A DNA stretch of 64,000 nucleotides from Salinivirga cyanobacteriivorans. GTDB taxonomy: Bacteria > Bacteroidota > Bacteroidia > Bacteroidales > Salinivirgaceae. The translations under genes and the position numbers were made by a program. The stretch lies in the NCBI RefSeq assembly GCF_001443605.1, contig NZ_CP013118.1, positions 3,931,001 to 3,995,000 on the forward strand, in the 5' to 3' direction. Positions within the stretch are counted from its first letter, which is position 1. Every line of letters starts with the position of its first letter. Below the pieces are notes generated by a model, which saw only the letters and a list, made by a program, of their open reading frames with translations, did no database searches and was not told where the DNA came from. This document shows positions 1 through 64,000 of this stretch, in pieces.

Positions 1-287
1 TTGGTGAATCTGAATTAAAGTATATTTCAGATGAGCAACCTGCCAGGGATGCGACTTTGCTATGGAGTGCAAAAGAGAGTTTATATAAGCTGCTGAAAAA
101 GGATGGTATTGAGTTTTCGAAACAACTCATAATACAGGGTATAGCAATTAACGGGCAGCGAAGAATAGAGGCTTCCATTATAACAGAAAAAGCTTATACT
201 AATCATGAATTGATGTATGAGTTTATTGATGATCAGATTCTGACCTGGGTTATTGACAAGAAAAATGAATGTAATGCACACAGGTAA
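1..287 (+). CDS. 4'-phosphopantetheinyl transferase superfamily protein, 3' end (partial)
   Basis: The frame is open from base 3, so only the C-terminal ~94 residues are in the window. The motif WSAKESLYKLL matches the W-x-x-K-E-(A/S) signature of Sfp/AcpS-type phosphopantetheinyl transferases, where the Glu helps bind Mg2+ and the Lys the CoA phosphate. Such enzymes load the 4'-phosphopantetheine arm on acyl or peptidyl carrier proteins. The stop overlaps the start region of the following GGGP-synthase homologue by about 23 bases, so the two are probably translationally coupled. Without the N-terminal half, the subfamily cannot be set. Confidence 0.72.
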   Translation, partial: GESELKYISDEQPARDATLLWSAKESLYKLLKKDGIEFSKQLIIQGIAINGQRRIEASIITEKAYTNHELMYEFIDDQILTWVIDKKNECNAHR

Positions 288-1005
288 TTTAACGCTTGAT
301 GATAGAAAACTTGCCATACTCGTTGACCCCGATAAGGTTGATGAGCAGCGGATCTACCAATTATTCAGTGCACCCGGCATTGAGGAGGTGAATTATATTT
401 TAGTGGGTGGTAGCTTATTGTTTAACAATCTTGAACATACGCTGGAGCTAATTCGTAAGCAAACTAAATTACCATTGATTCTTTTTCCGGGTAGTGCTTT
501 TCAAATAAGCTCAAACGCTGATGCCATAATGCTTTTGAACCTGATTTCAGGGCGCAACCCCGATTTTTTAATAGGCCATCATGTGATTGCAGCACCAATG
601 CTTAGGAAATGTAACCTCCCTGTTTTGTCAACAGGCTATATGTTATTCGATTGCGGCAAACCAACCTCTGTGCAATATATGAGTAATACATCTCCATTAC
701 CTGACCATAAACCCGATTTGGCTGTTGCTACTGCCCTGGCCGGTGAAATGATAGGTATGCGACAACTTTACCTGGAAGCAGGTAGTGGTGCAGAGCATCC
801 CGTACCAGAAAATATTATCGAGCAGGTAACTGATGCAGTACAAATTCCTGTTATTGTTGGTGGAGGAGTACGTACAACTCAACAAGCACGTACAATATGG
901 AAAGCCGGGGCAAATATGCTGGTCGTTGGTAATGGTATTGAGCACAACCCGGACTTTATAGCTGATCTGGTAAAAACAAGGGATGAACTCTCCTTATCTT
1001 CCTAG
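265..1005 (+). CDS. Geranylgeranylglyceryl phosphate synthase homologue (PcrB/GGGPS family)
   Basis: A TIM-barrel prenyltransferase-like protein of ~246 residues. Visible family motifs are ILVDPDK near the N-terminus, YILVGGS, the LYLEAGSGAE strand, and the C-terminal phosphate-binding segments VIVGGGVR and GANMLVVGNGIE. Family members join glycerol-1-phosphate to a polyprenyl diphosphate; group II members are known from Bacteroidota as well as Archaea. I chose ATG 265; the frame also offers TTG 253 and ATG 274, and 274 lies close to the conserved core. It overlaps the upstream transferase gene and converges on the minus-strand gene at 994. Family assignment is strong; prenyl chain length and physiological product are unknown. 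Confidence 0.85.
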   Translation: MNVMHTGNLTLDDRKLAILVDPDKVDEQRIYQLFSAPGIEEVNYILVGGSLLFNNLEHTLELIRKQTKLPLILFPGSAFQISSNADAIMLLNLISGRNPDFLIGHHVIAAPMLRKCNLPVLSTGYMLFDCGKPTSVQYMSNTSPLPDHKPDLAVATALAGEMIGMRQLYLEAGSGAEHPVPENIIEQVTDAVQIPVIVGGGVRTTQQARTIWKAGANMLVVGNGIEHNPDFIADLVKTRDELSLSS

Positions 1006-2607
1006 CAATTCTTCAATTACATTTCCGGTGCTTCCGTTTGGTGGTGCAATTTCCAGAAATTCAGAAAGTGTTACTGCTATATCACTGGTTTTAATGTCGC
1101 GGTATAGTGTCAATCGTGGCATTTTCCACCCATACCAAATAAGTGGTACATGCACATCGTAATTGTATCCGGAGTTTTGTAAAACTTTTTTATCTGTTTG
1201 CTCTATCCAGCCGGGCTCAAGGTTGATAATTACATCACCCGACCGTTGCATGTGATAACTGTTTTGCATTTGGTAGTTAATACCCTCCATAAAACTGCTT
1301 TTTTGTAACACAGATGTCGGCATGGCATCTGCAATACCGGAAAACTGTATTAAAAATCGTGCAATTCTTTGCTGCATTTCGTGCAGGTCTTCTTTGGCAT
1401 CTTCTATAAGCTGATGGTTAAGGTAGATTTGCTTACTGCTGTAGTTTTGAATCCACTCACCTTTACCATAAACTACGTTCAGGTATGCTTTTAGCACAGC
1501 TGTCATTTTTTTGTGGTCGAACTCACCTGCAGGAATACCGTTCTTTTTGAGGTATTTTGGTGTATAGCCAGTGCCTCTGTCTGCAGTAAGCAGAAATAGT
1601 ACATGCTCGTTACCTATTTCTGCATCGAGAAATGATAAGAAATGCGCAATATCTCTGTCGAGACGATGATAAGTATCGGCTATTTCATCTGACATGGGGC
1701 CGTTTTTCTGATTGATATAGCCGGGAGCATTGAAGCCTACAACGAGCACATCTGTATGATTGTCTTTTCCGAGGGAATCATTTACAATCGCTGATATAGC
1801 AAAATCTTTGGTTAATTTATTACCAAATGGTGTGCGCTTGAGTACACGGTAATTATTGGTAAGTTTTTTTAGGTTTACCAAATCATGCATAAAGCCTTTT
1901 AATGTAAATCTGCCTGAATCTTCTACTTCTTTTTCTGGTTGCAATGGCATCCACTTACGATCCAGGTATACATCGGCCAGTTTTTTAGCGTTAAATTGTT
2001 TAACCCATGTGGGTAGGCTATCCCGGTAAAATGTGGATGTTATCCAGTTTCCGCTTCCATGGTCGAACCAAAAAGCGTCGTCTGCTGTATGCCCACCTGC
2101 CAAAGCCGCCACATCACCATCCAGGGCAATGGATACTACTTTGGAGCGCCCATGATTTGACAGACTTAATTCATCTGAAAAGAAAGAGGTGCGTAAATGT
2201 CCGGGGGAGAAATACAAATCTTCACCGTGCGCATCTATTGCTTTAACCTTATTGTCTACACCAGCTTCTATGAGTTTATTATTTACTCTTGAGACCCATT
2301 TGTCGGCAATAAGGCCATGACTGGCTGGCTCGGCACCCGACATTATGGTTACATAACCGGGAAGTTGCTGTGTAAGCAGGTAGTTGTGATGTGCATTTTT
2401 GCAAACTGTTCCTTCATTGACCAGTTTTTTGAACCCGTCATTGGTAAAATAGTTATCAAATTTATAAAGGTAATCGAATCGCATTTGGTCTACAACTGCT
2501 ACCACAACAAGCCTGGGTTTATCACCCGGAACTTTGGGCATGTTTTGCGAAACGACTATTTGAGTTGAAAAAATAAAAAGGAGTATGAAAGAAAACAATT
2601 GGCGCAT
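994..2607 (-). CDS. PafA-like alkaline-phosphatase superfamily protein with a degenerate active site
   Basis: A 537-residue secreted protein: signal peptide at 1-20, then the PafA/nucleotide-pyrophosphatase fold. Recognisable landmarks are VVDQMRFDY, HGLIADKW, the GPMSDEIADTYHRLD helix, LTADRGTGY, and VHVPLIWYGW at the C-terminus. D40 and the C-terminal His (VHVPL) are kept. Against the PafA pattern as I remember it, the nucleophile Thr is Gln81 (QLPGY for TAPGH), Asn100 is Asp102, and the K-x-R pair is L-D-G. The metal ligands in D-Y-V-G-H read G-Y-I-N-Q, and A-D-H-G reads A-D-R-G. Hydrolysis therefore looks unlikely; it may bind a ligand or act as a scaffold. Its 3' end overlaps the convergent GGGPS gene by 12 bases. 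It follows ychF on the same strand. Confidence 0.85.
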   Translation of the reverse strand: MRQLFSFILLFIFSTQIVVSQNMPKVPGDKPRLVVVAVVDQMRFDYLYKFDNYFTNDGFKKLVNEGTVCKNAHHNYLLTQQLPGYVTIMSGAEPASHGLIADKWVSRVNNKLIEAGVDNKVKAIDAHGEDLYFSPGHLRTSFFSDELSLSNHGRSKVVSIALDGDVAALAGGHTADDAFWFDHGSGNWITSTFYRDSLPTWVKQFNAKKLADVYLDRKWMPLQPEKEVEDSGRFTLKGFMHDLVNLKKLTNNYRVLKRTPFGNKLTKDFAISAIVNDSLGKDNHTDVLVVGFNAPGYINQKNGPMSDEIADTYHRLDRDIAHFLSFLDAEIGNEHVLFLLTADRGTGYTPKYLKKNGIPAGEFDHKKMTAVLKAYLNVVYGKGEWIQNYSSKQIYLNHQLIEDAKEDLHEMQQRIARFLIQFSGIADAMPTSVLQKSSFMEGINYQMQNSYHMQRSGDVIINLEPGWIEQTDKKVLQNSGYNYDVHVPLIWYGWKMPRLTLYRDIKTSDIAVTLSEFLEIAPPNGSTGNVIEELLGR

Positions 2608-2618
2608 ATGAAAATTTT

Positions 2619-3719
2619 TTAAACGTTGAAACGAAAATGTATGACATCGCCATCCTGAACTACGTATCCTTTACCTTCAATGGCTATTTTTCCGGCTTCC
2701 CGGCATGCCTGTTCAGAACGTAGGCTCACGTAGTCATCGTATTTGATAACCTCTGCTTTTATGAACCCTTTTTCAAAATCTGTATGAATTACGCCGGCAG
2801 CCTGTGGTGCTTTGGTATCTTTTTTAAATGTCCAGGCTCGTGCTTCATCTTTACCGGTAGTAAAGAAGGTTTCCAGGTTCAATAAACGGTAGGCTGCTTT
2901 TATTAGTTTATTTACTCCTGGTTCTTTCAATCCCATGTCTTCAAGAAACATTTGTCGCTCTTCGTAACTCTCTAGCTCTGCGATATCTGCTTCAGTGGCA
3001 GCAGCAATCATAATTACTTCTGCATTTTCGTCTTTTACGGCCTCTTTTACTGCTTCTACATGGTTGTTTCCTGTTTGTAATTCACTGTCTTTTACATTGC
3101 ACACATACAAAACAGGTTTTGTTGTAAGCAAGTGAAGGTCTTTCATGAGTTCTTGCTCTGTTTCATCGAGCGTTACTACACGGCCTGCCTGACCCGATTC
3201 CAGTACCTCTTTATAACGATTGAGTATTTCGAGCGTTTTCGAAGCAGTTTTGTCTGCACCTGCTTTGGCTTTTTTTGCCACCTTCTCAATTCGCGATTCA
3301 ATTGTTTCCAGGTCCTTTAACTGTAGCTCTATATCAATGGTCTCCTTATCGCGCACCGGATCAATTGATCCGTCCACGTGAGTTACATTATCATCTTCGA
3401 AACAGCGGAGTATATGAATAATGGCATCGGTTTCACGTATATTGGCCAGAAATTTATTACCCAGGCCTTCGCCCTTGCTTGCGCCCTTTACAAGACCTGC
3501 TATATCTACAAATTCAATAGTTGCCGGAACAACACGTTCGGGTTTATCAATCTTTTCCAGTTCAATTAAGCGTTCGTCTGGTACATTAATTATACCGACA
3601 TTAGGTTCAATCGTACAGAAAGGGTAATTGGCCGATTGTGCCCGTGCATTCGATAAACAGTTAAAAAGGGTAGATTTTCCTACATTAGGTAATCCTACAA
3701 TTCCACATTGAAGCGCCAT
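2619..3719 (-). CDS. ychF: Redox-regulated ribosome-associated ATPase YchF/EngD
   Basis: A 366-residue Obg-related P-loop ATPase of typical length. The P-loop GLPNVGKST lies at about residues 9-17, and [10 protein letters not shown] gives the G3 region. The base-specificity loop reads CNVKDSE rather than NKxD, consistent with YchF preferring ATP to GTP. A helical insert (~130-200) and the C-terminal TGS domain (RAWTFKK ... [10 protein letters not shown]) complete the family architecture. YchF binds ribosomes and affects translation and stress responses. The gene stands alone; 11 bases downstream is the PafA-like gene on the same strand. Confidence 0.97.
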
Positions 3720-3874
3720 GTGCTGATTTTTTTTAAAGTTTCGCGCAAAAGTAATATTTATTAGTGAAACTTTTAGTTTAAAAGAAAATCATTACTCAAT
3801 AACTGTGCCTTGAAAATTGAATAGCCGGTTTTATTATTTGCTTAATACATTGTTAAATGGTTGTGTTTTTATAG

Positions 3875-3880
3875 CTTTTG
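3875..3880. repeat. 6-bp target-site duplication, left copy
   Basis: CTTTTG abuts the left terminal inverted repeat of the IS481-like element. The same six bases follow the right terminal repeat at 6692-6697. This marks the outer boundaries of the 3881-6691 insertion and its integrity as a single transposition unit. Confidence 0.8.
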
Positions 3881-3902
3881 TGTAAAGTTTCACCACGTTG
3901 TT
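3881..3902. repeat. IS481 left terminal inverted repeat
   Basis: Starts TGTAAAGTTTCACCACGTTG. Its reverse complement matches 6670-6691 at 19 of 22 positions. The TGT terminus fits the IS481 family. Confidence 0.8.
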
Positions 3903-3910
3903 GAAGGCTC

Positions 3911-3981
3911 TTCCTTTCTCTCATTGCGAAGAGAAGCGTAGCGAAACGAAGGGATCCAAACGAAGCAATGAGAGAAAGGAA
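3911..3981. repeat. REP-like palindromic repeat inside the IS481 leader
   Basis: Perfect 17-bp inverted arms at 3911-3927 and 3965-3981 (core CCTTTCTCTCATTGC / GCAATGAGAGAAAGG) flank a 37-base loop rich in GAAGCG/GCGAAACGAAG. The arm-and-loop vocabulary resembles the 'CATTGCGAGGAGCGAAGCGACGAAGCAATG' type of dispersed palindrome that I know from Bacteroidota genomes. It lies between the left end of the IS and the transposase start, so it would form a strong hairpin in the transposase mRNA leader. Confidence 0.7.
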
Positions 3982-4035
3982 AGCGCCCGGAGAAAACTTG
4001 TTTTATTATTTTTGTTTGACTAAAAAAATAAAAAT

Positions 4036-4938
4036 ATGAAACAAGAGTATCACACGAACGCTGTAACAAATTTACACATTCGTAAGCAGATTAAGGAAAG
4101 TTCTTTGAAAAATTTTGAATTAGCCAATACATTCAATACTTCTGTTGCAACTATCAGCAAGTGGAGAAACAGGCGGAAACTAGAAGATAAAAGTTCCCGT
4201 CCTTGTAAAATAGTGTATGCTTTAAACGACTTGGAGCAGGGCTTGGCTATATCTATCAGAAAAACAACATGGCTGCCATTGGATGAGGTTTGGGAGTCTC
4301 TTTTGGATGTAAACCCAAACATTACCAGAGTCTCTGTTTACAGAACCTTTTGCAGAAATGATATAAACAAAGTCCCTCAAAAAGAGAGGGAAAAAGCAAA
4401 AAAGTTTAAAGAATATGAGCCTGGTTTTCTTCATATAGATGTAACCTATTTGCCAAAATTTGACGGCCAAAAAGGTTACTTGTTTGTTGCTATTGACAGG
4501 GCTACCAGAACTTTATTCTTTAAAGTATATGATGCTAAATCATCAGAAAATGCAGAAGATTTTATGAATCATTGTTTAGATTTTTTTCCTTTTGAAATAA
4601 CTCATATCTTAACAGATAATGGACTTGAATTTACCAACAGGCTTATCAAGTCTAAAAAAGGCAAGCTTTGTGAAAAGCCGTCTAAACTTGATGAAGTCTG
4701 CAAAGAAAAAAATATTGAACATCGCCTGACTAAGCCAAATACCCCAAAAACAAATGGAATGGTTGAGAGGGTAAACGGAACTATTAAAAACGGAACCATT
4801 TTAAAAGAAACCTACACAAATAAAGAAGAAATGAATAATGCCCTAATAGCTTTTCTTGTGCATTACATGCTTTATAAAAGACATGGAGGTCTGAGAAAAG
4901 AACTTAATGTTAAAACACCACTTAAAAATCTAAAATGA
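4036..4938 (+). CDS. IS481-family transposase
   Basis: A 300-residue DDE transposase. An N-terminal helix-turn-helix (NFELANTFNTSVATISKWRNR) is followed by the rve/integrase catalytic core: first Asp in FLHIDVTYL, second in ILTDNGLEF, and Glu in NGMVERVNGT. Length and domain order fit IS481. The frame is intact, so the enzyme may be active even though the element's right end has been displaced by the nested insertion. The start ATG follows a poly-A stretch about 55 bases after a REP-like hairpin. Confidence 0.92.
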   Translation: MKQEYHTNAVTNLHIRKQIKESSLKNFELANTFNTSVATISKWRNRRKLEDKSSRPCKIVYALNDLEQGLAISIRKTTWLPLDEVWESLLDVNPNITRVSVYRTFCRNDINKVPQKEREKAKKFKEYEPGFLHIDVTYLPKFDGQKGYLFVAIDRATRTLFFKVYDAKSSENAEDFMNHCLDFFPFEITHILTDNGLEFTNRLIKSKKGKLCEKPSKLDEVCKEKNIEHRLTKPNTPKTNGMVERVNGTIKNGTILKETYTNKEEMNNALIAFLVHYMLYKRHGGLRKELNVKTPLKNLK

Positions 4939-5054
4939 ATTTTCCAGACAACTTTTTTCACTCAAGAGATAAAATGTGTCCGGATTCACTTCATCTTAAT
5001 CATCGTATTCTTGTTTTTCTTCGATTTCTACGGACTAACCTGAATCGAATACCG

Positions 5055-6591
5055 CCATTTTCATATCAAATTGCATTATTTTTCACATTAGGACACACCT
5101 GTCCCATTGATTATATCTGATTTTGTTTTTATCATGCTGCTGAAACGAGCCTGTCAAGCTCCTCCCAGTCTTTCTTGTAGAAATGATGTTCATACATTTT
5201 AATTTCTGTCACATGTCCACTTCGTACCATTTTAGCAGGAACATTTATAAACCATTCTACAAATGTCCGGTGTTCCTGTCGCTTAAATTTGCTGTTCTTG
5301 TTTCGCATCATTACAGAGATGTTATAAGCCAATATGCTTAACTGCCACAGAATATCATTCGCCCAAAAGTCATCCGTTAGCGTAGCCCCAGCCATTGCCT
5401 GCCCTTTTACTTGTTCTATCCAGGTCTCACTGGTAGACCGCTGTTTATAACTTTGGTGAAGTTCTGCCGCATCCAATTCGTTATAAGAACTCACATAGCA
5501 GGCATATTGATAAACAGGAATAGTTTTGCTGATGCCAAAAAAGTCAGTTTCAACATATTCTTTTACAGTACGTATGGCTTTTAGCACTCTTGCCTTTTCC
5601 CATGAGCCAGCTTTATATTCAAACTCACAAATAGCGATGTTGTTTTTCTTATCAATAACAACCCAACTCTGCTTTTCGAGAAGTTTGACAAGGTTCTTTA
5701 GCTTTACCTTAATCAGATAATCCCAGTTGAAAGATTCTAGAATATCTAATAATGCTCCTGAGAAGAAACCACTATCTGCTCTGAAAAATACCTTCTTGAT
5801 TTTTTTCGGCAAGCTACCTTCTACTTCTTTTAGAAACTCGCATATTCCGTTGGATGTATAGGCAGAGCCTGTTCTGAACCATGAGTGATAAAGTAATTTC
5901 ATTTCGCTTACAAAAACCAATAACGGATGATAGCTCTTTGCTCCTTTCTTTGTCGTATTAAAACCCTTGGCTGCACCTTGTTGATTTCCACATACAGATT
6001 TTACAGTAGAATCAGCATCAAGGGTGATGGATTCTAATCCCGCTTCTTTTAGCCAACCGGAATTCTTTGACAATAACAACGATTGTAAGTGACGTGCTCC
6101 TGATTGACCAAGATTCTTCAATCCTATTGAGATTGCATTTTCGTTTATTCCTTTGGTAAGTTTTAATATCGAACGAACCAATCCATCATTTGTAAATGTT
6201 GAGATTTTACACATCCTGTTTATTCCGCTCATGGAAGCAAGTACTACTGAAAGCATAATTTGATTGACATCAAACTTAGTTGCATTAAACCTTTGTGTCG
6301 GAAATTCTTTACTAATAGTCTTTATCAAACCTTGTCGGTTCATGTATTTTGCCACAACGTTTAGGCCGGAATAGAGAGTCAGCTTACTGCTTGTAAATGA
6401 AGACTTAACGATTCCTGCTTTGCTATTTAATCTTCTTTTTGTATCTTGCATCTGGAAAGTGATGTTTAGTTGTTTTGTTTTTACTGCTTAACACATTAAA
6501 GATAAGCATTTTATATCACTTTCCTTTGTTTTTATTTTAGATTTTTAAGCACCATATCAAGCTATTGAAAAATGGTTTGATATGAAACCGG
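5055..6591 (-). mobile_element. IS1380-family insertion sequence nested in the IS481 element
   Basis: Surrounds the IS1380-type transposase. Candidate terminal inverted repeats are 5055-5070 and 6576-6591 (CC..TTTCATATCAAA), matching 14 of 16, which gives a unit of ~1.54 kb, close to usual IS1380 sizes. I could not find a convincing 4-bp target duplication next to these ends, so exact boundaries may differ by some tens of bases. An alternative left end at about 4980 (CCGGATTCAC) was considered but pairs less well. Confidence 0.6.
5132..6451 (-). CDS. IS1380-family transposase
   Basis: A 439-residue DDE transposase. Family motifs are LDADSTVKSVCGNQQGAAKG (first Asp), the KSYHPLLVFV segment, FRADSGFFSG (second Asp), and SETWIEQVKGQ with the catalytic Glu. 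The length is full for the family and there is no frameshift. It is transcribed opposite to the IS481 transposase, and the two end facing each other. Related copies are probably elsewhere in the genome, but none are in this window. Confidence 0.92.
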   Translation of the reverse strand: MQDTKRRLNSKAGIVKSSFTSSKLTLYSGLNVVAKYMNRQGLIKTISKEFPTQRFNATKFDVNQIMLSVVLASMSGINRMCKISTFTNDGLVRSILKLTKGINENAISIGLKNLGQSGARHLQSLLLSKNSGWLKEAGLESITLDADSTVKSVCGNQQGAAKGFNTTKKGAKSYHPLLVFVSEMKLLYHSWFRTGSAYTSNGICEFLKEVEGSLPKKIKKVFFRADSGFFSGALLDILESFNWDYLIKVKLKNLVKLLEKQSWVVIDKKNNIAICEFEYKAGSWEKARVLKAIRTVKEYVETDFFGISKTIPVYQYACYVSSYNELDAAELHQSYKQRSTSETWIEQVKGQAMAGATLTDDFWANDILWQLSILAYNISVMMRNKNSKFKRQEHRTFVEWFINVPAKMVRSGHVTEIKMYEHHFYKKDWEELDRLVSAA

Positions 6592-6669
6592 AAATTTTTA
6601 AGCAAAAACCATTGGAATTCAAAAATACAATTTTATATTTGAAAATAAATAATCAACCAAGTTTTCATA

Positions 6670-6691
6670 AACAACCTTGTGAAACTTGACA
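6670..6691. repeat. IS481 right terminal inverted repeat
   Basis: Ends CTTGTGAAACTTGACA; it is the partner of 3881-3902. It is separated from the IS481 transposase gene by ~1.7 kb because of the nested IS1380 unit. Confidence 0.8.
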
Positions 6692-6707
6692 CTTTTGGAT
6701 AAATTTG
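6676..6707 (+). promoter_or_regulatory. Candidate Bacteroidota promoter made partly of IS sequence
   Basis: TAAATTTG at 6700-6707 fits the -7 element TAnnTTTG. CTTG at 6676-6679, 20 bases upstream, is one base off the -33 TTTG and lies inside the IS481 right terminal repeat. Predicted transcription starts about 6713, ~20 bases before the lipoprotein ATG at 6734. Confidence 0.5.
6692..6697. repeat. 6-bp target-site duplication, right copy
   Basis: CTTTTG immediately follows the right terminal repeat of the IS481-like element and matches 3875-3880. Confidence 0.8.
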
Positions 6708-6733
6708 TCTTTACATACTAACTAAGCAACATT

Positions 6734-7306
6734 ATGAAAACACCTACTATTGCACAAACACTATTTATGCTTATTTTAGTAGCGATTTTTACCCTATCCG
6801 CTTGCAGCGATGATGATAATAATGAAAACTATGGTGAGGGTGAAGGCACAGTTACTGTAGAAGATTCAAGTTATATTCTGGACCAGGGACTACGGACTAT
6901 TTATGACAATGGAGATGGGCTTTTTGTCCACAATATTATGCTTCACTCATCGAGTTTGAATAATCCGGATGAAAACGGATATTATGTACATTTTTATTTT
7001 TTTACAGATTCGAAAACCCTAAGCGGTCAGACAATCGAATATACACATCCGAATGAAAATATCCCGAATACCATTTATTTTGCATTTCTTAAATTAGGCT
7101 TTGATTCCGATAATCAAACTCATGAGCAGGCTTATGATGTAAAAGATGGCTCTTTAACCGTTTCGAAAGAGGGAGGGAATTTTGATATCTCTTTTGATTT
7201 TATTACAACGAAAAAAGACTCAGCAGGGAATGTATTAGCCCAGGATATACCAATGTACGGGAATTATAGTGGTTCTCTTACCTTTGAAGGTATTAATAAA
7301 AAGTAG
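6734..7306 (+). CDS. Uncharacterised surface-type lipoprotein
   Basis: A 190-residue protein. The signal peptide ends in a lipobox (LSAC) with Cys24. The residues after Cys are SDDDNNEN, an acidic run resembling the lipoprotein export signal that sends Bacteroidota lipoproteins to the outer face of the outer membrane. The mature part has alternating hydrophobic and aromatic strands and looks all-beta; I recognise no catalytic motif or named domain. It stands alone, just downstream of the IS481 insertion whose end sits in its promoter region. The function is unknown. Confidence 0.8.
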   Translation: MKTPTIAQTLFMLILVAIFTLSACSDDDNNENYGEGEGTVTVEDSSYILDQGLRTIYDNGDGLFVHNIMLHSSSLNNPDENGYYVHFYFFTDSKTLSGQTIEYTHPNENIPNTIYFAFLKLGFDSDNQTHEQAYDVKDGSLTVSKEGGNFDISFDFITTKKDSAGNVLAQDIPMYGNYSGSLTFEGINKK

Positions 7307-7600
7307 CTCTTATATTTATCTACTTATGGGCAATGGTAGCTCGATTGCATCTTATGGAATACAGGGGTTTAACGCAAAGAATATCTGCACTGTTGGTTTT
7401 AGGTTGGTTTTCAATTGCGGCATGGCACCTCAACACAAGACTTAAAAGGACATAAGAAGAGATGTAAGTTAGGATTTCAAATTTTTATTTTTGAGGATTG
7501 AGATTTTGAAGGTGCAGTTTCAGCTTTCGATGCAATGAACTTATTATTTATTCTCATTAAAGTTTATTATTTTAGCTTTTCCAACCAATAGCGTTCAGGT
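7307..7600 (+). other. Intergenic stretch with a possible 40-residue ORF or gene remnant
   Basis: About 290 bases between the lipoprotein and the K+ channel genes. An open frame at 7333-7455 would encode 40 residues with one hydrophobic segment (ISALLVLGWFSIAAW) followed by a basic tail. I see no good promoter in front of it. It could be a small membrane peptide or the remnant of a larger gene. No terminator-like hairpin was seen here. Confidence 0.25.
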
Positions 7601-8422
7601 ATGCAGCATAAAAAGCACGACGATGCATTACGGAAAACAACATATAAGGTTATTTTTCATACCGATACACCTGCAGGAAAACTATTTGACGTAACCTTAT
7701 TAATTATAATTCTTGTAAGTGTATTGGTTGTAATGCTCGATAGTGTAAAAGAAATAAGAGATGATTACATTGATCTTTTATATGCAGCTGAGTGGACAAT
7801 AACAATAATTTTTACTTTAGAATACATTCTACGTATTTTAGTTCATCCGCATCCCCAGCGATATATTTTTAGTTTCTACGGAATCATTGATTTATTGGCA
7901 GCACTTCCAACCTATGTGGCACTCTTCCTGGCCGGAACGCATTATCTTGCAGTGATCAGAGCGCTTAGGCTTTTTAGGGTGTTTAGGATTTTAAAACTTT
8001 CGAAATTTACCGACGCAGGATCTGCCATTGCCATTGCACTTAAAAACAGTAAAAGCCGAATCAGCGTTTTTCTTTACAGCATTTTCATTATTGTAATTGT
8101 AATTGGTTCGCTAATGTACCTCATAGAGGGTCCTGATCATGGTTTTACTTCTATACCACGATCTATTTACTGGGCCATTGTTACACTTACTACAGTTGGT
8201 TATGGAGATATTTCACCGGGAACCGATCTGGGGCAATTCATTGCAAGTTTGATTATGATTTTGGGTTATTCCATTATTGCAGTACCAACAGGAATAGTGA
8301 GCGCTGAAATGGCGAGAATGAATAAAACGAATCGTAAAAGGTGTAAAGTATGCGGTTGTGAAGATCACGAATCCGATGCGCTTTTCTGCAAAAATTGTGG
8401 TGAGTCACTCAGCAGTGATTAA
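7601..8422 (+). CDS. Voltage-gated potassium channel with C-terminal zinc ribbon
   Basis: A 273-residue six-helix ion channel. S1-S3 are hydrophobic helices between about residues 28 and 110. S4 carries regularly spaced arginines (RALRLFRVFRILKL), indicating a voltage sensor. The pore loop holds the K+ selectivity filter TTVGYGD, and S6 follows. After S6 a short cytoplasmic tail ends in a four-Cys zinc ribbon (CKVCGCEDH ... CKNCG). The channel should assemble as a tetramer in the inner membrane and conduct K+ in a voltage-dependent way. No partner genes are adjacent. Confidence 0.92.
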   Translation: MQHKKHDDALRKTTYKVIFHTDTPAGKLFDVTLLIIILVSVLVVMLDSVKEIRDDYIDLLYAAEWTITIIFTLEYILRILVHPHPQRYIFSFYGIIDLLAALPTYVALFLAGTHYLAVIRALRLFRVFRILKLSKFTDAGSAIAIALKNSKSRISVFLYSIFIIVIVIGSLMYLIEGPDHGFTSIPRSIYWAIVTLTTVGYGDISPGTDLGQFIASLIMILGYSIIAVPTGIVSAEMARMNKTNRKRCKVCGCEDHESDALFCKNCGESLSSD

Positions 8423-8527
8423 GTAAGATACATACGCATAATATTTGGTTCATGATTCCTGAAGCTTTTTTTAATATAAATTGAATTTTTGAAATTGCGT
8501 TACAAGTCGTATTTTTGGAATAAAAAT

Positions 8528-9289
8528 ATGGGTGTGTATCGTACATTTGATCTGGAAAAGCGTGATGGCGGAACCATACTATGGTTCAACCGCCCTGATA
8601 CTCGTAATGTTATATCCTCCGAAGTAATCGATGAACTCATAGACTATTTTACCCAGCCGGCCAAAGACAACCAGTTTGTGGTGTTGGCAGGCAGGGGCGA
8701 TTGCTTTGTTGCCGGAGCAGATTTAAAGGAAATGGCTGATGTGTCTGAATTACGTGCACTGGAAATAAGCCGGTCATTACATCGATTGTTGAAATACATC
8801 GGTGATTATCAGGCTCCGGTAGTTGCAGCAGTGCATGGATATGCCATTGGTGGTGGGTTTGAGCTGGCATTAGCTGCTGATATGGTTTTTGCCACATATG
8901 ATGCATGGTTTAGTTTACCGGAGTTGGGTTTTTCTTTGATTCCCGGAGGTGGAGGTACTCAACGACTCACTCAACGGTTGGGGCGAGCAGATGCTTTTTA
9001 CCGTATATTTTCCGGTGAAAAATTAACTGCGCAGCAATGCCTCAGCAGAGGAATTGTTCAAAAGCTGTTTGATGATGATCAATTCATCGATACAGTTATT
9101 AGAGATTTGATTAAGGTGCTCGGCACTCATGGTAAGGCAGCATCAGTGGCACTAAAACATGCCATTAGGTTGGCAGGCCAGGATGAGGGTTACAATATTG
9201 AATCCAAAGAGTTTGCCCGATTGCTCACCTCCCGCGCCCGGCCATTGATAAAAGAATTTTTTGAAGCTAACAAAAAGAAAGACAATTAA
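8528..9289 (+). CDS. Enoyl-CoA hydratase/isomerase family protein
   Basis: A 253-residue crotonase-fold enzyme. ATG 8528 was chosen over an in-frame TTG at 8489, because MGVYRTFDLEK is where homology would normally begin. The oxyanion-hole segments (VAGADLKEM and AIGGGFEL) are present, and so are both Glu positions used by true hydratases (GGGFEL and SLPELG). It should therefore be able to add or remove water at a 2-enoyl thioester. It lies only 3 bases ahead of the first FabH-FabG fusion and probably forms an operon with it, suggesting it dehydrates the product of that enzyme. Confidence 0.9.
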   Translation: MGVYRTFDLEKRDGGTILWFNRPDTRNVISSEVIDELIDYFTQPAKDNQFVVLAGRGDCFVAGADLKEMADVSELRALEISRSLHRLLKYIGDYQAPVVAAVHGYAIGGGFELALAADMVFATYDAWFSLPELGFSLIPGGGGTQRLTQRLGRADAFYRIFSGEKLTAQQCLSRGIVQKLFDDDQFIDTVIRDLIKVLGTHGKAASVALKHAIRLAGQDEGYNIESKEFARLLTSRARPLIKEFFEANKKKDN

Positions 9290-9292
9290 TTC

Positions 9293-11155
9293 ATGACAGA
9301 TAATTATGTTTTTACTGGAATTGGTTACGCTCATGGTAAATACAAAGTAACCAACGATGAAATTGAACGCGCTATAAAGGCCGGATGGATTGGTGATTTC
9401 AATCCCGATCGTATTCTTCAGTTACCCGAATATAAAGAGTTTGTAAAGCAAAATGGTGAAACTTCTCCATTGGAATATTTTGCCTGGCAAAAAATGGGTT
9501 TTCATAACCGCTATCATGTTGTGCCTTTTCCACCTGTGGAAGAAGCCTTCAAAAGAGCTGAGACAACCCTTGAACTTGGGGTTCGTGCCGTCGATGATGC
9601 CCTGAAAAAAAGTGGTGTTCACCCGGAACATGTCGATTTGTGGCTGGCCGGTACTGCCACCCCATTTGAGCAGGCACCGGGTATTGGTGCTACCATAAAG
9701 GCACATTTTACACATTGGGATAATGCCTGCCCGGCTGCCACTGTTAATTCTGCCTGTGTGGGCTTTAATATTAACATAGAGCGAGCACTTGATTATTTTA
9801 AAATGCACCCTGAAGCCCAAAATATTGTAATTGTGCATACAGAAGTCATGTCGGGCCTTTTAATGCATGAACCTTCATTTGTACCTTATGTAACATTTGC
9901 CGATGCTGCTGCAGCAGTAGTACTTACCCGGACGCAGGGGGAGGAGAAGGAAGGTATTACATTCGTCAGAAACGGCGAAGACTTGCACATGATCGATTTC
10001 CTTGGTGCTAACAGACAGGGCGATTTATATATGGGCCCTACGAGGGTTAAGGAGAGAGCTACAAAAAACATCATTAATATATCGCAGCAGTTGCTTAAAG
10101 ATAATCAATGGAATGTTGATAGTATGGATATGCTTATACCCCATCAGACTGGTCATGCCATTGTGCAATCGGCTGCTTCAGCTTTGAAAGTACCAGAGAA
10201 GAAACTTTACCAGGAAGTTCAGTTAGAATATGGAAACCTGAGCGGCGCCAGTGTGCCATTTGCGCTCGGTCTCCTCACAGATGAAAAAAGACTAAAGCCA
10301 GGAATGAAACTGGTTACTTCTGTTTGTGGATTAGGGGGCGAGTTTGGTGGTTTTTCCTATATTGTGCCCAGACCCAGGAAGAAACCTCAAAAGTATCGAC
10401 CTTTAATTGGTAAATTAGCGCTGGTAACAGGTGCTACCGGTGGGCTGGGAGAGCAGGTTACTAAACAGCTTGCCAGCGAAGGCTGCAACCTAATATTGCA
10501 ATACAACAGCAACCTTAATAAAGCTGAGGAGTTAAGTAAATGGCTTGATAAGCAGGATGTTGATTACCGAATAGTGAGGTGTAATTTCGCCGATCAAAAA
10601 GAAGTAGAGACTTTCGCAACACAAATTAAAAATGAATATGAAACCATAAATTATCTGGTACATACTTCTGCTATCACCGGAAGTTTGAGTCGGGCTACGG
10701 ACGTAACAGCAGAAGAAATGGCCAAAGGCCTGCAGGTAAATATGCTCAGTATTCGCACCATTACAGACACCCTTGCTTCAAATGTGACAGATACCGTGCT
10801 CGTTGTGGGGTCTGTAGCCGAGGATGCACTTTTTAGTGGGTCATCGACCTATGTGGCATCAAAAAGAGCACTGCATAGTTATACGGCAGGCATGGCAAGG
10901 CCTTTTCATAAAAAGGGTGTAAAAACAATTTATTATATGCTTGGCTTGTTGAACAGTGGTATGGTCGATAAATTGAACCCAAAACAGCAGCTGGCCGCAA
11001 TGATGAGCATTAACCAGCCCAGATTACTACCTGCCGGCGAGGTTGCCGATAGGGTAGTGCGATCGCTCTACAGACCTAAAGTTGCCAATGTGCAACATTC
11101 CTGGGAAGGCGACCTGATTGTACGACGTGATGGGTATTACTGGACAAAAAAATAA
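9293..11155 (+). CDS. FabH-like ketosynthase III fused to a short-chain dehydrogenase
   Basis: A 620-residue fusion. Residues ~1-360 are a ketosynthase-III (thiolase fold) domain with the Cys-His-Asn triad: C155 (NSACVGF), H284 (IPHQTGH) and N315 (EYGNLSG). Residues ~372-620 are a classical SDR domain with the cofactor loop TGATGGLG (379-386) and catalytic S507, Y520 and K524 (YVASK). One chain could therefore condense an acyl-CoA or acyl-ACP with an extender and reduce the 3-oxo group. It lies between an enoyl-CoA hydratase and a paralogue. Substrate and product are unknown; I know of no named pathway with this fusion. Confidence 0.88.
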   Translation: MTDNYVFTGIGYAHGKYKVTNDEIERAIKAGWIGDFNPDRILQLPEYKEFVKQNGETSPLEYFAWQKMGFHNRYHVVPFPPVEEAFKRAETTLELGVRAVDDALKKSGVHPEHVDLWLAGTATPFEQAPGIGATIKAHFTHWDNACPAATVNSACVGFNINIERALDYFKMHPEAQNIVIVHTEVMSGLLMHEPSFVPYVTFADAAAAVVLTRTQGEEKEGITFVRNGEDLHMIDFLGANRQGDLYMGPTRVKERATKNIINISQQLLKDNQWNVDSMDMLIPHQTGHAIVQSAASALKVPEKKLYQEVQLEYGNLSGASVPFALGLLTDEKRLKPGMKLVTSVCGLGGEFGGFSYIVPRPRKKPQKYRPLIGKLALVTGATGGLGEQVTKQLASEGCNLILQYNSNLNKAEELSKWLDKQDVDYRIVRCNFADQKEVETFATQIKNEYETINYLVHTSAITGSLSRATDVTAEEMAKGLQVNMLSIRTITDTLASNVTDTVLVVGSVAEDALFSGSSTYVASKRALHSYTAGMARPFHKKGVKTIYYMLGLLNSGMVDKLNPKQQLAAMMSINQPRLLPAGEVADRVVRSLYRPKVANVQHSWEGDLIVRRDGYYWTKK

Positions 11156-11159
11156 AGAT

Positions 11160-13016
11160 ATGAAGGAATTCAATTATATATTAAGCGGTTTTGGACATGC
11201 CGCTGGTAAATACGAGGTTACAAATCGTATGCTGGAAGAGGCTGCAGAAAACGATATGCTTGATGGATTTAATCCCGAATTGATTAAGCACAGCAAAAAC
11301 TACCAGGCATACTTAAAAGAACATCCAGATGTAACTCCCTTTGAGTATTTTGTGGGTTACAAAATGGGATTTCAAAAAAGGCATCATGTTACACCATGGC
11401 CACCTATTAAACAAAACCAGGATGTGGCAGAAAATTCACTCGATTTACTGGTAGAGGCAGTACAGAAAACTTTAGATAATGCTAATCTTGATGCCGAAGA
11501 TATCGATGGATGGATCGTAAGTACCGTTTCTCCGCAAGAGCAGGCACCGGGAATTGCTGCCACCTTAAAATGCTATTTTACTAAAGAAGATAATATTACT
11601 CCGGCAATGACACTTACATCGGGGTGTGCAGGCTTTAATATAGCCCTGCGCCGCTCATTGGATTATTTCCGTTCCAGACCTGATGTGAATAACATTCTGA
11701 TTGCCAATACCGAAACCATGTCGCACTTCCTTAACAGAAAGCGGGATTTTGTATATCATGCTACTTTTGGTGATGCTGCTGCAGCCGCAATTATTTCACG
11801 GGTTCCTAAAAAGGACAAACACGAAGGCGTTGGTGCAATATTAAACCATCATGACCTACGGATGATTGATTTTGTAGGCGTGGATAAAGACTGGAATCTG
11901 TATATGGATGGTGGGGCTGTAAAACGCCGGGCAGTGCCTAATCTTATCAGTTCATCGAAAGAAGTACTGAAACGCGATGGTTGGAAACTCGATGATATAG
12001 ATCTTATAGTTCCACATCAAACAGGTAATGCCATCTTACATACCGTAGCAGACGAACTGGGTTTATCCAAAGAAAAGATGTATCAGGAGGCTCAAAAAGA
12101 GTACGGAAATGTTTCGGGTACTACAATACCCATAGCACTTTCACTGCTTCAGGAACAAGGCCGTTTAAAACCAGGTATGAAACTTTTATGTCCCACTGCC
12201 GGAGTAGGAGGTGAGTATGGTGCATGGTCATATGTGGTACCAGAAAGTATGAAGGCTGCTGGCAATAAAGTAAAGAAGCCGCATTCACGTCTGAAAAATA
12301 AAAAACTGCTCATTTTGTTTGCCGATAATGCTTTGGGCGTTTTGCTGGCCGAAAAGTTAATCGAAACGGAAGTTGAAGTCGAGTTTCACGTAAATAATGA
12401 TAACGAGTATAAAAATAAACTTACGGAGCTTACAAATAGATCAGAAAACTCTAATTTAATTCATTATCAGATAACTTCATCTGGCGAAGCAAGGCAGTTT
12501 CTTGAGAAAATGGAACAGCATGAGTGGGATTATGTAATGAATATAGGACTGGCATCGGAGACTATTTATGGTTTTACGGACCTGGCCGAAGCTACAGGTA
12601 ATATCCAGGAAGCCTTTGACAGGCTTAGCCGCGGCCTGCTGCCTAAAATACGACAAACCATGGTCGCTGTTGGACATCCTCTGGAGAACGCTCCGCTTAT
12701 AGAACCGACACCAATAGCCTCGGTTGCCAATGGTTGGCACGGGTTGGCAGGGAGTATGGCAGGTGAAGCCATCTCAAAGGGTGTACGCACAGTGTGGTTT
12801 ATTCCGGCTGTTTACAGGGAGTTGACACACTATATGTCTAAAAAGGGCCGAATAGCTGCTATGAAAGGTATGCATCAGGAAGCTTTGTGGGAAGATATTG
12901 ATCAGCTGGCCGAACGCCTTATACGGTCTTTATACTTACTTAAAGTGGCGCATACAAATGACAGGTACGAAGGTCCCATGATTTTAAGAACAGATGCTTG
13001 TGCATTTCGTAAGTAA
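11160..13016 (+). CDS. FabH-like ketosynthase III fused to a degenerate SDR-like domain
   Basis: A 618-residue paralogue of the preceding gene, starting 4 bases after it; I took ATG 11160 rather than an upstream in-frame codon at 11118 that lies in the previous gene. The ketosynthase triad is intact: C156 (TSGCAGF), H286 (VPHQTGN) and N317 (EYGNVSG). In the C-terminal ~230 residues the SDR shape remains but the function is probably lost. The TGxxxGxG loop reads FADNALGV, and the Y-x-x-x-K region reads SVANGWHG. It may act as a ketosynthase partner of the first fusion, perhaps as a heterodimer. That is inference from tandem arrangement and asymmetric decay. Confidence 0.87.
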   Translation: MKEFNYILSGFGHAAGKYEVTNRMLEEAAENDMLDGFNPELIKHSKNYQAYLKEHPDVTPFEYFVGYKMGFQKRHHVTPWPPIKQNQDVAENSLDLLVEAVQKTLDNANLDAEDIDGWIVSTVSPQEQAPGIAATLKCYFTKEDNITPAMTLTSGCAGFNIALRRSLDYFRSRPDVNNILIANTETMSHFLNRKRDFVYHATFGDAAAAAIISRVPKKDKHEGVGAILNHHDLRMIDFVGVDKDWNLYMDGGAVKRRAVPNLISSSKEVLKRDGWKLDDIDLIVPHQTGNAILHTVADELGLSKEKMYQEAQKEYGNVSGTTIPIALSLLQEQGRLKPGMKLLCPTAGVGGEYGAWSYVVPESMKAAGNKVKKPHSRLKNKKLLILFADNALGVLLAEKLIETEVEVEFHVNNDNEYKNKLTELTNRSENSNLIHYQITSSGEARQFLEKMEQHEWDYVMNIGLASETIYGFTDLAEATGNIQEAFDRLSRGLLPKIRQTMVAVGHPLENAPLIEPTPIASVANGWHGLAGSMAGEAISKGVRTVWFIPAVYRELTHYMSKKGRIAAMKGMHQEALWEDIDQLAERLIRSLYLLKVAHTNDRYEGPMILRTDACAFRK

Positions 13017-13037
13017 GCTAAATTAATTTTGGTACCA

Positions 13038-13598
13038 ATGAACTCATTCAAATGGCTGGCAGCCCTGCTGCTTATAGTGATTAATATTGGTTCTCTGGCC
13101 GCGCAAAGCGTGTTTGTTTATCAAACCCCTTTTACTAACGGCATCATAGAGGCTGTTTATCAAACTGATTCAACGGATTACCAATTAAAGGTTTTCGTAG
13201 AAGAGCATGGTGCCCGCCTTACTGCTGATATTCTTGGAAAATACAAGGGAAAAGAAATTAATAAACGCTTAATTTACACTGGTGAATTTCGTTTTACTTT
13301 TGACCATAAAAACAAACTTGTGACAAAAATACCGCAAGAAAGAGATTCTGCCATTTTTGCCCCGGGATATTATACCCAAACCGGAAAGGATGATGTTTTA
13401 GGTTATCAATGTAGTGTATACAAAAATGAGCAACAAAAACTCTGGTTTTATGAGCATCTTTTAATGAAATTAGCTGTGGATGGCAAAGTTGTGTACTACG
13501 TAAAATTTATTAATGAGAATGCCGCCCTTCCCAACAATATTTTTAAGATACCCGGGGACTATGAACTCAGAGAAATTAATTACAATTTTGGGGATTAG
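13038..13598 (+). CDS. Secreted protein of unknown function (DUF4412-like)
   Basis: A 186-residue protein from ATG 13038, with signal peptide (AALLLIVINIGSLAAQ). The rest looks like a beta-rich periplasmic fold, with a segment DVLGYQCSVY resembling the 'GYKCKKY' motif of DUF4412-type proteins, followed by a possible strand with KLWFYEH. It lies 21 bases after the second ketosynthase fusion and is likely part of the same transcript. It could bind a lipid or cofactor, but no binding residues can be named. Its last 4 bases overlap the convergent regulator gene. Confidence 0.6.
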   Translation: MNSFKWLAALLLIVINIGSLAAQSVFVYQTPFTNGIIEAVYQTDSTDYQLKVFVEEHGARLTADILGKYKGKEINKRLIYTGEFRFTFDHKNKLVTKIPQERDSAIFAPGYYTQTGKDDVLGYQCSVYKNEQQKLWFYEHLLMKLAVDGKVVYYVKFINENAALPNNIFKIPGDYELREINYNFGD

Positions 13599-14239
13599 TC
13601 CGCAGTTACAATTATTTTGTCGGCCAGTTTGAGGCTGATATGACGCGACTCATTATTCACAATAATTTGAATTGCTTCTATTGCTTTATCCACTTCGTTT
13701 ATTCTGATTTTTTTCCCGATAAGGCTTGCCAGTTCTACCCAAAGATTACTTTGATAGTTTTCAGCTACCGGTTTAATTGCAATTGGTTGTACAATCATAT
13801 CGGTTTCGCAATTGCTGAGCAACAAGGTTTTAAAGGGCAAGGGGTCAACTATCGGGTGCCCGAATAAACTTATTTCGGGTGCCGGGGTTAGGTTTTTCAT
13901 TTGTTCAATAATAAACTCCGAAAGTGCAGGCTCTGAATTTATTGCCTCACTTTTAGCTCTGTAGGGTAGTATCTTAAATTGAGTGAAGTAGAATTTTTCG
14001 ATAATCGCAACTCTGTAAAATAGTTTTTGAGCAACTTTTTCACCTGATATTGTCAGTTCATAGGGTTTATAGGGTTCATACACAATGAAACCTTCATCGC
14101 GCAGAGTTCTTGAGATTTCGGTAATTGCTGCTTTTGATATTTTTAATTTCTCTGCAAGAAAAGTTGTTCTCAGGCGATCTCCCCGCCTGGTGTGTTCGTA
14201 AAGCGTTGTTAAAAAAATTCTGGCGTTATGCGAAAGCAT
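13595..14239 (-). CDS. DtxR/MntR-like transcription regulator with altered metal-binding residues
   Basis: A 214-residue protein. The N-terminal winged helix (TTFLAEKLKISKAAITEISRTLRDEGF, then YEPYKPYELTISG) follows the DtxR/MntR pattern, then a dimerisation domain and a C-terminal SH3-like (FeoA-type) segment. Against DtxR, the ligand segment EACRWEH reads EAINSEP, so the Cys and His positions are Ile and Pro, and an earlier His is Val. Classical Fe2+/Mn2+ sensing is therefore doubtful. It begins 1 base after the hybrid kinase gene upstream on the same strand and is probably cotranscribed with it. Confidence 0.7.
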   Translation of the reverse strand: MLSHNARIFLTTLYEHTRRGDRLRTTFLAEKLKISKAAITEISRTLRDEGFIVYEPYKPYELTISGEKVAQKLFYRVAIIEKFYFTQFKILPYRAKSEAINSEPALSEFIIEQMKNLTPAPEISLFGHPIVDPLPFKTLLLSNCETDMIVQPIAIKPVAENYQSNLWVELASLIGKKIRINEVDKAIEAIQIIVNNESRHISLKLADKIIVTAD

Positions 14240-14240
14240 T

Positions 14241-17024
14241 TTAGAGTAACTGATTAATTTTCTTTAATAGCTTTTTGGGCCGAATGGGTTTCGTCAGGTA
14301 TTCGTCGCAGCCTGCCTGCAGACTAAGGTCCTTTTCGTCGCTCATAGCATAAGCCGTTTGCGCTATAATGGGCAGGTCGCTTCGTATTTTTTTAATTTGC
14401 TTTGTAGCTTCATATCCATTTAGCTTTGGCATTTTGATATCCATGAGTACCAAATCAATTTTTGGATTTCTTTGTGCCTCCTCAACGGCTTTTTGTCCAT
14501 CTTCTGCCCAAATAATTTTTGCTCCCGTATTTTTCAAGGCTTCTTTGATAAACATAAAATTGTTTTGTTCATCTTCAGCAACAAGAATCTGAATATCTGA
14601 CCAGTCGTAAGTTTCAGCCAACTCGGTTCGTGCCGTGTCATGACTTGTATCGTGTTTATCGAGTGGAAATGAGAAGAAAAATTCAGAGCCTTTAAGTTCA
14701 TCTGTGGTGAAATCAATTTTGCCGCCCAGTATTTCTACAAGTTTTTTCGAAATGGATAACCCAAGGCCGGAGCCTCCAAACTGCTCAATGGATTTACCAC
14801 TATTGTAATGCTCAAAAATATGTGCTTTGTCTTGCTCTGATATGCCGAGTCCGGTATCTTTCACAAAAAATACGATTTCATCTTCTGTGAAGCGGTATCC
14901 GAATTTCACCTCGCCTTTGTTGGTGTATTTTAGCGCATTTTTAATCAGGTTGCTAAGTACTTGCCTTATCCGGAAATCATCGTGCTCAAAATACAATGCC
15001 TGGTCTTCGTTGCCGGGGATATAATATTCCAGCGATACGGCATGTTTATGTGCTGCGTCGCGGTTTTCTTCTATGGCTTCATGCAGGTCTACAAGCATCT
15101 GGTTGATGTTAAACCTGTTTTTATTTATTTGTATCTGGTTGGCTTCAATTTTTGAAAGGTCTATGATATCGTCCACCAGTGTCAGTAACGAAGCTCCGCT
15201 TTTACTGATGAGTTCTGTAAATTCTTCACGCTGGTCATCGGTTAAATCAGGGTCAGTTAATAGGTCTGAAAAGCCAATAATGGAGTTTAAGGGTGTTCTG
15301 ATTTCGTGCGAAAGGTTGGTTAAAAAAATGGTTTTAAGCTTATCGCTCTCTTCCGCTTTGCTTTTGGCTCTGTGTAACTGTCGCTGAATGTCGGCTTGTT
15401 GCGTTATGTCTCTGCTTATTCCAACTATGCCGGTGAGTTCTCCATTATGATCAATAATTGGAACTTTAAGTGTGTCGTATAGTATTTTTTTGCCTTTTTC
15501 GTCGGTCTCCCATGATGATAACTCTATGCGCTCCTTCGTATTAAGTATCTCCTGGTCGGTTCGTTTGTATTCTTTGGCTCTTTTTTCATCGAAAATATTG
15601 TAGTCTGTTTTACCTACAAATTCTTTTTCTGATTTAAAATTATTAAAAGCTTTAAAAGCATTATTGGCCCCCATGTATTTCAAAGTGCGATCTTTGTAAA
15701 ATATTAAATCAGGTATAGAGTTAATCAGGCTGGTTAGTAAAGCTTTTTCTTGCCGCAGTGCTTCTCCCTGCTGTTCTCTTTCAGTTATATCAATGCCAAC
15801 CAATATGCTTATAATCTCTTTACTCGTAGCTTTTTTGATTTTTCTTTTGGTAAGGTCAAATGTGCGCATCCGGGAATTTGTATCAACCAGCTTCATATGA
15901 TAATTCAGGGCTGATTGATCGTCGCCCTCATGCTCAAGCAACGAAATGAGGTTTTTGTCTGGTAAAGATTTGGTATCAATTTTTTTATTTAAAATTTCAT
16001 CTTTCGGTTGCCCTATGAGTTGCAAGAAAGCTTTGTTTACAAGTCTGATTTTTTTGTCTTCATCCTGCGCAACTATTATATGTGGCAAGGTATCGACCAT
16101 ACCTTCTACAATTAATTGGTAATCGTACAGCGTTTTTTCTGCATTGTGTCTAATCTCAATTTCCTTGGTTTTTAGGTGCTTGAGGTATGCATATTTTCTT
16201 CTTTGGTTTAAAAACAGCATTATTAGTACCACAATTATCAAACTCAGCACGTAATATGGCCAATAGATTACTGATTTTGTCTCTTTGATTTGCTTCGGGT
16301 GGACTTCGCCGAACCATTTTTGATAAATACGATTATATGTACCGGTTTCTCTTAAAATATTTAAGCCTTCATTAAACTGTACGAGCAAGCTGTCATTGGT
16401 TTTTGAGAAGGCAAATGAGTATTGCAGGTTTTTGAAGTTAATCGGGGGTACCTTAATCATTTTGTAGTTATGGCGTTCTATTAAATATTTTCCGCTTAAA
16501 CTACTGATAATAGCCGCATCTGCATCTCCGTTCATAACGTCTTGAAGGCATTGGTTTTGTGACCTCCTAAGTGTAAGGTGACCTGCAAATTTTTTATTGT
16601 TCCGCATCATTTCGTAAAGTAGCTCATTTCGAAGCGAAACCTTGTAAGGCATTATATCCTGGGGATGTTGTATGGAGGATTGATATGGAATGTAAATTCC
16701 GAAAGAGACCATATTGTAGGGAATAGATAGGTTATAGTCAGCTTTATTTTCCTGAGATTGGAAACAAAAACTGATAAAGTCGATTCTGCCACTATCTAAC
16801 ATTTGCTGGAGTGTCTCTTTTTCTCCTTTGACAAATTCCAGGTCATAGCTAAACAGATCAGATAGCTGGTTCAGGATGTCAATATTAAAACCTATTATTC
16901 GCTCATTAGATGTAAACTCATAAGGTGGATAATTTGACCTTATGCCTACTCTAAGCTTTTGTTTTTCTGCTTGCGCTAAATTTAAACTTGTAAAAAACAG
17001 TATAAATAAAAATATTCTACGCAT
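14241..17024 (-). CDS. Hybrid sensor histidine kinase with extracytoplasmic SBP_bac_3 domain
   Basis: A 927-residue protein. It has a signal peptide, then a periplasmic amino-acid-binding-protein-like domain (~22-245, with LRVGIRSNYPPYEF and GFNIDILNQL), and a membrane helix at ~252-275. Two PAS domains (~305-415 and ~425-545) follow, then HisKA with the phospho-acceptor His in NLSHEIRTPLNS and an HATPase domain (NLIKNALKYT, GLGISEQD, GGSGLGL). A receiver domain closes the chain, with phospho-acceptor Asp862 (LVLMDIKMP) and Lys912. This is the BvgS/EvgS-like arrangement: a small-molecule ligand is sensed outside and relayed inside. No separate output regulator is adjacent except the DtxR-like gene right behind it. 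Confidence 0.93.
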   Translation of the reverse strand: MRRIFLFILFFTSLNLAQAEKQKLRVGIRSNYPPYEFTSNERIIGFNIDILNQLSDLFSYDLEFVKGEKETLQQMLDSGRIDFISFCFQSQENKADYNLSIPYNMVSFGIYIPYQSSIQHPQDIMPYKVSLRNELLYEMMRNNKKFAGHLTLRRSQNQCLQDVMNGDADAAIISSLSGKYLIERHNYKMIKVPPINFKNLQYSFAFSKTNDSLLVQFNEGLNILRETGTYNRIYQKWFGEVHPKQIKETKSVIYWPYYVLSLIIVVLIMLFLNQRRKYAYLKHLKTKEIEIRHNAEKTLYDYQLIVEGMVDTLPHIIVAQDEDKKIRLVNKAFLQLIGQPKDEILNKKIDTKSLPDKNLISLLEHEGDDQSALNYHMKLVDTNSRMRTFDLTKRKIKKATSKEIISILVGIDITEREQQGEALRQEKALLTSLINSIPDLIFYKDRTLKYMGANNAFKAFNNFKSEKEFVGKTDYNIFDEKRAKEYKRTDQEILNTKERIELSSWETDEKGKKILYDTLKVPIIDHNGELTGIVGISRDITQQADIQRQLHRAKSKAEESDKLKTIFLTNLSHEIRTPLNSIIGFSDLLTDPDLTDDQREEFTELISKSGASLLTLVDDIIDLSKIEANQIQINKNRFNINQMLVDLHEAIEENRDAAHKHAVSLEYYIPGNEDQALYFEHDDFRIRQVLSNLIKNALKYTNKGEVKFGYRFTEDEIVFFVKDTGLGISEQDKAHIFEHYNSGKSIEQFGGSGLGLSISKKLVEILGGKIDFTTDELKGSEFFFSFPLDKHDTSHDTARTELAETYDWSDIQILVAEDEQNNFMFIKEALKNTGAKIIWAEDGQKAVEEAQRNPKIDLVLMDIKMPKLNGYEATKQIKKIRSDLPIIAQTAYAMSDEKDLSLQAGCDEYLTKPIRPKKLLKKINQLL

Positions 17025-17269
17025 TTATCAATGTTTACCCTCAGTATATTTAATATTGGTTTTTAGCTGGTATGGAGCCACCTAAAAGTGTTTAAACATA
17101 TATATTTCTTAATCACTAATGTGGGTTACTCTATAGTTTTAACTTTGTTGTTTATTTCAAATTAATCAACAAGATATAAAAATAACACTTATATGCCAAA
17201 GAGCCTACAGGGAAAAGTATTTTTCTTTAATTTTGATAAAAAATGTGTTGATAACGAACAACTATTAGT

Positions 17270-18841
17270 ATGATTTTGAAACCACATAATATTTTTATAA
17301 GAAGTCTCATCTTATTGTTATTGTTTATTTCGACGAATATTTCAGGGCAAGTTAGTTCGATATTACGAAATAATGATAATCCAGGAAAATCATTCGTTAT
17401 AGATCAATACCAAATAGACTTACCTAAAGACAAACGTCAAATAGTGCAGGAGGGTCCGGCATATCAATTTGCTGTTCCCCTGGAAATCAATCACCCGGTA
17501 GCGCTCGAAGCCACACCCGGTAATGGCGATGATCAATTTCATTATTTATTAAAAGTTGGCGCACGCGGTGCTTACGCCTTGAACTTTACGCTTAAAGGCT
17601 TAATAAAAGGAGATGCCGTTGCAGTGTATGTTAAGAGTCTCAAAACCGGAAAACTCCATGGTCCCTTTGATCCTGTAAATAATAGTTACGATCTCACGGC
17701 TTTTCCTGTGTTTTTCTCGAACGAAGTTATTGTTGAAATTATTACCGATGAAAAACTCGATAAAGGAACAACGCTCCTGCATAGAGTTGGTGTTACTTAC
17801 GACAGCAAATATATACAGGGTTCTGGCGATTGCAATGTAGATATTAATTGCGAGGAAGGCATGCCCTGGCAAGAAGTGAAAAATGCGGTCGCACGTATAA
17901 TGTATGATAATGGTTGGCTATGTTCGGGCACGCTAATCAATAATACAAGAAATGACTCTACACCATATTTTTTAACTGCAAATCACTGCATTGATAACGA
18001 TTATTCTGCGGCCAATATGGTTTTTTACTTTAAATATGAGAGTTTATACTGCGATGGTCCCGAAGAGGATTATCCTGAGCTTAATGAATTTACATTAAGC
18101 GGCGCAACGCTCAAAGCTACGAAGTATGATTCAGAAGGAAAGCTTGATTTTACCCTATTAGAAATTTCAGAGCAGGTACCTGCCAGCTATGAACCATACT
18201 TTGCAGGTTGGAACGCCACTGAGAATGCCCCCGGAGAAACGGTTGGCATACACCATCCGAAAGGCGATGTTAAAAAGATTTGTATCGATTATGATTCGCC
18301 CGTTACAGCGCATTTTGCTGAGTACGACCTGTACAGCTTTTGGCGCATAATGCGGTGGGATGTTGGAGTTACTGAGGGTGGTTCGAGCGGAAGTGGTTTA
18401 TTCAATGCAAATTTTCAGTTGGTAGGCACACTTACCGGAGGTGAAGCCGACTGCGAAAATCCGATTAATGATTACTATTTAAAATTTAGCAAAGCTTTTG
18501 ACAAATATCCGGATTCAACGCAACAGCTTAAATATTGGCTCTCTGCCGAACAAGATGTTTCGTATTGGTATGGCTGGCCACTAGAAGATGAGGATGTTGC
18601 GGATGAATATCGAATTGGTCCAAATCCTGTGGAGCGGGATTTAACTGTTTTTAATCAAAATTTGAACGGAAATGTAGCCGTTAAATTATGGGATATTGCA
18701 GGCAACCTTGTATGGGAGCAAATTTATTTGGATGTGAGCAGAATGGTAATTATTGAAATTCCTACGTACCTTGATGGATTGCATATAATAGAGGTAAAAA
18801 CAAAAAATAAAATCATAAAGAAAAAGCTAATTATAAATTAG
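17270..18841 (+). CDS. Secreted trypsin-like serine protease with T9SS sorting domain
   Basis: A 523-residue protein with signal peptide, a propeptide-like region (~25-180), then an S1-family domain related to lysyl endopeptidases. The triad is visible: His in LTANHCID, Asp in KLDFTLLEI, and Ser in EGGSSGSGLF. Cysteine pairs around CNVDINCEEG and CSGTLI are typical. The C-terminal ~80 residues (RIGPNPVERDLTVF ... IIEVKTKNKIIKKKLIIN) are a type A T9SS sorting domain, so the enzyme is exported through the type IX system and kept at or released from the surface. Its likely role is extracellular protein digestion. Confidence 0.92.
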   Translation: MILKPHNIFIRSLILLLLFISTNISGQVSSILRNNDNPGKSFVIDQYQIDLPKDKRQIVQEGPAYQFAVPLEINHPVALEATPGNGDDQFHYLLKVGARGAYALNFTLKGLIKGDAVAVYVKSLKTGKLHGPFDPVNNSYDLTAFPVFFSNEVIVEIITDEKLDKGTTLLHRVGVTYDSKYIQGSGDCNVDINCEEGMPWQEVKNAVARIMYDNGWLCSGTLINNTRNDSTPYFLTANHCIDNDYSAANMVFYFKYESLYCDGPEEDYPELNEFTLSGATLKATKYDSEGKLDFTLLEISEQVPASYEPYFAGWNATENAPGETVGIHHPKGDVKKICIDYDSPVTAHFAEYDLYSFWRIMRWDVGVTEGGSSGSGLFNANFQLVGTLTGGEADCENPINDYYLKFSKAFDKYPDSTQQLKYWLSAEQDVSYWYGWPLEDEDVADEYRIGPNPVERDLTVFNQNLNGNVAVKLWDIAGNLVWEQIYLDVSRMVIIEIPTYLDGLHIIEVKTKNKIIKKKLIIN

Positions 18842-18936
18842 ATAACGCTTTAATACGCGATAAATCTCAAAGCATCGTGTTTTTTTATGGTATTTTTTTG
18901 TTTTTTTGTGTTTTTAAAGCTTTCGCAAAAGAGCCT

Positions 18937-19494
18937 ATGCACAGAATAGCAAAATTTTTATTACGGATTTTGGGGTGGAAACTACAGGGCAAGGTTCCTG
19001 AAGATCAAAAGTACATAATAGCAGTTGCGCCCCATACATCCTATTGGGATTTTGTTATTGGACGCCTTGTGGCTAGCGTAATGCGGCAAAATGTTCATTT
19101 CTTAATAAAAAAGGAACTTTTCTTTTTCCCATACTGTTTACTGCTAAAAGCTTTAAAAGCGATTCCGGTCAATAGAAATTCTCCAAAGGCCATGATCGAA
19201 AGTGTTTTGCAAAAGATGCAGGGGCAAAAGAAGTTTGTGTTGGTAGTAACTCCTGAAGGTACTCGTAAAAAGACAAACCGCTGGAAAAAAGGTTTCTATT
19301 TTATGGCCAACAAAGTTAATATACCCATTTTGCCAGCTGCTATCGATTATGATAAAAAGGAGATTGTGCTCGGACATATAATAAAACCCTCAAATGATGC
19401 ACAAACCGATTTCGAGAATCTGGTCAATTTTTATAAATTCGTAAATCCGGAACCGCGGTATAGCGATCAGTTTGCATACCCCAAAAACCTCTAA
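18937..19494 (+). CDS. Lysophospholipid acyltransferase-like protein (PlsC family)
   Basis: A 185-residue protein from ATG 18937; an in-frame GTG at 18877 would add a hydrophobic stretch and cannot be excluded. The H-x4-D catalytic motif is seen in APHTSYWDFVIG, and the substrate-binding motif as TPEGTRKKT. It is shorter than classical PlsC (~240 residues) but matches the short acyltransferase family common in Bacteroidota. It should transfer an acyl chain to a lysophospholipid or a related acceptor at the inner membrane. Six bases follow before the omega-amidase-like gene. Confidence 0.85.
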   Translation: MHRIAKFLLRILGWKLQGKVPEDQKYIIAVAPHTSYWDFVIGRLVASVMRQNVHFLIKKELFFFPYCLLLKALKAIPVNRNSPKAMIESVLQKMQGQKKFVLVVTPEGTRKKTNRWKKGFYFMANKVNIPILPAAIDYDKKEIVLGHIIKPSNDAQTDFENLVNFYKFVNPEPRYSDQFAYPKNL

Positions 19495-19499
19495 ATGCT

Positions 19500-20279
19500 A
19501 TGGATAAATTGCGCGTAACTTTAATGCAGTGGGATTTGATTTGGGAAGACCCGGCTGCCAACCGGCTTCGTTTTAGTGAGCAATTTGAATTTTTAAAAGG
19601 CAAAACCGATTTGGTTATATTGCCTGAAATGTTTACCACAGGCTTCTCAATGTCGCCCGAAAAAGTGGCTGAAACCTGGCCCGGAGAATCGGTTGAGTGG
19701 TTAAGAAAAGAGGCTGTGCGATTTGGCTTTGTTATTTGTGGAAGCACTATGATAAAAGACGGGGAGCGGTTTTATAATAGATTTGTGTGGGCCGATGCCA
19801 GAGGCAATATTGAGTTCAATGATAAACGGCATCTATTTCAGATGGGAGGTGAACATGAGGTGTATTCGCCTGGCAACCAGCAAATTGTGATTAATTTTGG
19901 TGGTTGGCGAATCGCTCCTTTCATATGTTACGATTTGCGTTTTCCTGTGTGGACCAGAAACCGCAGCAACTATGATCTGGCGATTTATGTGGCCAACTGG
20001 CCTGCAGTAAGACATCAGGTTTGGGAAAAACTACTTTTGGCTAGAGCCATTGAAAATCAGTGTTACGTTGCAGGCGTAAACCGGGTTGGAACCGATGGTC
20101 GCGAACTTAAATACAGCGGTAATTCATATATGATTAATCCCCGTGGTGAAATTGCGCTTGATTTTGTACCCGGAATTGAGGAAGCAAAAACCGTTGAAAT
20201 ATCTTTAAATGAACTTAATGCATTTCGTGAGAAATTTCCGGTAATGACAGATGCCGATGATTTTGAAATCAGGATTTAG
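19500..20279 (+). CDS. Carbon-nitrogen hydrolase, omega-amidase (YafV/Nit2-like)
   Basis: A 259-residue nitrilase-superfamily enzyme. Its Glu-Lys-Cys triad is visible: E43 in LPEMFTTGF, Lys in FNDKRHLF, and Cys in FICYDLRFP. The motif set and length match omega-amidases, which hydrolyse alpha-ketoglutaramate or alpha-ketosuccinamate left by glutamine or asparagine transaminases, a metabolite-repair function in the cytosol. It shares an operon-like spacing with the PlsC-like gene. Its 3' end overlaps the convergent reductase-like gene by 11 bases. Confidence 0.9.
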   Translation: MDKLRVTLMQWDLIWEDPAANRLRFSEQFEFLKGKTDLVILPEMFTTGFSMSPEKVAETWPGESVEWLRKEAVRFGFVICGSTMIKDGERFYNRFVWADARGNIEFNDKRHLFQMGGEHEVYSPGNQQIVINFGGWRIAPFICYDLRFPVWTRNRSNYDLAIYVANWPAVRHQVWEKLLLARAIENQCYVAGVNRVGTDGRELKYSGNSYMINPRGEIALDFVPGIEEAKTVEISLNELNAFREKFPVMTDADDFEIRI

Positions 20280-21630
20280 CTTGCGGTATCCAATTGGGCA
20301 TAGATTTCGAAACTGGTCGTTTGCCATAAAAAAGGTCATCGAGTATTACTGCTACACGCCTGAATAACTTTGAATAGCGTATACCACTTCTTACAGCGTT
20401 ATGCAAGAGGTTATTGGCATGGGCATACGGACATACTGCCATGCAACGGCCACAATCGGTACCGGCGGTTTGCCAATAAGTAAAGCAGCTTTCAGAGTTT
20501 ATTTTCCACCTCAAAATACCATCATTCATTTTGCGCTCATCAAATGATATAGCCTGACCTGGACATACTGCTGCACATTTTTTACAATAAGTACAAAACT
20601 CATTCATGCTGTAAGCAATTGATGCAGGCTTACTCAATACGAGAGGCGCATTAGTGGTAACCACGGCAATACGTACCCTGGGGCCTTGCCCGGGAGTCAT
20701 TAATAAACCCATTCGGCCTATTTCGCCCAATGCTGCATCGCGGGCAACGAGCGGGCATATTAATTCATAATTACCGTCGATATGGGCTTTAGCATCATAA
20801 CCCATCTCGCGCAGGAATGTAGCAAGTTGCACAGCCGGAACTCCTGATTTGAGGTACTTTTCGGCCGATTCCATCACCGCCGAACCTTTAGGTGCTGCAT
20901 TAATCATGGATTCATCCATTTCCACTGTGAGGGCTACTCCATATTTGTGTTGAGGTGTGATAGCCTGATTGTAGGCACTGCCGCGACCTTTTGTATGGTA
21001 ATAATGATAGGGCTGCATTTCAGCAACTCCTATATCTGCAATGCCTTGTTTGAGCATCCACTTTTTTATAAAGTGAGTTAAATCTTTAGCTGATAATTTT
21101 TGTTGAATCTTTTTGACAGGTCCGTCAATAAAGGGTCCCAGTTTGCCTATGGTTTCAAAAGAAGCTTCTGCTGCTGCAAAACTAACAGGGTGGTAAAACA
21201 AGGAATCAGAGTTCAATAAGCCCGGTTTTTGTCTCCATTTTTTATCGGGATCATGATGTTCAGGGTGGGTTGTATAATAATCTTGATACCTTTTACTTCC
21301 AGGCTCCAGTTCCCGTCTTGAGAACATGGTCTCTCGTTCGTCATGCTGCATCGCTGGCTTTACAGGAGCAAATTTCTTTTGTTTAGGATTATAAAGAAAT
21401 GCCAGTAGTACTAATGAAGTTATTATTATGATGGAAACAGGATAAACTGAACCGGCCACAGCAGGAATAAATGCCGGCAACAAAAAAGGAATGGGCAGGC
21501 TGAGTGCAAATATCAAACTCCAGATAGACGCTTTTGTTTCTTTTTCATATGCAGAAATTATCATGGCTGTTATTGAGATAACAAAAACAACTATAGCAAT
21601 AATGAGGTTTACAAGGGTGGTTAAATACAT
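20269..21630 (-). CDS. Membrane-anchored reductive-dehalogenase-like iron-sulfur protein
   Basis: A 453-residue protein. The first ~85 residues form three membrane helices in place of a TAT signal. The soluble part carries RdhA-like motifs (LGEIGRMGLLMTPGQGPRVR and a preceding HYYHTKGRG), followed by two ferredoxin-type clusters: C346-x2-C349-x2-C352-x3-C356-P, and C382 with C393-x2-C396-x3-C400-P. Reductive dehalogenases and epoxyqueuosine reductases share this cobalamin plus 2x[4Fe-4S] layout. No RdhB anchor is adjacent, and the N-terminal helices could substitute for it. Whether it dehalogenates anything is unknown. Confidence 0.8.
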   Translation of the reverse strand: MYLTTLVNLIIAIVVFVISITAMIISAYEKETKASIWSLIFALSLPIPFLLPAFIPAVAGSVYPVSIIIITSLVLLAFLYNPKQKKFAPVKPAMQHDERETMFSRRELEPGSKRYQDYYTTHPEHHDPDKKWRQKPGLLNSDSLFYHPVSFAAAEASFETIGKLGPFIDGPVKKIQQKLSAKDLTHFIKKWMLKQGIADIGVAEMQPYHYYHTKGRGSAYNQAITPQHKYGVALTVEMDESMINAAPKGSAVMESAEKYLKSGVPAVQLATFLREMGYDAKAHIDGNYELICPLVARDAALGEIGRMGLLMTPGQGPRVRIAVVTTNAPLVLSKPASIAYSMNEFCTYCKKCAAVCPGQAISFDERKMNDGILRWKINSESCFTYWQTAGTDCGRCMAVCPYAHANNLLHNAVRSGIRYSKLFRRVAVILDDLFYGKRPVSKSMPNWIPQAKS

Positions 21631-21798
21631 ATTAGGGCGCAGAATTATATTGCTGGTAATTGCATTAGCAAAGATAATTTTTTTGTTGTTTAAACAAAAA
21701 GGGCTTATTAAACATTAATTATACTATAAGTAAGGGGCTTTTAGTATGTATGTTTTGAATTGTCCCTTAAAAGTTTTAATATGCAATAAAATAATACT

Positions 21799-22563
21799 AT
21801 GGCGTTAAATCAACCAGCAATTGAAATTTTGGGTTTACAAATTAATGAACCTGTTACTGTAGCCACAGACCTATTGGTAGCCGGTGTTTGTTTATATGCT
21901 TTTATTAAATTATTGCAGTTACCCTACCGTAGCAAACTAAAAACCTATCTTTTATGGTATTTTATGCTCATGGCTATTGCAACAACAATTGGAGGGTTGA
22001 TAGGCCACGCTTTTTTGTGGTACTTTACAGCTAGTTGGGAGAACCCCGACTGGGTAAATAACATTATAGAACAAATTGCCTTTTTGGAATCACATGAACC
22101 AGCTTACGCATGGAAGCTGCCCGGGTGGATTGTAAGTATGTTATCCATTATGTTTGTTGAACGTGCAGCAATCGAACAGGTCCGTCCAATTGTGAAACGG
22201 GGGGTTGGCAGCACATTCAAAATTGTTAACCTTGTTGAGCTCTTCCTTTTTATGGCCATTACCCTGGCTACGCTTAATTTTCGTTATGTGGAAATTCACT
22301 CAGGTTATGGATTAATGTTCGTAGTGCTTAGCTTGCAAGGTTATGCCTACATCAGAACCAAAGACGAAGGTAGTAAGCTTTTTCTGTATGGTGTTGCAGT
22401 AGCTGCAGTGGCTGCCCTGTTTTATATGAATGAAGTTGGAATCAGCAAATGGTTCAATCATTTCGATATCAGTCATACTTTAATGGCTGTTAGTGCCTAT
22501 ATATTTTACAGGGGTGCAGTAAAAATGTTAGAGAAAAATCACAATAGGCTGCTATTCAGTTAA
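21799..22563 (+). CDS. Multi-pass membrane protein of unknown function
   Basis: A 254-residue protein with about seven predicted membrane helices, starting at ~19, 49, 107, 140, 165, 190 and 220. Several polar residues lie in or near helices: a His in GLIGHAFLW, EIHSGYG, and HFDISH near the C-terminus. The pattern of membrane His/Asp resembles membrane metal-dependent hydrolases of the CREST type, but that is a weak analogy. It stands alone, divergent from the reductive-dehalogenase-like gene. I do not recognise the family with confidence. Confidence 0.6.
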   Translation: MALNQPAIEILGLQINEPVTVATDLLVAGVCLYAFIKLLQLPYRSKLKTYLLWYFMLMAIATTIGGLIGHAFLWYFTASWENPDWVNNIIEQIAFLESHEPAYAWKLPGWIVSMLSIMFVERAAIEQVRPIVKRGVGSTFKIVNLVELFLFMAITLATLNFRYVEIHSGYGLMFVVLSLQGYAYIRTKDEGSKLFLYGVAVAAVAALFYMNEVGISKWFNHFDISHTLMAVSAYIFYRGAVKMLEKNHNRLLFS

Positions 22564-22724
22564 TCTAGTGTAATCTCAAGCATCATCTGACGGGCCAGGT
22601 ATTGATCTTTTCATTTTTATCGGCGTTAAAAAATGTTTACAGAACGTTGCTATGCGCACATTTTTTACCTTGCTAAAAACGAAAATCTCTTCTACTTATC
22701 CGAAACATTAAACTTGACATGACA

Positions 22725-23288
22725 CTAGTAATATTCGTATTCGTAGTTTATTATCTGTTCTGGTTTGTTAATTTCCATGTTCCAGTAAATGTCTTGTTTA
22801 AGTAACCCATTGGGGTAATAATCGTAAGTGATTTTTTCAACTATTTCACCATTGTCGTTTTTTCGGATCATTGATTTTTTCTGACCCTTCTCATTGTAGG
22901 TGTGGGCAACTTTATTACGTAATTTTCCCTGTGGTCCGTAATTTTTAACGGTGAGCGAATCATTTTTGTGCTTTTTTATAATAAGTTTGTTTGATCCGGC
23001 GTCTTTTTCAGGGTCAATTTTTTCTGTATAGCAAATGTTACCACTCTTATCGTACCTGATTACTTTAATAATTTCACCGTTTTTATTGAAAAAATAAGAC
23101 TGTATGAGTCTGCCTTTATCATCAGGTTCATAAAAAGCCAAATCATGTGCATACTGCATCATTTTTTTCACATGGTACTTTTTATACAAATTATCGGTTT
23201 TTTTCTGGGCATTTTGTATTGTATCCTGTTCTGAAGGTTGGCATGCTGAAAATAAAACTATGGCAGCCAAAATAAAAATGAGTCGCAT
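22725..23288 (-). CDS. Lipoprotein with repeated YD/MORN-like strands
   Basis: A 187-residue protein starting at MRLIFILAAIVLFSAC; an upstream in-frame start at 23375 would bury the signal peptide. The lipobox is LFSAC. The mature part has repeats with the pattern 'G-x-x-x-x-x-x-Y-x-x-x-G' (RLIQSYFFNKNGEIIKVIRY, YNEKGQKKS, YYPNGLLKQ) seen in YwqK-like and Rhs-like beta-repeat proteins. It is probably an anchored envelope protein. It stands alone and its function is unknown. Confidence 0.65.
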   Translation of the reverse strand: MRLIFILAAIVLFSACQPSEQDTIQNAQKKTDNLYKKYHVKKMMQYAHDLAFYEPDDKGRLIQSYFFNKNGEIIKVIRYDKSGNICYTEKIDPEKDAGSNKLIIKKHKNDSLTVKNYGPQGKLRNKVAHTYNEKGQKKSMIRKNDNGEIVEKITYDYYPNGLLKQDIYWNMEINKPEQIINYEYEYY

Positions 23289-23465
23289 ATCCCTGTTTTT
23301 GAGGCTAAAGTAAGTCAAAATAACATGCTTTGCAAAAAATATTCGCTCAACCACTATATTCTGAGCAATGGGCATTTCATTAGTTGACTTAGGGATAATT
23401 TTCAGGGCTATGTATAATCAACCGGATAAGTATTTCTTTGGTCTGTTGTGATTACGCTCGTTGTT

Positions 23466-24638
23466 TTACTGACTAAGTAGTCGTGTGAGGTATGTTGTAG
23501 AATCAATGTTCATTAATTCGACATTATGGTAATAAAATTCTATGATTTCTTCGTATGATTTTCCCATGCGTGCCATTTGCATGGCTCCCTCTTGTGAGAG
23601 ACCCACTCCGTGCCCGTATCCCCTTCCTTTTACGATGAGTTTATCGTTTTCCGGGTAAATGGAAAAGAATGTAGACCTGAGTTTAAACTTATTTCGCACG
23701 TGTTTTAAGGGTACAAGTTGCCCTGCTACTGTCATGTTTCGTACACGAACCGATTGGTTGAAACTGAAAATTGTATTTGGATCATATTTATCAGGTAGTT
23801 GAATGCCAATATGCTCCATGAAGTCTACCCAGTCAGATAGCAAAATGGTATCGGTCCAGTGTGAGTTATGCTGATCGGCCCAATAGGGATCTTTTTTACC
23901 CCTGAGGTAGGGCATAGCAGCACTCCATACATCCTCAGAATTAATTGTAAAACCGCCACTGTTTGAATGAAATGCGGCCGTAATGAGTTGCCTGTTTTCA
24001 TCTGTAATGACTAAGCCTTTTGTAGTGGATACCGCACTGTGGATGGTTTTATTTCGGGTTTGTATGCCTTTATATACCTGGCAATGCACATCGTCACACA
24101 GGTTGAAATTTTCGTTTTCGTGTCTGTCGATATGATTCAGGGCATAAGTGCGGCTAATGATGGCCTGCGATTTATAGTACTCATGTTTGGCCCTTGTACC
24201 ACTTTCTGCTTCTACTACCGAGGCCACGTATTTTTCAAAAGCAACCTGGTTTATAATTGTAAGCTTATCTTCAGGATGAATGGCAATTTCTAATTTACCC
24301 TCGTAACGCCGTTTTTTAAGTGCTGGAAAGGCGGGCTCGAGACTATACATGCTGTTTTCGCGTTTGGGGCTTATGGCTATTTTCTGTGATAACCCCATAT
24401 GCTTTTCAATACCCCACACACTAATTTGATCTCCAACCAGGGTGATGTAAATGACATCGTTTCCTCTGATTTTTTCTTTAAATCCCTTATCGTTTTCCAG
24501 GTAATAAGCACCTTTTAAAGGTTTAAATACGAGTGTTTTTACATCAAATTTGTGGTAAAGCCCTATGCGAATGTCCTGGCTTTTTAAATTTTGAAAAATA
24601 GATATAATAATTATGAAAAATATAAATTTTCTGATCAT
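23466..24638 (-). CDS. SpoIID/LytB-domain protein
   Basis: A 390-residue secreted protein with an N-terminal signal peptide. The SpoIID region carries family motifs: VVEAESG, QAIISRTYAL, AFHSNSGGFT and VKGRGYGHGVGLSQEGA. SpoIID of Bacillus is a lytic transglycosylase acting on denuded peptidoglycan glycan; homologues are widespread in non-sporulating Bacteroidota, where the role is presumably cell-wall remodelling. Its ATG overlaps the stop of lpxB by 4 bases, so the two are translationally coupled. Confidence 0.92.
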   Translation of the reverse strand: MIRKFIFFIIIISIFQNLKSQDIRIGLYHKFDVKTLVFKPLKGAYYLENDKGFKEKIRGNDVIYITLVGDQISVWGIEKHMGLSQKIAISPKRENSMYSLEPAFPALKKRRYEGKLEIAIHPEDKLTIINQVAFEKYVASVVEAESGTRAKHEYYKSQAIISRTYALNHIDRHENENFNLCDDVHCQVYKGIQTRNKTIHSAVSTTKGLVITDENRQLITAAFHSNSGGFTINSEDVWSAAMPYLRGKKDPYWADQHNSHWTDTILLSDWVDFMEHIGIQLPDKYDPNTIFSFNQSVRVRNMTVAGQLVPLKHVRNKFKLRSTFFSIYPENDKLIVKGRGYGHGVGLSQEGAMQMARMGKSYEEIIEFYYHNVELMNIDSTTYLTRLLSQ

Positions 24639-25774
24639 TTCAGATCTTCTTTTAAGCGTTTAACCATTGACTCTGCAGCTCTTGCTGATGCGCCGGTATT
24701 TCCCATTTTTGTGTATAGTTCCTGGTATTGATTTAATAAATTGGCTCGTTTCTCTCCATTGGGTAATATGGCCTTTAACTCTTTTTTGAGCTTCGCAAAT
24801 GTAAAATCTTTTTGAAGCAACTCTTTAATAATCTCTTTTTGCATGATGAGGTTTACCAGCGTTGCCCATTTAACTTTGATCACTAACCTACCTACCGCAT
24901 GAGCAAGAATGCCACCCCCAACCTTGTAAACTGCAACCTGTGGAGTACCGATCAGGGCTGTTTCCAGTGCTGCCGTTCCTGATGCCACAATGCATGCATC
25001 GGCATGTTTCACCATTTGATAAGTGTCGTTGTGTATGAGGTTGTTGTTTTTGTCATCATCCATGAATTGCGCATAGTAATCTTCGCTGATACCCGGAGCT
25101 GCTGAAATTAAAAATTGATATTCAGGGAAATGTGACTTTAAGCGCAGCATCATTGGAAGTAAACCTTTAATCTCCTGCCTTCTGCTTCCGGGTAATAAAC
25201 CAATTATTGGTTTGTGTGGTAAATCGTGTCTTTTCAGAAAATCGTCCAGTAACTCACCACGGTTAAGTTGCGCATCAATGGCATCTAGTAAAGGATTGCC
25301 CACATATTCAATCGGGTAGTTGTATGATTTGTAAAAATCGACTTCAAAAGGTAGAATACTATATAACCGGTCCACATATTTTTTAATGGCTTTAATGCGA
25401 TAAGTTTTCCATGCCCAGATTTTTGGAGCGATATAGTAAAAAGTTCTGTATCCGTTTTTCTTGGCGTATTTGGCTATGCGTAAGTTAAATCCGGGGTAGT
25501 CAATGAATATTACAACATCGGGGTTATAATCAGCAATATCCTGTTTGCATAGCTTTAAATTCTTACGGATTTTCCCCAGGCTTTTAATCACACTTGCATA
25601 CCCCATTACAGCTGTTTCTTTGTAATGCTTCACCAGGTCGGCGCCATTTTCCTGCATTTTATCACCACCCCAGGCCCTTACCTGAGCCTCTGGGTCATTT
25701 GCACGAATACCTTTTATAAGATTTGCTCCGTGTAGGTCACCAGATGCTTCGCCTGCTATTATGTAGTATTTCAT
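24635..25774 (-). CDS. lpxB: Lipid-A-disaccharide synthase
   Basis: A ~379-residue GT19 enzyme starting at MKYYIIAGEASGD; the in-frame start at 25795 adds seven unlikely residues. GEASGDLHGANLI is the family's N-terminal signature. LLPGSRRQEI and the ASGTAALETALIG motif mark the UDP-sugar-binding C-terminal half. It joins UDP-2,3-diacylglucosamine and lipid X to form the lipid A disaccharide. It is coupled to the SpoIID-like gene. The leader upstream carries a palindromic repeat shared with the gene at 43654-44145. Confidence 0.96.
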   Translation of the reverse strand: MKYYIIAGEASGDLHGANLIKGIRANDPEAQVRAWGGDKMQENGADLVKHYKETAVMGYASVIKSLGKIRKNLKLCKQDIADYNPDVVIFIDYPGFNLRIAKYAKKNGYRTFYYIAPKIWAWKTYRIKAIKKYVDRLYSILPFEVDFYKSYNYPIEYVGNPLLDAIDAQLNRGELLDDFLKRHDLPHKPIIGLLPGSRRQEIKGLLPMMLRLKSHFPEYQFLISAAPGISEDYYAQFMDDDKNNNLIHNDTYQMVKHADACIVASGTAALETALIGTPQVAVYKVGGGILAHAVGRLVIKVKWATLVNLIMQKEIIKELLQKDFTFAKLKKELKAILPNGEKRANLLNQYQELYTKMGNTGASARAAESMVKRLKEDLK

Positions 25775-25789
25775 ATGTTTATTTTTAAT

Positions 25790-25845
25790 TTTCAAAGGTC
25801 ATAACCTGTCCCGATGACTAATCGGGATGGAACCGCATGATGTAA
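25790..25845. repeat. Dispersed palindromic leader repeat, copy A
   Basis: Contains the hairpin TCCCGAT (25809-25815) / ATCGGGA (25821-25827) within a segment that also shares GGTCAT, TGTCCCGATG, CTAATCGGGATGGA and CATGATG with 44165-44215. Both copies lie in front of a minus-strand gene (lpxB here). The TCCCGAT/ATCGGGA palindrome resembles short dispersed repeats common in Bacteroidota. Confidence 0.6.
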
Positions 25846-25907
25846 AATAATCATTCCTGCGTGTGTGTTTAATAATTATTTTAATCATGCTTGTTTCATA
25901 TGTTTAA

Positions 25908-25944
25908 AATTTTTAGTTTTTAGAAAATGAAGAAACTAAAAATT
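25908..25944. repeat. AT-rich inverted repeat
   Basis: Perfect 12-bp arms AATTTTTAGTTT (25908-25919) and AAACTAAAAATT (25933-25944) with a 13-base loop. It lies downstream of the small membrane gene at 26054 on its strand, and could be a weak terminator or processing site; no T-run follows. Confidence 0.4.
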
Positions 25945-26053
25945 CCTTCACATTCAGGAACTCACATGAATTTATTTTAATCATAATCGTGTGTGTATTT
26001 TTTGATTTAAAAAATTCATGTTCGTTTCATATTCTGCCGGTTTGGGGTTGTTT

Positions 26054-26356
26054 TTATCCGAGTCTTAAATATGCCACCATTATGGTAATCAGCATCACAG
26101 CTGTAAGTACGCCTTTAGCAGAACGATTGCGCTTTGTCCATATAAAAACGAAAAACAGCAATAGATTTGGTAATGCACTTAAACTAACAACTGATGAAAA
26201 CATTTCTGTTAGCTGCAGAGCAGTTAAAAACTTGGTTAATGAACCGAATTCAGACTGATTGATTAAATAAAAACCGAAAAAAGATAAGATGGTAAGCACT
26301 ACCGCACTACCAAGGCCAAGCCAAATATTATCGTATTTTTTAGTTTTCCTGATCAT
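26054..26356 (-). CDS. Small three-helix membrane protein of unknown function
   Basis: A 100-residue protein with hydrophobic segments at ~13-33, ~55-73 and ~82-98, separated by short basic loops (TKRNRSAKG). It overlaps the end of surE by 17 bases, so the two are very likely one transcript. No functional motif was seen. Confidence 0.65.
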   Translation of the reverse strand: MIRKTKKYDNIWLGLGSAVVLTILSFFGFYLINQSEFGSLTKFLTALQLTEMFSSVVSLSALPNLLLFFVFIWTKRNRSAKGVLTAVMLITIMVAYLRLG

Positions 26357-27161
26357 GATCGAAATTTAGTTTAGTAACGTGTTCAAGTGCATGATATGCT
26401 GTGAAGTCGGCTTTTATGGGCACTACAGCTACGTAATTATTGGCCAAAGCCCATTCATCAGTATCTTTGGCTTCAGGCTCAAAATTATTGAATGAGCCGG
26501 TGAGCCAGTAATAATCTTTATTGTGTGGGTCTGTACGTTTTTCAAAGTTCTCCTTCCATGTACCATGCGTTTGCCTGCATACCCTCAGGCCTTTTATTTC
26601 ATCAGGTTTTGCCTTTGGTACGTTCACGTTTAATGTGGTGTATGCTGGTAAATCATGCTCAAGTACATACCTGAAAACACGGTCGGCATAATAGGCGGCA
26701 GCTTCAAAGTCGGCTTCTGCAGAATGGTCGAGTAATGAGAATCCAATTGACGTAACACCATTTAAACACGCCTCAACTGCTGCACCCATTGTCCCCGAAT
26801 ATATGACAGAAATGGAGGCATTAGATCCGTGGTTAATGCCACTTACCATGATATCGGGTTTGCGGGGAACAACCTGATTTAAACCCAGTTTAACGCAATC
26901 GACTGGTGTGCCATTGCATTTGTAGAGGGTTACTCCTTCTCCTTCGCGCACTTTTTTAAGTCTCAAGGGTTCTTTTATTGTAATAGCATGCGACATGCCA
27001 GATCGGGCACTCTCCGGGGCTACTGCAATTACTTCACCATATTTCGAAACAACTTCGATTAATGTTTGCATGCCTCTGGCATAGTAGCCATCATCGTTTG
27101 AGACAAAAATTAAGGGTTTATTCTGATCTTTCAAGGTTAAATTTTTTGGTTTAAATGGCAA
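26340..27161 (-). CDS. surE: 5'/3'-nucleotidase SurE
   Basis: A 273-residue metal-dependent phosphatase. The N-terminal SNDDGYYARGM supplies the paired Asp ligands; SGINHGSNASISVIYSGTMGAA holds the Asn ligand and the active-site loop. Length is usual for SurE. It dephosphorylates nucleoside 5'- or 3'-monophosphates and is linked to stationary-phase survival. It overlaps the small membrane protein gene behind it. It is divergent from the small ORF at 27278. Confidence 0.96.
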   Translation of the reverse strand: MPFKPKNLTLKDQNKPLIFVSNDDGYYARGMQTLIEVVSKYGEVIAVAPESARSGMSHAITIKEPLRLKKVREGEGVTLYKCNGTPVDCVKLGLNQVVPRKPDIMVSGINHGSNASISVIYSGTMGAAVEACLNGVTSIGFSLLDHSAEADFEAAAYYADRVFRYVLEHDLPAYTTLNVNVPKAKPDEIKGLRVCRQTHGTWKENFEKRTDPHNKDYYWLTGSFNNFEPEAKDTDEWALANNYVAVVPIKADFTAYHALEHVTKLNFDHDQEN

Positions 27162-27218
27162 ATATAAATAAAGTTTCGGGTTTGCCGTAGCATATACAAG
27201 GCGTTCTTTTTATGTTGC

Positions 27219-27252
27219 TTTGTTTTATGCTAAACCAAACTTTATACATTTG
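27219..27252 (+). promoter_or_regulatory. Candidate Bacteroidota promoter for the 52-residue ORF
   Basis: TTTG at 27219-27222 and TACATTTG at 27245-27252 (TAnnTTTG) with a 22-base spacer. Predicted transcription starts about 27259, some 20 bases before ATG 27278. Confidence 0.5.
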
Positions 27253-27277
27253 TGTTTAATGCTAAAACTAACTTATA

Positions 27278-27436
27278 ATGGCAAAATTGAGCAAGAAAAA
27301 TAAAAATGCTGTTTTAATTATCCTGGCAATCCTTATCATGGCCGGAGGAATGGCCATTCGCGTATTACCAATAGCTGCACTGGGTGCAGTTTTTTTGCTG
27401 GGCATCTTAATTAATAACCTAATTTCAAAGATGTAG
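27278..27436 (+). CDS. 52-residue membrane protein
   Basis: Begins MAKLSKKNKNAVLIILAIL and ends NNLISKM. Two hydrophobic segments (~11-27 and ~30-47) follow a lysine-rich N-terminus, the usual topology signal for a small inner-membrane hairpin. A well-placed TTTG/TAnnTTTG promoter precedes it, which argues against a chance ORF. No homologue is recognised. Confidence 0.55.
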   Translation: MAKLSKKNKNAVLIILAILIMAGGMAIRVLPIAALGAVFLLGILINNLISKM

Positions 27437-27481
27437 ACTGTTTTTTTCGGATGTAATTTCTGCGTTGCTTAAAATTGATAA

Positions 27482-30304
27482 TTACCTGTGGCAAATTGAT
27501 TTGAAATAACAATTAGTACACATGTCGCTATCTTCGGTTTGTTTGAATGGTGTGGTATTATCAAAAAGTTCAGTTAAGATATTGCTTAACTGGGCTTTAA
27601 AGTCATTTTTTAAATCGGCGTACGTCTCTTGTTTGCGGCCTGAAAAAATAATTGGATGAATTGGCCTGTTTTCCTGAATGTAGAGTAGAGAAGGGGTGAG
27701 CTCTTTGTTTTGTGCAAATTCGTAGTTTTCAATTATGGTAGTATAGAGGTAAGCCTGAAAAGCTGCTTCAGGTCTTTTAGGTAGGTCATGCGCAAAAAGA
27801 TCCTCAAATCGTGGTTTTTGTGTTGGAACTTTACCGGTTTTATAATCAATTACGAATATTTGGTTTCCTGAAGCCTGTAAGCGGTCAATTTTACCTGCAA
27901 TTGTTATTGTTTGATCCTGGTTTATTTGGTGCTTTATCTCATATTCCTCTTCAAGACCATATAAACTAAATCCTTCGTTTTTAATATCGTTTTCAATCAC
28001 CCTTTTTATATACTTGAGGGCAACCTGTTCAATAAGCGATATCATACCATTCGATTTTTTTTGCAATTCAATGTTGCCAAATTGCTGTGCCATGATATGG
28101 TTAATCTGTTTGAGAATTGTCTCATCATTGAGCAATGGTAATAGCATGTCTTTCGAGATGGGCTTTTTTGTCCCTGAAAGGGGTTTGTAAAGCAATTCCA
28201 TTGTATCGTGAAAAATTTGTCCAAAGATTCGTTGGTCAATACCAGAATCTAATTGCTCCGGTTCTTTAATTTTAGCAATATACTGCAGGTAAAACTTTAG
28301 CGGACAATTAAGATAAGTATTGAGCTGAATCGGGTATATTTTTCTTTTTCCGTTCAGGTATTGATTTAATAATGGCTGAACGGTTTGATCTTTTTCTATT
28401 ACAATTGGGTTTTCATTAATTGGTGTAACGACGTGTTGGTATTTGTTTTCTGTAATTGTATTCGGAAATTCGAATGCAATTTGCTGCAAAAATCTTGATT
28501 TCTCACCATAGTCATTATCAGCTTCGTTTGAATTGTATATTAGTGTAAGGTTTTGAGCTCTTTGAATGGCTCTGTAAAAGTAATATGCGAAAACAGCATC
28601 CTGGTTTTCAAAGGTGAGCAGTCCATAGGCTTTGCGTAAATTGTAAGGAATGAAGCTGGGCGCAACCGATGACGAGGGCAGAAAACCTTCATTTACCGCA
28701 TTAATAATTAGGTTTTCGAAATCAAGTGTTCTGGCTTCAATAAGCCCCATGATTTGAATTCCTTTTAAAGGTTCGCCTTCAAGTGTGAGATTGATGCTGC
28801 TTAGAATTCTGTCAATAAGCCGCACCATGAGCTTTTCGGGCAGGTCTAATTTGTAATTTTCAATTTGCTGGGTGAGCTGATTGATGGCGCTATATATTTT
28901 TATTGCTGCCCCTGTATTAAAATAGTCTTTTTCGTTTTTTTCTTCATCATTGTATTCTACAATGGCCTTCAAAATACTTTTTAAATACTCGATTAGGTTA
29001 ATGTCTTTTACGGGGAAAAGAATTGACCCGATTGGGTCGGCCTGAAGCAAGTCTACTTCGCAAAACAAGCGTTTTTCATTAATTAATGTGTCTAGGGTTT
29101 CTTTTAAATTTGGGGTATTGATGATATCCTGTTGCAGAACTTCAATAACCCAGGCGCTTTTATAGAGTGTATTCCCTTTATTTTTAATTTTTTGTTGTTT
29201 AACCTGCATCAGAATTTTTACCAGGCCCAGCAAACTGGTATTTTGCAATGGCAACCCCATGGTTACATTAATTTTCCCTGTGTCATCGGGCAGCGTCTGT
29301 AGCAGTGGAGTTAAAAGGCTTTCATTACCCAGGATAATTCCGTTTTTCAGCGGATCATCATCCTGACTTTTGGCTTTAGATGTGATTATTTCGGCAGTTT
29401 TCTGAGCCATTTCAAGTTCTCCGGGAAAACCAATACACTCAATTTTCTGTTTATTTCTGAGATTATCAAAATTATGCTTATCGCCCAGAGTCGAAGGATA
29501 CTGGCGTAGGTTTTGTCGCATAAAATATCCTGCCTCGTGATGTTTTTTGTCTAAATACCACTGGTCATAATCCCAGTAAAATAAACCACCTGCCGCTTTA
29601 GCAGCATTAAATATTTGCTTTTCGGCACCACTTAATGCGTTAAATCCTATAAATACTGGTTTCTTCTTATCAAAGTTTATTTGGTTTTTATCAGCCTTTA
29701 TAGCAGTTTCTCTGTAAAGCATGCCTTCATAACCCATCCCGGCACTGGAAAGCTCTTTTTTGTATGCTTCATATATTTTATATAAATGCTTCCAGAACTC
29801 AAGAAATTGTCCCCGCACTTTTTCCTGGCTTTTAGCTCCTGTACCCTTATATATGTTCTGCCAAAATTGTTTGATTAGTTCAATTTGGTCGCCTTCTAAA
29901 TCATCAAATAGTTGCTCAATCTCTTTAAGGTCATGCACATATTTAAATAAATGGCCTGCGTCAACAAGATATTTGTCAATGTCATCGAAATCGGCTAAAA
30001 GCATTTCTCCAAAGTACCAAAAGTTATCTATTGTTTCTTCTTTTGTAATAATGTTGCTGTAGGTTTGGTACAATAAAGCTATTGCAGGAATAGTTTCTAT
30101 GAGTTTTAATTTACTCTCATTTTCAACAAATTCATTTATTGTAAATATTGATGGTGCAAACCGTGGCTTTTCTATCAGTTGTGATAAGATATGCTTTAAA
30201 AAGGTTCTTGATCTTTTCCCTGGCACAATGATTAGCAATTCATGTAACGAATGATTCTTACGTTCCAGTAGGTCTTCTGCAACTAGCTCAAGAAATTTTT
30301 TCAT
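27482..30304 (-). CDS. AddB-like PD-(D/E)XK nuclease / inactivated helicase
   Basis: A 940-residue protein. The C-terminal third is a RecB-family nuclease: IAGKIDRLQASG then FVIDYKTGK gives the D...D-x-K core. An iron-sulfur staple is visible as a Cys in YLNCPLKFYLQY plus C-x2-C-x5-C (MCTNCYFKSIC) at the end, as in AddB. The N-terminal two thirds resemble a superfamily-1 helicase, but where a Walker A would be it reads VPGKRSRTF, so ATP hydrolysis is unlikely. It probably pairs with an AddA-like helicase-nuclease encoded elsewhere to process DNA ends. It stands alone here. Confidence 0.82.
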   Translation of the reverse strand: MKKFLELVAEDLLERKNHSLHELLIIVPGKRSRTFLKHILSQLIEKPRFAPSIFTINEFVENESKLKLIETIPAIALLYQTYSNIITKEETIDNFWYFGEMLLADFDDIDKYLVDAGHLFKYVHDLKEIEQLFDDLEGDQIELIKQFWQNIYKGTGAKSQEKVRGQFLEFWKHLYKIYEAYKKELSSAGMGYEGMLYRETAIKADKNQINFDKKKPVFIGFNALSGAEKQIFNAAKAAGGLFYWDYDQWYLDKKHHEAGYFMRQNLRQYPSTLGDKHNFDNLRNKQKIECIGFPGELEMAQKTAEIITSKAKSQDDDPLKNGIILGNESLLTPLLQTLPDDTGKINVTMGLPLQNTSLLGLVKILMQVKQQKIKNKGNTLYKSAWVIEVLQQDIINTPNLKETLDTLINEKRLFCEVDLLQADPIGSILFPVKDINLIEYLKSILKAIVEYNDEEKNEKDYFNTGAAIKIYSAINQLTQQIENYKLDLPEKLMVRLIDRILSSINLTLEGEPLKGIQIMGLIEARTLDFENLIINAVNEGFLPSSSVAPSFIPYNLRKAYGLLTFENQDAVFAYYFYRAIQRAQNLTLIYNSNEADNDYGEKSRFLQQIAFEFPNTITENKYQHVVTPINENPIVIEKDQTVQPLLNQYLNGKRKIYPIQLNTYLNCPLKFYLQYIAKIKEPEQLDSGIDQRIFGQIFHDTMELLYKPLSGTKKPISKDMLLPLLNDETILKQINHIMAQQFGNIELQKKSNGMISLIEQVALKYIKRVIENDIKNEGFSLYGLEEEYEIKHQINQDQTITIAGKIDRLQASGNQIFVIDYKTGKVPTQKPRFEDLFAHDLPKRPEAAFQAYLYTTIIENYEFAQNKELTPSLLYIQENRPIHPIIFSGRKQETYADLKNDFKAQLSNILTELFDNTTPFKQTEDSDMCTNCYFKSICHR

Positions 30305-30647
30305 GTTTTTATAATTAAACAGTAAATGTAATTAGAAGAAAAAATTTAACAAATTTTATACTTCTTAATAATTATTCTATTTTTTTATAGTTTGTATATC
30401 AGTTATTTATATCGTTGATTCTATTTTAATTAGTTGTGATAAAAATGGTCTGTGTTAATGGAAAAGCATTATAGGTAGGGCCTCTGCACAATTTTGTTTA
30501 ACGTAAAAAAATATTTTAAGATAAATACATCCTTTAATTTTAATCTATGAAATATATATAATGTCATTAAATAACTGAAAAATAATTAAATGAAGTATTT
30601 TAATTTAGAATAATTCTAAATATTAAGATTTTTTTAACATAAATTTA
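30305..30647. other. AT-rich intergenic region, no gene seen
   Basis: About 340 bases, very AT-rich, between the divergent nuclease and sigma-factor genes. I see no ORF of any length worth naming and no strong hairpin. It ends at the promoter of the sigma-factor gene. Confidence 0.6.
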
Positions 30648-30679
30648 TTTGGATTTTGTTCAATTATGGTTTATATTTG
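30648..30679 (+). promoter_or_regulatory. Bacteroidota-type promoter of the ECF sigma gene
   Basis: TTTG at 30648-30651 and TATATTTG at 30672-30679 (TAnnTTTG) with a 20-base spacer, an exact match to the phylum's housekeeping consensus. Transcription is predicted near 30686, 26 bases before ATG 30712. Confidence 0.7.
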
Positions 30680-30711
30680 TTAAACAAATTAATCATAAAA
30701 ACTCGACACCT

Positions 30712-31218
30712 ATGACTGCAATTGAATTCAACAATCAATTAACCGATTTAAGAGACAATCTACACAGATTTGCTTACAGGTTAACCACAAATGCCGAGGA
30801 AGCAGAAGATCTACTGCAAGAAACTATGCTTAAAGCTTTAAGTAATAAGGACAAGTTTCAGGATAAAACAAATCTTAAATCCTGGACTTTTACCATTATG
30901 AAAAATACTTTTATAAATAATTACCGAAGGGCAACACGCTCACAAACAATTCTGGATACAACTAAAGAGTTGCATTTTCTCAATGTACCTCAAGATTCAG
31001 GATTTATTTCTCCCGATGCCAGTTTTTCTGTACAGGAAATTCGTAAGGCCATAAATAACCTGGAGATAGAATATCGTAAACCATTTACGATGCATACTGA
31101 AGGTTTCAAATACAAGGAAATTGCCGAGGAGCTCGGATTGCCTATCGGGTCAGTGAAAAGTAGAATTTTTATTGCCCGTAAAAAATTAATGAGTATGTTG
31201 CAGGATTACAGCCGATAA
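30712..31218 (+). CDS. ECF-type RNA polymerase sigma factor
   Basis: A 168-residue protein from ATG 30712; the in-frame codon at 30649 lies inside the promoter and is rejected. Region 2 is seen in AEDLLQETMLKAL and FTIMKNTFINNYRR, region 4 in FKYKEIAEELGLPIGSVKSRIFIARKKL. No anti-sigma gene is adjacent, so it is either regulated at the transcription level or by a distant partner. A terminator follows, so it is a single-gene unit. Confidence 0.93.
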   Translation: MTAIEFNNQLTDLRDNLHRFAYRLTTNAEEAEDLLQETMLKALSNKDKFQDKTNLKSWTFTIMKNTFINNYRRATRSQTILDTTKELHFLNVPQDSGFISPDASFSVQEIRKAINNLEIEYRKPFTMHTEGFKYKEIAEELGLPIGSVKSRIFIARKKLMSMLQDYSR

Positions 31219-31237
31219 AAAATTTTTTCTATTTTAT

Positions 31238-31270
31238 GGAAAGCTGTCTCATATGGGGCAGCTTTTCTTT
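31238..31270 (+). terminator. Intrinsic terminator after the sigma-factor gene
   Basis: Stem AAAGCTGTCTC / GGGGCAGCTTT (31240-31250 and 31255-31265, with G-U pairs) with an ATAT loop, followed by a T-rich run. Confidence 0.7.
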
Positions 31271-31338
31271 TTGTCTTCGGAAACAAACATTGGAAACGCT
31301 CGTTTGTTACTAGAAAAAAGTTAAATTTCATACTACAT

Positions 31339-34155
31339 ATGGATAAGCTCTCATTTCTGGGTAATGCAGATTTAAATGCAATTGAAGAATTATACCAGCA
31401 ATATACGAAAGACCCCAATGCTGTAGAATCCACCTGGCGGCATTTTTTTGAAGGTTTTGATTTTTCGCGAAAGCAATACGGCGAAACTGAAATAACCAAT
31501 AAAGAATTTAATGTCATAAACCTTATACATGCCTACCGCCAAAGGGGACATTTGTTTACAAAAACTAATCCCGTAAGGCAAAGGCGACAGTATCGTCCGA
31601 CTTTGAACCTTGAGAACTTTGGTTTGGAGCAATCCGATCTTACCACTGTTTTCCAATCCGGGACATTAATTGGTATTGGCCCTTCGAAACTCGAAGATAT
31701 TATAGCGCATCTAAACGAAACTTATCGCGATAATGTTGGAGTTGAGTATAAATACATAAGGCATCCGGAGGTTTTAGACTGGCTTGAGAAAAGAATGGAA
31801 AGTACAAGGAACCAGCCTAAATTCAGTTCTGATAGGAAAAAACATATTTATAAGCATCTGGTGCAGGCCGTAGGTTTTGAAAAATACCTACATAAAAAGT
31901 TTATCGGTCAAAAGAGTTTTTCGCTGGAAGGAGCAGAGGCGCTTATTCCTGCATTGGATTCAATTATTGAAAATGGTGCCGAAAAAGGTATAAAGGAGTT
32001 TATAATTGGAATGTCGCACCGTGGCCGCCTGAATGTGCTCTCCAATATTCTGAAAAAACCATATTCCAATATTTTTCGGGAGTTTTTAGGTAAATCATAC
32101 GAAAAAGGGATAAGCCTTGGCGATGTTAAATATCATCTTGGTTATGGAAATACAGTAACGACCGATCAGGGAAAAGATGTAAGGCTGAATCTGGCACCAA
32201 ACCCATCGCATCTTGAAGCTGTTGGTGGTGTTGTAGAGGGTATTGCCCGATCTAAAATAGACCAAAAATATAATGGAAATTATAATGAGGTGGCTCCAAT
32301 TCTGATTCATGGTGATGCCGCCATTGCTGCACAGGGTGTGGTTTACGAAATTATTCAGATGTCTCAGCTGGCTGGTTATAAAACCGGGGGAACCATTCAT
32401 CTCGTAATAAATAATCAGGTAGGGTTTACTACCAATTACCTTGATGGGCGTTCAAGCACTTACTCTACCGATGTGGCCAAGGTTACAAGAAGCCCTGTAT
32501 TTCATGTGAATGGAGATGATGTTGAGGCGTTGGTTAATACCATTAATCTGGCAATGGAATTCCGCCAGAAATGGCATGCCGACATTTTTATCGATATTCT
32601 TTCGTATCGGAAATACGGGCACAATGAGGGCGATGAACCAAGGTTTACACAGCCTAAACTATACAACATCATAGCAAAACATCCCGATATCAGACAAATA
32701 TACGAGCAACAATTGGTTGAAGAGAAGATAGCTGCCAAGAATGAGTTGACACAGATTAAAAACGAATTCAATAAAAAGCTTGACAATGCATTTGAGGAAG
32801 CAAGGGAGAAAGAGTCATTAGACATTAAACTTTTTTTGGAAGAAGACTGGAAGGGATATCCTTATCCGGATGAAAAATCCATTAAAGAGCAAATAGATAC
32901 ATCTTTTGAGAAAAAACAATTCCTTAAGCTGGCAGAAAAACTCACCAGCTTGCCAGAAAAGCTTAAGTTTTTTAAGAAAGCCATTAAAATTGTCAACGAC
33001 CGCAAGGAGATGGTCGAAAACGACAGGTTAGATTGGGCAATGGGCGAGTTGATGGCTTATGCTACACTTCTTAAAGAGAATTACAGAGTGCGCATTAGCG
33101 GGCAGGATAGCGTGCGGGGGACTTTTGCGCACAGGCATGCTGTTTTTATGGATGTCAATGGCGAAAAGCATTACACACCGCATCGTAAAATGACTTCTAA
33201 TCCTGAAGATTTTCAGATTTACAACAGTTTGCTTTCTGAATACGGAGTTATGGGCTTTGAATATGGATACGCTTTGGCTTCGCCGGATACACTTACAATT
33301 TGGGAAGCACAATTTGGCGATTTCTCCAATGTTGCCCAGGTCATTATTGACCAATTTATCAGTTCAGGTGAAGAGAAGTGGGGGCTCAAAAATGGATTAA
33401 CACTCTTGCTGCCTCATGGTTACGAAGGGCAGGGGCCCGAACACTCTAGTGCACGATTGGAGCGCTTTTTAAGTATGGCCGCCTCGAATAATATGCAAAT
33501 TGTGAATCCTACAACCCCGGCAAACTATTTTCACCTGTTAAGAAGACAGATGCACCGAAAATTCCGCTTGCCACTTGTGGTGTTCACTCCAAAAAGCTTA
33601 CTGCGACATTCAGAGTGTGTGTCATCTGTTGATGAAATGACAACCGGGAGTTTCCAGGAGGTAATTGATGATGACCATAACGATCCCCAAAAGGTATCGC
33701 GTGTAGTATTTTGTAGTGGAAAAATTTACTACGATTTACTTGCTCGCAAAAAAGAGCTGGATGTGGACGATATCGCACTGGTACGAATTGAGCAACTGCA
33801 CCCTTTCCCGGAAAAGGAGGTTCAAAAAATAATCGAAAAGTACCCAAATACCCTGTTATGGCTGTGGGTGCAGGAGGAGCCTGAGAATATGGGGGCCTGG
33901 AAGTATGTGCGCGATCAAATAGCCGATATCCCGCTTCAGGTAGTAGCCCGACTCAGAAGTGGTAGTCCGGCCACAGGTCTTGCCGCAATACATAAAACAG
34001 AACAGGAAGAGATTATCAATAAAGTTTTTAAACCCTGCACTTGTGAGTTGAATAATAAATATTGCGGATTGCAATGTGTGACAGGTAAAGCACGAGAAGA
34101 AATTAAAAAACAGCGTGACTATATTCTTGAATTACGAAAACACAACGTATTATGA
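31339..34155 (+). CDS. sucA: 2-oxoglutarate dehydrogenase E1 component
   Basis: A 938-residue thiamine-diphosphate enzyme of normal length. The N-terminal [19 protein letters not shown] is the E2-interaction tail. ThDP- and substrate-binding segments are [19 protein letters not shown], and [13 protein letters not shown] with the following NNQVGFTT. The C-terminal transketolase half has [17 protein letters not shown]. It decarboxylates 2-oxoglutarate and transfers the succinyl group to the E2 lipoyl arm in the TCA cycle. It overlaps sucB by 4 bases. Confidence 0.97.
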
Positions 34156-35444
34156 TTATTGATATAAAGATCCCAACACCAGGAGAATCTATAACTGAAG
34201 TCGAAATAGCTTCATGGCTTGTTGAAGATGGTGCCATTGTCGAAAAAGATCAGGAAATTGCCGAAATTGAGTCGGATAAAGCCACATTAATGCTAACCGC
34301 TGAAGAAGGCGGCGAGATTGCCATAAAAGCGCCTGAGGGTGAAAGTATTAAAGTTGGAAGTGTGGCATGTACTATCGATACCAGTAAAGCTGATCAGGCC
34401 ACTGAAAGTAAGGCTGGCGCTTCTACTGGTGACAAAACCGATGTGCAGGATGATCAATCTGAATCGGAGAAGGAGAAAAATAAGGAAAAAAAATCTGATG
34501 ATAAAACTTCGGCACCTTCAAACGACAAGGTGAAAACCGTTGATGAAGAACACAGTCAAGTAAAAACAACACCTGTTGCCGATAAAATTATGCAGGCACA
34601 TGAAGTATCGGTTGATGACGTATTGAAGGGACTTGCGCGTTTAGATAAAAAAACAACCGAACGAGGTATTGAAGGACTCAAAGCCACAGATACAAATGAA
34701 GCTCAACCCGCCGGTGAGCGTTCAACAGAACGGAAAAAAATGTCATCGCTTCGCAAAAAAATTAGTGAGCGACTGGTAAAAGTTAAGAATGAAACAGCCA
34801 TGCTGACCACATTCAATGAAGTTGACATGTCGGCTGTAATGGATATGCGAAAAAAATACCAGAAAAAATTCACTGAGAAACATGGCATCAAGTTAGGATT
34901 TATGTCCTTTTTTACAAAGGCCGCTGCTGTAGCGTTGAAATCATTTCCTGAAGTAAATGCCATGATCGATGAAAATGAGCTTGTATATTTCAATTATGCC
35001 GATATTGGTATTGCAGTCCAAACGCCCAAAGGTTTAATGGTCCCAGTAATACGCAATACAGGCGATAAGTCACTGGCACAACTTGAATCGGATATTGCAG
35101 AAACGGCCACAAAGGCAAGAAATGGTAAAATTACCATTGATGAGTTGCAAGGCGGAACATTTTCTATTACCAATGGTGGAATTTTTGGGTCGATGTTGTC
35201 GACACCAATTATAAACCCGCCACAGGCAGGTATATTGGGTATGCATAATATTCAGGAACGGCCGGTTGCCATAAACGGACAGGTGGTTGTGCGGCCCATG
35301 ATGTACATTGCATTGTCATACGATCATCGAGTCATCGATGGAAAAAGTTCTGTGGGCTTTCTGAAAATGATAAAAGATCTGATTGAAAATCCTGTTATGT
35401 TGCTTAGTGGTGGCGATGCCAATGAGCAGTTATTAGAGCTTTAG
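34152..35444 (+). CDS. sucB: 2-oxoglutarate dehydrogenase E2, dihydrolipoyl succinyltransferase
   Basis: A 430-residue protein. Lipoyl domain at 1-75, with the lipoyl-lysine in [11 protein letters not shown]. Then a flexible charged linker (~80-130), the peripheral-subunit-binding domain ([18 protein letters not shown]) and the catalytic acyltransferase domain, ending in [11 protein letters not shown] with the active His and Asp. It moves the succinyl group from E1 to CoA in a large core assembly. Start ATG overlaps the sucA stop (ATGA). The E3 subunit gene is not in the window. Confidence 0.96.
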
Positions 35445-35447
35445 AAG

Positions 35448-38057
35448 TTAGCTCATGGGATGTCGAAATATAAAGGTGCTGCCTTGTCCGGGAGCAGACC
35501 TGAGTTCAATTTCGCTATTTAAATTCTTTGCAATTTCCCGGGCAATGGTTAAGCCCAGGCCGGTTCCGCCAAAACGGCGTTTCATGGCTTGCTCAACCTG
35601 CCTGAAAGGCTCGAAAATTATGTCGTGGTATTCTGCAGCGATGCCAATTCCTGTATCTTTAACAATAATTGCAATGCTGGTTTTTTCCAGTTTAGCAGAA
35701 ACAGATACCATGCCTTCGGGTGTGAATTTCAGGGCATTATGTACTAGTTTTTTTACTACTTGTTTGTACCTGATCGGATCAGTTTTAATTTTGGGTATAT
35801 CGCCTTCATATTGCATATTGAACTCAAGACCCTTTTCCCGTGCTTCAGCAATGTAAAAATCATATATGCTGTCAATAATTTCTTTCAGATCAGTTGTCTT
35901 CTTACTGAACTTTGATTCCCCGCTTTCAATCTTAGATAAATCAATAATATCCATTACAACCGATTCAAGTTGCATGGTGCTGTCTGAGACGATTTTTAAA
36001 TAGCTGTTACGTTTTTCATTACTAAGACTTGAGTTCATGGCCAATTGGGCAAAACCTACAATTCCGTTCATCGGTGTGCGTATCTCATGACTGATATTAG
36101 CCAGAAAAGCACTCTTTAGTTTTTCACTTTCTTCCGCCTTATCTTTTGCCATCTCGAGCTCGGTTGCGTGCTCCTGGAGTTTTTTATTGATGTTTTTCAA
36201 CTGACTGTTGGCTGATTTAATTTCCATTTCAGCTTTAAGCTTCTCTGTGATATCTCTTATTATTGCAAAAGAGCCACTAAAGTTTCTTTCAGTATCATAG
36301 ATTGGCGAGGCATTTATTTCCAGGTTCTTTTTACTGTTTTTTCTTGTTATTACTTCAATGTAATAGGTGCTCGAGTTGCCCATTCTTCGCTGTTCTTCTT
36401 CGTGCGATATTATTTCCTGTGAAGTTGGTGTGGCAATATCTTTCAACGTTTTCGAACCAACCTGATGAGGTTGTACCTCGAAGATTTGCTCAGCAGCGGG
36501 GTTCATGAATGTTATTTCATTATTTTTATTGGTTATGGCCAAACCATCATTTATATTTTCTACCAGGTACCTGTATTTGGCTTCGCTTTTTTTAAGCTTT
36601 TGTTCTGCAAGTTTTTTATCTGTAATGTCGCGTATTATGCCTATATTACTCTCAAGGGTGGGATTATAGTCGGACTGAATTTCATAAAATTTATCATAAA
36701 CCTGAATAGCTCTTGGTCTGATGCGGTTGCCTTTTAACACATGAAATAGCTCAGAAAGTAATTCTTTTGCCAGTGGTCTGGGTAATTTATTGTTTATTAG
36801 TTCTATTGCACTTTTATTTATCAGCGATTCTTCACTAGTATTAAGCAGTTCATTAAATTTTTTATTTGTATCTAATACCCGGCCTTCTTTATTAATATAA
36901 ATAATGCCCACTCCGGCAGTTTCAAATACGTCGCGGTACTTGGTTTCGCTCTCTTTTAATTTTTGTTTTGTTTCAATCTGGGTCGTAATATCCTCAGCAA
37001 CTTTTATAAAACCCTCAAGATCCCCCTCTTCATTAATGTGGGGCGTAATTATAGCTCTTTCCCAATATAATACCCCATTCCTTTTTTTATTGAGCATTTT
37101 TCCCTGCCATGTCCTGCCAGATTTTATCGTGGACCACAATTTATCGTAAAATGCATCATCATGCACCCCCGATTGCAAAATATTCGGATTTTGTGCCTTT
37201 ACTTCATCCAATTTGTATCCTGTTATTTTGCTAAATGCTGTGTTTACAAATTGTATTGCTCCTTCCGGATTTGTGAATATTATGGCAACTGGAGCTTTTT
37301 CAAGTATTACGGAGTGAAGAAAAGATTGCGCTTCAGCTTTTTTTTGGGCAGTTATATCAGAAATATAAAGGACTTTATAATTCTGATTATCCTCTTTAAG
37401 GTTTTTTTCTTTGATTTTCAGGTGTTTTTTACGCTCATTAGCAGCTTTGAGCTGTAAAACTACGCTGTCACCTTCATTTTTTTGCTTAAAATTTAATGCT
37501 TTTCCTGTTTGCTTTCCCTCAGGATTTAGTGCTTTATAATACCAGCCAATATTTTGATTTTTGAACTCTTCGGTATTAATGCTTGCAAAACCCAATGCAG
37601 CCTGGTTAATTTCAATTATTTTATCATTTTCATCAAGTATGATTATACCTTCTTCGCTATGCCTTAATACATTGCTTAAATTAATAGTCAGGGCAGATTT
37701 TTCTTCAATGGTTCCTGCCATGCCAATTCCATGAATCAGTTTTGCCTCACCATTAGGCCTGCCATTGAATTGAACTTTTTGTATTTTGTTTTGCTGAACC
37801 TTTAGTGATAAATTAATATTAAGGTCCTCTATTAGGCCTTCTTTAATAGCAATTATTTGGTCCGAAAGTTCTTTTGCCGAATGAGGTAGTAAATAATTGC
37901 TCAATTCTGATATGGTTACTTCCGATGCTATGTCAATTCCGGTTTGGATACCGAAATTTTTTTCCAGCCATATTGTGTTTTTATGTAAATCTATTTCCCA
38001 TTCAAAGGCTTTTGCCAACTTCTTAAGCTCTTCTATATTGTTTGTTTTTCCTGGCAT
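35448..38057 (-). CDS. Soluble multi-PAS sensor histidine kinase
   Basis: An 869-residue kinase without signal peptide or membrane helix, so it senses inside the cell. Around five PAS domains run from residue 1 to ~620 (PAS signatures such as ITNPEGAIQFVNTAFSKITG and GLAITNKNNEITFMNPAAEQIF), then a coiled coil. HisKA follows with the phospho-acceptor His in NISHEIRTPMNG, then an HATPase domain (HNALKFTPEG, DTGIGIAAE, GGTGLGL). There is no receiver domain and no adjacent regulator. It ends facing sucB, only a few bases away. Confidence 0.93.
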   Translation of the reverse strand: MPGKTNNIEELKKLAKAFEWEIDLHKNTIWLEKNFGIQTGIDIASEVTISELSNYLLPHSAKELSDQIIAIKEGLIEDLNINLSLKVQQNKIQKVQFNGRPNGEAKLIHGIGMAGTIEEKSALTINLSNVLRHSEEGIIILDENDKIIEINQAALGFASINTEEFKNQNIGWYYKALNPEGKQTGKALNFKQKNEGDSVVLQLKAANERKKHLKIKEKNLKEDNQNYKVLYISDITAQKKAEAQSFLHSVILEKAPVAIIFTNPEGAIQFVNTAFSKITGYKLDEVKAQNPNILQSGVHDDAFYDKLWSTIKSGRTWQGKMLNKKRNGVLYWERAIITPHINEEGDLEGFIKVAEDITTQIETKQKLKESETKYRDVFETAGVGIIYINKEGRVLDTNKKFNELLNTSEESLINKSAIELINNKLPRPLAKELLSELFHVLKGNRIRPRAIQVYDKFYEIQSDYNPTLESNIGIIRDITDKKLAEQKLKKSEAKYRYLVENINDGLAITNKNNEITFMNPAAEQIFEVQPHQVGSKTLKDIATPTSQEIISHEEEQRRMGNSSTYYIEVITRKNSKKNLEINASPIYDTERNFSGSFAIIRDITEKLKAEMEIKSANSQLKNINKKLQEHATELEMAKDKAEESEKLKSAFLANISHEIRTPMNGIVGFAQLAMNSSLSNEKRNSYLKIVSDSTMQLESVVMDIIDLSKIESGESKFSKKTTDLKEIIDSIYDFYIAEAREKGLEFNMQYEGDIPKIKTDPIRYKQVVKKLVHNALKFTPEGMVSVSAKLEKTSIAIIVKDTGIGIAAEYHDIIFEPFRQVEQAMKRRFGGTGLGLTIAREIAKNLNSEIELRSAPGQGSTFIFRHPMS

Positions 38058-38371
38058 GCTTGAGATTTATACACAATAGATAATTAAATGAGACAATTTT
38101 CTAACAAAAATATTTGTTGAAACATGCGGGTTTTTATTATTTATTCTGCTACCGTTTTTTATATACCCTGATGCTAACTTTACAATTACATTTACCGCAA
38201 ATTAGACCATTTTTTAATGCTGATAAATACGTAATAATACCCAAATTAAATTATTTATTATTATATAAACAATAAACGCCATTTACTGTATATAGCCATA
38301 TACAGAAATATAATTTTGATATATTAAAAAAAAGTATTATACTCACGCTAAATTTAAAACCATATTAATTT
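38058..38371. other. AT-rich divergent intergenic region with a palindrome
   Basis: No gene seen. Near the GNAT gene a 20-bp palindrome CTGTATAT-AGCC-ATATACAG (38286-38305) precedes a TAATTTTG sequence (38311-38318) that fits the -7 element. No TTTG is present at the right -33 distance; the palindrome occupies that place, which suggests an operator overlapping the promoter. Confidence 0.5.
38286..38305. promoter_or_regulatory. Palindromic operator candidate upstream of the GNAT gene
   Basis: Eight-base arms CTGTATAT and ATATACAG around AGCC, directly upstream of a -7-like TAATTTTG. The size and symmetry are typical of a dimeric regulator site. No regulator is identified. Confidence 0.4.
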
Positions 38372-38815
38372 ATGTTAGACATTGTAAAAATTACAAAAGA
38401 GGAAGAATTTAAAAAGACGAGTAGAGAAGAGTTTTTAGATTTTATGTTTACTCACCTGGATCGATTTGGAGATCCTAAGGAAGACATAAACAAATCAATA
38501 GATTATGCATTTTCTGATGCCAAATCAGAAGGCGGCTTTTTATTAGCGGCATTTTATGAAGATAAGCTTGTTGGCGGCCTCGTTATGAACGAAACGGGCA
38601 TGTCAGGATATATTCCGGAAAATATTCTTGTATATGTTGCGGTAGATGCTAAATACAGAGGAAAAGGATTTGGTGGTGAGATTGTTAAAGAATCTTTCAA
38701 ACAGGCCAAAGGAGACGTGAAACTGCATGTTGAATATGATAATCCGGCGAAAAGACTTTACGAGCGACTTGGTTTTAAAAACAAGTACGCTGAAATGCGG
38801 TACGATAACAAATAA
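38372..38815 (+). CDS. GNAT-family N-acetyltransferase
   Basis: A 147-residue acetyltransferase. The acetyl-CoA loop is VAVDAKYRGKGFGGEIV (R/Q-x-x-G-x-G/A pattern), followed by the typical C-terminal strand and helix VEYDNPAKRLYERLGFKNK. The substrate cannot be told from sequence. A terminator separates it from the racemase gene behind it, so the two are probably separate transcripts. Confidence 0.9.
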   Translation: MLDIVKITKEEEFKKTSREEFLDFMFTHLDRFGDPKEDINKSIDYAFSDAKSEGGFLLAAFYEDKLVGGLVMNETGMSGYIPENILVYVAVDAKYRGKGFGGEIVKESFKQAKGDVKLHVEYDNPAKRLYERLGFKNKYAEMRYDNK

Positions 38816-38837
38816 TTCTGTCCGGAAATAAAAATTA

Positions 38838-38876
38838 AAAGGCTGTTGTTGCATAACTTTTGCAATAACAGCCTTT
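38838..38876 (+). terminator. Intrinsic terminator after the GNAT gene
   Basis: Arms 38838-38853 (AAAGGCTGTTGTTGCA) and 38861-38876 pair over 16 positions with one G-U, loop TAACTTT. Confidence 0.75.
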
Positions 38877-38909
38877 CATTATAAATAGCAAAAACACAAA
38901 ATTATAAAT

Positions 38910-40013
38910 ATGGCACATCTGAATATTAAGATAAGCGAAATAAAGAAAAATATACGAACCATTACCCGGTATCTGGATCAGTACGATGTGAAGTGGAGCC
39001 TGGTAACGAAGGTTTTTTCAGGCGATCGTGAGTTTTTGAGAAGACTACTGACTCCGGAAATTGTGAAAAACCTGCATTCTGTTGGTGATTCTCGTCTTAC
39101 CAGTCTTAAAAATCTTAAGGCGGTTTACCCCGAGATCCAAACCATTTATATTAAACCTCCGGCCAGAGTATATGCAGACGATGTTGTAAAATATGCCGAC
39201 ATCTCACTTAATTCATCATATAACACCATTGTGGCTCTAAATGAGGCAGCAAAAAAACAAAAAAAGACCCACAAAATTATTTTAATGGTTGAAATGGGCG
39301 AATTGCGTGAGGGTATTGATCGTGACAACCTTGTGAACTTTTATAAACGGGTTTTTGAAATGTCTAACATTGAGGTTATTGGGCTGGGCTCAAACCTTGG
39401 TTGTATGTATGGTGTTGAGCCTACCTACGATAAACTACTGCAATTATCACTGTACAAAAGGTTAATTGAATGTAAATTCAATAAGAAAATGGATTTTGTT
39501 TCCGGTGGTAGTTCGATCACATTGCCTTTACTTGAAAAAGGAAATGTGCCACCTGAAATAAACCACTTCAGAATAGGTGAAGCTGCCTTTTTTGGCACAA
39601 GTCCGTATGATAATAATCAGTTCCTTGAACTATCTACCGATACGTTTAACTTCTATGCCAACCTTATTGAGCTGGAAGAAAAAGGCATTGTGCCCGATGG
39701 CATAATCAATGAAGCTAATATTGGCCACACTGCAGGTTTTAAAGAAGTTGATCTGGATAAGACTACCTACAAGGGAATTGTCGACTTTGGTATGCTCGAT
39801 GTCGATTATCACGACCTGACGCCCAAAGACCCTGAAATTAAATTTGTGGGGACAACTTCTGACATGACTGTTTATGATTTGGGTGAGAATATTGACGATA
39901 AAGGCAATAAGAAATATTCTATTAACGATGCCATTTGTTTTAAACCCTCGTATATGGCTGCAGCAAGGTTGCTTCATTCTAAATTTATCGACCTCTCATT
40001 TGAAGATGAATAG
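38910..40013 (+). CDS. PLP-dependent amino-acid racemase (alanine/ornithine racemase family)
   Basis: A 367-residue fold-type III PLP enzyme. The N-terminal barrel holds the probable Schiff-base Lys34 in SLVTKVFSGD. Other family segments are IKPPARVYADDVVKYADISLN, VEMGELREGI, GLGSNLGC and FVSGGSS. These match the ornithine-racemase-like branch rather than cell-wall Alr, which would have a different C-terminal domain. It should interconvert L- and D-forms of an amino acid in the cytosol. The substrate is not fixed by the sequence. Confidence 0.85.
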   Translation: MAHLNIKISEIKKNIRTITRYLDQYDVKWSLVTKVFSGDREFLRRLLTPEIVKNLHSVGDSRLTSLKNLKAVYPEIQTIYIKPPARVYADDVVKYADISLNSSYNTIVALNEAAKKQKKTHKIILMVEMGELREGIDRDNLVNFYKRVFEMSNIEVIGLGSNLGCMYGVEPTYDKLLQLSLYKRLIECKFNKKMDFVSGGSSITLPLLEKGNVPPEINHFRIGEAAFFGTSPYDNNQFLELSTDTFNFYANLIELEEKGIVPDGIINEANIGHTAGFKEVDLDKTTYKGIVDFGMLDVDYHDLTPKDPEIKFVGTTSDMTVYDLGENIDDKGNKKYSINDAICFKPSYMAAARLLHSKFIDLSFEDE

Positions 40014-40113
40014 ATTATAGAAGTTAGTAGTTTAGTCGTTTACGTCAGAGATTATTTGGCAACAAAAGTTGTCGAAAGAGCGTTATTTTACTATTAATCA
40101 TAACCGTAGCGCA

Positions 40114-41118
40114 ATGAAAAAATTAAAAACTATTCTCCTCATATTGCTTACAGCAACATTTGTACAGGGGCAAAATTATGAACAAATGGACAATTATGTT
40201 CGTGCCCTTGAGTTTAAAAGTAACGTTGATTTAGTTGAAATGGCTGAAGAAATTACAGCCAAAAGTAACACCGATGAAGAAAGGCTGCGGGCTATATTTG
40301 TATGGATCGCACATAATATAGAGTATGATGTAAAGTCATTTAAATCAGGTAAAATACCTAATTCAACAGCAATAGGTGTTGTGCAAAAAGGCAGGGCAGT
40401 ATGTGAAGGTTACAGTAATTTGTTTCAGGAACTGGCATCAAATGTTGGTATAAAATCATTCATTGTTTCGGGATTCAGTAAAGGATATGGATACCAGAAC
40501 CGCAAAAAACTGGAGACTTCTGATCATGCGTGGAATATTGTATTATTAAACAATGACTGGTATTTGATAGATGCTACCTGGGGGGCCGGCCACCTGAACA
40601 TGAGAGGACGATATGTACCTGCAATGCAGGAAAAATATTTTATGGCTGATCCGGCATTTTTTGTCACAGAGCACTTGCCCGAAGATCCCGCAATGCAGCT
40701 ATTGCCATGCCCCATTAAACCCAAAGAGTTTCTGCAAGATTCAAGCAAAGTGTTGAAAATTGCACGGAGCAAAGAAAAATGCTACAGCTATAGGGACACG
40801 CTTGCTGCGTATATTCAGCTTGACACTGTGCAACAAAAGGTGGCTTCGGCAGAAAGAATGTATCGCTATTTTAATGACAATGTTTATAAACCGGCAATAC
40901 TTCTAAACCAGGCTGCCTATGCATATTCAAAGCCACTCAACGATGGTTCCGTTGATCTAAATAAGAAACTTGAACTGGCCCAAAAAAGCCTTAAGTACTA
41001 TAAAAGGGCAGAGGAGATATTGAGCGGAGCTGCCAGACCGCATGAGCGGGACTTGAAGAGAATGGTGAAACAAAATATTGCCAATGTGGAGAAGTTTATC
41101 GACTTTTATAAAAAATAG
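40114..41118 (+). CDS. Secreted transglutaminase-like (cysteine protease fold) protein
   Basis: A 334-residue protein from ATG 40114, with signal peptide ending near FVQGQ; the in-frame codon at 40069 precedes it and is rejected. The catalytic Cys-His-Asp set of the transglutaminase-like superfamily is visible: GRAVCEGYSN, SDHAWNIV and WYLIDATWG. The C-terminal ~110 residues look helical. In this group (kyphoscoliosis-type) the fold may cleave or cross-link peptides in the periplasm. The following gene starts 13 bases later and is probably cotranscribed. Confidence 0.88.
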   Translation: MKKLKTILLILLTATFVQGQNYEQMDNYVRALEFKSNVDLVEMAEEITAKSNTDEERLRAIFVWIAHNIEYDVKSFKSGKIPNSTAIGVVQKGRAVCEGYSNLFQELASNVGIKSFIVSGFSKGYGYQNRKKLETSDHAWNIVLLNNDWYLIDATWGAGHLNMRGRYVPAMQEKYFMADPAFFVTEHLPEDPAMQLLPCPIKPKEFLQDSSKVLKIARSKEKCYSYRDTLAAYIQLDTVQQKVASAERMYRYFNDNVYKPAILLNQAAYAYSKPLNDGSVDLNKKLELAQKSLKYYKRAEEILSGAARPHERDLKRMVKQNIANVEKFIDFYKK

Positions 41119-41131
41119 ATTTTAATTGCTT

Positions 41132-42211
41132 ATGCGTTATATATTAGTTCTTTCGCTGATTTTTTTATCACTGGTTGCAAAACCCGATGGACTGGCTTTA
41201 ATTGAAGATGATCAAAACCGGCTTTTTATTTTTGATAAAGGCAACTTTAACCAGGTGGAGCATAATAAGGTGTTGCAAAAGCACATTGGGAGTGATTTTG
41301 TAGCCTATATTGATTACATGAATGACCTGAAAGTTTACTATAACGGTAAACTTACCGAAGTAGCCGAAAGCATAAATTCTTTTGTTGCTTCTGAAGACCT
41401 TATTGCATGGAAAATTTCAAATTACCTCTATGTTTGGCAAGACGGCATCACAAAGCAAATTTCACGCGATGTGCGAATGATGAAAACCAAAGGAGAAATA
41501 CTGTTTTTTGAAGATGATTTTGATAATGCCTTGAAAATTTATTACAAACACAAAGTTTACCTTTTTGCCCAAAACCACTATTCACTGCAAACAAAAGCAC
41601 TTGATATAGGCAGAGAGAGTTTGGCAGTGCTCGACGGAGACGATCAACTATTCGTTTTTTCGAAAGGTGACATGCATGTGCAGAAATTCACACAGCAACG
41701 CATACTATTTAGTGCAGGAGGAGACGGAATATTGGTGAAAAATTTCGATACCGGAGCCCTGGAATTTATCTCGGGCGAAGATATTCAAACACTTGAATAC
41801 TTTCCGCCAACATGGTTTAAAACCCGTTACAACTGGCAGGTTTGGATAGACCAATCCGGTAATTTTAACTACTGGGATGGCACCGGTAAGGAGCTGCTTA
41901 CATACCAAAAACCCAGACTAATAGAGTACAGTCCGGAGTATTTACTTTACGAAAATGGGAATCAGCTTTATTCAATGCACAACGGTACTGAGACTTATGT
42001 ATGTGACTATATTCCAGAGGTTTATCAGTTTTACAATAATTATTTTGTTTTTTATAACCGCCAAAGACAGGTAGAGCTTGTGGATAATGGCCATTCAAAA
42101 GTAATCAGTACCATGCCCGAGGTTAGCTTCGACTTATATTTTGATGTTATTGTTTTAAGAGAGGGAAGGAAAAGGCGTGTTTATTACAATGGTAAAATAT
42201 ATACATTGTAA
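41132..42211 (+). CDS. Secreted beta-rich protein of unknown function
   Basis: A 359-residue protein from ATG 41132 with a hydrophobic signal sequence. The body consists of short repeated strands with W/Y-x-x-G patterns (LKVYYNGKLTEV, YLYVWQDGITKQ, NFNYWDGTGKEL, RRVYYNGKIYTL), suggesting a beta-propeller. No catalytic residues recognised. It shares a probable transcript with the transglutaminase-like gene and ends at a strong bidirectional terminator. Confidence 0.65.
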   Translation: MRYILVLSLIFLSLVAKPDGLALIEDDQNRLFIFDKGNFNQVEHNKVLQKHIGSDFVAYIDYMNDLKVYYNGKLTEVAESINSFVASEDLIAWKISNYLYVWQDGITKQISRDVRMMKTKGEILFFEDDFDNALKIYYKHKVYLFAQNHYSLQTKALDIGRESLAVLDGDDQLFVFSKGDMHVQKFTQQRILFSAGGDGILVKNFDTGALEFISGEDIQTLEYFPPTWFKTRYNWQVWIDQSGNFNYWDGTGKELLTYQKPRLIEYSPEYLLYENGNQLYSMHNGTETYVCDYIPEVYQFYNNYFVFYNRQRQVELVDNGHSKVISTMPEVSFDLYFDVIVLREGRKRRVYYNGKIYTL

Positions 42212-42238
42212 AATCAGTTTTTCGCATCATAAATAACA

Positions 42239-42278
42239 AAAAAACAGGGGTTTCGAGTCATCGAAACCCCTGTTTTTT
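42239..42278. terminator. Bidirectional intrinsic terminator
   Basis: A perfect 18-bp stem (42239-42256 and 42261-42278; core CAGGGGTTTCGA / TCGAAACCCCTG) with loop GTCA, with A-run on one side and T-run on the other. It separates the convergent genes at 41132-42211 and 42296-43642. Confidence 0.92.
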
Positions 42279-42295
42279 GTGGTGTAAACAAATTT

Positions 42296-43642
42296 TTAGT
42301 CTTGCTGTTTATCCAACATCTCTTTTATTGCTTTTACCTGTTTTTCCAGTTCATCAATTCTTGCTTTTTGTTTTTCAATGATGGCTCTTTGCTCATTTAG
42401 AGTTTGTTTTTTGTTCAAGTAGGGTTCAATAATGCTGCTTCCCGGCAGTACTCTAATACCTGTCGTATCAGGTAATTCGGGTGGTTGACCACTGATTACG
42501 TTAAAGCCGCCAAGGGCCAAAAATTCATACGGACTTGTGTGTGTCATTTGTATGCCCTGCGAAGAGAGATTCAGGTATTGTACACCCTGGCCTTCTTTTC
42601 CGGTACTTAGCTCCTCCACAGCAAAGCCACTGCGGTTGGGAAAATCTGGTCCGGAGTTCGGAACATAAAATCTGGTACTGTCAGGGGTTAGCCTGAAAAG
42701 ATCATAAGCGCCTCTTTTACCCCCTGTAAGGCCACCCACTGCAAAACCACCTTTTTGAGCTTTGCCTGTTTGTTCCTGAACATATATTCTGGTGCTGTCG
42801 GGCGAAACTGTAAACAAATTGTAAGGAATATTTTTACCTCCCGTGAGTCCACCTACGGCAAAACCACCTTTCTGGGCTTTACCTATATCTTCTTCTTCTT
42901 TTACATATATGCGCACACTGTCGGGTGCAACCTTAAAATAATTGGTTACTGTTTTATCTTTTCCTCCTGTAAGTCCGCCCACAGCGAAACCTCCTTTAGC
43001 ACTTTTTGACGATTCGTCAATATGTATCTCTACACCATCTTCGTATACAGAGAATATGGGCATCCCCTGGCTATTTCTTACTTCAAAAATAGGATCGGTT
43101 TCCCCATATGAAGCATCACCCTGTATGAGCAATTTTGGTATCCCGGGTTCAGCTCCGATTGCCAGTTTATTTTCCATCAGTGTTAAAGCACCAGTAGAAA
43201 CCCAATTGTTACCATTAAATGTTAAAATTTGTCCCTGTACGCCTTCGGGCATAGCGCTGTTAGCAGCATGCAATGCATAAGGCACTGCTAAAATTGGTGA
43301 TACCCCCAGTACAGTGTAGTTTGCTCCTCCATCAAGCGATACTGAGGTTGAAAGCATGTATTCGCCGCTCCCCCAGTTAATAGAATTAAAATCTCCAGAT
43401 ACGGGAACACCGGCTCCTACATGTATTGAAAACTGACCAAAATCATTGGTGGTAATATCATGTGTTTCAGTGTAAACAGGCATCTCGGTCATGTCTAAAA
43501 CAGACAACTCGAGCATGGCTGATGTATTGGTCATGAGTGTCCCATCCTGGTCTCTCATTACACCCTGGTAATTGAATGTGTTTGGCTGTGCATAAGTGCT
43601 CAGGGTAATCACAGCCAAAATAATAGCCATTAAGTTTTTCAT
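42296..43642 (-). CDS. Tail-fibre-like surface protein with GGFAVGGLTGGK repeats
   Basis: A 448-residue protein with signal peptide. The N-terminal ~120 residues (NTFNYQGVMRDQDG ... SPILAVPYALHAANS) match a domain common in Bacteroidota fibre-like proteins. The middle has four ~45-residue repeats built on GGFAVGGLTGGK followed by DSTRIYV, the last one altered (SGFAVEELSTGK). The C-terminus is a coiled coil (~410-448), suggesting a trimeric stalk. It has no T9SS domain itself, but sits behind a T9SS-tagged gene on the same strand (11 bases apart). Likely an extracellular adhesin or fibre. Confidence 0.8.
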   Translation of the reverse strand: MKNLMAIILAVITLSTYAQPNTFNYQGVMRDQDGTLMTNTSAMLELSVLDMTEMPVYTETHDITTNDFGQFSIHVGAGVPVSGDFNSINWGSGEYMLSTSVSLDGGANYTVLGVSPILAVPYALHAANSAMPEGVQGQILTFNGNNWVSTGALTLMENKLAIGAEPGIPKLLIQGDASYGETDPIFEVRNSQGMPIFSVYEDGVEIHIDESSKSAKGGFAVGGLTGGKDKTVTNYFKVAPDSVRIYVKEEEDIGKAQKGGFAVGGLTGGKNIPYNLFTVSPDSTRIYVQEQTGKAQKGGFAVGGLTGGKRGAYDLFRLTPDSTRFYVPNSGPDFPNRSGFAVEELSTGKEGQGVQYLNLSSQGIQMTHTSPYEFLALGGFNVISGQPPELPDTTGIRVLPGSSIIEPYLNKKQTLNEQRAIIEKQKARIDELEKQVKAIKEMLDKQQD

Positions 43643-43653
43643 ATTTCTTAATT

Positions 43654-44145
43654 TTATTGTTTTATGACTTTAGTTTGACTTAATATATTATTGTTATAGG
43701 TTATAAAAAGGTAATAGATTCCGGGCTCGAGATCTTGCATGTTTAGGGTTGTTTTGCCCCTTTCCTGATATAATTTTTGCAATTTCCCCAGGTTATTGTA
43801 AAGCTTGATTTGATAATCTGCTAAATTGTCGTTTGTAAATTCTATGTTTAAAAAGTTGCTGAAGGGGTTGGGGTAAATATGTAACTGATCAGACAAACTG
43901 TGGTCTGCAATGGCGTTTACGTTATCTATTGCACCTGATTGAAATCCCTGCTCCAGGTACAATCCAGACAGTGCATCGTAATAGCTGCCGGTAACTGTTT
44001 CACCAAGGGTATATGATAACTTTACCCCCAGGTTCTGGTTTTCAAAATTTTCCCCTGAAGTACTGATTACATCTTTAGAAATAGACTGGGAGTTTAAGTT
44101 GATATGGCAAAGAAATATCAATGTGGTGATTAAAAGCGTTTTCAT
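43654..44145 (-). CDS. T9SS cargo protein of unknown function
   Basis: A 163-residue secreted protein with signal peptide and a short N-terminal domain (LSYTLGETVTGSYYD), ending in a type A sorting domain with the usual LHIYPNPFSNFLNIEF opening and the terminal KVIKQ. Little room remains for an independent enzyme domain. It is cotranscribed with the fibre-like gene, so it could be an anchor or cap for it; that is inference from position. Confidence 0.85.
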   Translation of the reverse strand: MKTLLITTLIFLCHINLNSQSISKDVISTSGENFENQNLGVKLSYTLGETVTGSYYDALSGLYLEQGFQSGAIDNVNAIADHSLSDQLHIYPNPFSNFLNIEFTNDNLADYQIKLYNNLGKLQKLYQERGKTTLNMQDLEPGIYYLFITYNNNILSQTKVIKQ

Positions 44146-44476
44146 ATGTTTATAATTTTGATTTTAATGGTCATTACTTGTCCCGATGCTAATCGGGATG
44201 GAGCTCGCCATGATGAATCAAACTTCCGTCACACAAGGTTTTCGGTTTTTATTATAATCATACAGGTGTGTGTCAAAATTTTTATCATGGCTCGGTTCAT
44301 CTCATTATCTTTTTTATATTCAGCTTACTAATTGTTTTCAATTGTTAATTAGTTGAACAGATTGAGGAAAGGTTTGTTTAGGTCAATAAATACAGCATGA
44401 GTAGAATATGTTGCTTTTTCTTTGTATGAAACCGGAATTGCATAAATTTTGCATGCAATATTTAAACTAAAGTTTT
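44146..44476. other. Intergenic region carrying a dispersed palindromic repeat
   Basis: Lies between divergent genes. The part near 44165-44215 is repeat copy B (see separate entry). The rest is AT-rich with no gene of merit seen. Confidence 0.5.
44165..44215. repeat. Dispersed palindromic leader repeat, copy B
   Basis: Hairpin TCCCGAT (44181-44187) / ATCGGGA (44192-44198) within a segment shared with 25790-25845. As in copy A it lies just in front of a minus-strand gene, with CATATGTTTAT at the start codon in both cases. Confidence 0.6.
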
Positions 44477-45070
44477 ATGAGTACTAAAATAATTGTGTTA
44501 CTGCTGACTTTTCTGATGGTGACGTTACAAGTCCAAAGTCAGGACATAAAGAATGAAAAAGAAAAATATGTGGACAGGAACGTTTTCCCGGATGAAGCGC
44601 TTAAGCAACTAGATGCCTTATCAGACACTAAACGTATTAGTTATATCCGTCAGGTTGACGGAGACAATGTGTCTTTTGAAGCAAAATTTAAATTTAATAA
44701 TATGAAATTGAGCGTAGAGTTTGCTCCAGGTGGTAGGCTTCAGGACATCGAGGTGCTCATAAAGAAAAGAGACCTCCCTGACGGACTTTATGCAAAATTT
44801 GATCAACTTTTCCTGAGGCTGTTTGACAAGTATAAAATTACAAGAATGCAAAGACAATATAAACCCGGTCGGGGTTACAGCGGGGTTTCTTTAAACGATT
44901 ATTTGGAAAATTCATTAAACAAATTCAAAATTAATTATGAGCTCGAATTGCGGGTAGTTGAAAAAAACAGCAATGAAATCGGACATTATGAGTTTTTGAT
45001 TGATGAAAATGCTGAAATACAAAGAAAAAGACGAATTAAAAAAGTAATTGATGATAATGAGGTATACTAA
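44477..45070 (+). CDS. Secreted protein of unknown function (PepSY-like fold possible)
   Basis: A 197-residue protein with signal peptide ending near QVQSQD. The body has two similar alpha/beta segments (VSFEAKFKFNNMKLSVEFAPGGRL and NKFKINYELELRVVEKNS...GHYEFLIDENAEI), as seen in PepSY-type inhibitor or sensor modules. It overlaps the region where the DUF2490-like gene begins, and the two are likely coupled. Function unknown. Confidence 0.65.
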   Translation: MSTKIIVLLLTFLMVTLQVQSQDIKNEKEKYVDRNVFPDEALKQLDALSDTKRISYIRQVDGDNVSFEAKFKFNNMKLSVEFAPGGRLQDIEVLIKKRDLPDGLYAKFDQLFLRLFDKYKITRMQRQYKPGRGYSGVSLNDYLENSLNKFKINYELELRVVEKNSNEIGHYEFLIDENAEIQRKRRIKKVIDDNEVY

Positions 45071-45071
45071 A

Positions 45072-45752
45072 ATGCGAAGTACAGTATTTCTTTTTATTTT
45101 TCTGCTATTTGGTATCAACGAGCTTAGAGCAGATAATGATCCGGACTTTTATTGGGAACCCAAATTGTCTACCTCTTATAAATTATCAACACGATATACC
45201 TTGCAGGCAGGAGCCAATATCAGACAGGATTTACAATGGGGCACAGCAGATTATTCAGGTATTAGAAAAGCTGAGGCGCAGGTTTTTGCAACCAGAGCTA
45301 CTTTTACAGGGAATAAATTAAGTTTAGGATATGTTTACTCTGGCAGTAATCAGTTCAGGCCTTCACGAAAAGTTGAAAACCGCCTGACCTTTCAATACAA
45401 GTTCAAAACCTCATTTATTAGCAATAAATTTAGCCACAGAGCGCGATTCGAAAACCGTTTCTATACAGAAAATTATTTTACCAGGTTAAGATACCGCTTA
45501 AGCTATAGTGCGCCAATTAACGGTGCACGACTCGATGAGGGAGAATTTTACTGGATCGTTTCAGACGAAATACTCTATAACTTTAATAATAAAAACCATG
45601 ATGTCGAAAACCGGTTGAGTTTGGGGTTGGGGTGGCTTCCATCAAAAAAACAGAAAGTTCAGTTTGCATTACAGTATCGCGGGTCTGATATTAATACCAG
45701 TGAAGTTGGACACGCTGTTTTTCTCTCCACAGCCTATTATTTCGGAATATAA
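45072..45752 (+). CDS. DUF2490-like outer-membrane beta-barrel protein
   Basis: A ~226-residue protein from ATG 45072 (45057 is an alternative). Signal peptide followed by alternating amphipathic strands, with WEPKLSTSYKLSTRYTLQAG near the start and aromatic girdle residues through to the C-terminal F-G-I. That pattern fits the small 8- to 10-strand barrels of DUF2490. It starts one base after the stop of the upstream secreted protein, so the two are probably coupled. Its transport role is unknown. Confidence 0.75.
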   Translation: MRSTVFLFIFLLFGINELRADNDPDFYWEPKLSTSYKLSTRYTLQAGANIRQDLQWGTADYSGIRKAEAQVFATRATFTGNKLSLGYVYSGSNQFRPSRKVENRLTFQYKFKTSFISNKFSHRARFENRFYTENYFTRLRYRLSYSAPINGARLDEGEFYWIVSDEILYNFNNKNHDVENRLSLGLGWLPSKKQKVQFALQYRGSDINTSEVGHAVFLSTAYYFGI

Positions 45753-45754
45753 AA

Positions 45755-45782
45755 AAAAGCCTGAATTGGTTCTCAGGCTTTT
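45755..45782. terminator. Bidirectional intrinsic terminator between an OMP gene and tRNA-Met
   Basis: Stem AAAAGCCTGA / TCAGGCTTTT (45755-45764 and 45773-45782) around an 8-base loop. On the minus strand eight T follow, ideal for the tRNA transcript; on the plus strand it ends the barrel-protein gene. Confidence 0.85.
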
Positions 45783-45786
45783 GCAG

Positions 45787-45860
45787 TAGCGAGACCCGGA
45801 CTTGAACCGGGGACCTCATGATTATGAATCATGCGCTCTAACCTGCTGAGCTATCTCGCC
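45787..45860 (-). tRNA. tRNA-Met (CAT anticodon, elongator type)
   Basis: Read on the minus strand: acceptor GGCGAGA / TCTCGCT, D-arm with AGCAGGTTA, anticodon loop TTCATAA (CAT anticodon) on a CATGA/TCATG stem, T-arm CCCGG-TTCAAGT-CCGGG, and discriminator A; CCA not encoded. Length 74. The elongator Met pattern fits; tRNA-Ile2 (k2CAU) would have other identity elements. Confidence 0.95.
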
Positions 45861-46006
45861 GTATTTTTTAATGCGGGTGCAAATATATAGAACTAATTTC
45901 TTTTTACAAGAGCAAGGGCGAAAAAAATGTGAATTATTTTTTATGTTGTCCTGTATTAATTATCATATTTTTTTTATATTGCAGTGAATACAAATAATTT
46001 GCTGTT

Positions 46007-46402
46007 ATGTCAAAAGATAAATATACGCTGGAGTATCCTTTTAATTCTTCCCCAAAAGTTTTGTTCAACAGGCTCAGTACAGCAAGTGGATTATCAGAAT
46101 GGTTTGCAGATGATGTCTATGTCAATGATAAAACATTTACATTTGTTTGGGATGGTATGGAGCAGAAAGCAGAAATGTTAATTCGTAAAACACCTGAAAT
46201 AGTTAAGTTCAAATGGCTCAATGAAGAGGAAGACCAAGTAAGTGAGATGGATCCTTATTTTGAATTTAGAATCAGAAAAGATGACCTTACCGGCGAAACA
46301 GCACTACTTATTACGGATTTTGCCGACGATGATGATAAAGATGATGCTATAGAGCTTTGGGATACACAGATTAACGCACTTAAACACAAATTAGGCCTTT
46401 AA
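46007..46402 (+). CDS. START-like (SRPBCC) domain protein
   Basis: A 131-residue protein. Its fold cues are LEYPFNSSPKVLFNRLSTASGLSEWFAD and the following beta sheet (FTFVWDGMEQKAEML, PYFEFRI), then a C-terminal helix WDTQINALKHKLGL, typical of AHSA1/START-like hydrophobic-cavity proteins. It may bind a lipid or other hydrophobic ligand, or assist protein folding. It is about 55 bases ahead of the LptF/G permease, which suggests a common transcript. Confidence 0.85.
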   Translation: MSKDKYTLEYPFNSSPKVLFNRLSTASGLSEWFADDVYVNDKTFTFVWDGMEQKAEMLIRKTPEIVKFKWLNEEEDQVSEMDPYFEFRIRKDDLTGETALLITDFADDDDKDDAIELWDTQINALKHKLGL

Positions 46403-46459
46403 GGTATTTCATCCGTAATTAAAAAGTGCTATTTTTGCTTGCTAATAAAGTATTCGCGG

Positions 46460-47932
46460 GTGAAAAAACTTAATCTATTTATATTAAAGTCATTCATTGG
46501 CCCTTTCATTGCCACATTTTTTGTGGCTATTTTTGTATTGCTCATGCAATTCTTATGGCGTTATGTCGACGACCTTGTGGGTAAAGGGCTTGGCTTCGAT
46601 ATTATTGCACAAATGTTAGGGTTGGCAAGTGCCACTATGGTGCCCACCGCACTGCCTCTTGCTATTTTGCTCTCTTCACTCATGACATTTGGTAACCTGG
46701 CCGAACACAATGAGCTGGTTGCCATGAAAGCTGCAGGCATTTCACTGTTCCGTATCATGCAGCCTCTGATGTGGTTTGCAGTCGCTACAATGATTGGGGC
46801 GTTCCTTTTTTCTAACTATGTACTTCCAGTGGCAAATCTTAAAGGGCGAACCCTTATTTATGATATAAAAAAACAACCTGCCGAAGTAATGATACCCGAA
46901 GGCACTTTTTATAATGGCATTGAGGGGCGGTCCATAAGAGTAGGAAAAAAGGACGATGATTCTGATATGATGTACAATATTCTTATTTATGATCATACAG
47001 AAAAGCGGGGAAATAATTTCGTTACACACGCAGATTCTGGAACACTTGTATTTACAGAAAACAGGGATTATCTAATACTAACGCTGTTCAATGGTACCTC
47101 ATACGATGAGAAAAAACCACAGAGAGGCAGGAAAGCACATGCCTACCCAATGGAGAGGGTCATTTTTGAGAAAGAACAGTTGCTGTTCGACCTTACAAAT
47201 TTAGATATGGAGCGAACAGATGAAAATTTGTTTAAAAATAATTATCAGATGCTCAGCGTCGATCAGTTGACCTATACTATCGATTCTCTTGATGATGAGA
47301 CTGTTGAGCGCAGAGATAAGTATACAGACAACTTAATTAAACGTAATTATTTTAAACGGCTCAATAAAAACCAGGATTCATTATTCTTACAAGATTTTGC
47401 GAATGTAGAATCATACCCTTTTGATACGCTTTATCAGAAATTTAATTCACGATTGAAAGGTATTATTGTTTCTTCTGCCCTCAGTTATGCAAGATCGGCA
47501 CAAACACAGATACATAGTGCCCGCAACACCATGAGAAACAAAAAAACATGGCTCAATAAGCATAAAATCGCATGGCACAAGAAATTTACCTATTCCTTTG
47601 CGTGTCTGTTGCTCTTTTTTGTAGGAGCGCCCCTCGGAGCGATCATCAGGAAAGGGGGTATGGGATTGCCCACTGTAATTAGTATTGTGTTGTTTTTAAT
47701 GTACTATATTATTTCTATTACCGGAGAAAAATATGGTAAAGAAGGTGCTGCCGATCCAACATTAGGAATGTGGGTGGCTACAATTGTGTTTATTCCATTG
47801 GGCGTTTATTTAACCATTCAGGCATCGAAAGACAGGGTTGTATTTAATATTGATAAATATATTGTTGCTATTCAAAATGCAATAAACCGGTTTATGGCAT
47901 TCAGAAGGTACCGTAAAATGAAACGATCGTGA
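46460..47932 (+). CDS. LptF/LptG-family lipopolysaccharide export permease
   Basis: A 490-residue permease from GTG 46460 (MKKLNLFILKSFIGPF). Three N-terminal membrane helices (to ~115), a periplasmic domain in the middle (~115-380), then three C-terminal helices: YSFACLLLFFVGAPLGAIIRKGG, then VISIVLFLMYYIISI and WVATIVFIPLGVYLTI. This matches the YjgP/YjgQ family that moves LPS from the inner membrane toward LptA with LptB. Bacteroidota often have several such genes; the partner is not in the window. Confidence 0.93.
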   Translation: MKKLNLFILKSFIGPFIATFFVAIFVLLMQFLWRYVDDLVGKGLGFDIIAQMLGLASATMVPTALPLAILLSSLMTFGNLAEHNELVAMKAAGISLFRIMQPLMWFAVATMIGAFLFSNYVLPVANLKGRTLIYDIKKQPAEVMIPEGTFYNGIEGRSIRVGKKDDDSDMMYNILIYDHTEKRGNNFVTHADSGTLVFTENRDYLILTLFNGTSYDEKKPQRGRKAHAYPMERVIFEKEQLLFDLTNLDMERTDENLFKNNYQMLSVDQLTYTIDSLDDETVERRDKYTDNLIKRNYFKRLNKNQDSLFLQDFANVESYPFDTLYQKFNSRLKGIIVSSALSYARSAQTQIHSARNTMRNKKTWLNKHKIAWHKKFTYSFACLLLFFVGAPLGAIIRKGGMGLPTVISIVLFLMYYIISITGEKYGKEGAADPTLGMWVATIVFIPLGVYLTIQASKDRVVFNIDKYIVAIQNAINRFMAFRRYRKMKRS

Positions 47933-48036
47933 TGTTTTTACATTTAAATTCACGCCTGCTAGAGTTATATTGATACAACGGTTTATTTGAAAATTGAACT
48001 AAGTAGAAGCTAAAGACAGAACAGAAAATTTATGGT

Positions 48037-49254
48037 ATGCAGATATTAATGTTGGCCAATAAAATGCCTTATCCACCCAAAGATGGAGGTTCTATAGCTA
48101 CACTATCGATGGCAAAAGCTTTTGTTAAATTGGGGCACAGGGTAACCATTTTGGCAATGAACACCTATAAGCACCATTTTGAAGTTGAGGATTTACCTGA
48201 TGATTTAAAATCAGAGATCGATTTTTATACCGTTTATGTTGATACCTCAATTAAACCACCTGAAGTATTAACGAACCTGATTTTTTCACGTTTGCCATAT
48301 AATGCCAAAAGATTTATATCATCTGCCTACAAGCAAAAACTCGTGAAATTACTTCGCGAAAAACAATTTGATATTGTTCAGCTCGAAGGTTTGTATCTTT
48401 ACCCTTATATCGGTATAATACGGAAGCACTTTACCGGACCTGTTTCATTCAGAGCGCACAATGTAGAGCACGAAATCTGGCGCAGGAGCCTCACAAATCA
48501 AAGACAGGGCATTAAGCGGATGTATATGAAAGTGCTTACCAATCGTATGGAGCAATTTGAGGTACGCTCACTTAATAAATTCGACTTGCTTGTGCCTATC
48601 ACCGAAAGGGATGGACACGTTTTTGAATTTTTGGGAAATAATTCTCCAAAATGTATTGCCCCGGTTGGCATTGATCTCGAAAACTATAAATATAAAGCGC
48701 CTACCGGTTATAAACCTGAACTTGCCTTTATTGGCTCACTGGATTGGATGCCCAATCTGGAAGGTATAGACTGGTTTCTTGATAAAGTATGGCCCGAAAT
48801 TATTAAACAAAACCCTGATGTAAAGTTTCATATTGCCGGACGAAATGCACCGCCAAAATATGAGCATAAAATAAAACGCCGGAACGTAATTTTTCACGGC
48901 GAAGTAAATGATGCACTTGATTACCTCAATGAATTTGCATTTATGGTTGTACCTCTGTTGTCAGGAAGCGGTATGCGGGTTAAAATCGTGGAAGGTATGG
49001 CCACGGGCAGGGTTGTTTTTACAACTACTATTGGTGCCGAAGGACTAAATGCCGCTGACAAGGAGAATATTTTTATTGATGATGACCCTTCGAAAATGGC
49101 ACATACCATACTGGAGACAATAAAAAAACCGGAAAAAGTAACTGAGGTTTCTAAAAATGCAAGATCATTTATTGAAGCTGAATTTGATAATACTGAAATC
49201 GCCCAACGGCTGATTGATTTTTTCAATTCTCATTTAAACAGCGCTGAGGCATGA
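48037..49254 (+). CDS. Glycosyltransferase, GT4/GT1-like
   Basis: A 405-residue GT-B enzyme. N-terminal acceptor-side fold MLANKMPYPPKDGGSIATLSMAKAF, inter-domain region near LAFIGSLDWMPNLEGI, donor motif VPLLSGSGMRVKIVEGMATGR with a conserved Glu. It should transfer an activated sugar to a surface polysaccharide or protein acceptor. It overlaps the next glycosyltransferase gene (ATGA), so they probably act together. Confidence 0.92.
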   Translation: MQILMLANKMPYPPKDGGSIATLSMAKAFVKLGHRVTILAMNTYKHHFEVEDLPDDLKSEIDFYTVYVDTSIKPPEVLTNLIFSRLPYNAKRFISSAYKQKLVKLLREKQFDIVQLEGLYLYPYIGIIRKHFTGPVSFRAHNVEHEIWRRSLTNQRQGIKRMYMKVLTNRMEQFEVRSLNKFDLLVPITERDGHVFEFLGNNSPKCIAPVGIDLENYKYKAPTGYKPELAFIGSLDWMPNLEGIDWFLDKVWPEIIKQNPDVKFHIAGRNAPPKYEHKIKRRNVIFHGEVNDALDYLNEFAFMVVPLLSGSGMRVKIVEGMATGRVVFTTTIGAEGLNAADKENIFIDDDPSKMAHTILETIKKPEKVTEVSKNARSFIEAEFDNTEIAQRLIDFFNSHLNSAEA

Positions 49255-50414
49255 TTTACCTTTTTTGGATACTGCTTTTTTTGGTGATTTATAGTTATGC
49301 AGTATATCCTGTGTTGTTATATGTGTTCGGATATTTGTTCGGGAGGAATCGCAAAAAACTACCCTCACCAGACACAGAACAACTTCCTGGAATCACACTT
49401 CTTGTTACCGCTTTTAATGAACGGGATTTTGTTGATGAAAAAATACGAAATTCAGAAAAGCTGAAATATCCAGCAGATAAACTAACATTATTATGGGTTA
49501 CTGATGGCTCAAATGACGGAACTCCCGAAAAAGTTGCAGCGTATCCACAGGTGAAACTTATGCATGAAGATGCACGCCGCGGTAAAATACATGCCATGAA
49601 TCGTGCTGCGCAGGCAGTAGACTCAGATATTATTGTGTTTTGCGATGCCAATACTTTTTTAACTGAGGATACATTAATCAATATTGCCCGTCATTTTCAG
49701 GATCCTAAAATTGGATGCGTAGCCGGAGAAAAACAAATAATAGATAGTAATTCAGCAGCCGGAGCAGGTGAAGGGGCCTATTGGAAGTATGAATCCACCA
49801 TAAAAAAACTTGATTACCGTTTTAATACCACACTTGGTGCGGCCGGAGAGCTATTTGCAGTGCGCAAAAATTTATATGAACCGGTAGAATCAGACACGGT
49901 GCTCGATGATTTTATTATATCATTGAGGATTGCTGCTCAGGGCTATGCTGTAGCATATGAACCGGGAGCTATTGCCCGTGAATTTCCCTCTTACAGTGTT
50001 TCAGAAGAGATGAAAAGAAAAGTAAGAATCGCTGCAGGTGGTTTTCAGTCATTAAAAAGATTGAGCTTCTTACTGAACCCATTAAAATATCCACGTTTGG
50101 CATTCCAGTTTATTTCGCATAAGGTGTTTCGCTGGCTGATATGCCCTTTGGCATTACTGGTATTAATTCCTGTACATGTTGCTGTAGTGTGGTTTAATCC
50201 CGATAATTTGCTATATGTAATACTTGCAATAGCCCACTTACTTGTGTATACAACTGCACTTAGTGGCTGGGTCCTGGAACAACAAAAGTTTCCATCCGTA
50301 TTTTATTTGCCTTATTATTTTGTAACTACAAATTTTGCACAAATACGTGGACTGGCAAGGTACTTGAAGAAATCTCAGACAGTTAACTGGGAAAGAGCTA
50401 AAAGAGCCCGTTAA
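49251..50414 (+). CDS. Glycosyltransferase family 2, membrane-associated
   Basis: A 387-residue GT-A enzyme. One N-terminal membrane helix, GT2 catalytic core with PGITLLVTAFNERDFVDEKI, LWVTDGSNDGT, and the D-x-D-like VFCDANTFL; then VLDDFIISLRIAAQGYAV before the C-terminal helices (~295-350). Such proteins polymerise or extend extracellular polysaccharides. Coupled to the upstream GT4 gene by an ATGA overlap. Substrate unknown. Confidence 0.92.
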   Translation: MIYLFWILLFLVIYSYAVYPVLLYVFGYLFGRNRKKLPSPDTEQLPGITLLVTAFNERDFVDEKIRNSEKLKYPADKLTLLWVTDGSNDGTPEKVAAYPQVKLMHEDARRGKIHAMNRAAQAVDSDIIVFCDANTFLTEDTLINIARHFQDPKIGCVAGEKQIIDSNSAAGAGEGAYWKYESTIKKLDYRFNTTLGAAGELFAVRKNLYEPVESDTVLDDFIISLRIAAQGYAVAYEPGAIAREFPSYSVSEEMKRKVRIAAGGFQSLKRLSFLLNPLKYPRLAFQFISHKVFRWLICPLALLVLIPVHVAVVWFNPDNLLYVILAIAHLLVYTTALSGWVLEQQKFPSVFYLPYYFVTTNFAQIRGLARYLKKSQTVNWERAKRAR

Positions 50415-50444
50415 AAATATTAATTTTGCAGCAAAATAAATTCT

Positions 50445-51722
50445 ATGAGTAACCAAAACGATACATACCAACTGAATACTATTCCGGAAGCTATTGAAGA
50501 AATTAAAAAAGGTAATATTCTGATAGTGGTAGACGATGAAGACAGAGAAAATGAAGGTGATTTTATAACAGCAGCAGAACTTATAACCCCTGAGAAGGTC
50601 AACTTTATGGCCAAATATGGTCGGGGCCTGATTTGTGCCCCAATTCCTGAAGGCCGCTGCGAAGACCTTGACCTGGAATTAATGGTAGGCAAAAATACGG
50701 CATTACACGAAACACCTTTTACGGTATCTGTAGATTTGCTTGGGCATGGATGTACAACAGGTATTTCAGCTGCTGATCGCTCAAAAACAATAAAAGCCCT
50801 TGTGGAGGATGAAACAACTCCTGAAGACCTGGGACGTCCAGGTCATATCTTTCCACTTAAAGCAAAAGAAAAGGGTGTGATCCGGCGTGCCGGTCATACA
50901 GAAGCTGCTGTAGATTTAACACGTCTGGCCGGACTTAAGCCCGGTGGTGCACTCGTCGAAATCATGAATGACGACGGTACCATGGCCCGGCTCCCGGAGC
51001 TTATGGAAATGGCAGAAAAGTTTGATCTCAAAATCATTTCTATTAAAGACCTCATTGCATATAAACTACGAAAAGAGAGCTCTGTAATAAGAGGAGTAGA
51101 GGTCGACATGCCCACTGAATATGGACATTTCAGGCTAATTCCGTTCCTTCAGAAAACCAATGGAATAGAACATGTTGCACTGATAAAAGGCGATTGGGAT
51201 GAAAAAGATACTGTATTGGCAAGGGTGCATAGCTCCTGTGTAACCGGTGATATTTTTGGCTCAAAAAGATGCGACTGCGGTGAGCAATTGCATAAAGCAA
51301 TGAAAGCAATCGAAGAAGAAGGAAGAGGTGCAATAGTTTACCTCAGTCAGGAAGGGCGCGGCATAGGCCTAATGAATAAAATAAAGGCCTACAAACTACA
51401 GGAAGAAGGGTATGATACCGTCGAAGCTAATGAAAAGCTGGGTTTTGACCCCGATGAGCGCGACTATGGAATAGGAGCTCAGATACTACGTGAGCTAGGA
51501 GTACGTAAACTAAAATTACTTACAAATAATCCGATAAAACGTGTCGGTTTAGAAGGATATGGCATTGAAATAATAGAAAACGTACCGATCGAAATCGAGC
51601 CTAATCCACACAATATGTTTTATCTGAAAACTAAACGTGATAAAATGCATCATCATTTTAAGTTTTTTCAATATGAGGTTGATGAACTTAAACAACGGGA
51701 TGAAAAGAAAAAAAAACAGTGA
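50445..51722 (+). CDS. ribAB: Bifunctional 3,4-dihydroxy-2-butanone 4-phosphate synthase / GTP cyclohydrolase II
   Basis: A 425-residue fusion. The N-terminal RibB half has [16 protein letters not shown] and the [13 protein letters not shown] substrate motif. The RibA half has the zinc motif C-x10-C-x-C ([19 protein letters not shown]) and the GTP-binding segment [19 protein letters not shown]. It makes both precursors of riboflavin (ribulose-5-phosphate to butanone phosphate; GTP to the pyrimidine). No FMN riboswitch is seen in the short 30-base leader. Confidence 0.97.
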
Positions 51723-51817
51723 AACCATGCACGGCATTGGTGAAAAAAACTGATAAATTTCGGCTGGCATTAAAAATTACTTAATTTTATAAGGTTTATT
51801 CTAAATACCCATATTGT

Positions 51818-54187
51818 ATGTCGAGATTAAGGGACTTTTTTAAATTGGGCGGTAGCCTGAGAAGAAAAATGCTTTATTCGCTTTTCCTGACTTTTCTGTT
51901 GATTCTTGGAGCAGTTTTATCCTACGTCACAATAAAAAGCGAGCAACTTGCCCTTAATAATGCCCGTGAGCTAGCCCAGGCTTATGCCAGGGGGTACGCC
52001 AAAAACATTCAGGACCAATTGAATATCGATATGGGTATGGCCCGGGCCCTTAGTCATTCATTACATGGTTTTACAAATTTACCTGTTGAGCAACGTATGT
52101 CGGTCGACAGCAATATGATGTACAATATTGCCAGCCAGAATGAGGAATTTCTTGCAGTTTGGACCATATGGGAACGCAGAACCTTCGATACTACATGGAC
52201 GCTGCCTTATGGTAGGGGACGGTTTACCATATTCAGAGAAAACGGGCAACTCAAATATCGCCAGGAGCTTTTAGACCTTGAAGGCGATAAAGTCGATGGC
52301 GCGTATTATAAAATGAAAGTTTCAAAGGAAGAAACCATTCTTAATCCATACTCCTTTACATATTCAGGCAATGATGAAGATGCCATACTGGAAACAAGCC
52401 TCTGTGTACCAATTTTACAAAATGATGAATTTATTGGCCTGGCCGGTATGGATATAAGTCTTGAAAGTTACCAACGGATAGTTAATCAGGTTGAACCCAT
52501 AGAGGGCAGCCAGTTGTATTTGTTATCTAATGACAATAGCTTTGTGACGCATCCCGATGATAATATGTTGGGTGAGCGTTTTAATGAGAGTTTTCCCACA
52601 TTGGTTGATACGTTTAGTATTGAAAAACACGTGAGCGATGGCGAGCCTCTCAGCTTTGAATACGAAAACGGTAAAACATATTTTTATTCATTTGCTCCGA
52701 TATACGTCGGAAAATCTACAACACCCTGGTCATTGATGTTAAAAGCACCATTGGATACCATAATGGAAGAGGCGCGCAGGGGTGTATTTATTTCACTTAT
52801 TGTAGGTTTAATTGGCTTAGCCCTTATGACGGTAATTGTATGGATTATCAGCAGGTCAGTGACGCGACCCATAAAATCGACCACTAGGGTATTGCAAAAA
52901 CTCGCAAAAGGTAACCTCGAAGATATTACTACACTGGAAGTAACATCAAAAGATGAGCTGCAGGATATGTCAGACTCACTCAATACACTGATGTCCGGGT
53001 TACAGCATACCGCAGAGTTTGCCCGTAGTATTGGAGAGGGGAAACTCGATACAGAATATAATCTCTTATCAGAAAGCGATACGCTTGGGCATGCTTTGCT
53101 TGATATGCAGGAGAGTTTAAGAAATGCCCGCCTCGAACAAAAGAGACGTAATGAAGAGGAAGAGCGGCAAAACTGGATAACAGAAGGACTGGCAAAGTTC
53201 GGCGATATACTCAGAAAGAATAACGACAATTTAAAGCAGCTTTCCTTTAATATCATGAAAAACCTTGTCGATTATATTGGAGCTTCGCAAGGTTGCATTT
53301 ATGTGCGCACAGATGATGAGGAAGAAGAAAAATACCAGCTTACTTCAGCGATAGCTTACGACAGGCGAAAACTTCTGAAAGATGTGGTTGAACCCGGAGA
53401 TGGATTAATTGGCCGGGTTGTACACGAAAAACTAACCATATACATGACCGATGTACCCGATGATTATGTTTTTATCACATCTGGTCTGGGAGAAGCCAAT
53501 CCGAAAAGCATTTTGATTGTGCCATTAATTCTGAATGATGAAGTATACGGAGCTTTGGAGTTGGTTTCATTTAATGAATTTGAAAAATATCATATCCAGT
53601 TTGTTGAGCAAATTGCCGAAAGCATTGCATCCACAATTTCAAGTGTGAAAGTTACCGAGCGTACCAACAGGTTGCTTAAGGAGTCGCAGCACCAACGTGA
53701 GGAGCTGTCGTCACAAGAGGAAGAAATGCGGCAAAACCTTGAGGAATTGAAGGCTACACAGGAAGAGGCTGCACGCCGCGAAACAGAGATGAATGCATTA
53801 ATTGAAGCCCTGGGCTCTTCCGTGATGATTACTGAGTTTGATCTGGATGGAATGGTGCTGAATATAAACCATAAATGTGTTGATTTACTGGGGATTCAGC
53901 CAGAAAAGATGAGGGGAAAGCATCATAAAAGCCTTGGGTTGGATAATACTACTGCTTCTGGTGCTTATAAGAAATTTTGGTCTGATCTCAACCGGGGTAA
54001 AACAAAGAAGCGTATCTCAGAAGTCAATATTGCAGGTAAAACCAAATATATTGAAGAGACTTATAATCCAGTAACCGATTCTGAAGGTACCATCCACAAA
54101 ATAGTGGGTATTGGCTACGATTTTACTAAGGTAAAAGAGAAAGATCTGGAGATTGAGCGGTTAAAAAATGAACTGGATCAAAAATAA
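51818..54187 (+). CDS. Cache-HAMP-GAF-PAS sensor without a recognised output domain
   Basis: A 789-residue membrane protein. TM1 ~20-42; periplasmic double Cache-type domain ~45-310 with WERRTFDTTW and GLAGMDISLESYQ; TM2 ~315-338; HAMP (SRSVTRPIKSTTRVLQKLAKGNLEDIT) and a second HAMP-like coil; GAF domain (ASQGCIYV, GLIGRVVHEKLTIYMTDVP); a coiled coil, then a single PAS (~670-785). It ends in a short coiled coil with no HisKA, GGDEF, MCP hairpin or phosphatase. It may signal by coiled-coil rearrangement onto a separate effector. Confidence 0.88.
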   Translation: MSRLRDFFKLGGSLRRKMLYSLFLTFLLILGAVLSYVTIKSEQLALNNARELAQAYARGYAKNIQDQLNIDMGMARALSHSLHGFTNLPVEQRMSVDSNMMYNIASQNEEFLAVWTIWERRTFDTTWTLPYGRGRFTIFRENGQLKYRQELLDLEGDKVDGAYYKMKVSKEETILNPYSFTYSGNDEDAILETSLCVPILQNDEFIGLAGMDISLESYQRIVNQVEPIEGSQLYLLSNDNSFVTHPDDNMLGERFNESFPTLVDTFSIEKHVSDGEPLSFEYENGKTYFYSFAPIYVGKSTTPWSLMLKAPLDTIMEEARRGVFISLIVGLIGLALMTVIVWIISRSVTRPIKSTTRVLQKLAKGNLEDITTLEVTSKDELQDMSDSLNTLMSGLQHTAEFARSIGEGKLDTEYNLLSESDTLGHALLDMQESLRNARLEQKRRNEEEERQNWITEGLAKFGDILRKNNDNLKQLSFNIMKNLVDYIGASQGCIYVRTDDEEEEKYQLTSAIAYDRRKLLKDVVEPGDGLIGRVVHEKLTIYMTDVPDDYVFITSGLGEANPKSILIVPLILNDEVYGALELVSFNEFEKYHIQFVEQIAESIASTISSVKVTERTNRLLKESQHQREELSSQEEEMRQNLEELKATQEEAARRETEMNALIEALGSSVMITEFDLDGMVLNINHKCVDLLGIQPEKMRGKHHKSLGLDNTTASGAYKKFWSDLNRGKTKKRISEVNIAGKTKYIEETYNPVTDSEGTIHKIVGIGYDFTKVKEKDLEIERLKNELDQK

Positions 54188-54298
54188 ATAACCTTATAGT
54201 GTAGCTTAACTGTTTTTTAACACCTTTCATTTGTAACTAAAACACTGTAACTTTCGTCAAAGTTTTGTTACATTTAATAAACTATAAAAATCACAGTT

Positions 54299-57175
54299 AT
54301 GAAAATTTCCATTTGGGCATTTACAATGCTCTTTTTGCTCTCTGCATTCGGAGCAGGTGCAACCGAAAAACCCCGTATTGAAACCTACAAACTAAAAAAC
54401 GGACTCACCGTAATTCTTAAAGAAGATCACCGGCAGCCAAAAGTCTTTGGCGTTGTCATTACCAGGGCGGGCGCTAAAGATGATCCTGCCGATGCCACCG
54501 GTATGGCACATTACCAGGAGCATATGCTTTTTAAAGGTACCCAAACCCTGGGTACAACAAACTGGGAAAAAGAAAAACCACATATCGACCGAATTTTCGA
54601 ATTATATGATGAATTGGGTCAAACTAAAAATGATTCAACCCGGAAAGCAATTCAGAAGCAGATTAATGAAGCCTCTCTGGCTGCAGGTGAGTATGCAATA
54701 TTAAATGAAACCAGCTTTTTGATAAATGCAATGGGCGGTACCCGGCTTAATGCCGGAACAGGACCCGACCAAACTATTTATTACAATCAGTTTCCGCCCA
54801 ACCAGATTGAAAAATGGCTCGACCTTTATTCTGAAAGGTTTTATAAACCCGTATTCAGAACTTTTCAATCGGAGTTGGAGGTCGTATATGAAGAAAAAAA
54901 TATGTATGATGACCAGTTTTTTACCGGATTATACGAGGCCTTCAATAAAGATTTTTTCAAAAATCACCCATATGGGCAACGCACCACAATTGGAACGGCC
55001 GAAGACCTGAAAAACCCATCGCTTAGTAAAATGTATAAATTTTTCACCGATTGGTATCGCCCCAATAATATGGCACTGGTGATGGTAGGCGATTTTAACA
55101 CAGAACAAATAAAACCACTGATTGCAGAAAAGTTTAGTAAATGGGAGAAAGGTGAGGTTCCTTCACATAAAACTTACACAGAAGAACCATTTGATGGACG
55201 CGAATTCAAGAAAGTCCGTATGTCGCCTATTCCGCTTGGAGCCATTGGTTTTCGTTCTCCATCTGAAAAAAACGATGATATTTTAAAGTGGGAAATGACC
55301 GTGAAGGTGCTTGCCAATACAATGCAAACCGGCTTACTCGATCAATTAATGGTCAATAATGAGATGCCTTTGGCAACTGTTTTAAACATGCCCTACCAGG
55401 ACTATGGCCAAACAGTAATGATTTACTTCCCGGGCTTTTTTAAACGCCTTAAAAAAGGTGAGAAAAAAATAATGGCCCAAATAGAACGACTCAAAAAAGG
55501 CGATTTTTCTGATGATCTTTTGGAGGCCATAAAAGCCGAAATGTATAAAACTTATCAGTTAAAGCTTGAGTCTATCGAAAACCAGGCTGTCAATCTTGCC
55601 TATACATTTACCAATGATAAAGACCCACAAAGTGTGTATGAACGACCACAAAAGATTAAGTCGGTTACTAAAAACGATATCGTTGAAATGGCCAATAAAT
55701 ACTTTACCGATAACCGGCTTGTCATGTATTCAAAAATGGGATTCCCCAAAAAAGAAAAACTTCAGAAACCCGGTTACGAGCCTGTTGTGTCCAACACCAA
55801 TGCCAAATCGCCCTATCGCAAAAAGTTTGAGCAAATTCCCTCGACCGATTATGAAATAGAGCCTGTTGATTTGGACAAATCAGTCCTTAAAGCTGATATA
55901 TATCCCAAAGTGCATCTTCGCCAGTCGCATAACCCACTCAATGATATTGCGCAGCTGCATATACAGTTTAATAAAGGTCGCAAACATGATATGATGCTAG
56001 CATACACCGCTCGCGCTATGAACAATGCAGCTCCTGAAGGAATGAATTTGCAGCAGTTTAAAGAGGCAATGGGGAATACAAACTGTAATTATAATTTTTA
56101 TTCAAATAATGGTTATATCGGAGTCAGCATTAAAGGTCCAGAAAGTAAATTGCCCGAGGCATATGACCTGGTTAGCCAATTAATTGCCAGCCCGACCATC
56201 ACCAAAGACAAGATTAAGCAAATGTACAAAGAGGAAAAAATATCCCGCAAAATGGAAAAGACTGAGCCGGATATGATGGCTTCGGGATTGTACAATTACT
56301 TGATTTATGGTGATAAGTCGCCTTATTTAAATAGACTGCCTGTAAAAGATATTAAAAGACTTGATCCTGAAGAACTTTTTAATCCTTTTCGTGATGCGTT
56401 GACTTTCGAAGCCGATTTGTTTTACACCGGCCAAAACAGCCTTGATGAAACTGTGGCCGAGATTAAAACACATTGTCCGTTTTTAGCTAAGGTAAAGGTT
56501 GACGGAAATGGTTTCCCGGCTCCCGGCTTCAGGAAATTTGAGCAAAATGAGGTCTATTTCATTGATCATAAGCGTGCAAAACAAAGTAAGCTGTTCTTAT
56601 TTATTAATCAGGATAAGATAGCACCCGATGAGGTTCCTTTGGTAGAAGCATTTAATATGTATTTTGGCGGTGGCTTTTCTGGTCTTGTGCTGCAGGAAAT
56701 ACGTGAATACAGAAGCATGGCATACTCTGCTGGGGCCAATTTTCAATTGCCCGTTCAGAAGGAACACAATGCCATTTTTGCCGGTTTTGTTGGCACGCAG
56801 TGCGATAAAACCCTCGAAGCATTGGAGATTTTTAACGGACTTATCCGTGATATGCCTGAAAAACCTGAAAGAATGGACATGATCAGAAATTACCTGGTAA
56901 ATTCTGCAATTACTAAAAAACCAGGTTTCAGGGGCTTGCCCTGGAAAGACAGAACCTGGAAGCGGGAAGGGTTTGATAAAGATCCTATCCCGGATAAAGT
57001 GAAGGCGTATCAGAATCTCACATTCGATGATATTGTGAAATTTTATGAACAAAAAATAAAAAATAAAGCCGTTGTGATAGCTTTGGTGGGAGATGCCGAA
57101 CAAATAAGCATGGACGGACTTAAAAAATATGGAGATATCCAGGTAAAAGAGTGGGACGATGTCTTTACGAAATAA
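54299..57175 (+). CDS. Secreted M16-family metallopeptidase
   Basis: A 958-residue protein with signal peptide. The inverzincin motif H71-Y-Q-E74-H75 (ATGMAHYQEHMLFKG) supplies two zinc ligands and the catalytic Glu; a third ligand is expected in the VVYEEKNM helix (EVVYEEK). Four M16 repeats in two halves; the second half lacks the HxxEH set, as usual for single-chain M16 enzymes. It should cleave small or unfolded peptides in the periplasm or outside. Its 3' end and terminator are duplicated 1001 bases downstream. Confidence 0.94.
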   Translation: MKISIWAFTMLFLLSAFGAGATEKPRIETYKLKNGLTVILKEDHRQPKVFGVVITRAGAKDDPADATGMAHYQEHMLFKGTQTLGTTNWEKEKPHIDRIFELYDELGQTKNDSTRKAIQKQINEASLAAGEYAILNETSFLINAMGGTRLNAGTGPDQTIYYNQFPPNQIEKWLDLYSERFYKPVFRTFQSELEVVYEEKNMYDDQFFTGLYEAFNKDFFKNHPYGQRTTIGTAEDLKNPSLSKMYKFFTDWYRPNNMALVMVGDFNTEQIKPLIAEKFSKWEKGEVPSHKTYTEEPFDGREFKKVRMSPIPLGAIGFRSPSEKNDDILKWEMTVKVLANTMQTGLLDQLMVNNEMPLATVLNMPYQDYGQTVMIYFPGFFKRLKKGEKKIMAQIERLKKGDFSDDLLEAIKAEMYKTYQLKLESIENQAVNLAYTFTNDKDPQSVYERPQKIKSVTKNDIVEMANKYFTDNRLVMYSKMGFPKKEKLQKPGYEPVVSNTNAKSPYRKKFEQIPSTDYEIEPVDLDKSVLKADIYPKVHLRQSHNPLNDIAQLHIQFNKGRKHDMMLAYTARAMNNAAPEGMNLQQFKEAMGNTNCNYNFYSNNGYIGVSIKGPESKLPEAYDLVSQLIASPTITKDKIKQMYKEEKISRKMEKTEPDMMASGLYNYLIYGDKSPYLNRLPVKDIKRLDPEELFNPFRDALTFEADLFYTGQNSLDETVAEIKTHCPFLAKVKVDGNGFPAPGFRKFEQNEVYFIDHKRAKQSKLFLFINQDKIAPDEVPLVEAFNMYFGGGFSGLVLQEIREYRSMAYSAGANFQLPVQKEHNAIFAGFVGTQCDKTLEALEIFNGLIRDMPEKPERMDMIRNYLVNSAITKKPGFRGLPWKDRTWKREGFDKDPIPDKVKAYQNLTFDDIVKFYEQKIKNKAVVIALVGDAEQISMDGLKKYGDIQVKEWDDVFTK

Positions 57176-57258
57176 ATTTAACCGAAACTAAATACAAAAG
57201 CGCTGTTCTTGAGGAATGGCGCTTTTTTTATTGCTTTTGGCTTCTTTTAGTTATTTTT
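56975..57258 (+). repeat. 284-bp direct repeat, copy 1 (3' end of M16 gene plus terminator)
   Basis: Matches 57976-58259 without gaps; I count five substitutions by eye (about 98% identity). It covers the last ~67 codons of the peptidase gene and its terminator. The two copies enclose a 717-bp noncoding segment. Confidence 0.9.
57196..57229 (+). terminator. Intrinsic terminator of the M16 gene
   Basis: Stem AAAAGCGC / GCGCTTTTTT separated by a short internal loop, followed by a T-run. It is repeated at 58197-58230. Confidence 0.85.
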
Positions 57259-57975
57259 CCTGATTTGTGCACCACGTCGACGCCCTAAAAATGCTCTACT
57301 GATTATCAGTCTGTTGTGAGTTTTAATTTGATGTTTTGGGTGACCCGTCCCATTTCCCTCAATAGAACTAAACTATGATGCATAAATCCGGGCATCCGTG
57401 ATGAATGATTTCTCTTGTCCTTTTCCTTGATTAAAAGGATCAAAACCAAATTACGGTTATTCGCCTATCGGCTCATGAGGGCATCGCTTCCGATTCTATC
57501 GGAACAGGCTGTTTACCGCGCTTTATTCAATGGATTAATTCGAGTAGAACATTCTTTCCTGCGCCGGCCCGCCAATGGCTTTAGCCTTCACGAGTTTACG
57601 AGTAATTTGGTCTGGCCAATCCGTCTTGGGTCTGGTCGTTGATCAGCAGTGAAAAGTTTGCCAGCTAGCCGCATGAAGAAAAATGCGTTAAGAAAACCTT
57701 GTTATTATGGCGTCAAAGTTTGCGCTGTTTGAGCACCGATTTTTCAAAAAAAAAAAATCGGTGTGAGTTCGTAAACTTTAGCCATAATGACCAGGTTTTT
57801 AGCATTTTTCTGTAAGCGGCGGGGTTTTGAGCCACCGCTAAAGCTATGGCGTCACGCGGTTTTGTCTACTTTTTTTGACCTGTAGCAAAAAAAGTAAGAT
57901 TACAGATCGTAAGTAAAAATAGAGCTTCCCATACTGGTGCATTCTGCAGTTTGGGAGCCCCATTGCACAAATTAG
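57259..57975. other. 717-bp noncoding insert between direct repeats
   Basis: No convincing ORF (the longest stretches lack family features). It contains a short hairpin TTCCGAT-TCTA-TCGGAA... near 57490 and a large imperfect inverted repeat at 57668-57820. Its vocabulary (GGTGACCCGTCCCAT, the TTAGCATTTTTCTGTAAGCGGC block) looks like the noncoding dispersed repeats I have seen near gene ends in Bacteroidota genomes. Confidence 0.6.
57668..57820. repeat. Large imperfect inverted repeat with inner hairpin
   Basis: Outer arms ~57668-57710 and ~57779-57820 pair through GCCGC...AGAAAAATGC, AAACC and ATTATGGC segments. Inner arms CACCGATTTTT (57734-57744) and AAAAATCGGTG (57753-57763) are perfect. 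The unit could fold as one long hairpin in RNA or DNA. Confidence 0.65.
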
Positions 57976-58176
57976 GATAAAGATCCTATCCCGGATAAAG
58001 TGAAGGCGTATCAGAATCTCACAATCGATGATATTGTGAAATTTTATGAACAAAAAATAAAAGATAAAGCCGTTGTGATTGCTTTGGTGGGAGATGCCGA
58101 ACAAATAAGCATGGACGGACTTAAAAAATATGGAGATATCCGGGTAAAAGAGTGGGACGATGTCTTTACGAAATAA
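57976..58176 (+). pseudogene. Fragment of the M16 peptidase gene (duplicated 3' end)
   Basis: Copy of the last ~67 codons of the gene at 54299-57175, in frame to the same stop codon (58174-58176) but without start or catalytic domain. Five substitutions distinguish the full 284-bp repeat from its source. It is not expected to be translated into a functional product. Confidence 0.9.
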
Positions 58177-58196
58177 ACTTAACCGAAACTAAATAC

Positions 58197-58230
58197 AAAA
58201 GCGCTGTTCTTGAGGAATGGCGCTTTTTTT
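58197..58230 (+). terminator. Intrinsic terminator, duplicated copy
   Basis: Same stem and T-run as 57196-57229. It lies shortly before the next gene and may help insulate it. Confidence 0.8.
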
Positions 58231-58286
58231 ATTGCTTTTGGCTTCTTTTAGTTATTTTTGAATATTAGATAAACGCCCAAACTGCC

Positions 58287-60209
58287 ATGAAATTTTTTTC
58301 GAATAAAACTATCCTTTTCATAATTCTTTTGGTTGCTATCGCCACGAGGTTTTATCATTTTACGGAAATTCCCTTTACCCATGATGAATTTAGTGCCCTG
58401 TTTCGTACCGATTTTGATACTTTTAGTGAATTAATTGATCAGGGTGTACGCAATGATGGCCACCCAGCAGGTATACAGGTCTTTCTTTTTTATTGGACAA
58501 AAATGGTCGGCCAAGCTCCGTGGCTTGTAAAACTACCATTTTTAATTTTTGGCATTCTCTCAGTTTTGCTCATCTTTTTAATAGGCCGGAAGTGGTATAA
58601 TGATACCGTTGCGCTGCTTTCAGCTGCTTTTATGGCAATCTTGCAATATCCGGTAATGTACAGCCAAATTGCCCGACCCTATATCAGCGGTTTGTTTTTT
58701 ACCCTTGCAATGGTGTGGTTCTGGACGTTGATAATTAAAAAACCGGGTATGAGTTTTTGGAAAAATGCCCTGGGTTTAATTATCGCCAGTGCCCTCTGTG
58801 CCTATAATCACCATTTCAGCCTCTTAATGGCTGGTATTGTGTGGGCTACAGGATTGTTGTTGATTAAAAGAGCGCTATTAGTGAAATACATTATTGCCGG
58901 CGCAATTGTTATTCTGCTTTATTTACCACATCTGGAAATTTTCTTGCATCAGTTGAGTTTGGGTGGAATAGAGGGGTGGCTCTCCAAACCCGACAATGAT
59001 TTTATATTAAAATATTTGGGATATATTTTCCACTTCTCTCCAATGCTTACAGGTATTACAGTATTTATTGTATTTATTCCATTATTTTCAGGCAAATTTA
59101 ATTTGAAACTAAATTATAAGTTCTGGCTCTTTACTGCGTGGTTTTTGCTACCCCTGGTCATTGGATTTTTGTACTCAAGGTACATCAATGCGGTTATTCA
59201 ATATTCTGTGCTAATTTTTAGCTTTCCTTTTTTGTTTTTTGCCATTTTCGGACATATCAAAAATCAGAAAAAATGGGTCAATGGGGCACTGGTTGCTTTC
59301 ATACTGATCTCTGGTTTGTACACGCTCATAGAAAAACGGAAACACTATGAAGTATTCTACAATAATGCACATGCACATATAGTAATTGATAATCCCAATG
59401 CAGGAAACACAGAAAATAAAACCCTTGCAATTATTCATGCCGACAAAGAGATTAATAAATATTATGAAAATAAGTACGGTTATGATTTAGACTATGTCAG
59501 ATACAGTGATTTTAATACACAGGGAGCATTCATTTCATTTCTGAAAAAGCAGAGTCACAAATACAAACAGGTCTATTTTGGTGGTTTGTCATCAAGTTCT
59601 GCCATTATTATACCTATAATACAAAGCTATTTTCCAAAAGTGTTATGGCACAATACTTATCATGGAGGAGATACCTACCTCTTTTCAAAGGAAACAAGTG
59701 CCGATAGGAAGGTGATTGCTACTATGACCTTTGATAAAAAAGAAAAGTATGGTTGGAAAGGCATCAAAAAGAAAGGTATGACAAGGGCAACTGATGATTC
59801 CACAAATTCTGTATATCACATGAAACCCGATATGGAATGGGGGCCGGGGTATACACTTTTACTTGATACTGTGCTGACCAATCAAAATAACTTTATCGAT
59901 GCCACAATTCAGTTTAATATTAAAACAAAACCCAACGAAATGCTTTTTGTGCTTAATGTGAAAGATGGCGACGAAACCATTTTCTGGAAAGCACGGCCAT
60001 TTGAGCAGTTTATAACAAACAACGATTCTATGCAATGGTATACGGCATTTCACTCTGCAAAACTTTCAGACATACGATTGAATGGTGGTGAGTTGCATGT
60101 GCGTTTCTCTATTTGGAATAAAGGGAAAAATGATATTTGGCTCGATAATTTTAAGGTTTCCTATCGCACAGGGAACCCCCGGATTTATGGACTTATTGAG
60201 CCGATTTAA
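58287..60209 (+). CDS. Membrane glycosyltransferase, GT39/ArnT-like
   Basis: A 640-residue protein. The first periplasmic loop carries EIPFTHDEFSAL with an acidic pair typical of GT39-like polyprenyl-phosphate-sugar-dependent transferases. Some ten membrane helices span ~8-345; the C-terminal ~270 residues are periplasmic and beta-rich (ILLDTVLTNQNNFIDATIQFNIK). It should move a sugar from a lipid-linked donor to a protein or glycan outside the membrane. No operon partner is obvious. Confidence 0.85.
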   Translation: MKFFSNKTILFIILLVAIATRFYHFTEIPFTHDEFSALFRTDFDTFSELIDQGVRNDGHPAGIQVFLFYWTKMVGQAPWLVKLPFLIFGILSVLLIFLIGRKWYNDTVALLSAAFMAILQYPVMYSQIARPYISGLFFTLAMVWFWTLIIKKPGMSFWKNALGLIIASALCAYNHHFSLLMAGIVWATGLLLIKRALLVKYIIAGAIVILLYLPHLEIFLHQLSLGGIEGWLSKPDNDFILKYLGYIFHFSPMLTGITVFIVFIPLFSGKFNLKLNYKFWLFTAWFLLPLVIGFLYSRYINAVIQYSVLIFSFPFLFFAIFGHIKNQKKWVNGALVAFILISGLYTLIEKRKHYEVFYNNAHAHIVIDNPNAGNTENKTLAIIHADKEINKYYENKYGYDLDYVRYSDFNTQGAFISFLKKQSHKYKQVYFGGLSSSSAIIIPIIQSYFPKVLWHNTYHGGDTYLFSKETSADRKVIATMTFDKKEKYGWKGIKKKGMTRATDDSTNSVYHMKPDMEWGPGYTLLLDTVLTNQNNFIDATIQFNIKTKPNEMLFVLNVKDGDETIFWKARPFEQFITNNDSMQWYTAFHSAKLSDIRLNGGELHVRFSIWNKGKNDIWLDNFKVSYRTGNPRIYGLIEPI

Positions 60210-60272
60210 TTGCATAATGCGTGCAACCGCCTGAAAATGATTATATTTATGTTTTAATACAAAATTCCTATC

Positions 60273-61913
60273 ATGAAAAATTTAATAACAATTTTAATTA
60301 TTTTGATATCTGTAAGTTGTAATTCTTTAAAAGAAAAAGTAGATCTGATCGTAAAAAACGCAACTATTTATACGGTTGATTCTGGTTTCTCTAAGGCCAC
60401 TGCAATGGTAGTAACCAATGGTGAAATTGTGGCAGTCGGAGATGAAACACTTTTATCAGAGTACGAAGCAAAAAAAGAATTGAACCTTAAAGGAAAATAT
60501 GTGTATCCGGGATTAATTGATGCACATTGCCATTTTTATGGGTATAGCATGAATTTAAGGCAAATCGATTTACGCGGTACACAGTCATTTGATGCTATTC
60601 TTGAAAAATTGCAATTATGGAATGAAACTCACCGGGCAACCTGGATTTTGGGCCGTGGCTGGGATCAAAACGACTGGTCGGTGAAGAAATTTCCTACCAA
60701 TGAGGTGCTAAATAAACTGTTCCCTGAAAAACCTGTCTTTTTGCGCCGTGTGGACGGGCATGCTGCCATTGTCAATGATAAAGCACTTGCAATTGCAGGA
60801 ATTGATGCCAATACAAAAGTAGATGGCGGTGAAATTATAACCGAAAACGGCAAGCCCACTGGTATACTCATCGATAACGCACTTGAACTGGTGAGTCAGC
60901 ATATCGATGCACCACAATTAAGCGAAAAGGTAAAATATATCAATCAGGGTGCTCAAAATTGCTATGCCGCTGGATTAACTACTGTGGCAGATGCCGGATT
61001 GTTTTATGACGATATCAATTTGATTGACTCGATGCAGCGCGCCAACGAGTTGAAAATGCAGGTGTATGCCATGCTTTCTCCAACAGAGAAGAATTTTAAG
61101 CAATTCATGGAACATGGGGTTTACAGAACCAAACGCATGCATGTGCATTCAGTTAAACTATATGCCGATGGTGCGCTGGGTTCACGAGGAGCCTGTATGA
61201 TTGAGCCATATAGCGATGATCCGGATAATTACGGGCTTATTATAACCAATCCTGAAAAAATGGAACATATTGCACGTCGTGCATTTAATCATGATTACCA
61301 GGTGAACACACATGCCATTGGCGATTCGGCTAATCGGTTGATACTGGACTTATATGGAAAGATATTGTCTGAAAAGAATGATCGCCGATGGCGCATTGAA
61401 CATGCTCAGGTGGTCAATCCTGAAGACATTCATATGTTTGGGAAGTATGATATTATACCAGCAGTGAATACAACACATGCTACTTCAGATATGTACTGGG
61501 CTGGTGAAAGACTGGGTAAAGAGAGACTGAAGCACGCCTATGCTTACAAAGATTTATTGCAGCAAAATGGTTGGCTGTGTAATGGCAGTGATTTTCCTGT
61601 CGAGCATATTGATCCGTTATACGGTTTTTATGCAGCAGTGGCCAGGCAAGACTTTGAGGGTTTTCCACCCGATGGTTTTCAGATGGAAAACTCATTAAAC
61701 AGGGTAGAAGCACTTAAAGCCATGACAATTTGGGCTGCTAAAAGTATTTTTGAAGAAGACCGTAAAGGTTCACTTGAGCCAGGTAAACAAGCAGATTTTG
61801 TTGTACTTGATGAAGATATTATGAATATTGATTTTGAGCGTATTCCAAAAGTAAAAAACCTTGCTACATTTATTCAGGGAGAGAATGTTTTTAACGCAGA
61901 TAAGGTCAAATAA
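60273..61913 (+). CDS. Amidohydrolase, YtcJ-like, lipoprotein
   Basis: A 546-residue protein. N-terminal lipobox SVSC at ~15-18, then the amidohydrolase fold with VYPGLIDAHCHFYGY (His-x-His metal site), a second set near VNTHAIGDSANR, IEHAQVV with a conserved His, and GSDFPVE with the catalytic Asp. It belongs to the long YtcJ branch, whose substrates are mostly unknown (imidazolonepropionase- or N-acyl-amine-like). It acts outside the inner membrane, anchored by lipid. Confidence 0.9.
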   Translation: MKNLITILIILISVSCNSLKEKVDLIVKNATIYTVDSGFSKATAMVVTNGEIVAVGDETLLSEYEAKKELNLKGKYVYPGLIDAHCHFYGYSMNLRQIDLRGTQSFDAILEKLQLWNETHRATWILGRGWDQNDWSVKKFPTNEVLNKLFPEKPVFLRRVDGHAAIVNDKALAIAGIDANTKVDGGEIITENGKPTGILIDNALELVSQHIDAPQLSEKVKYINQGAQNCYAAGLTTVADAGLFYDDINLIDSMQRANELKMQVYAMLSPTEKNFKQFMEHGVYRTKRMHVHSVKLYADGALGSRGACMIEPYSDDPDNYGLIITNPEKMEHIARRAFNHDYQVNTHAIGDSANRLILDLYGKILSEKNDRRWRIEHAQVVNPEDIHMFGKYDIIPAVNTTHATSDMYWAGERLGKERLKHAYAYKDLLQQNGWLCNGSDFPVEHIDPLYGFYAAVARQDFEGFPPDGFQMENSLNRVEALKAMTIWAAKSIFEEDRKGSLEPGKQADFVVLDEDIMNIDFERIPKVKNLATFIQGENVFNADKVK

Positions 61914-61969
61914 TATAATTTATCTGTCAACTTGTTAATAAGGGTTTAACATTGTTGTTTCGTGGCAAT

Positions 61970-62073
61970 AAAAAAGGGTGGTCAGTAGACCACCCCCAAA
62001 AACAAGTCATGAAAACAGCTTATATTACCCCTCGCAATTGATCATCGGAAGTAGAACCTCCCGATAATGTTGC
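61970..62073 (-). ncRNA. Tandem small-RNA-like unit 1
   Basis: On the minus strand: after a strong promoter (62077-62107) comes GCAACAT, a stem-loop at 62044-62065 (ATCGG...CCGAT, 8 bp), a 48-base core (61997-62044) identical to unit 2, and a terminator hairpin (61976-61983 / 61988-61995, GGGTGGTC / GACCACCC) followed by six T. Expected length ~104 nt. The stem differs in sequence from that of unit 2 but keeps its pairing, a covariation that argues for a functional RNA. No protein is expected. Confidence 0.7.
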
Positions 62074-62076
62074 ATT

Positions 62077-62107
62077 CAAAAATAAGCAAACTAAATACCA
62101 AAACAAA
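62077..62107 (-). promoter_or_regulatory. Bacteroidota-type promoter of RNA unit 1
   Basis: On the minus strand TTTG (62107-62104), 19-base spacer, TATTTTTG (62084-62077). Exact fit to TTTG-N19-TAnnTTTG. Transcription is predicted near 62070-62073. Confidence 0.7.
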
Positions 62108-62148
62108 ATAAATCTGCATTTTTTAATGATTTTTTACCTTTTGACATG

Positions 62149-62246
62149 AAAAAAGGGTGGTCTGATAGACCACCCCAAAAACAAGTCATGAAAACAGCTT
62201 ATATTACCCCTCGCAATTGATCACTAAAGGATTTAGTGATGTTGCA
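62149..62246 (-). ncRNA. Tandem small-RNA-like unit 2
   Basis: Copy of unit 1, 179 bases away: GCAACAT, a 9-bp stem at 62220-62240 (ATCACTAAA / TTTAGTGAT, loop TCC), the identical 48-base core (62176-62223), and a terminator hairpin (62155-62163 / 62167-62175, GGGTGGTCT / AGACCACCC) followed by T-run. A -33 TTTG is present but the -7 element is weak, so this copy may be expressed less or under other conditions. Confidence 0.65.
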
Positions 62247-62311
62247 CTTTTAAGGAAACAAATCCTGTACCAAAAAAATATTTTGCGAGTTAAATTTGAC
62301 TTTTTTTGAAA

Positions 62312-62336
62312 AAATGGGTGCACTTTGCACCCATTT
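62312..62336 (-). terminator. Intrinsic terminator of the DUF4397 gene
   Basis: On the minus strand the stem AAATGGGTGCA / TGCACCCATTT (62312-62322 and 62326-62336), loop AAG, followed by a T-rich run. It ends the DUF4397 transcript before RNA unit 2, so that the RNA units are independent. Confidence 0.85.
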
Positions 62337-62358
62337 AAAATAACGTTTAATATGTAGA

Positions 62359-64000
62359 TTATTGTTTGATTATTCTTTCAACACCTACGTTGTTGTTGCT
62401 CTGAACTCTTACGAAGTATGTGCCCTCAGTAAGGTCGCTGATGTTTAAACTCAGCTTGTCGGCATTTGCTGCGCGCTGAATTACGATTTGACCCTGTGCA
62501 TTAAATATCTCAACCTTTTCAATGCTACTGTCTGAAGCAATATTCAAACGGTCACTGGTTGGGTTTGGATACACATTCAGGCTAATCGAGCTTTGTGGAT
62601 TGTCAAAAATACCAACTGCGCTTAATGCTACAAGCTGTCCGCCTGATGGCAATGCTACATACAATCCAAAAGCTTCACCATCGCTGTTGTTTGCAGGGTT
62701 CAGGAAACCTGAAGCCAGTACAGTTATAGCAGCATCGTCTAAACCTAAAGTAGCAAGTGGAGCTTCGTAAGCTGCAACAGTTGAAGTACCAGTTTCGTCG
62801 CGTACTTCTAATACATAGTCATCTGTGGCTAACTCAGCATATCCAAAGAAGTCACCATAAGCAAGGTTATCAATAAGTTCACCGTTTACAACAGCGGTTT
62901 CATAAATGTCCACTACAGGAGCGTCGGTACTACCGTGGAATACAAGTACGTCAGTATTTCCTGAAGTAGCAGCCATATCACGAGCCATAGGGAATACATA
63001 TAAATCAAAAGCTTCAGCAGGATCGTAACCTGAAGCACTTACAATACCGTTAGCAACGATAATATATTTCTCGTCAGCTGTCAGCGTGTAATTGAAAGCC
63101 GCGATTGTATCATCAACACTTGCTGATGTTGAAGGCGCAATACCCACAACGATTTCTTCTTCAGCAGGTACCGAAAGGAATGATGTAGCTTCCCGGAACA
63201 TAAAGTCATCTTTAATAAGGTCACCGTTCAGGTACACATCTACCATTTCAGCAGCAGCATCCGCAGAGTTGTGAATAATTTGTACCTGAGCTTCTGCGGG
63301 TTCAGTTACAAGTGGCAATTCAACTAACATTCCACCTGAAGCCAGAGCAGCATACAATCCAAAAGCTTCACCATCGCTGTTGTTTGCAGGGTTCAGGAAA
63401 CCTGAAGCCAGTACAGTTATAGCAGCATCGTCTAAACCTAAAGTAGCAAGTGGAGCTTCGTAAGCTGCAACAGTTGAAGTACCAGTTTCGTCGCGTACTT
63501 CTAATACATAGTCATCTGTGGCTAACTCAGCATATCCAAAGAAGTCACCATAAGCAAGGTTATCAATAAGTTCACCGTTTACAACAGCGGTTTCATAAAT
63601 ATCCACTACAGGAGCGTCGGTACTACCGTGGAATACAAGTACGTCAGTATTTCCTGAAGTAGCAGCCATATCACGAGCCATAGGGAATACATATAAATCA
63701 AAAGCTTCAGCAGGATCGTAACCTGAAGCACTTACAATACCGTTAGCAACGATAATATATTTCTCGTCAGCTGTCAGCGTGTAATTGAAAGCCGCGATTG
63801 TATCATCAACACTTGCTGATGTTGAAGGCGCAATACCCACAACGATTTCTTCTTCAGCAGGTACCGAAAGGAATGATGTAGCTTCCCGGAACATAAAGTC
63901 ATCTTTAATAAGGTCACCGTTCAGGTACACATCTACCATTTCAGCAGCAGCATCCGCAGAGTTGTGAATAATTTGTACCTGAGCTTCTGCGGGTTCAGTT
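62359..64000 (-). CDS. DUF4397 repeat protein with T9SS sorting domain (partial, 5' end outside)
   Basis: At least 547 residues visible; the frame is open past the window edge. The protein is built from ~231-residue DUF4397 modules (VQIIHNSADAA, VVDIYETAVVNGE, FLNPANNSDGEAFGLY) that are almost identical. The C-terminus is a type A sorting domain (SLNVYPNPTSDRLNIA ... VERIIKQ). It is thus exported by the type IX system. The DUF4397 function is not established; the beta-sandwich repeats suggest a surface layer or adhesion role. It is followed by its own terminator. Confidence 0.9.
   Translation of the reverse strand, partial: TEPAEAQVQIIHNSADAAAEMVDVYLNGDLIKDDFMFREATSFLSVPAEEEIVVGIAPSTSASVDDTIAAFNYTLTADEKYIIVANGIVSASGYDPAEAFDLYVFPMARDMAATSGNTDVLVFHGSTDAPVVDIYETAVVNGELIDNLAYGDFFGYAELATDDYVLEVRDETGTSTVAAYEAPLATLGLDDAAITVLASGFLNPANNSDGEAFGLYAALASGGMLVELPLVTEPAEAQVQIIHNSADAAAEMVDVYLNGDLIKDDFMFREATSFLSVPAEEEIVVGIAPSTSASVDDTIAAFNYTLTADEKYIIVANGIVSASGYDPAEAFDLYVFPMARDMAATSGNTDVLVFHGSTDAPVVDIYETAVVNGELIDNLAYGDFFGYAELATDDYVLEVRDETGTSTVAAYEAPLATLGLDDAAITVLASGFLNPANNSDGEAFGLYVALPSGGQLVALSAVGIFDNPQSSISLNVYPNPTSDRLNIASDSSIEKVEIFNAQGQIVIQRAANADKLSLNISDLTEGTYFVRVQSNNNVGVERIIKQ
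62657..63307 (-). repeat. 693-bp near-identical coding repeat, downstream copy
   Basis: Matches 63350-64000 with a period of 693 bp (231 codons). By eye I see only one substitution (62908 G against 63601 A). The repeat sits inside the DUF4397 gene. Confidence 0.85.
63350..64000 (-). repeat. 693-bp near-identical coding repeat, upstream copy (truncated by window)
   Basis: Partner of 62657-63307. More copies may lie beyond the window edge. Confidence 0.85.

Follow-up and report, generated by a model that had tools for sequence, protein, structure and literature searches.

To our knowledge, few trans-acting sRNAs have been characterised in Bacteroidota, and a search of the open-access literature found no sigma-54-linked or sigma-54-driven sRNA in that phylum. 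Among the systems compared here, the Qrr sRNA of Vibrio exists in several copies that depend on sigma-54, have a conserved core and finish in an intrinsic terminator; they are Hfq-dependent and LuxO-controlled, and Hfq likewise has a role in the GlmY/GlmZ system. In the latter, an enterobacterial system, glmY is described as being transcribed by both the RpoN and the RpoD holoenzymes from one start site, and GlmY and GlmZ as homologous sisters (PMC6358824, PMC4987338) that act through RapZ on glmS (PMC6358824). The five-copy LhrC of Listeria is reported to bind mRNA without needing Hfq and to possess redundant CU-rich sites (PMC4132741). Within Bacteroidota, Rfp18 of Flavobacterium is described as a genus-conserved sRNA that affects the mRNA levels of its predicted pairing targets (PMC9723704). 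In Bacteroides, FopS is presented as a 14-member paralogous family transcribed from sigma-ABfr promoters at many loci, with members of ~65-70 nt that bear a conserved seed at their 5' end (PMC11697453). For both FopS and GibS, an extended conserved seed is reported to pair with start regions, and GibS to end in a Rho-independent terminator (PMC11697453, PMC7366714), in a host genus described as having no obvious Hfq (PMC7366714).

Against these systems we set a locus of Salinivirga cyanobacteriivorans, lying in a window by which we mean the whole 64,000-nucleotide stretch of DNA that was analysed and in whose numbering the coordinates below are given. As the first-pass annotation of this DNA had proposed, it holds two minus-strand units with a start-to-start spacing of 179 bases: U1, of ~105 nt (61970..62074; predicted start TGCAACA at 62074), and U2, of ~98 nt (62149..62246; predicted start TGCAACA at 62246). 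These score 124 and 106 bits, respectively, against a covariance model built from the two units themselves among others. Both contain GCAACAT and a variable 5' hairpin (62034..62073 in U1 and 62213..62245 in U2, minus strand, delimited by folding and by compensatory changes), whose stems differ in sequence and each pair, just as had been described. The layout is GCAA-C-(11 bp in U1, 9 bp in U2)-CAA-TTGC, and the closure of the hairpin by GCAA/TTGC is a feature absent from the first-pass annotation. The core, defined by 48 invariant columns in an alignment of six full copies, occupies 61994..62041 in U1 and 62173..62220 in U2 (minus strand); between these two units alone the identity runs uninterrupted over 51 nt. 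Each unit ends in an intrinsic terminator on the same strand, at 61974..61997 in U1, with the T-run continuing to 61970, and at 62154..62176 in U2, with the T-run continuing to 62149. Both had been called before, and they are the sole two that a terminator scan recovers in 801 bases (61700-62500), where 0.6 would be expected.

The folding energy lies below that of dinucleotide shuffles (z -5.4 for 61970-62073 and -3.0 for 62150-62250). Sub-ranges without the full terminator fold less strikingly (z -2.1 and -0.1), which indicates that the terminator carries much of the folding signal. Across the copies reported below, the units measure 98-106 nt and have the variable hairpin at their 5' end. 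The core is predicted to be partly open, its mean unpaired probability being 0.55-0.59 over the 36-nt central part in the six full copies (0.59 in U1), and RNAalifold adds to it a weak internal hairpin without covariation. A leader-peptide attenuator or riboswitch was considered and dropped, there being no same-strand gene ahead of the terminator.

The genome to which the window belongs (G000; one contig of 4,812,386 bases) holds two copies only, U1 and U2, at E <= 0.001, and relaxing the threshold to E <= 10 adds one 22-base match. When 149 genomes including G000 were searched by blastn, eight matched at E <= 0.01, the strong matches being G000 and two congeneric genomes, G001 and G002; the remaining five, in other genomes of the order, are short (E 0.003-0.007) and were taken for chance. 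Likewise, an exact 27-mer of the core, in a scan that may pass over the record of the window itself, recovered three contigs from the GTDB collection, all of them from Salinivirgaceae metagenome assemblies, namely G001 and G002. In G001, the end of contig C26 carries three copies, two of them full and one cut, and the start of contig C231 carries two, of which one is cut and the other full. Although this amounts to three full and two cut copies, we count at least four, because the two cut copies may be one and the same (36 nt are common to both contigs). The 36-nt contig-end stretch is also present in G001 copies b and d, so that the adjacency of the contigs and the exact copy number are unproven. 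In G002 one copy is seen, close to a contig end. The six full copies aligned are therefore U1, U2, three from G001 and one from G002. Copies with a common conserved core are thus multiple in both G000 (two) and G001 (at least four), and a comparison of copy number at the same locus across the genus, which had been called for at the outset, gives these counts beside the single copy seen in G002. Neither the higher number in G001 nor the confinement to the genus was visible in the window alone.

Beyond the genus the picture is different. When the covariance model was run against 393 genomes, a draw from a larger set for the order that presumably did not include G002, 46 genomes matched at E <= 0.5. 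High scores were confined to G000 and G001, with full copies at 106-131 bits and cut copies at 48 and 87 bits, and all others were at or below 30.7 bits. Twenty-eight of these weak loci were re-scored, ten of them were viewed as alignments and four in context, and none of these four is credible as a homologue: one (L024) reads as a stretch of tRNA gene, another (L023) as the end of a protein gene with a terminator, which a third (L022) resembles by eye, and the last (L028) as coding sequence. In the sister genus (G003-G005) no copy was found in the 1.5 kb beyond the amidohydrolase gene that flanks the locus (best score 11.3 bits), nor was a credible homologue found in the other genera searched. 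Rfam 15 has no family that either unit matches at the gathering score, the 64-kb window giving only a tRNA elsewhere; at a relaxed E-value there are 20 matches in 61900-62400, all under the gathering score. A mobile origin was rejected, since there is no match among 50,697 phage or 72,556 plasmid records and no viral contig contains an 18-mer taken from the core. The open-access literature, including work on Salinivirga (by title) and on Salinivirgaceae, yielded no description of this RNA. The earlier suggestion of a duplicated and possibly undescribed noncoding RNA family thus gains support from the homologues in two further genomes, both of which conserve the paired stem, and from the want of an Rfam match. 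On the evidence of the sequences, the sRNA family is very probably real and restricted to the genus; it would be a new family of a familiar kind, the multicopy sRNA.

The six full copies, from three genomes, are invariant over 48 consecutive core columns, although the neighbouring amidohydrolase of G000 has 63% identity to that of G001 and likewise to that of G002. In the inner 5' stem, seven of the nine pairs have substitutions in both partners, and three of the six copies break one pair of the nine. Counted over the full set of 21 pairs, paired cells make up 94.4%, as against 84.5% in shuffled alignments and 28.1-45.2% with the partner slid. The seven pairs changed on both sides compare with 4.3 in shuffles (9/500 of which reach seven), and the covariation score of 0.384 with 0.177 (sd 0.031), all of these statistics leaning upward because the copies are related and few in number and because the structure was hand-written on a MAFFT alignment. 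RNAalifold finds the 5' stem unaided on the same alignment, with six pairs changed on both sides. The compensatory changes first noticed between two units are hence borne out across six copies. The stem pairs change together and the core does not change; what is conserved is thus the shape of the former and the sequence of the latter. An invariant core yields no covariation, and thus the alignment leaves the mode of action of the core unconstrained.

As for the genomic setting, a gene for an amidohydrolase (Amidohydro_3; 60273..61913, plus strand; recognised by Pfam and synteny) is convergent with the sRNA copies in all three genomes, the copies lying beyond its 3' end. Upstream of the units and codirectional with them, a gene for a DUF4397 protein with a Por secretion tail (62359..63999, minus strand; Pfam) runs off the window. 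The neighbour on this side differs in G001, which has superoxide-dismutase-like ORFs (by eye), and the contig of G002 stops there. The first-pass annotation had given the DUF4397 gene a terminator of its own; a hairpin is indeed visible after the stop codon, at ~62308-62345, but it is not listed by the terminator scan, probably because its T-run is mostly consumed by the A-T base of the stem. Within this gene, two repeats (62624-62923 and 63317-63616), 693 bases apart, are 95% identical over 300 bases. In a comparison with integron cassettes, we observed that only ORFs of at most 81 aa lie between the copies, which end in terminators.

The units have, by sequence match, a promoter and an intrinsic terminator of their own, the promoter of U2 being weak. 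To elaborate, seven predicted starts were compared, including that of G001_c, a cut copy that retains its upstream part in full. The exact TTTG-N19-TATTTTTG housekeeping promoter claimed for U1 (62077..62107, minus strand) withstood a letter-by-letter check. Three of the seven copies (U1, G001_a and G002) match TTTG-N19/20-TAnnTTTG at 6/6 and 4/4 positions, this being the Bacteroidota housekeeping consensus; 16 offsets were scored per copy, and a full match occurs at 3.8e-5 per position over both strands of 464 kb of G000. For U2, the best housekeeping -7 match is just 4/6. Inside the housekeeping promoter of U1 lies a sigma-54-like element, TTGGTATTTAGTTTGCT (GG-N10-GC; 62085-62101, minus strand), the GC of which stands 11 nt from the predicted start; it matches 10 of the 13 scored positions of the sigma-54 consensus, at a background fraction of 2.2e-4. 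Promoters of the sigma-54 type are not mentioned in the first-pass annotation. U2 has a degenerate sigma-54-like element, TTGGTACAGGATTTGTT (GG-N10-GT; 62257..62273, minus strand), with the start spacing of U1 and also a 10/13 match, but GT replaces GC, a change that usually weakens sigma-54 promoters.

Copies G001_b, c and d share TTGGCACAAGCTTTGCT, which matches 12 of the 13 scored positions with the GC 11 nt from the start, the best of the eight spacings tried per copy; that score is reached at 0/927,286 background positions of the G000 sample. These copies are recent duplicates, and their three sites hence count as one observation. For G002 and G001_a no good sigma-54 site was found among the starts compared. 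Overall, GG-N10-GC stands ~11-12 nt before the start in four of the seven copies (b, c, d and U1), and not in U2, G002 or G001_a. Only in U1 do a sigma-54 match, of 10/13, and a housekeeping match overlap ahead of one predicted start. The strict pattern TGGCACN5TTGCW is missing from G000, found four times in G001 and once in G002, with 2, 2 and 0 occurrences, respectively, for its reversed controls, so that these totals are not above chance; what carries weight is that three of the four strict sites in G001 stand at equal distance before sRNA copies. A relaxed pattern occurs 16, 13 and 4 times as against 10, 4 and 1 for its controls. RpoN is encoded in G000 (428 bits). A palindrome, CGATATCG (G001, L017 2503 and 2870, L018 317), immediately precedes the -24 element in copies b, c and d; it occurs eight times in 464 kb of G000 and could be a regulator site. 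Elsewhere, on contig C239 of G002 (L050), a strict sigma-54 site, TTGGCACTCTCATTGCT (1501-1516), lies ~35 bases before an ORF that begins at 1551 and reads by eye like a Lon protease.

Turning to possible targets, Hfq (PF17209) was found in none of the three genomes (G000, G001 and G002), five of 14 control genomes being positive. The antisense of the core contains ATGAAAAC, which suggested pairing with start regions. As a general property this was not supported: compared with 40 dinucleotide-shuffled cores, the core pairs no better with the start regions of 321 ORFs of G000 (at least 100 aa, longest-ATG starts, from 400 kb of the genome plus the window), the mean energy being -11.91 versus -11.79 (sd 0.44) and the start regions at or below -14 kcal/mol numbering 72 versus 73.4. 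A 60-nt core query at E <= 10 gave 13 matches in the three genomes besides the sRNA copies, with complementarity E-values of 0.0099 (G002), 0.12, 0.22 and, for the rest, 0.78-2.7. The best candidate target is that in G002 (E=0.0099, per genome), which covers -26 to +2 of a 348-aa ORF coming after a Pvc16_N gene in an apparent contractile injection operon. The predicted duplex has 27 intermolecular pairs (25 Watson-Crick and two G-U), ordered as 15 uninterrupted Watson-Crick pairs followed by 12 that include the two G-U, with a predicted energy of -33.1 kcal/mol. Since duplex energies of this kind arise by chance when long flanks are allowed, it is the E-value and the position that carry weight. 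The operon itself (C319, L155/L156) has one ORF matching Pvc16_N and, by eye, sheath-like and tube-like ORFs. No homologue of the candidate target gene was found in G000 or G001; hence, it is not a shared ancestral target, and the site would at best be a species-specific one.

The other 12 complementarity matches are unconvincing as targets: in three (L072, L071 and L074) the target strand is sense and the next ORF begins 53, 115 and 125 nt further on, respectively, and nine fall within ORFs. A search with two 20-nt antisense patterns, three mismatches being allowed, gave, apart from the sRNA copies, five matches in G000 and one in G002 for the first and three in G000 for the second; the injection-operon site of G002 is the only one of these nine that falls at a start on the sense strand. 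Two identical 518-aa ORFs of G000, transposase-like by eye (G000:C1:2272354 and 4402617; L113 and L117), have a three-mismatch copy of the core antisense within their coding sequence.

We propose, with a probability of roughly 60%, that each unit is a gene for a ~100-nt trans-acting sRNA, the core of which pairs with a limited number of mRNAs and the synthesis of which has dual promoter inputs. In such a mechanism, the 5' hairpin would be free to vary in sequence provided that its pairing is kept, the invariant and partly open 48-nt core would perform the recognition, and the intrinsic terminator would end the RNA, the genus retaining one or more copies at a single locus. A housekeeping-type promoter would drive G001_a, G002 and U1, and a sigma-54 promoter G001_b, c and d, with an overlapping one in U1; the same core RNA might then be made both constitutively and in response to a signal that an enhancer-binding protein senses. 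The core would most likely base-pair with a few mRNAs near their start codons, and do so without Hfq. A more far-reaching version, which we advance only tentatively, is that tandem paralogues with an identical core have become split between the housekeeping sigma factor and sigma-54, with U1 as an intermediate carrying both promoters on one start, and that promoter switching rather than target drift drives their divergence, the injection-operon site having been gained in one species.

The bearing of the same observations on other explanations has to be considered. The RNA might bind a protein, as a sponge or a cofactor, rather than mRNA, with the core as the protein site and the copies raising the dose. 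We regard this as unlikely, even if the additional copies in G001, the failure to find Hfq in the three genomes and the absence of a start-region preference in the 321 ORFs would all sit well with it. The length of the core, too, could be read this way, as 48 invariant nucleotides exceed the 6-10 nt seeds described for Hfq-dependent proteobacterial sRNAs (PMC7366714); however, GibS and FopS are reported to pair with start regions by extended seeds (PMC7366714, PMC11697453), a long seed thus being nothing out of the ordinary for the phylum, and by eye the core has no repeated motif. A cis-antisense element of the convergent amidohydrolase transcript, in which readthrough overlaps the sRNAs and affects stability or termination, is decidedly improbable. 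It would account for the same convergent gene in 3/3 genomes, and no plus-strand terminator behind that gene appears in the scan of 61700-62500. Nevertheless, the gap between the RNA end and the amidohydrolase stop codon varies (56, 188 and 238 nt across the genomes), tandem copies with separate promoters and terminators are unneeded for a cis role, and the sister genus retains the gene with no copy found within the stretch beyond it.

Likewise, the small copy numbers, the local tandem duplication and the recent duplicates in G001 might prompt the view that there is no RNA gene here at all, just a repeated DNA element or a functionless relic. We hold this to be very improbable in view of the invariant columns and compensatory stems kept across species whose neighbouring genes are so diverged, the promoter and terminator matches at fixed spacing, the mere two copies in the own genome and the matchless phage and plasmid collections. 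Finally, the conservation could reflect a function on the plus strand, where 6/6 full copies have within the core a 10-residue frame, MKTAYITPRN and then a stop, that begins with ATGAAAA, the commonest start context in the G000 sample (32/321 ORFs). Yet there are zero synonymous changes between the genomes, the invariance extends past the frame, and the T-run terminators and promoter matches suit the minus strand, and we hold such a micro-ORF, too, to be very improbable.

If the preferred reading of a trans-acting sRNA is right, the part of most interest would be the divergence in promoter type between paralogues with an identical core. The family would form a natural series at one locus, namely housekeeping only, both, and sigma-54 only, in which the regulatory inputs of sRNA paralogues could be watched changing while the core stays fixed. 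A 48-nt invariant core operating without Hfq would, furthermore, offer a clean test of long-seed pairing versus protein binding.

Set beside the systems with which we began, the Salinivirga family resembles Qrr in its multiple sigma-54-type copies with a conserved core and differs in the Hfq dependence and LuxO control of the latter, the sequence relation being judged by the Rfam scan. With LhrC, as that sRNA is described, it has in common a multicopy organisation for which Hfq is not needed; the redundant CU-rich sites reported for LhrC set the two apart, and the only LhrC match of Rfam nearby, far under the gathering score, falls on the DUF4397 end, outside U1 and U2. Rfp18 is, as here, a Bacteroidota sRNA conserved within a genus; compared by description only, it differs in being presented without paralogues and as pairing via its third stem-loop, by prediction (PMC9723704). 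The FopS anatomy does not apply and no sequence relation to any compared sRNA was shown, for which reasons we file the family under none of them. The promoter arrangement of U1, with matches to the promoters of two sigma factors ahead of one predicted start, most resembles that of glmY, whereas GlmY/GlmZ belong to another phylum and act via RapZ and glmS. In its way of working, by an extended seed that pairs with start regions in the absence of Hfq, the family would come closest to FopS and GibS. These are likewise Bacteroidota sRNAs, from a host described as without evident Hfq, FopS being paralogous like the units here and GibS having a terminator. In contrast, FopS is described as having a 5' seed, a length of 65-70 nt and dispersed loci, whereas the present units have a variable 5' hairpin, an internal 48-nt core, a length of 98-106 nt and a tandem arrangement. 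Similarly, the FopS promoters are reported as canonical sigma-ABfr, whereas some copies here are of the sigma-54 type, FopS being set apart in these respects by description only. Our best reading of these comparisons is thus of a family that would be a member of neither FopS nor GlmY/GlmZ and may be likened to both in its logic.
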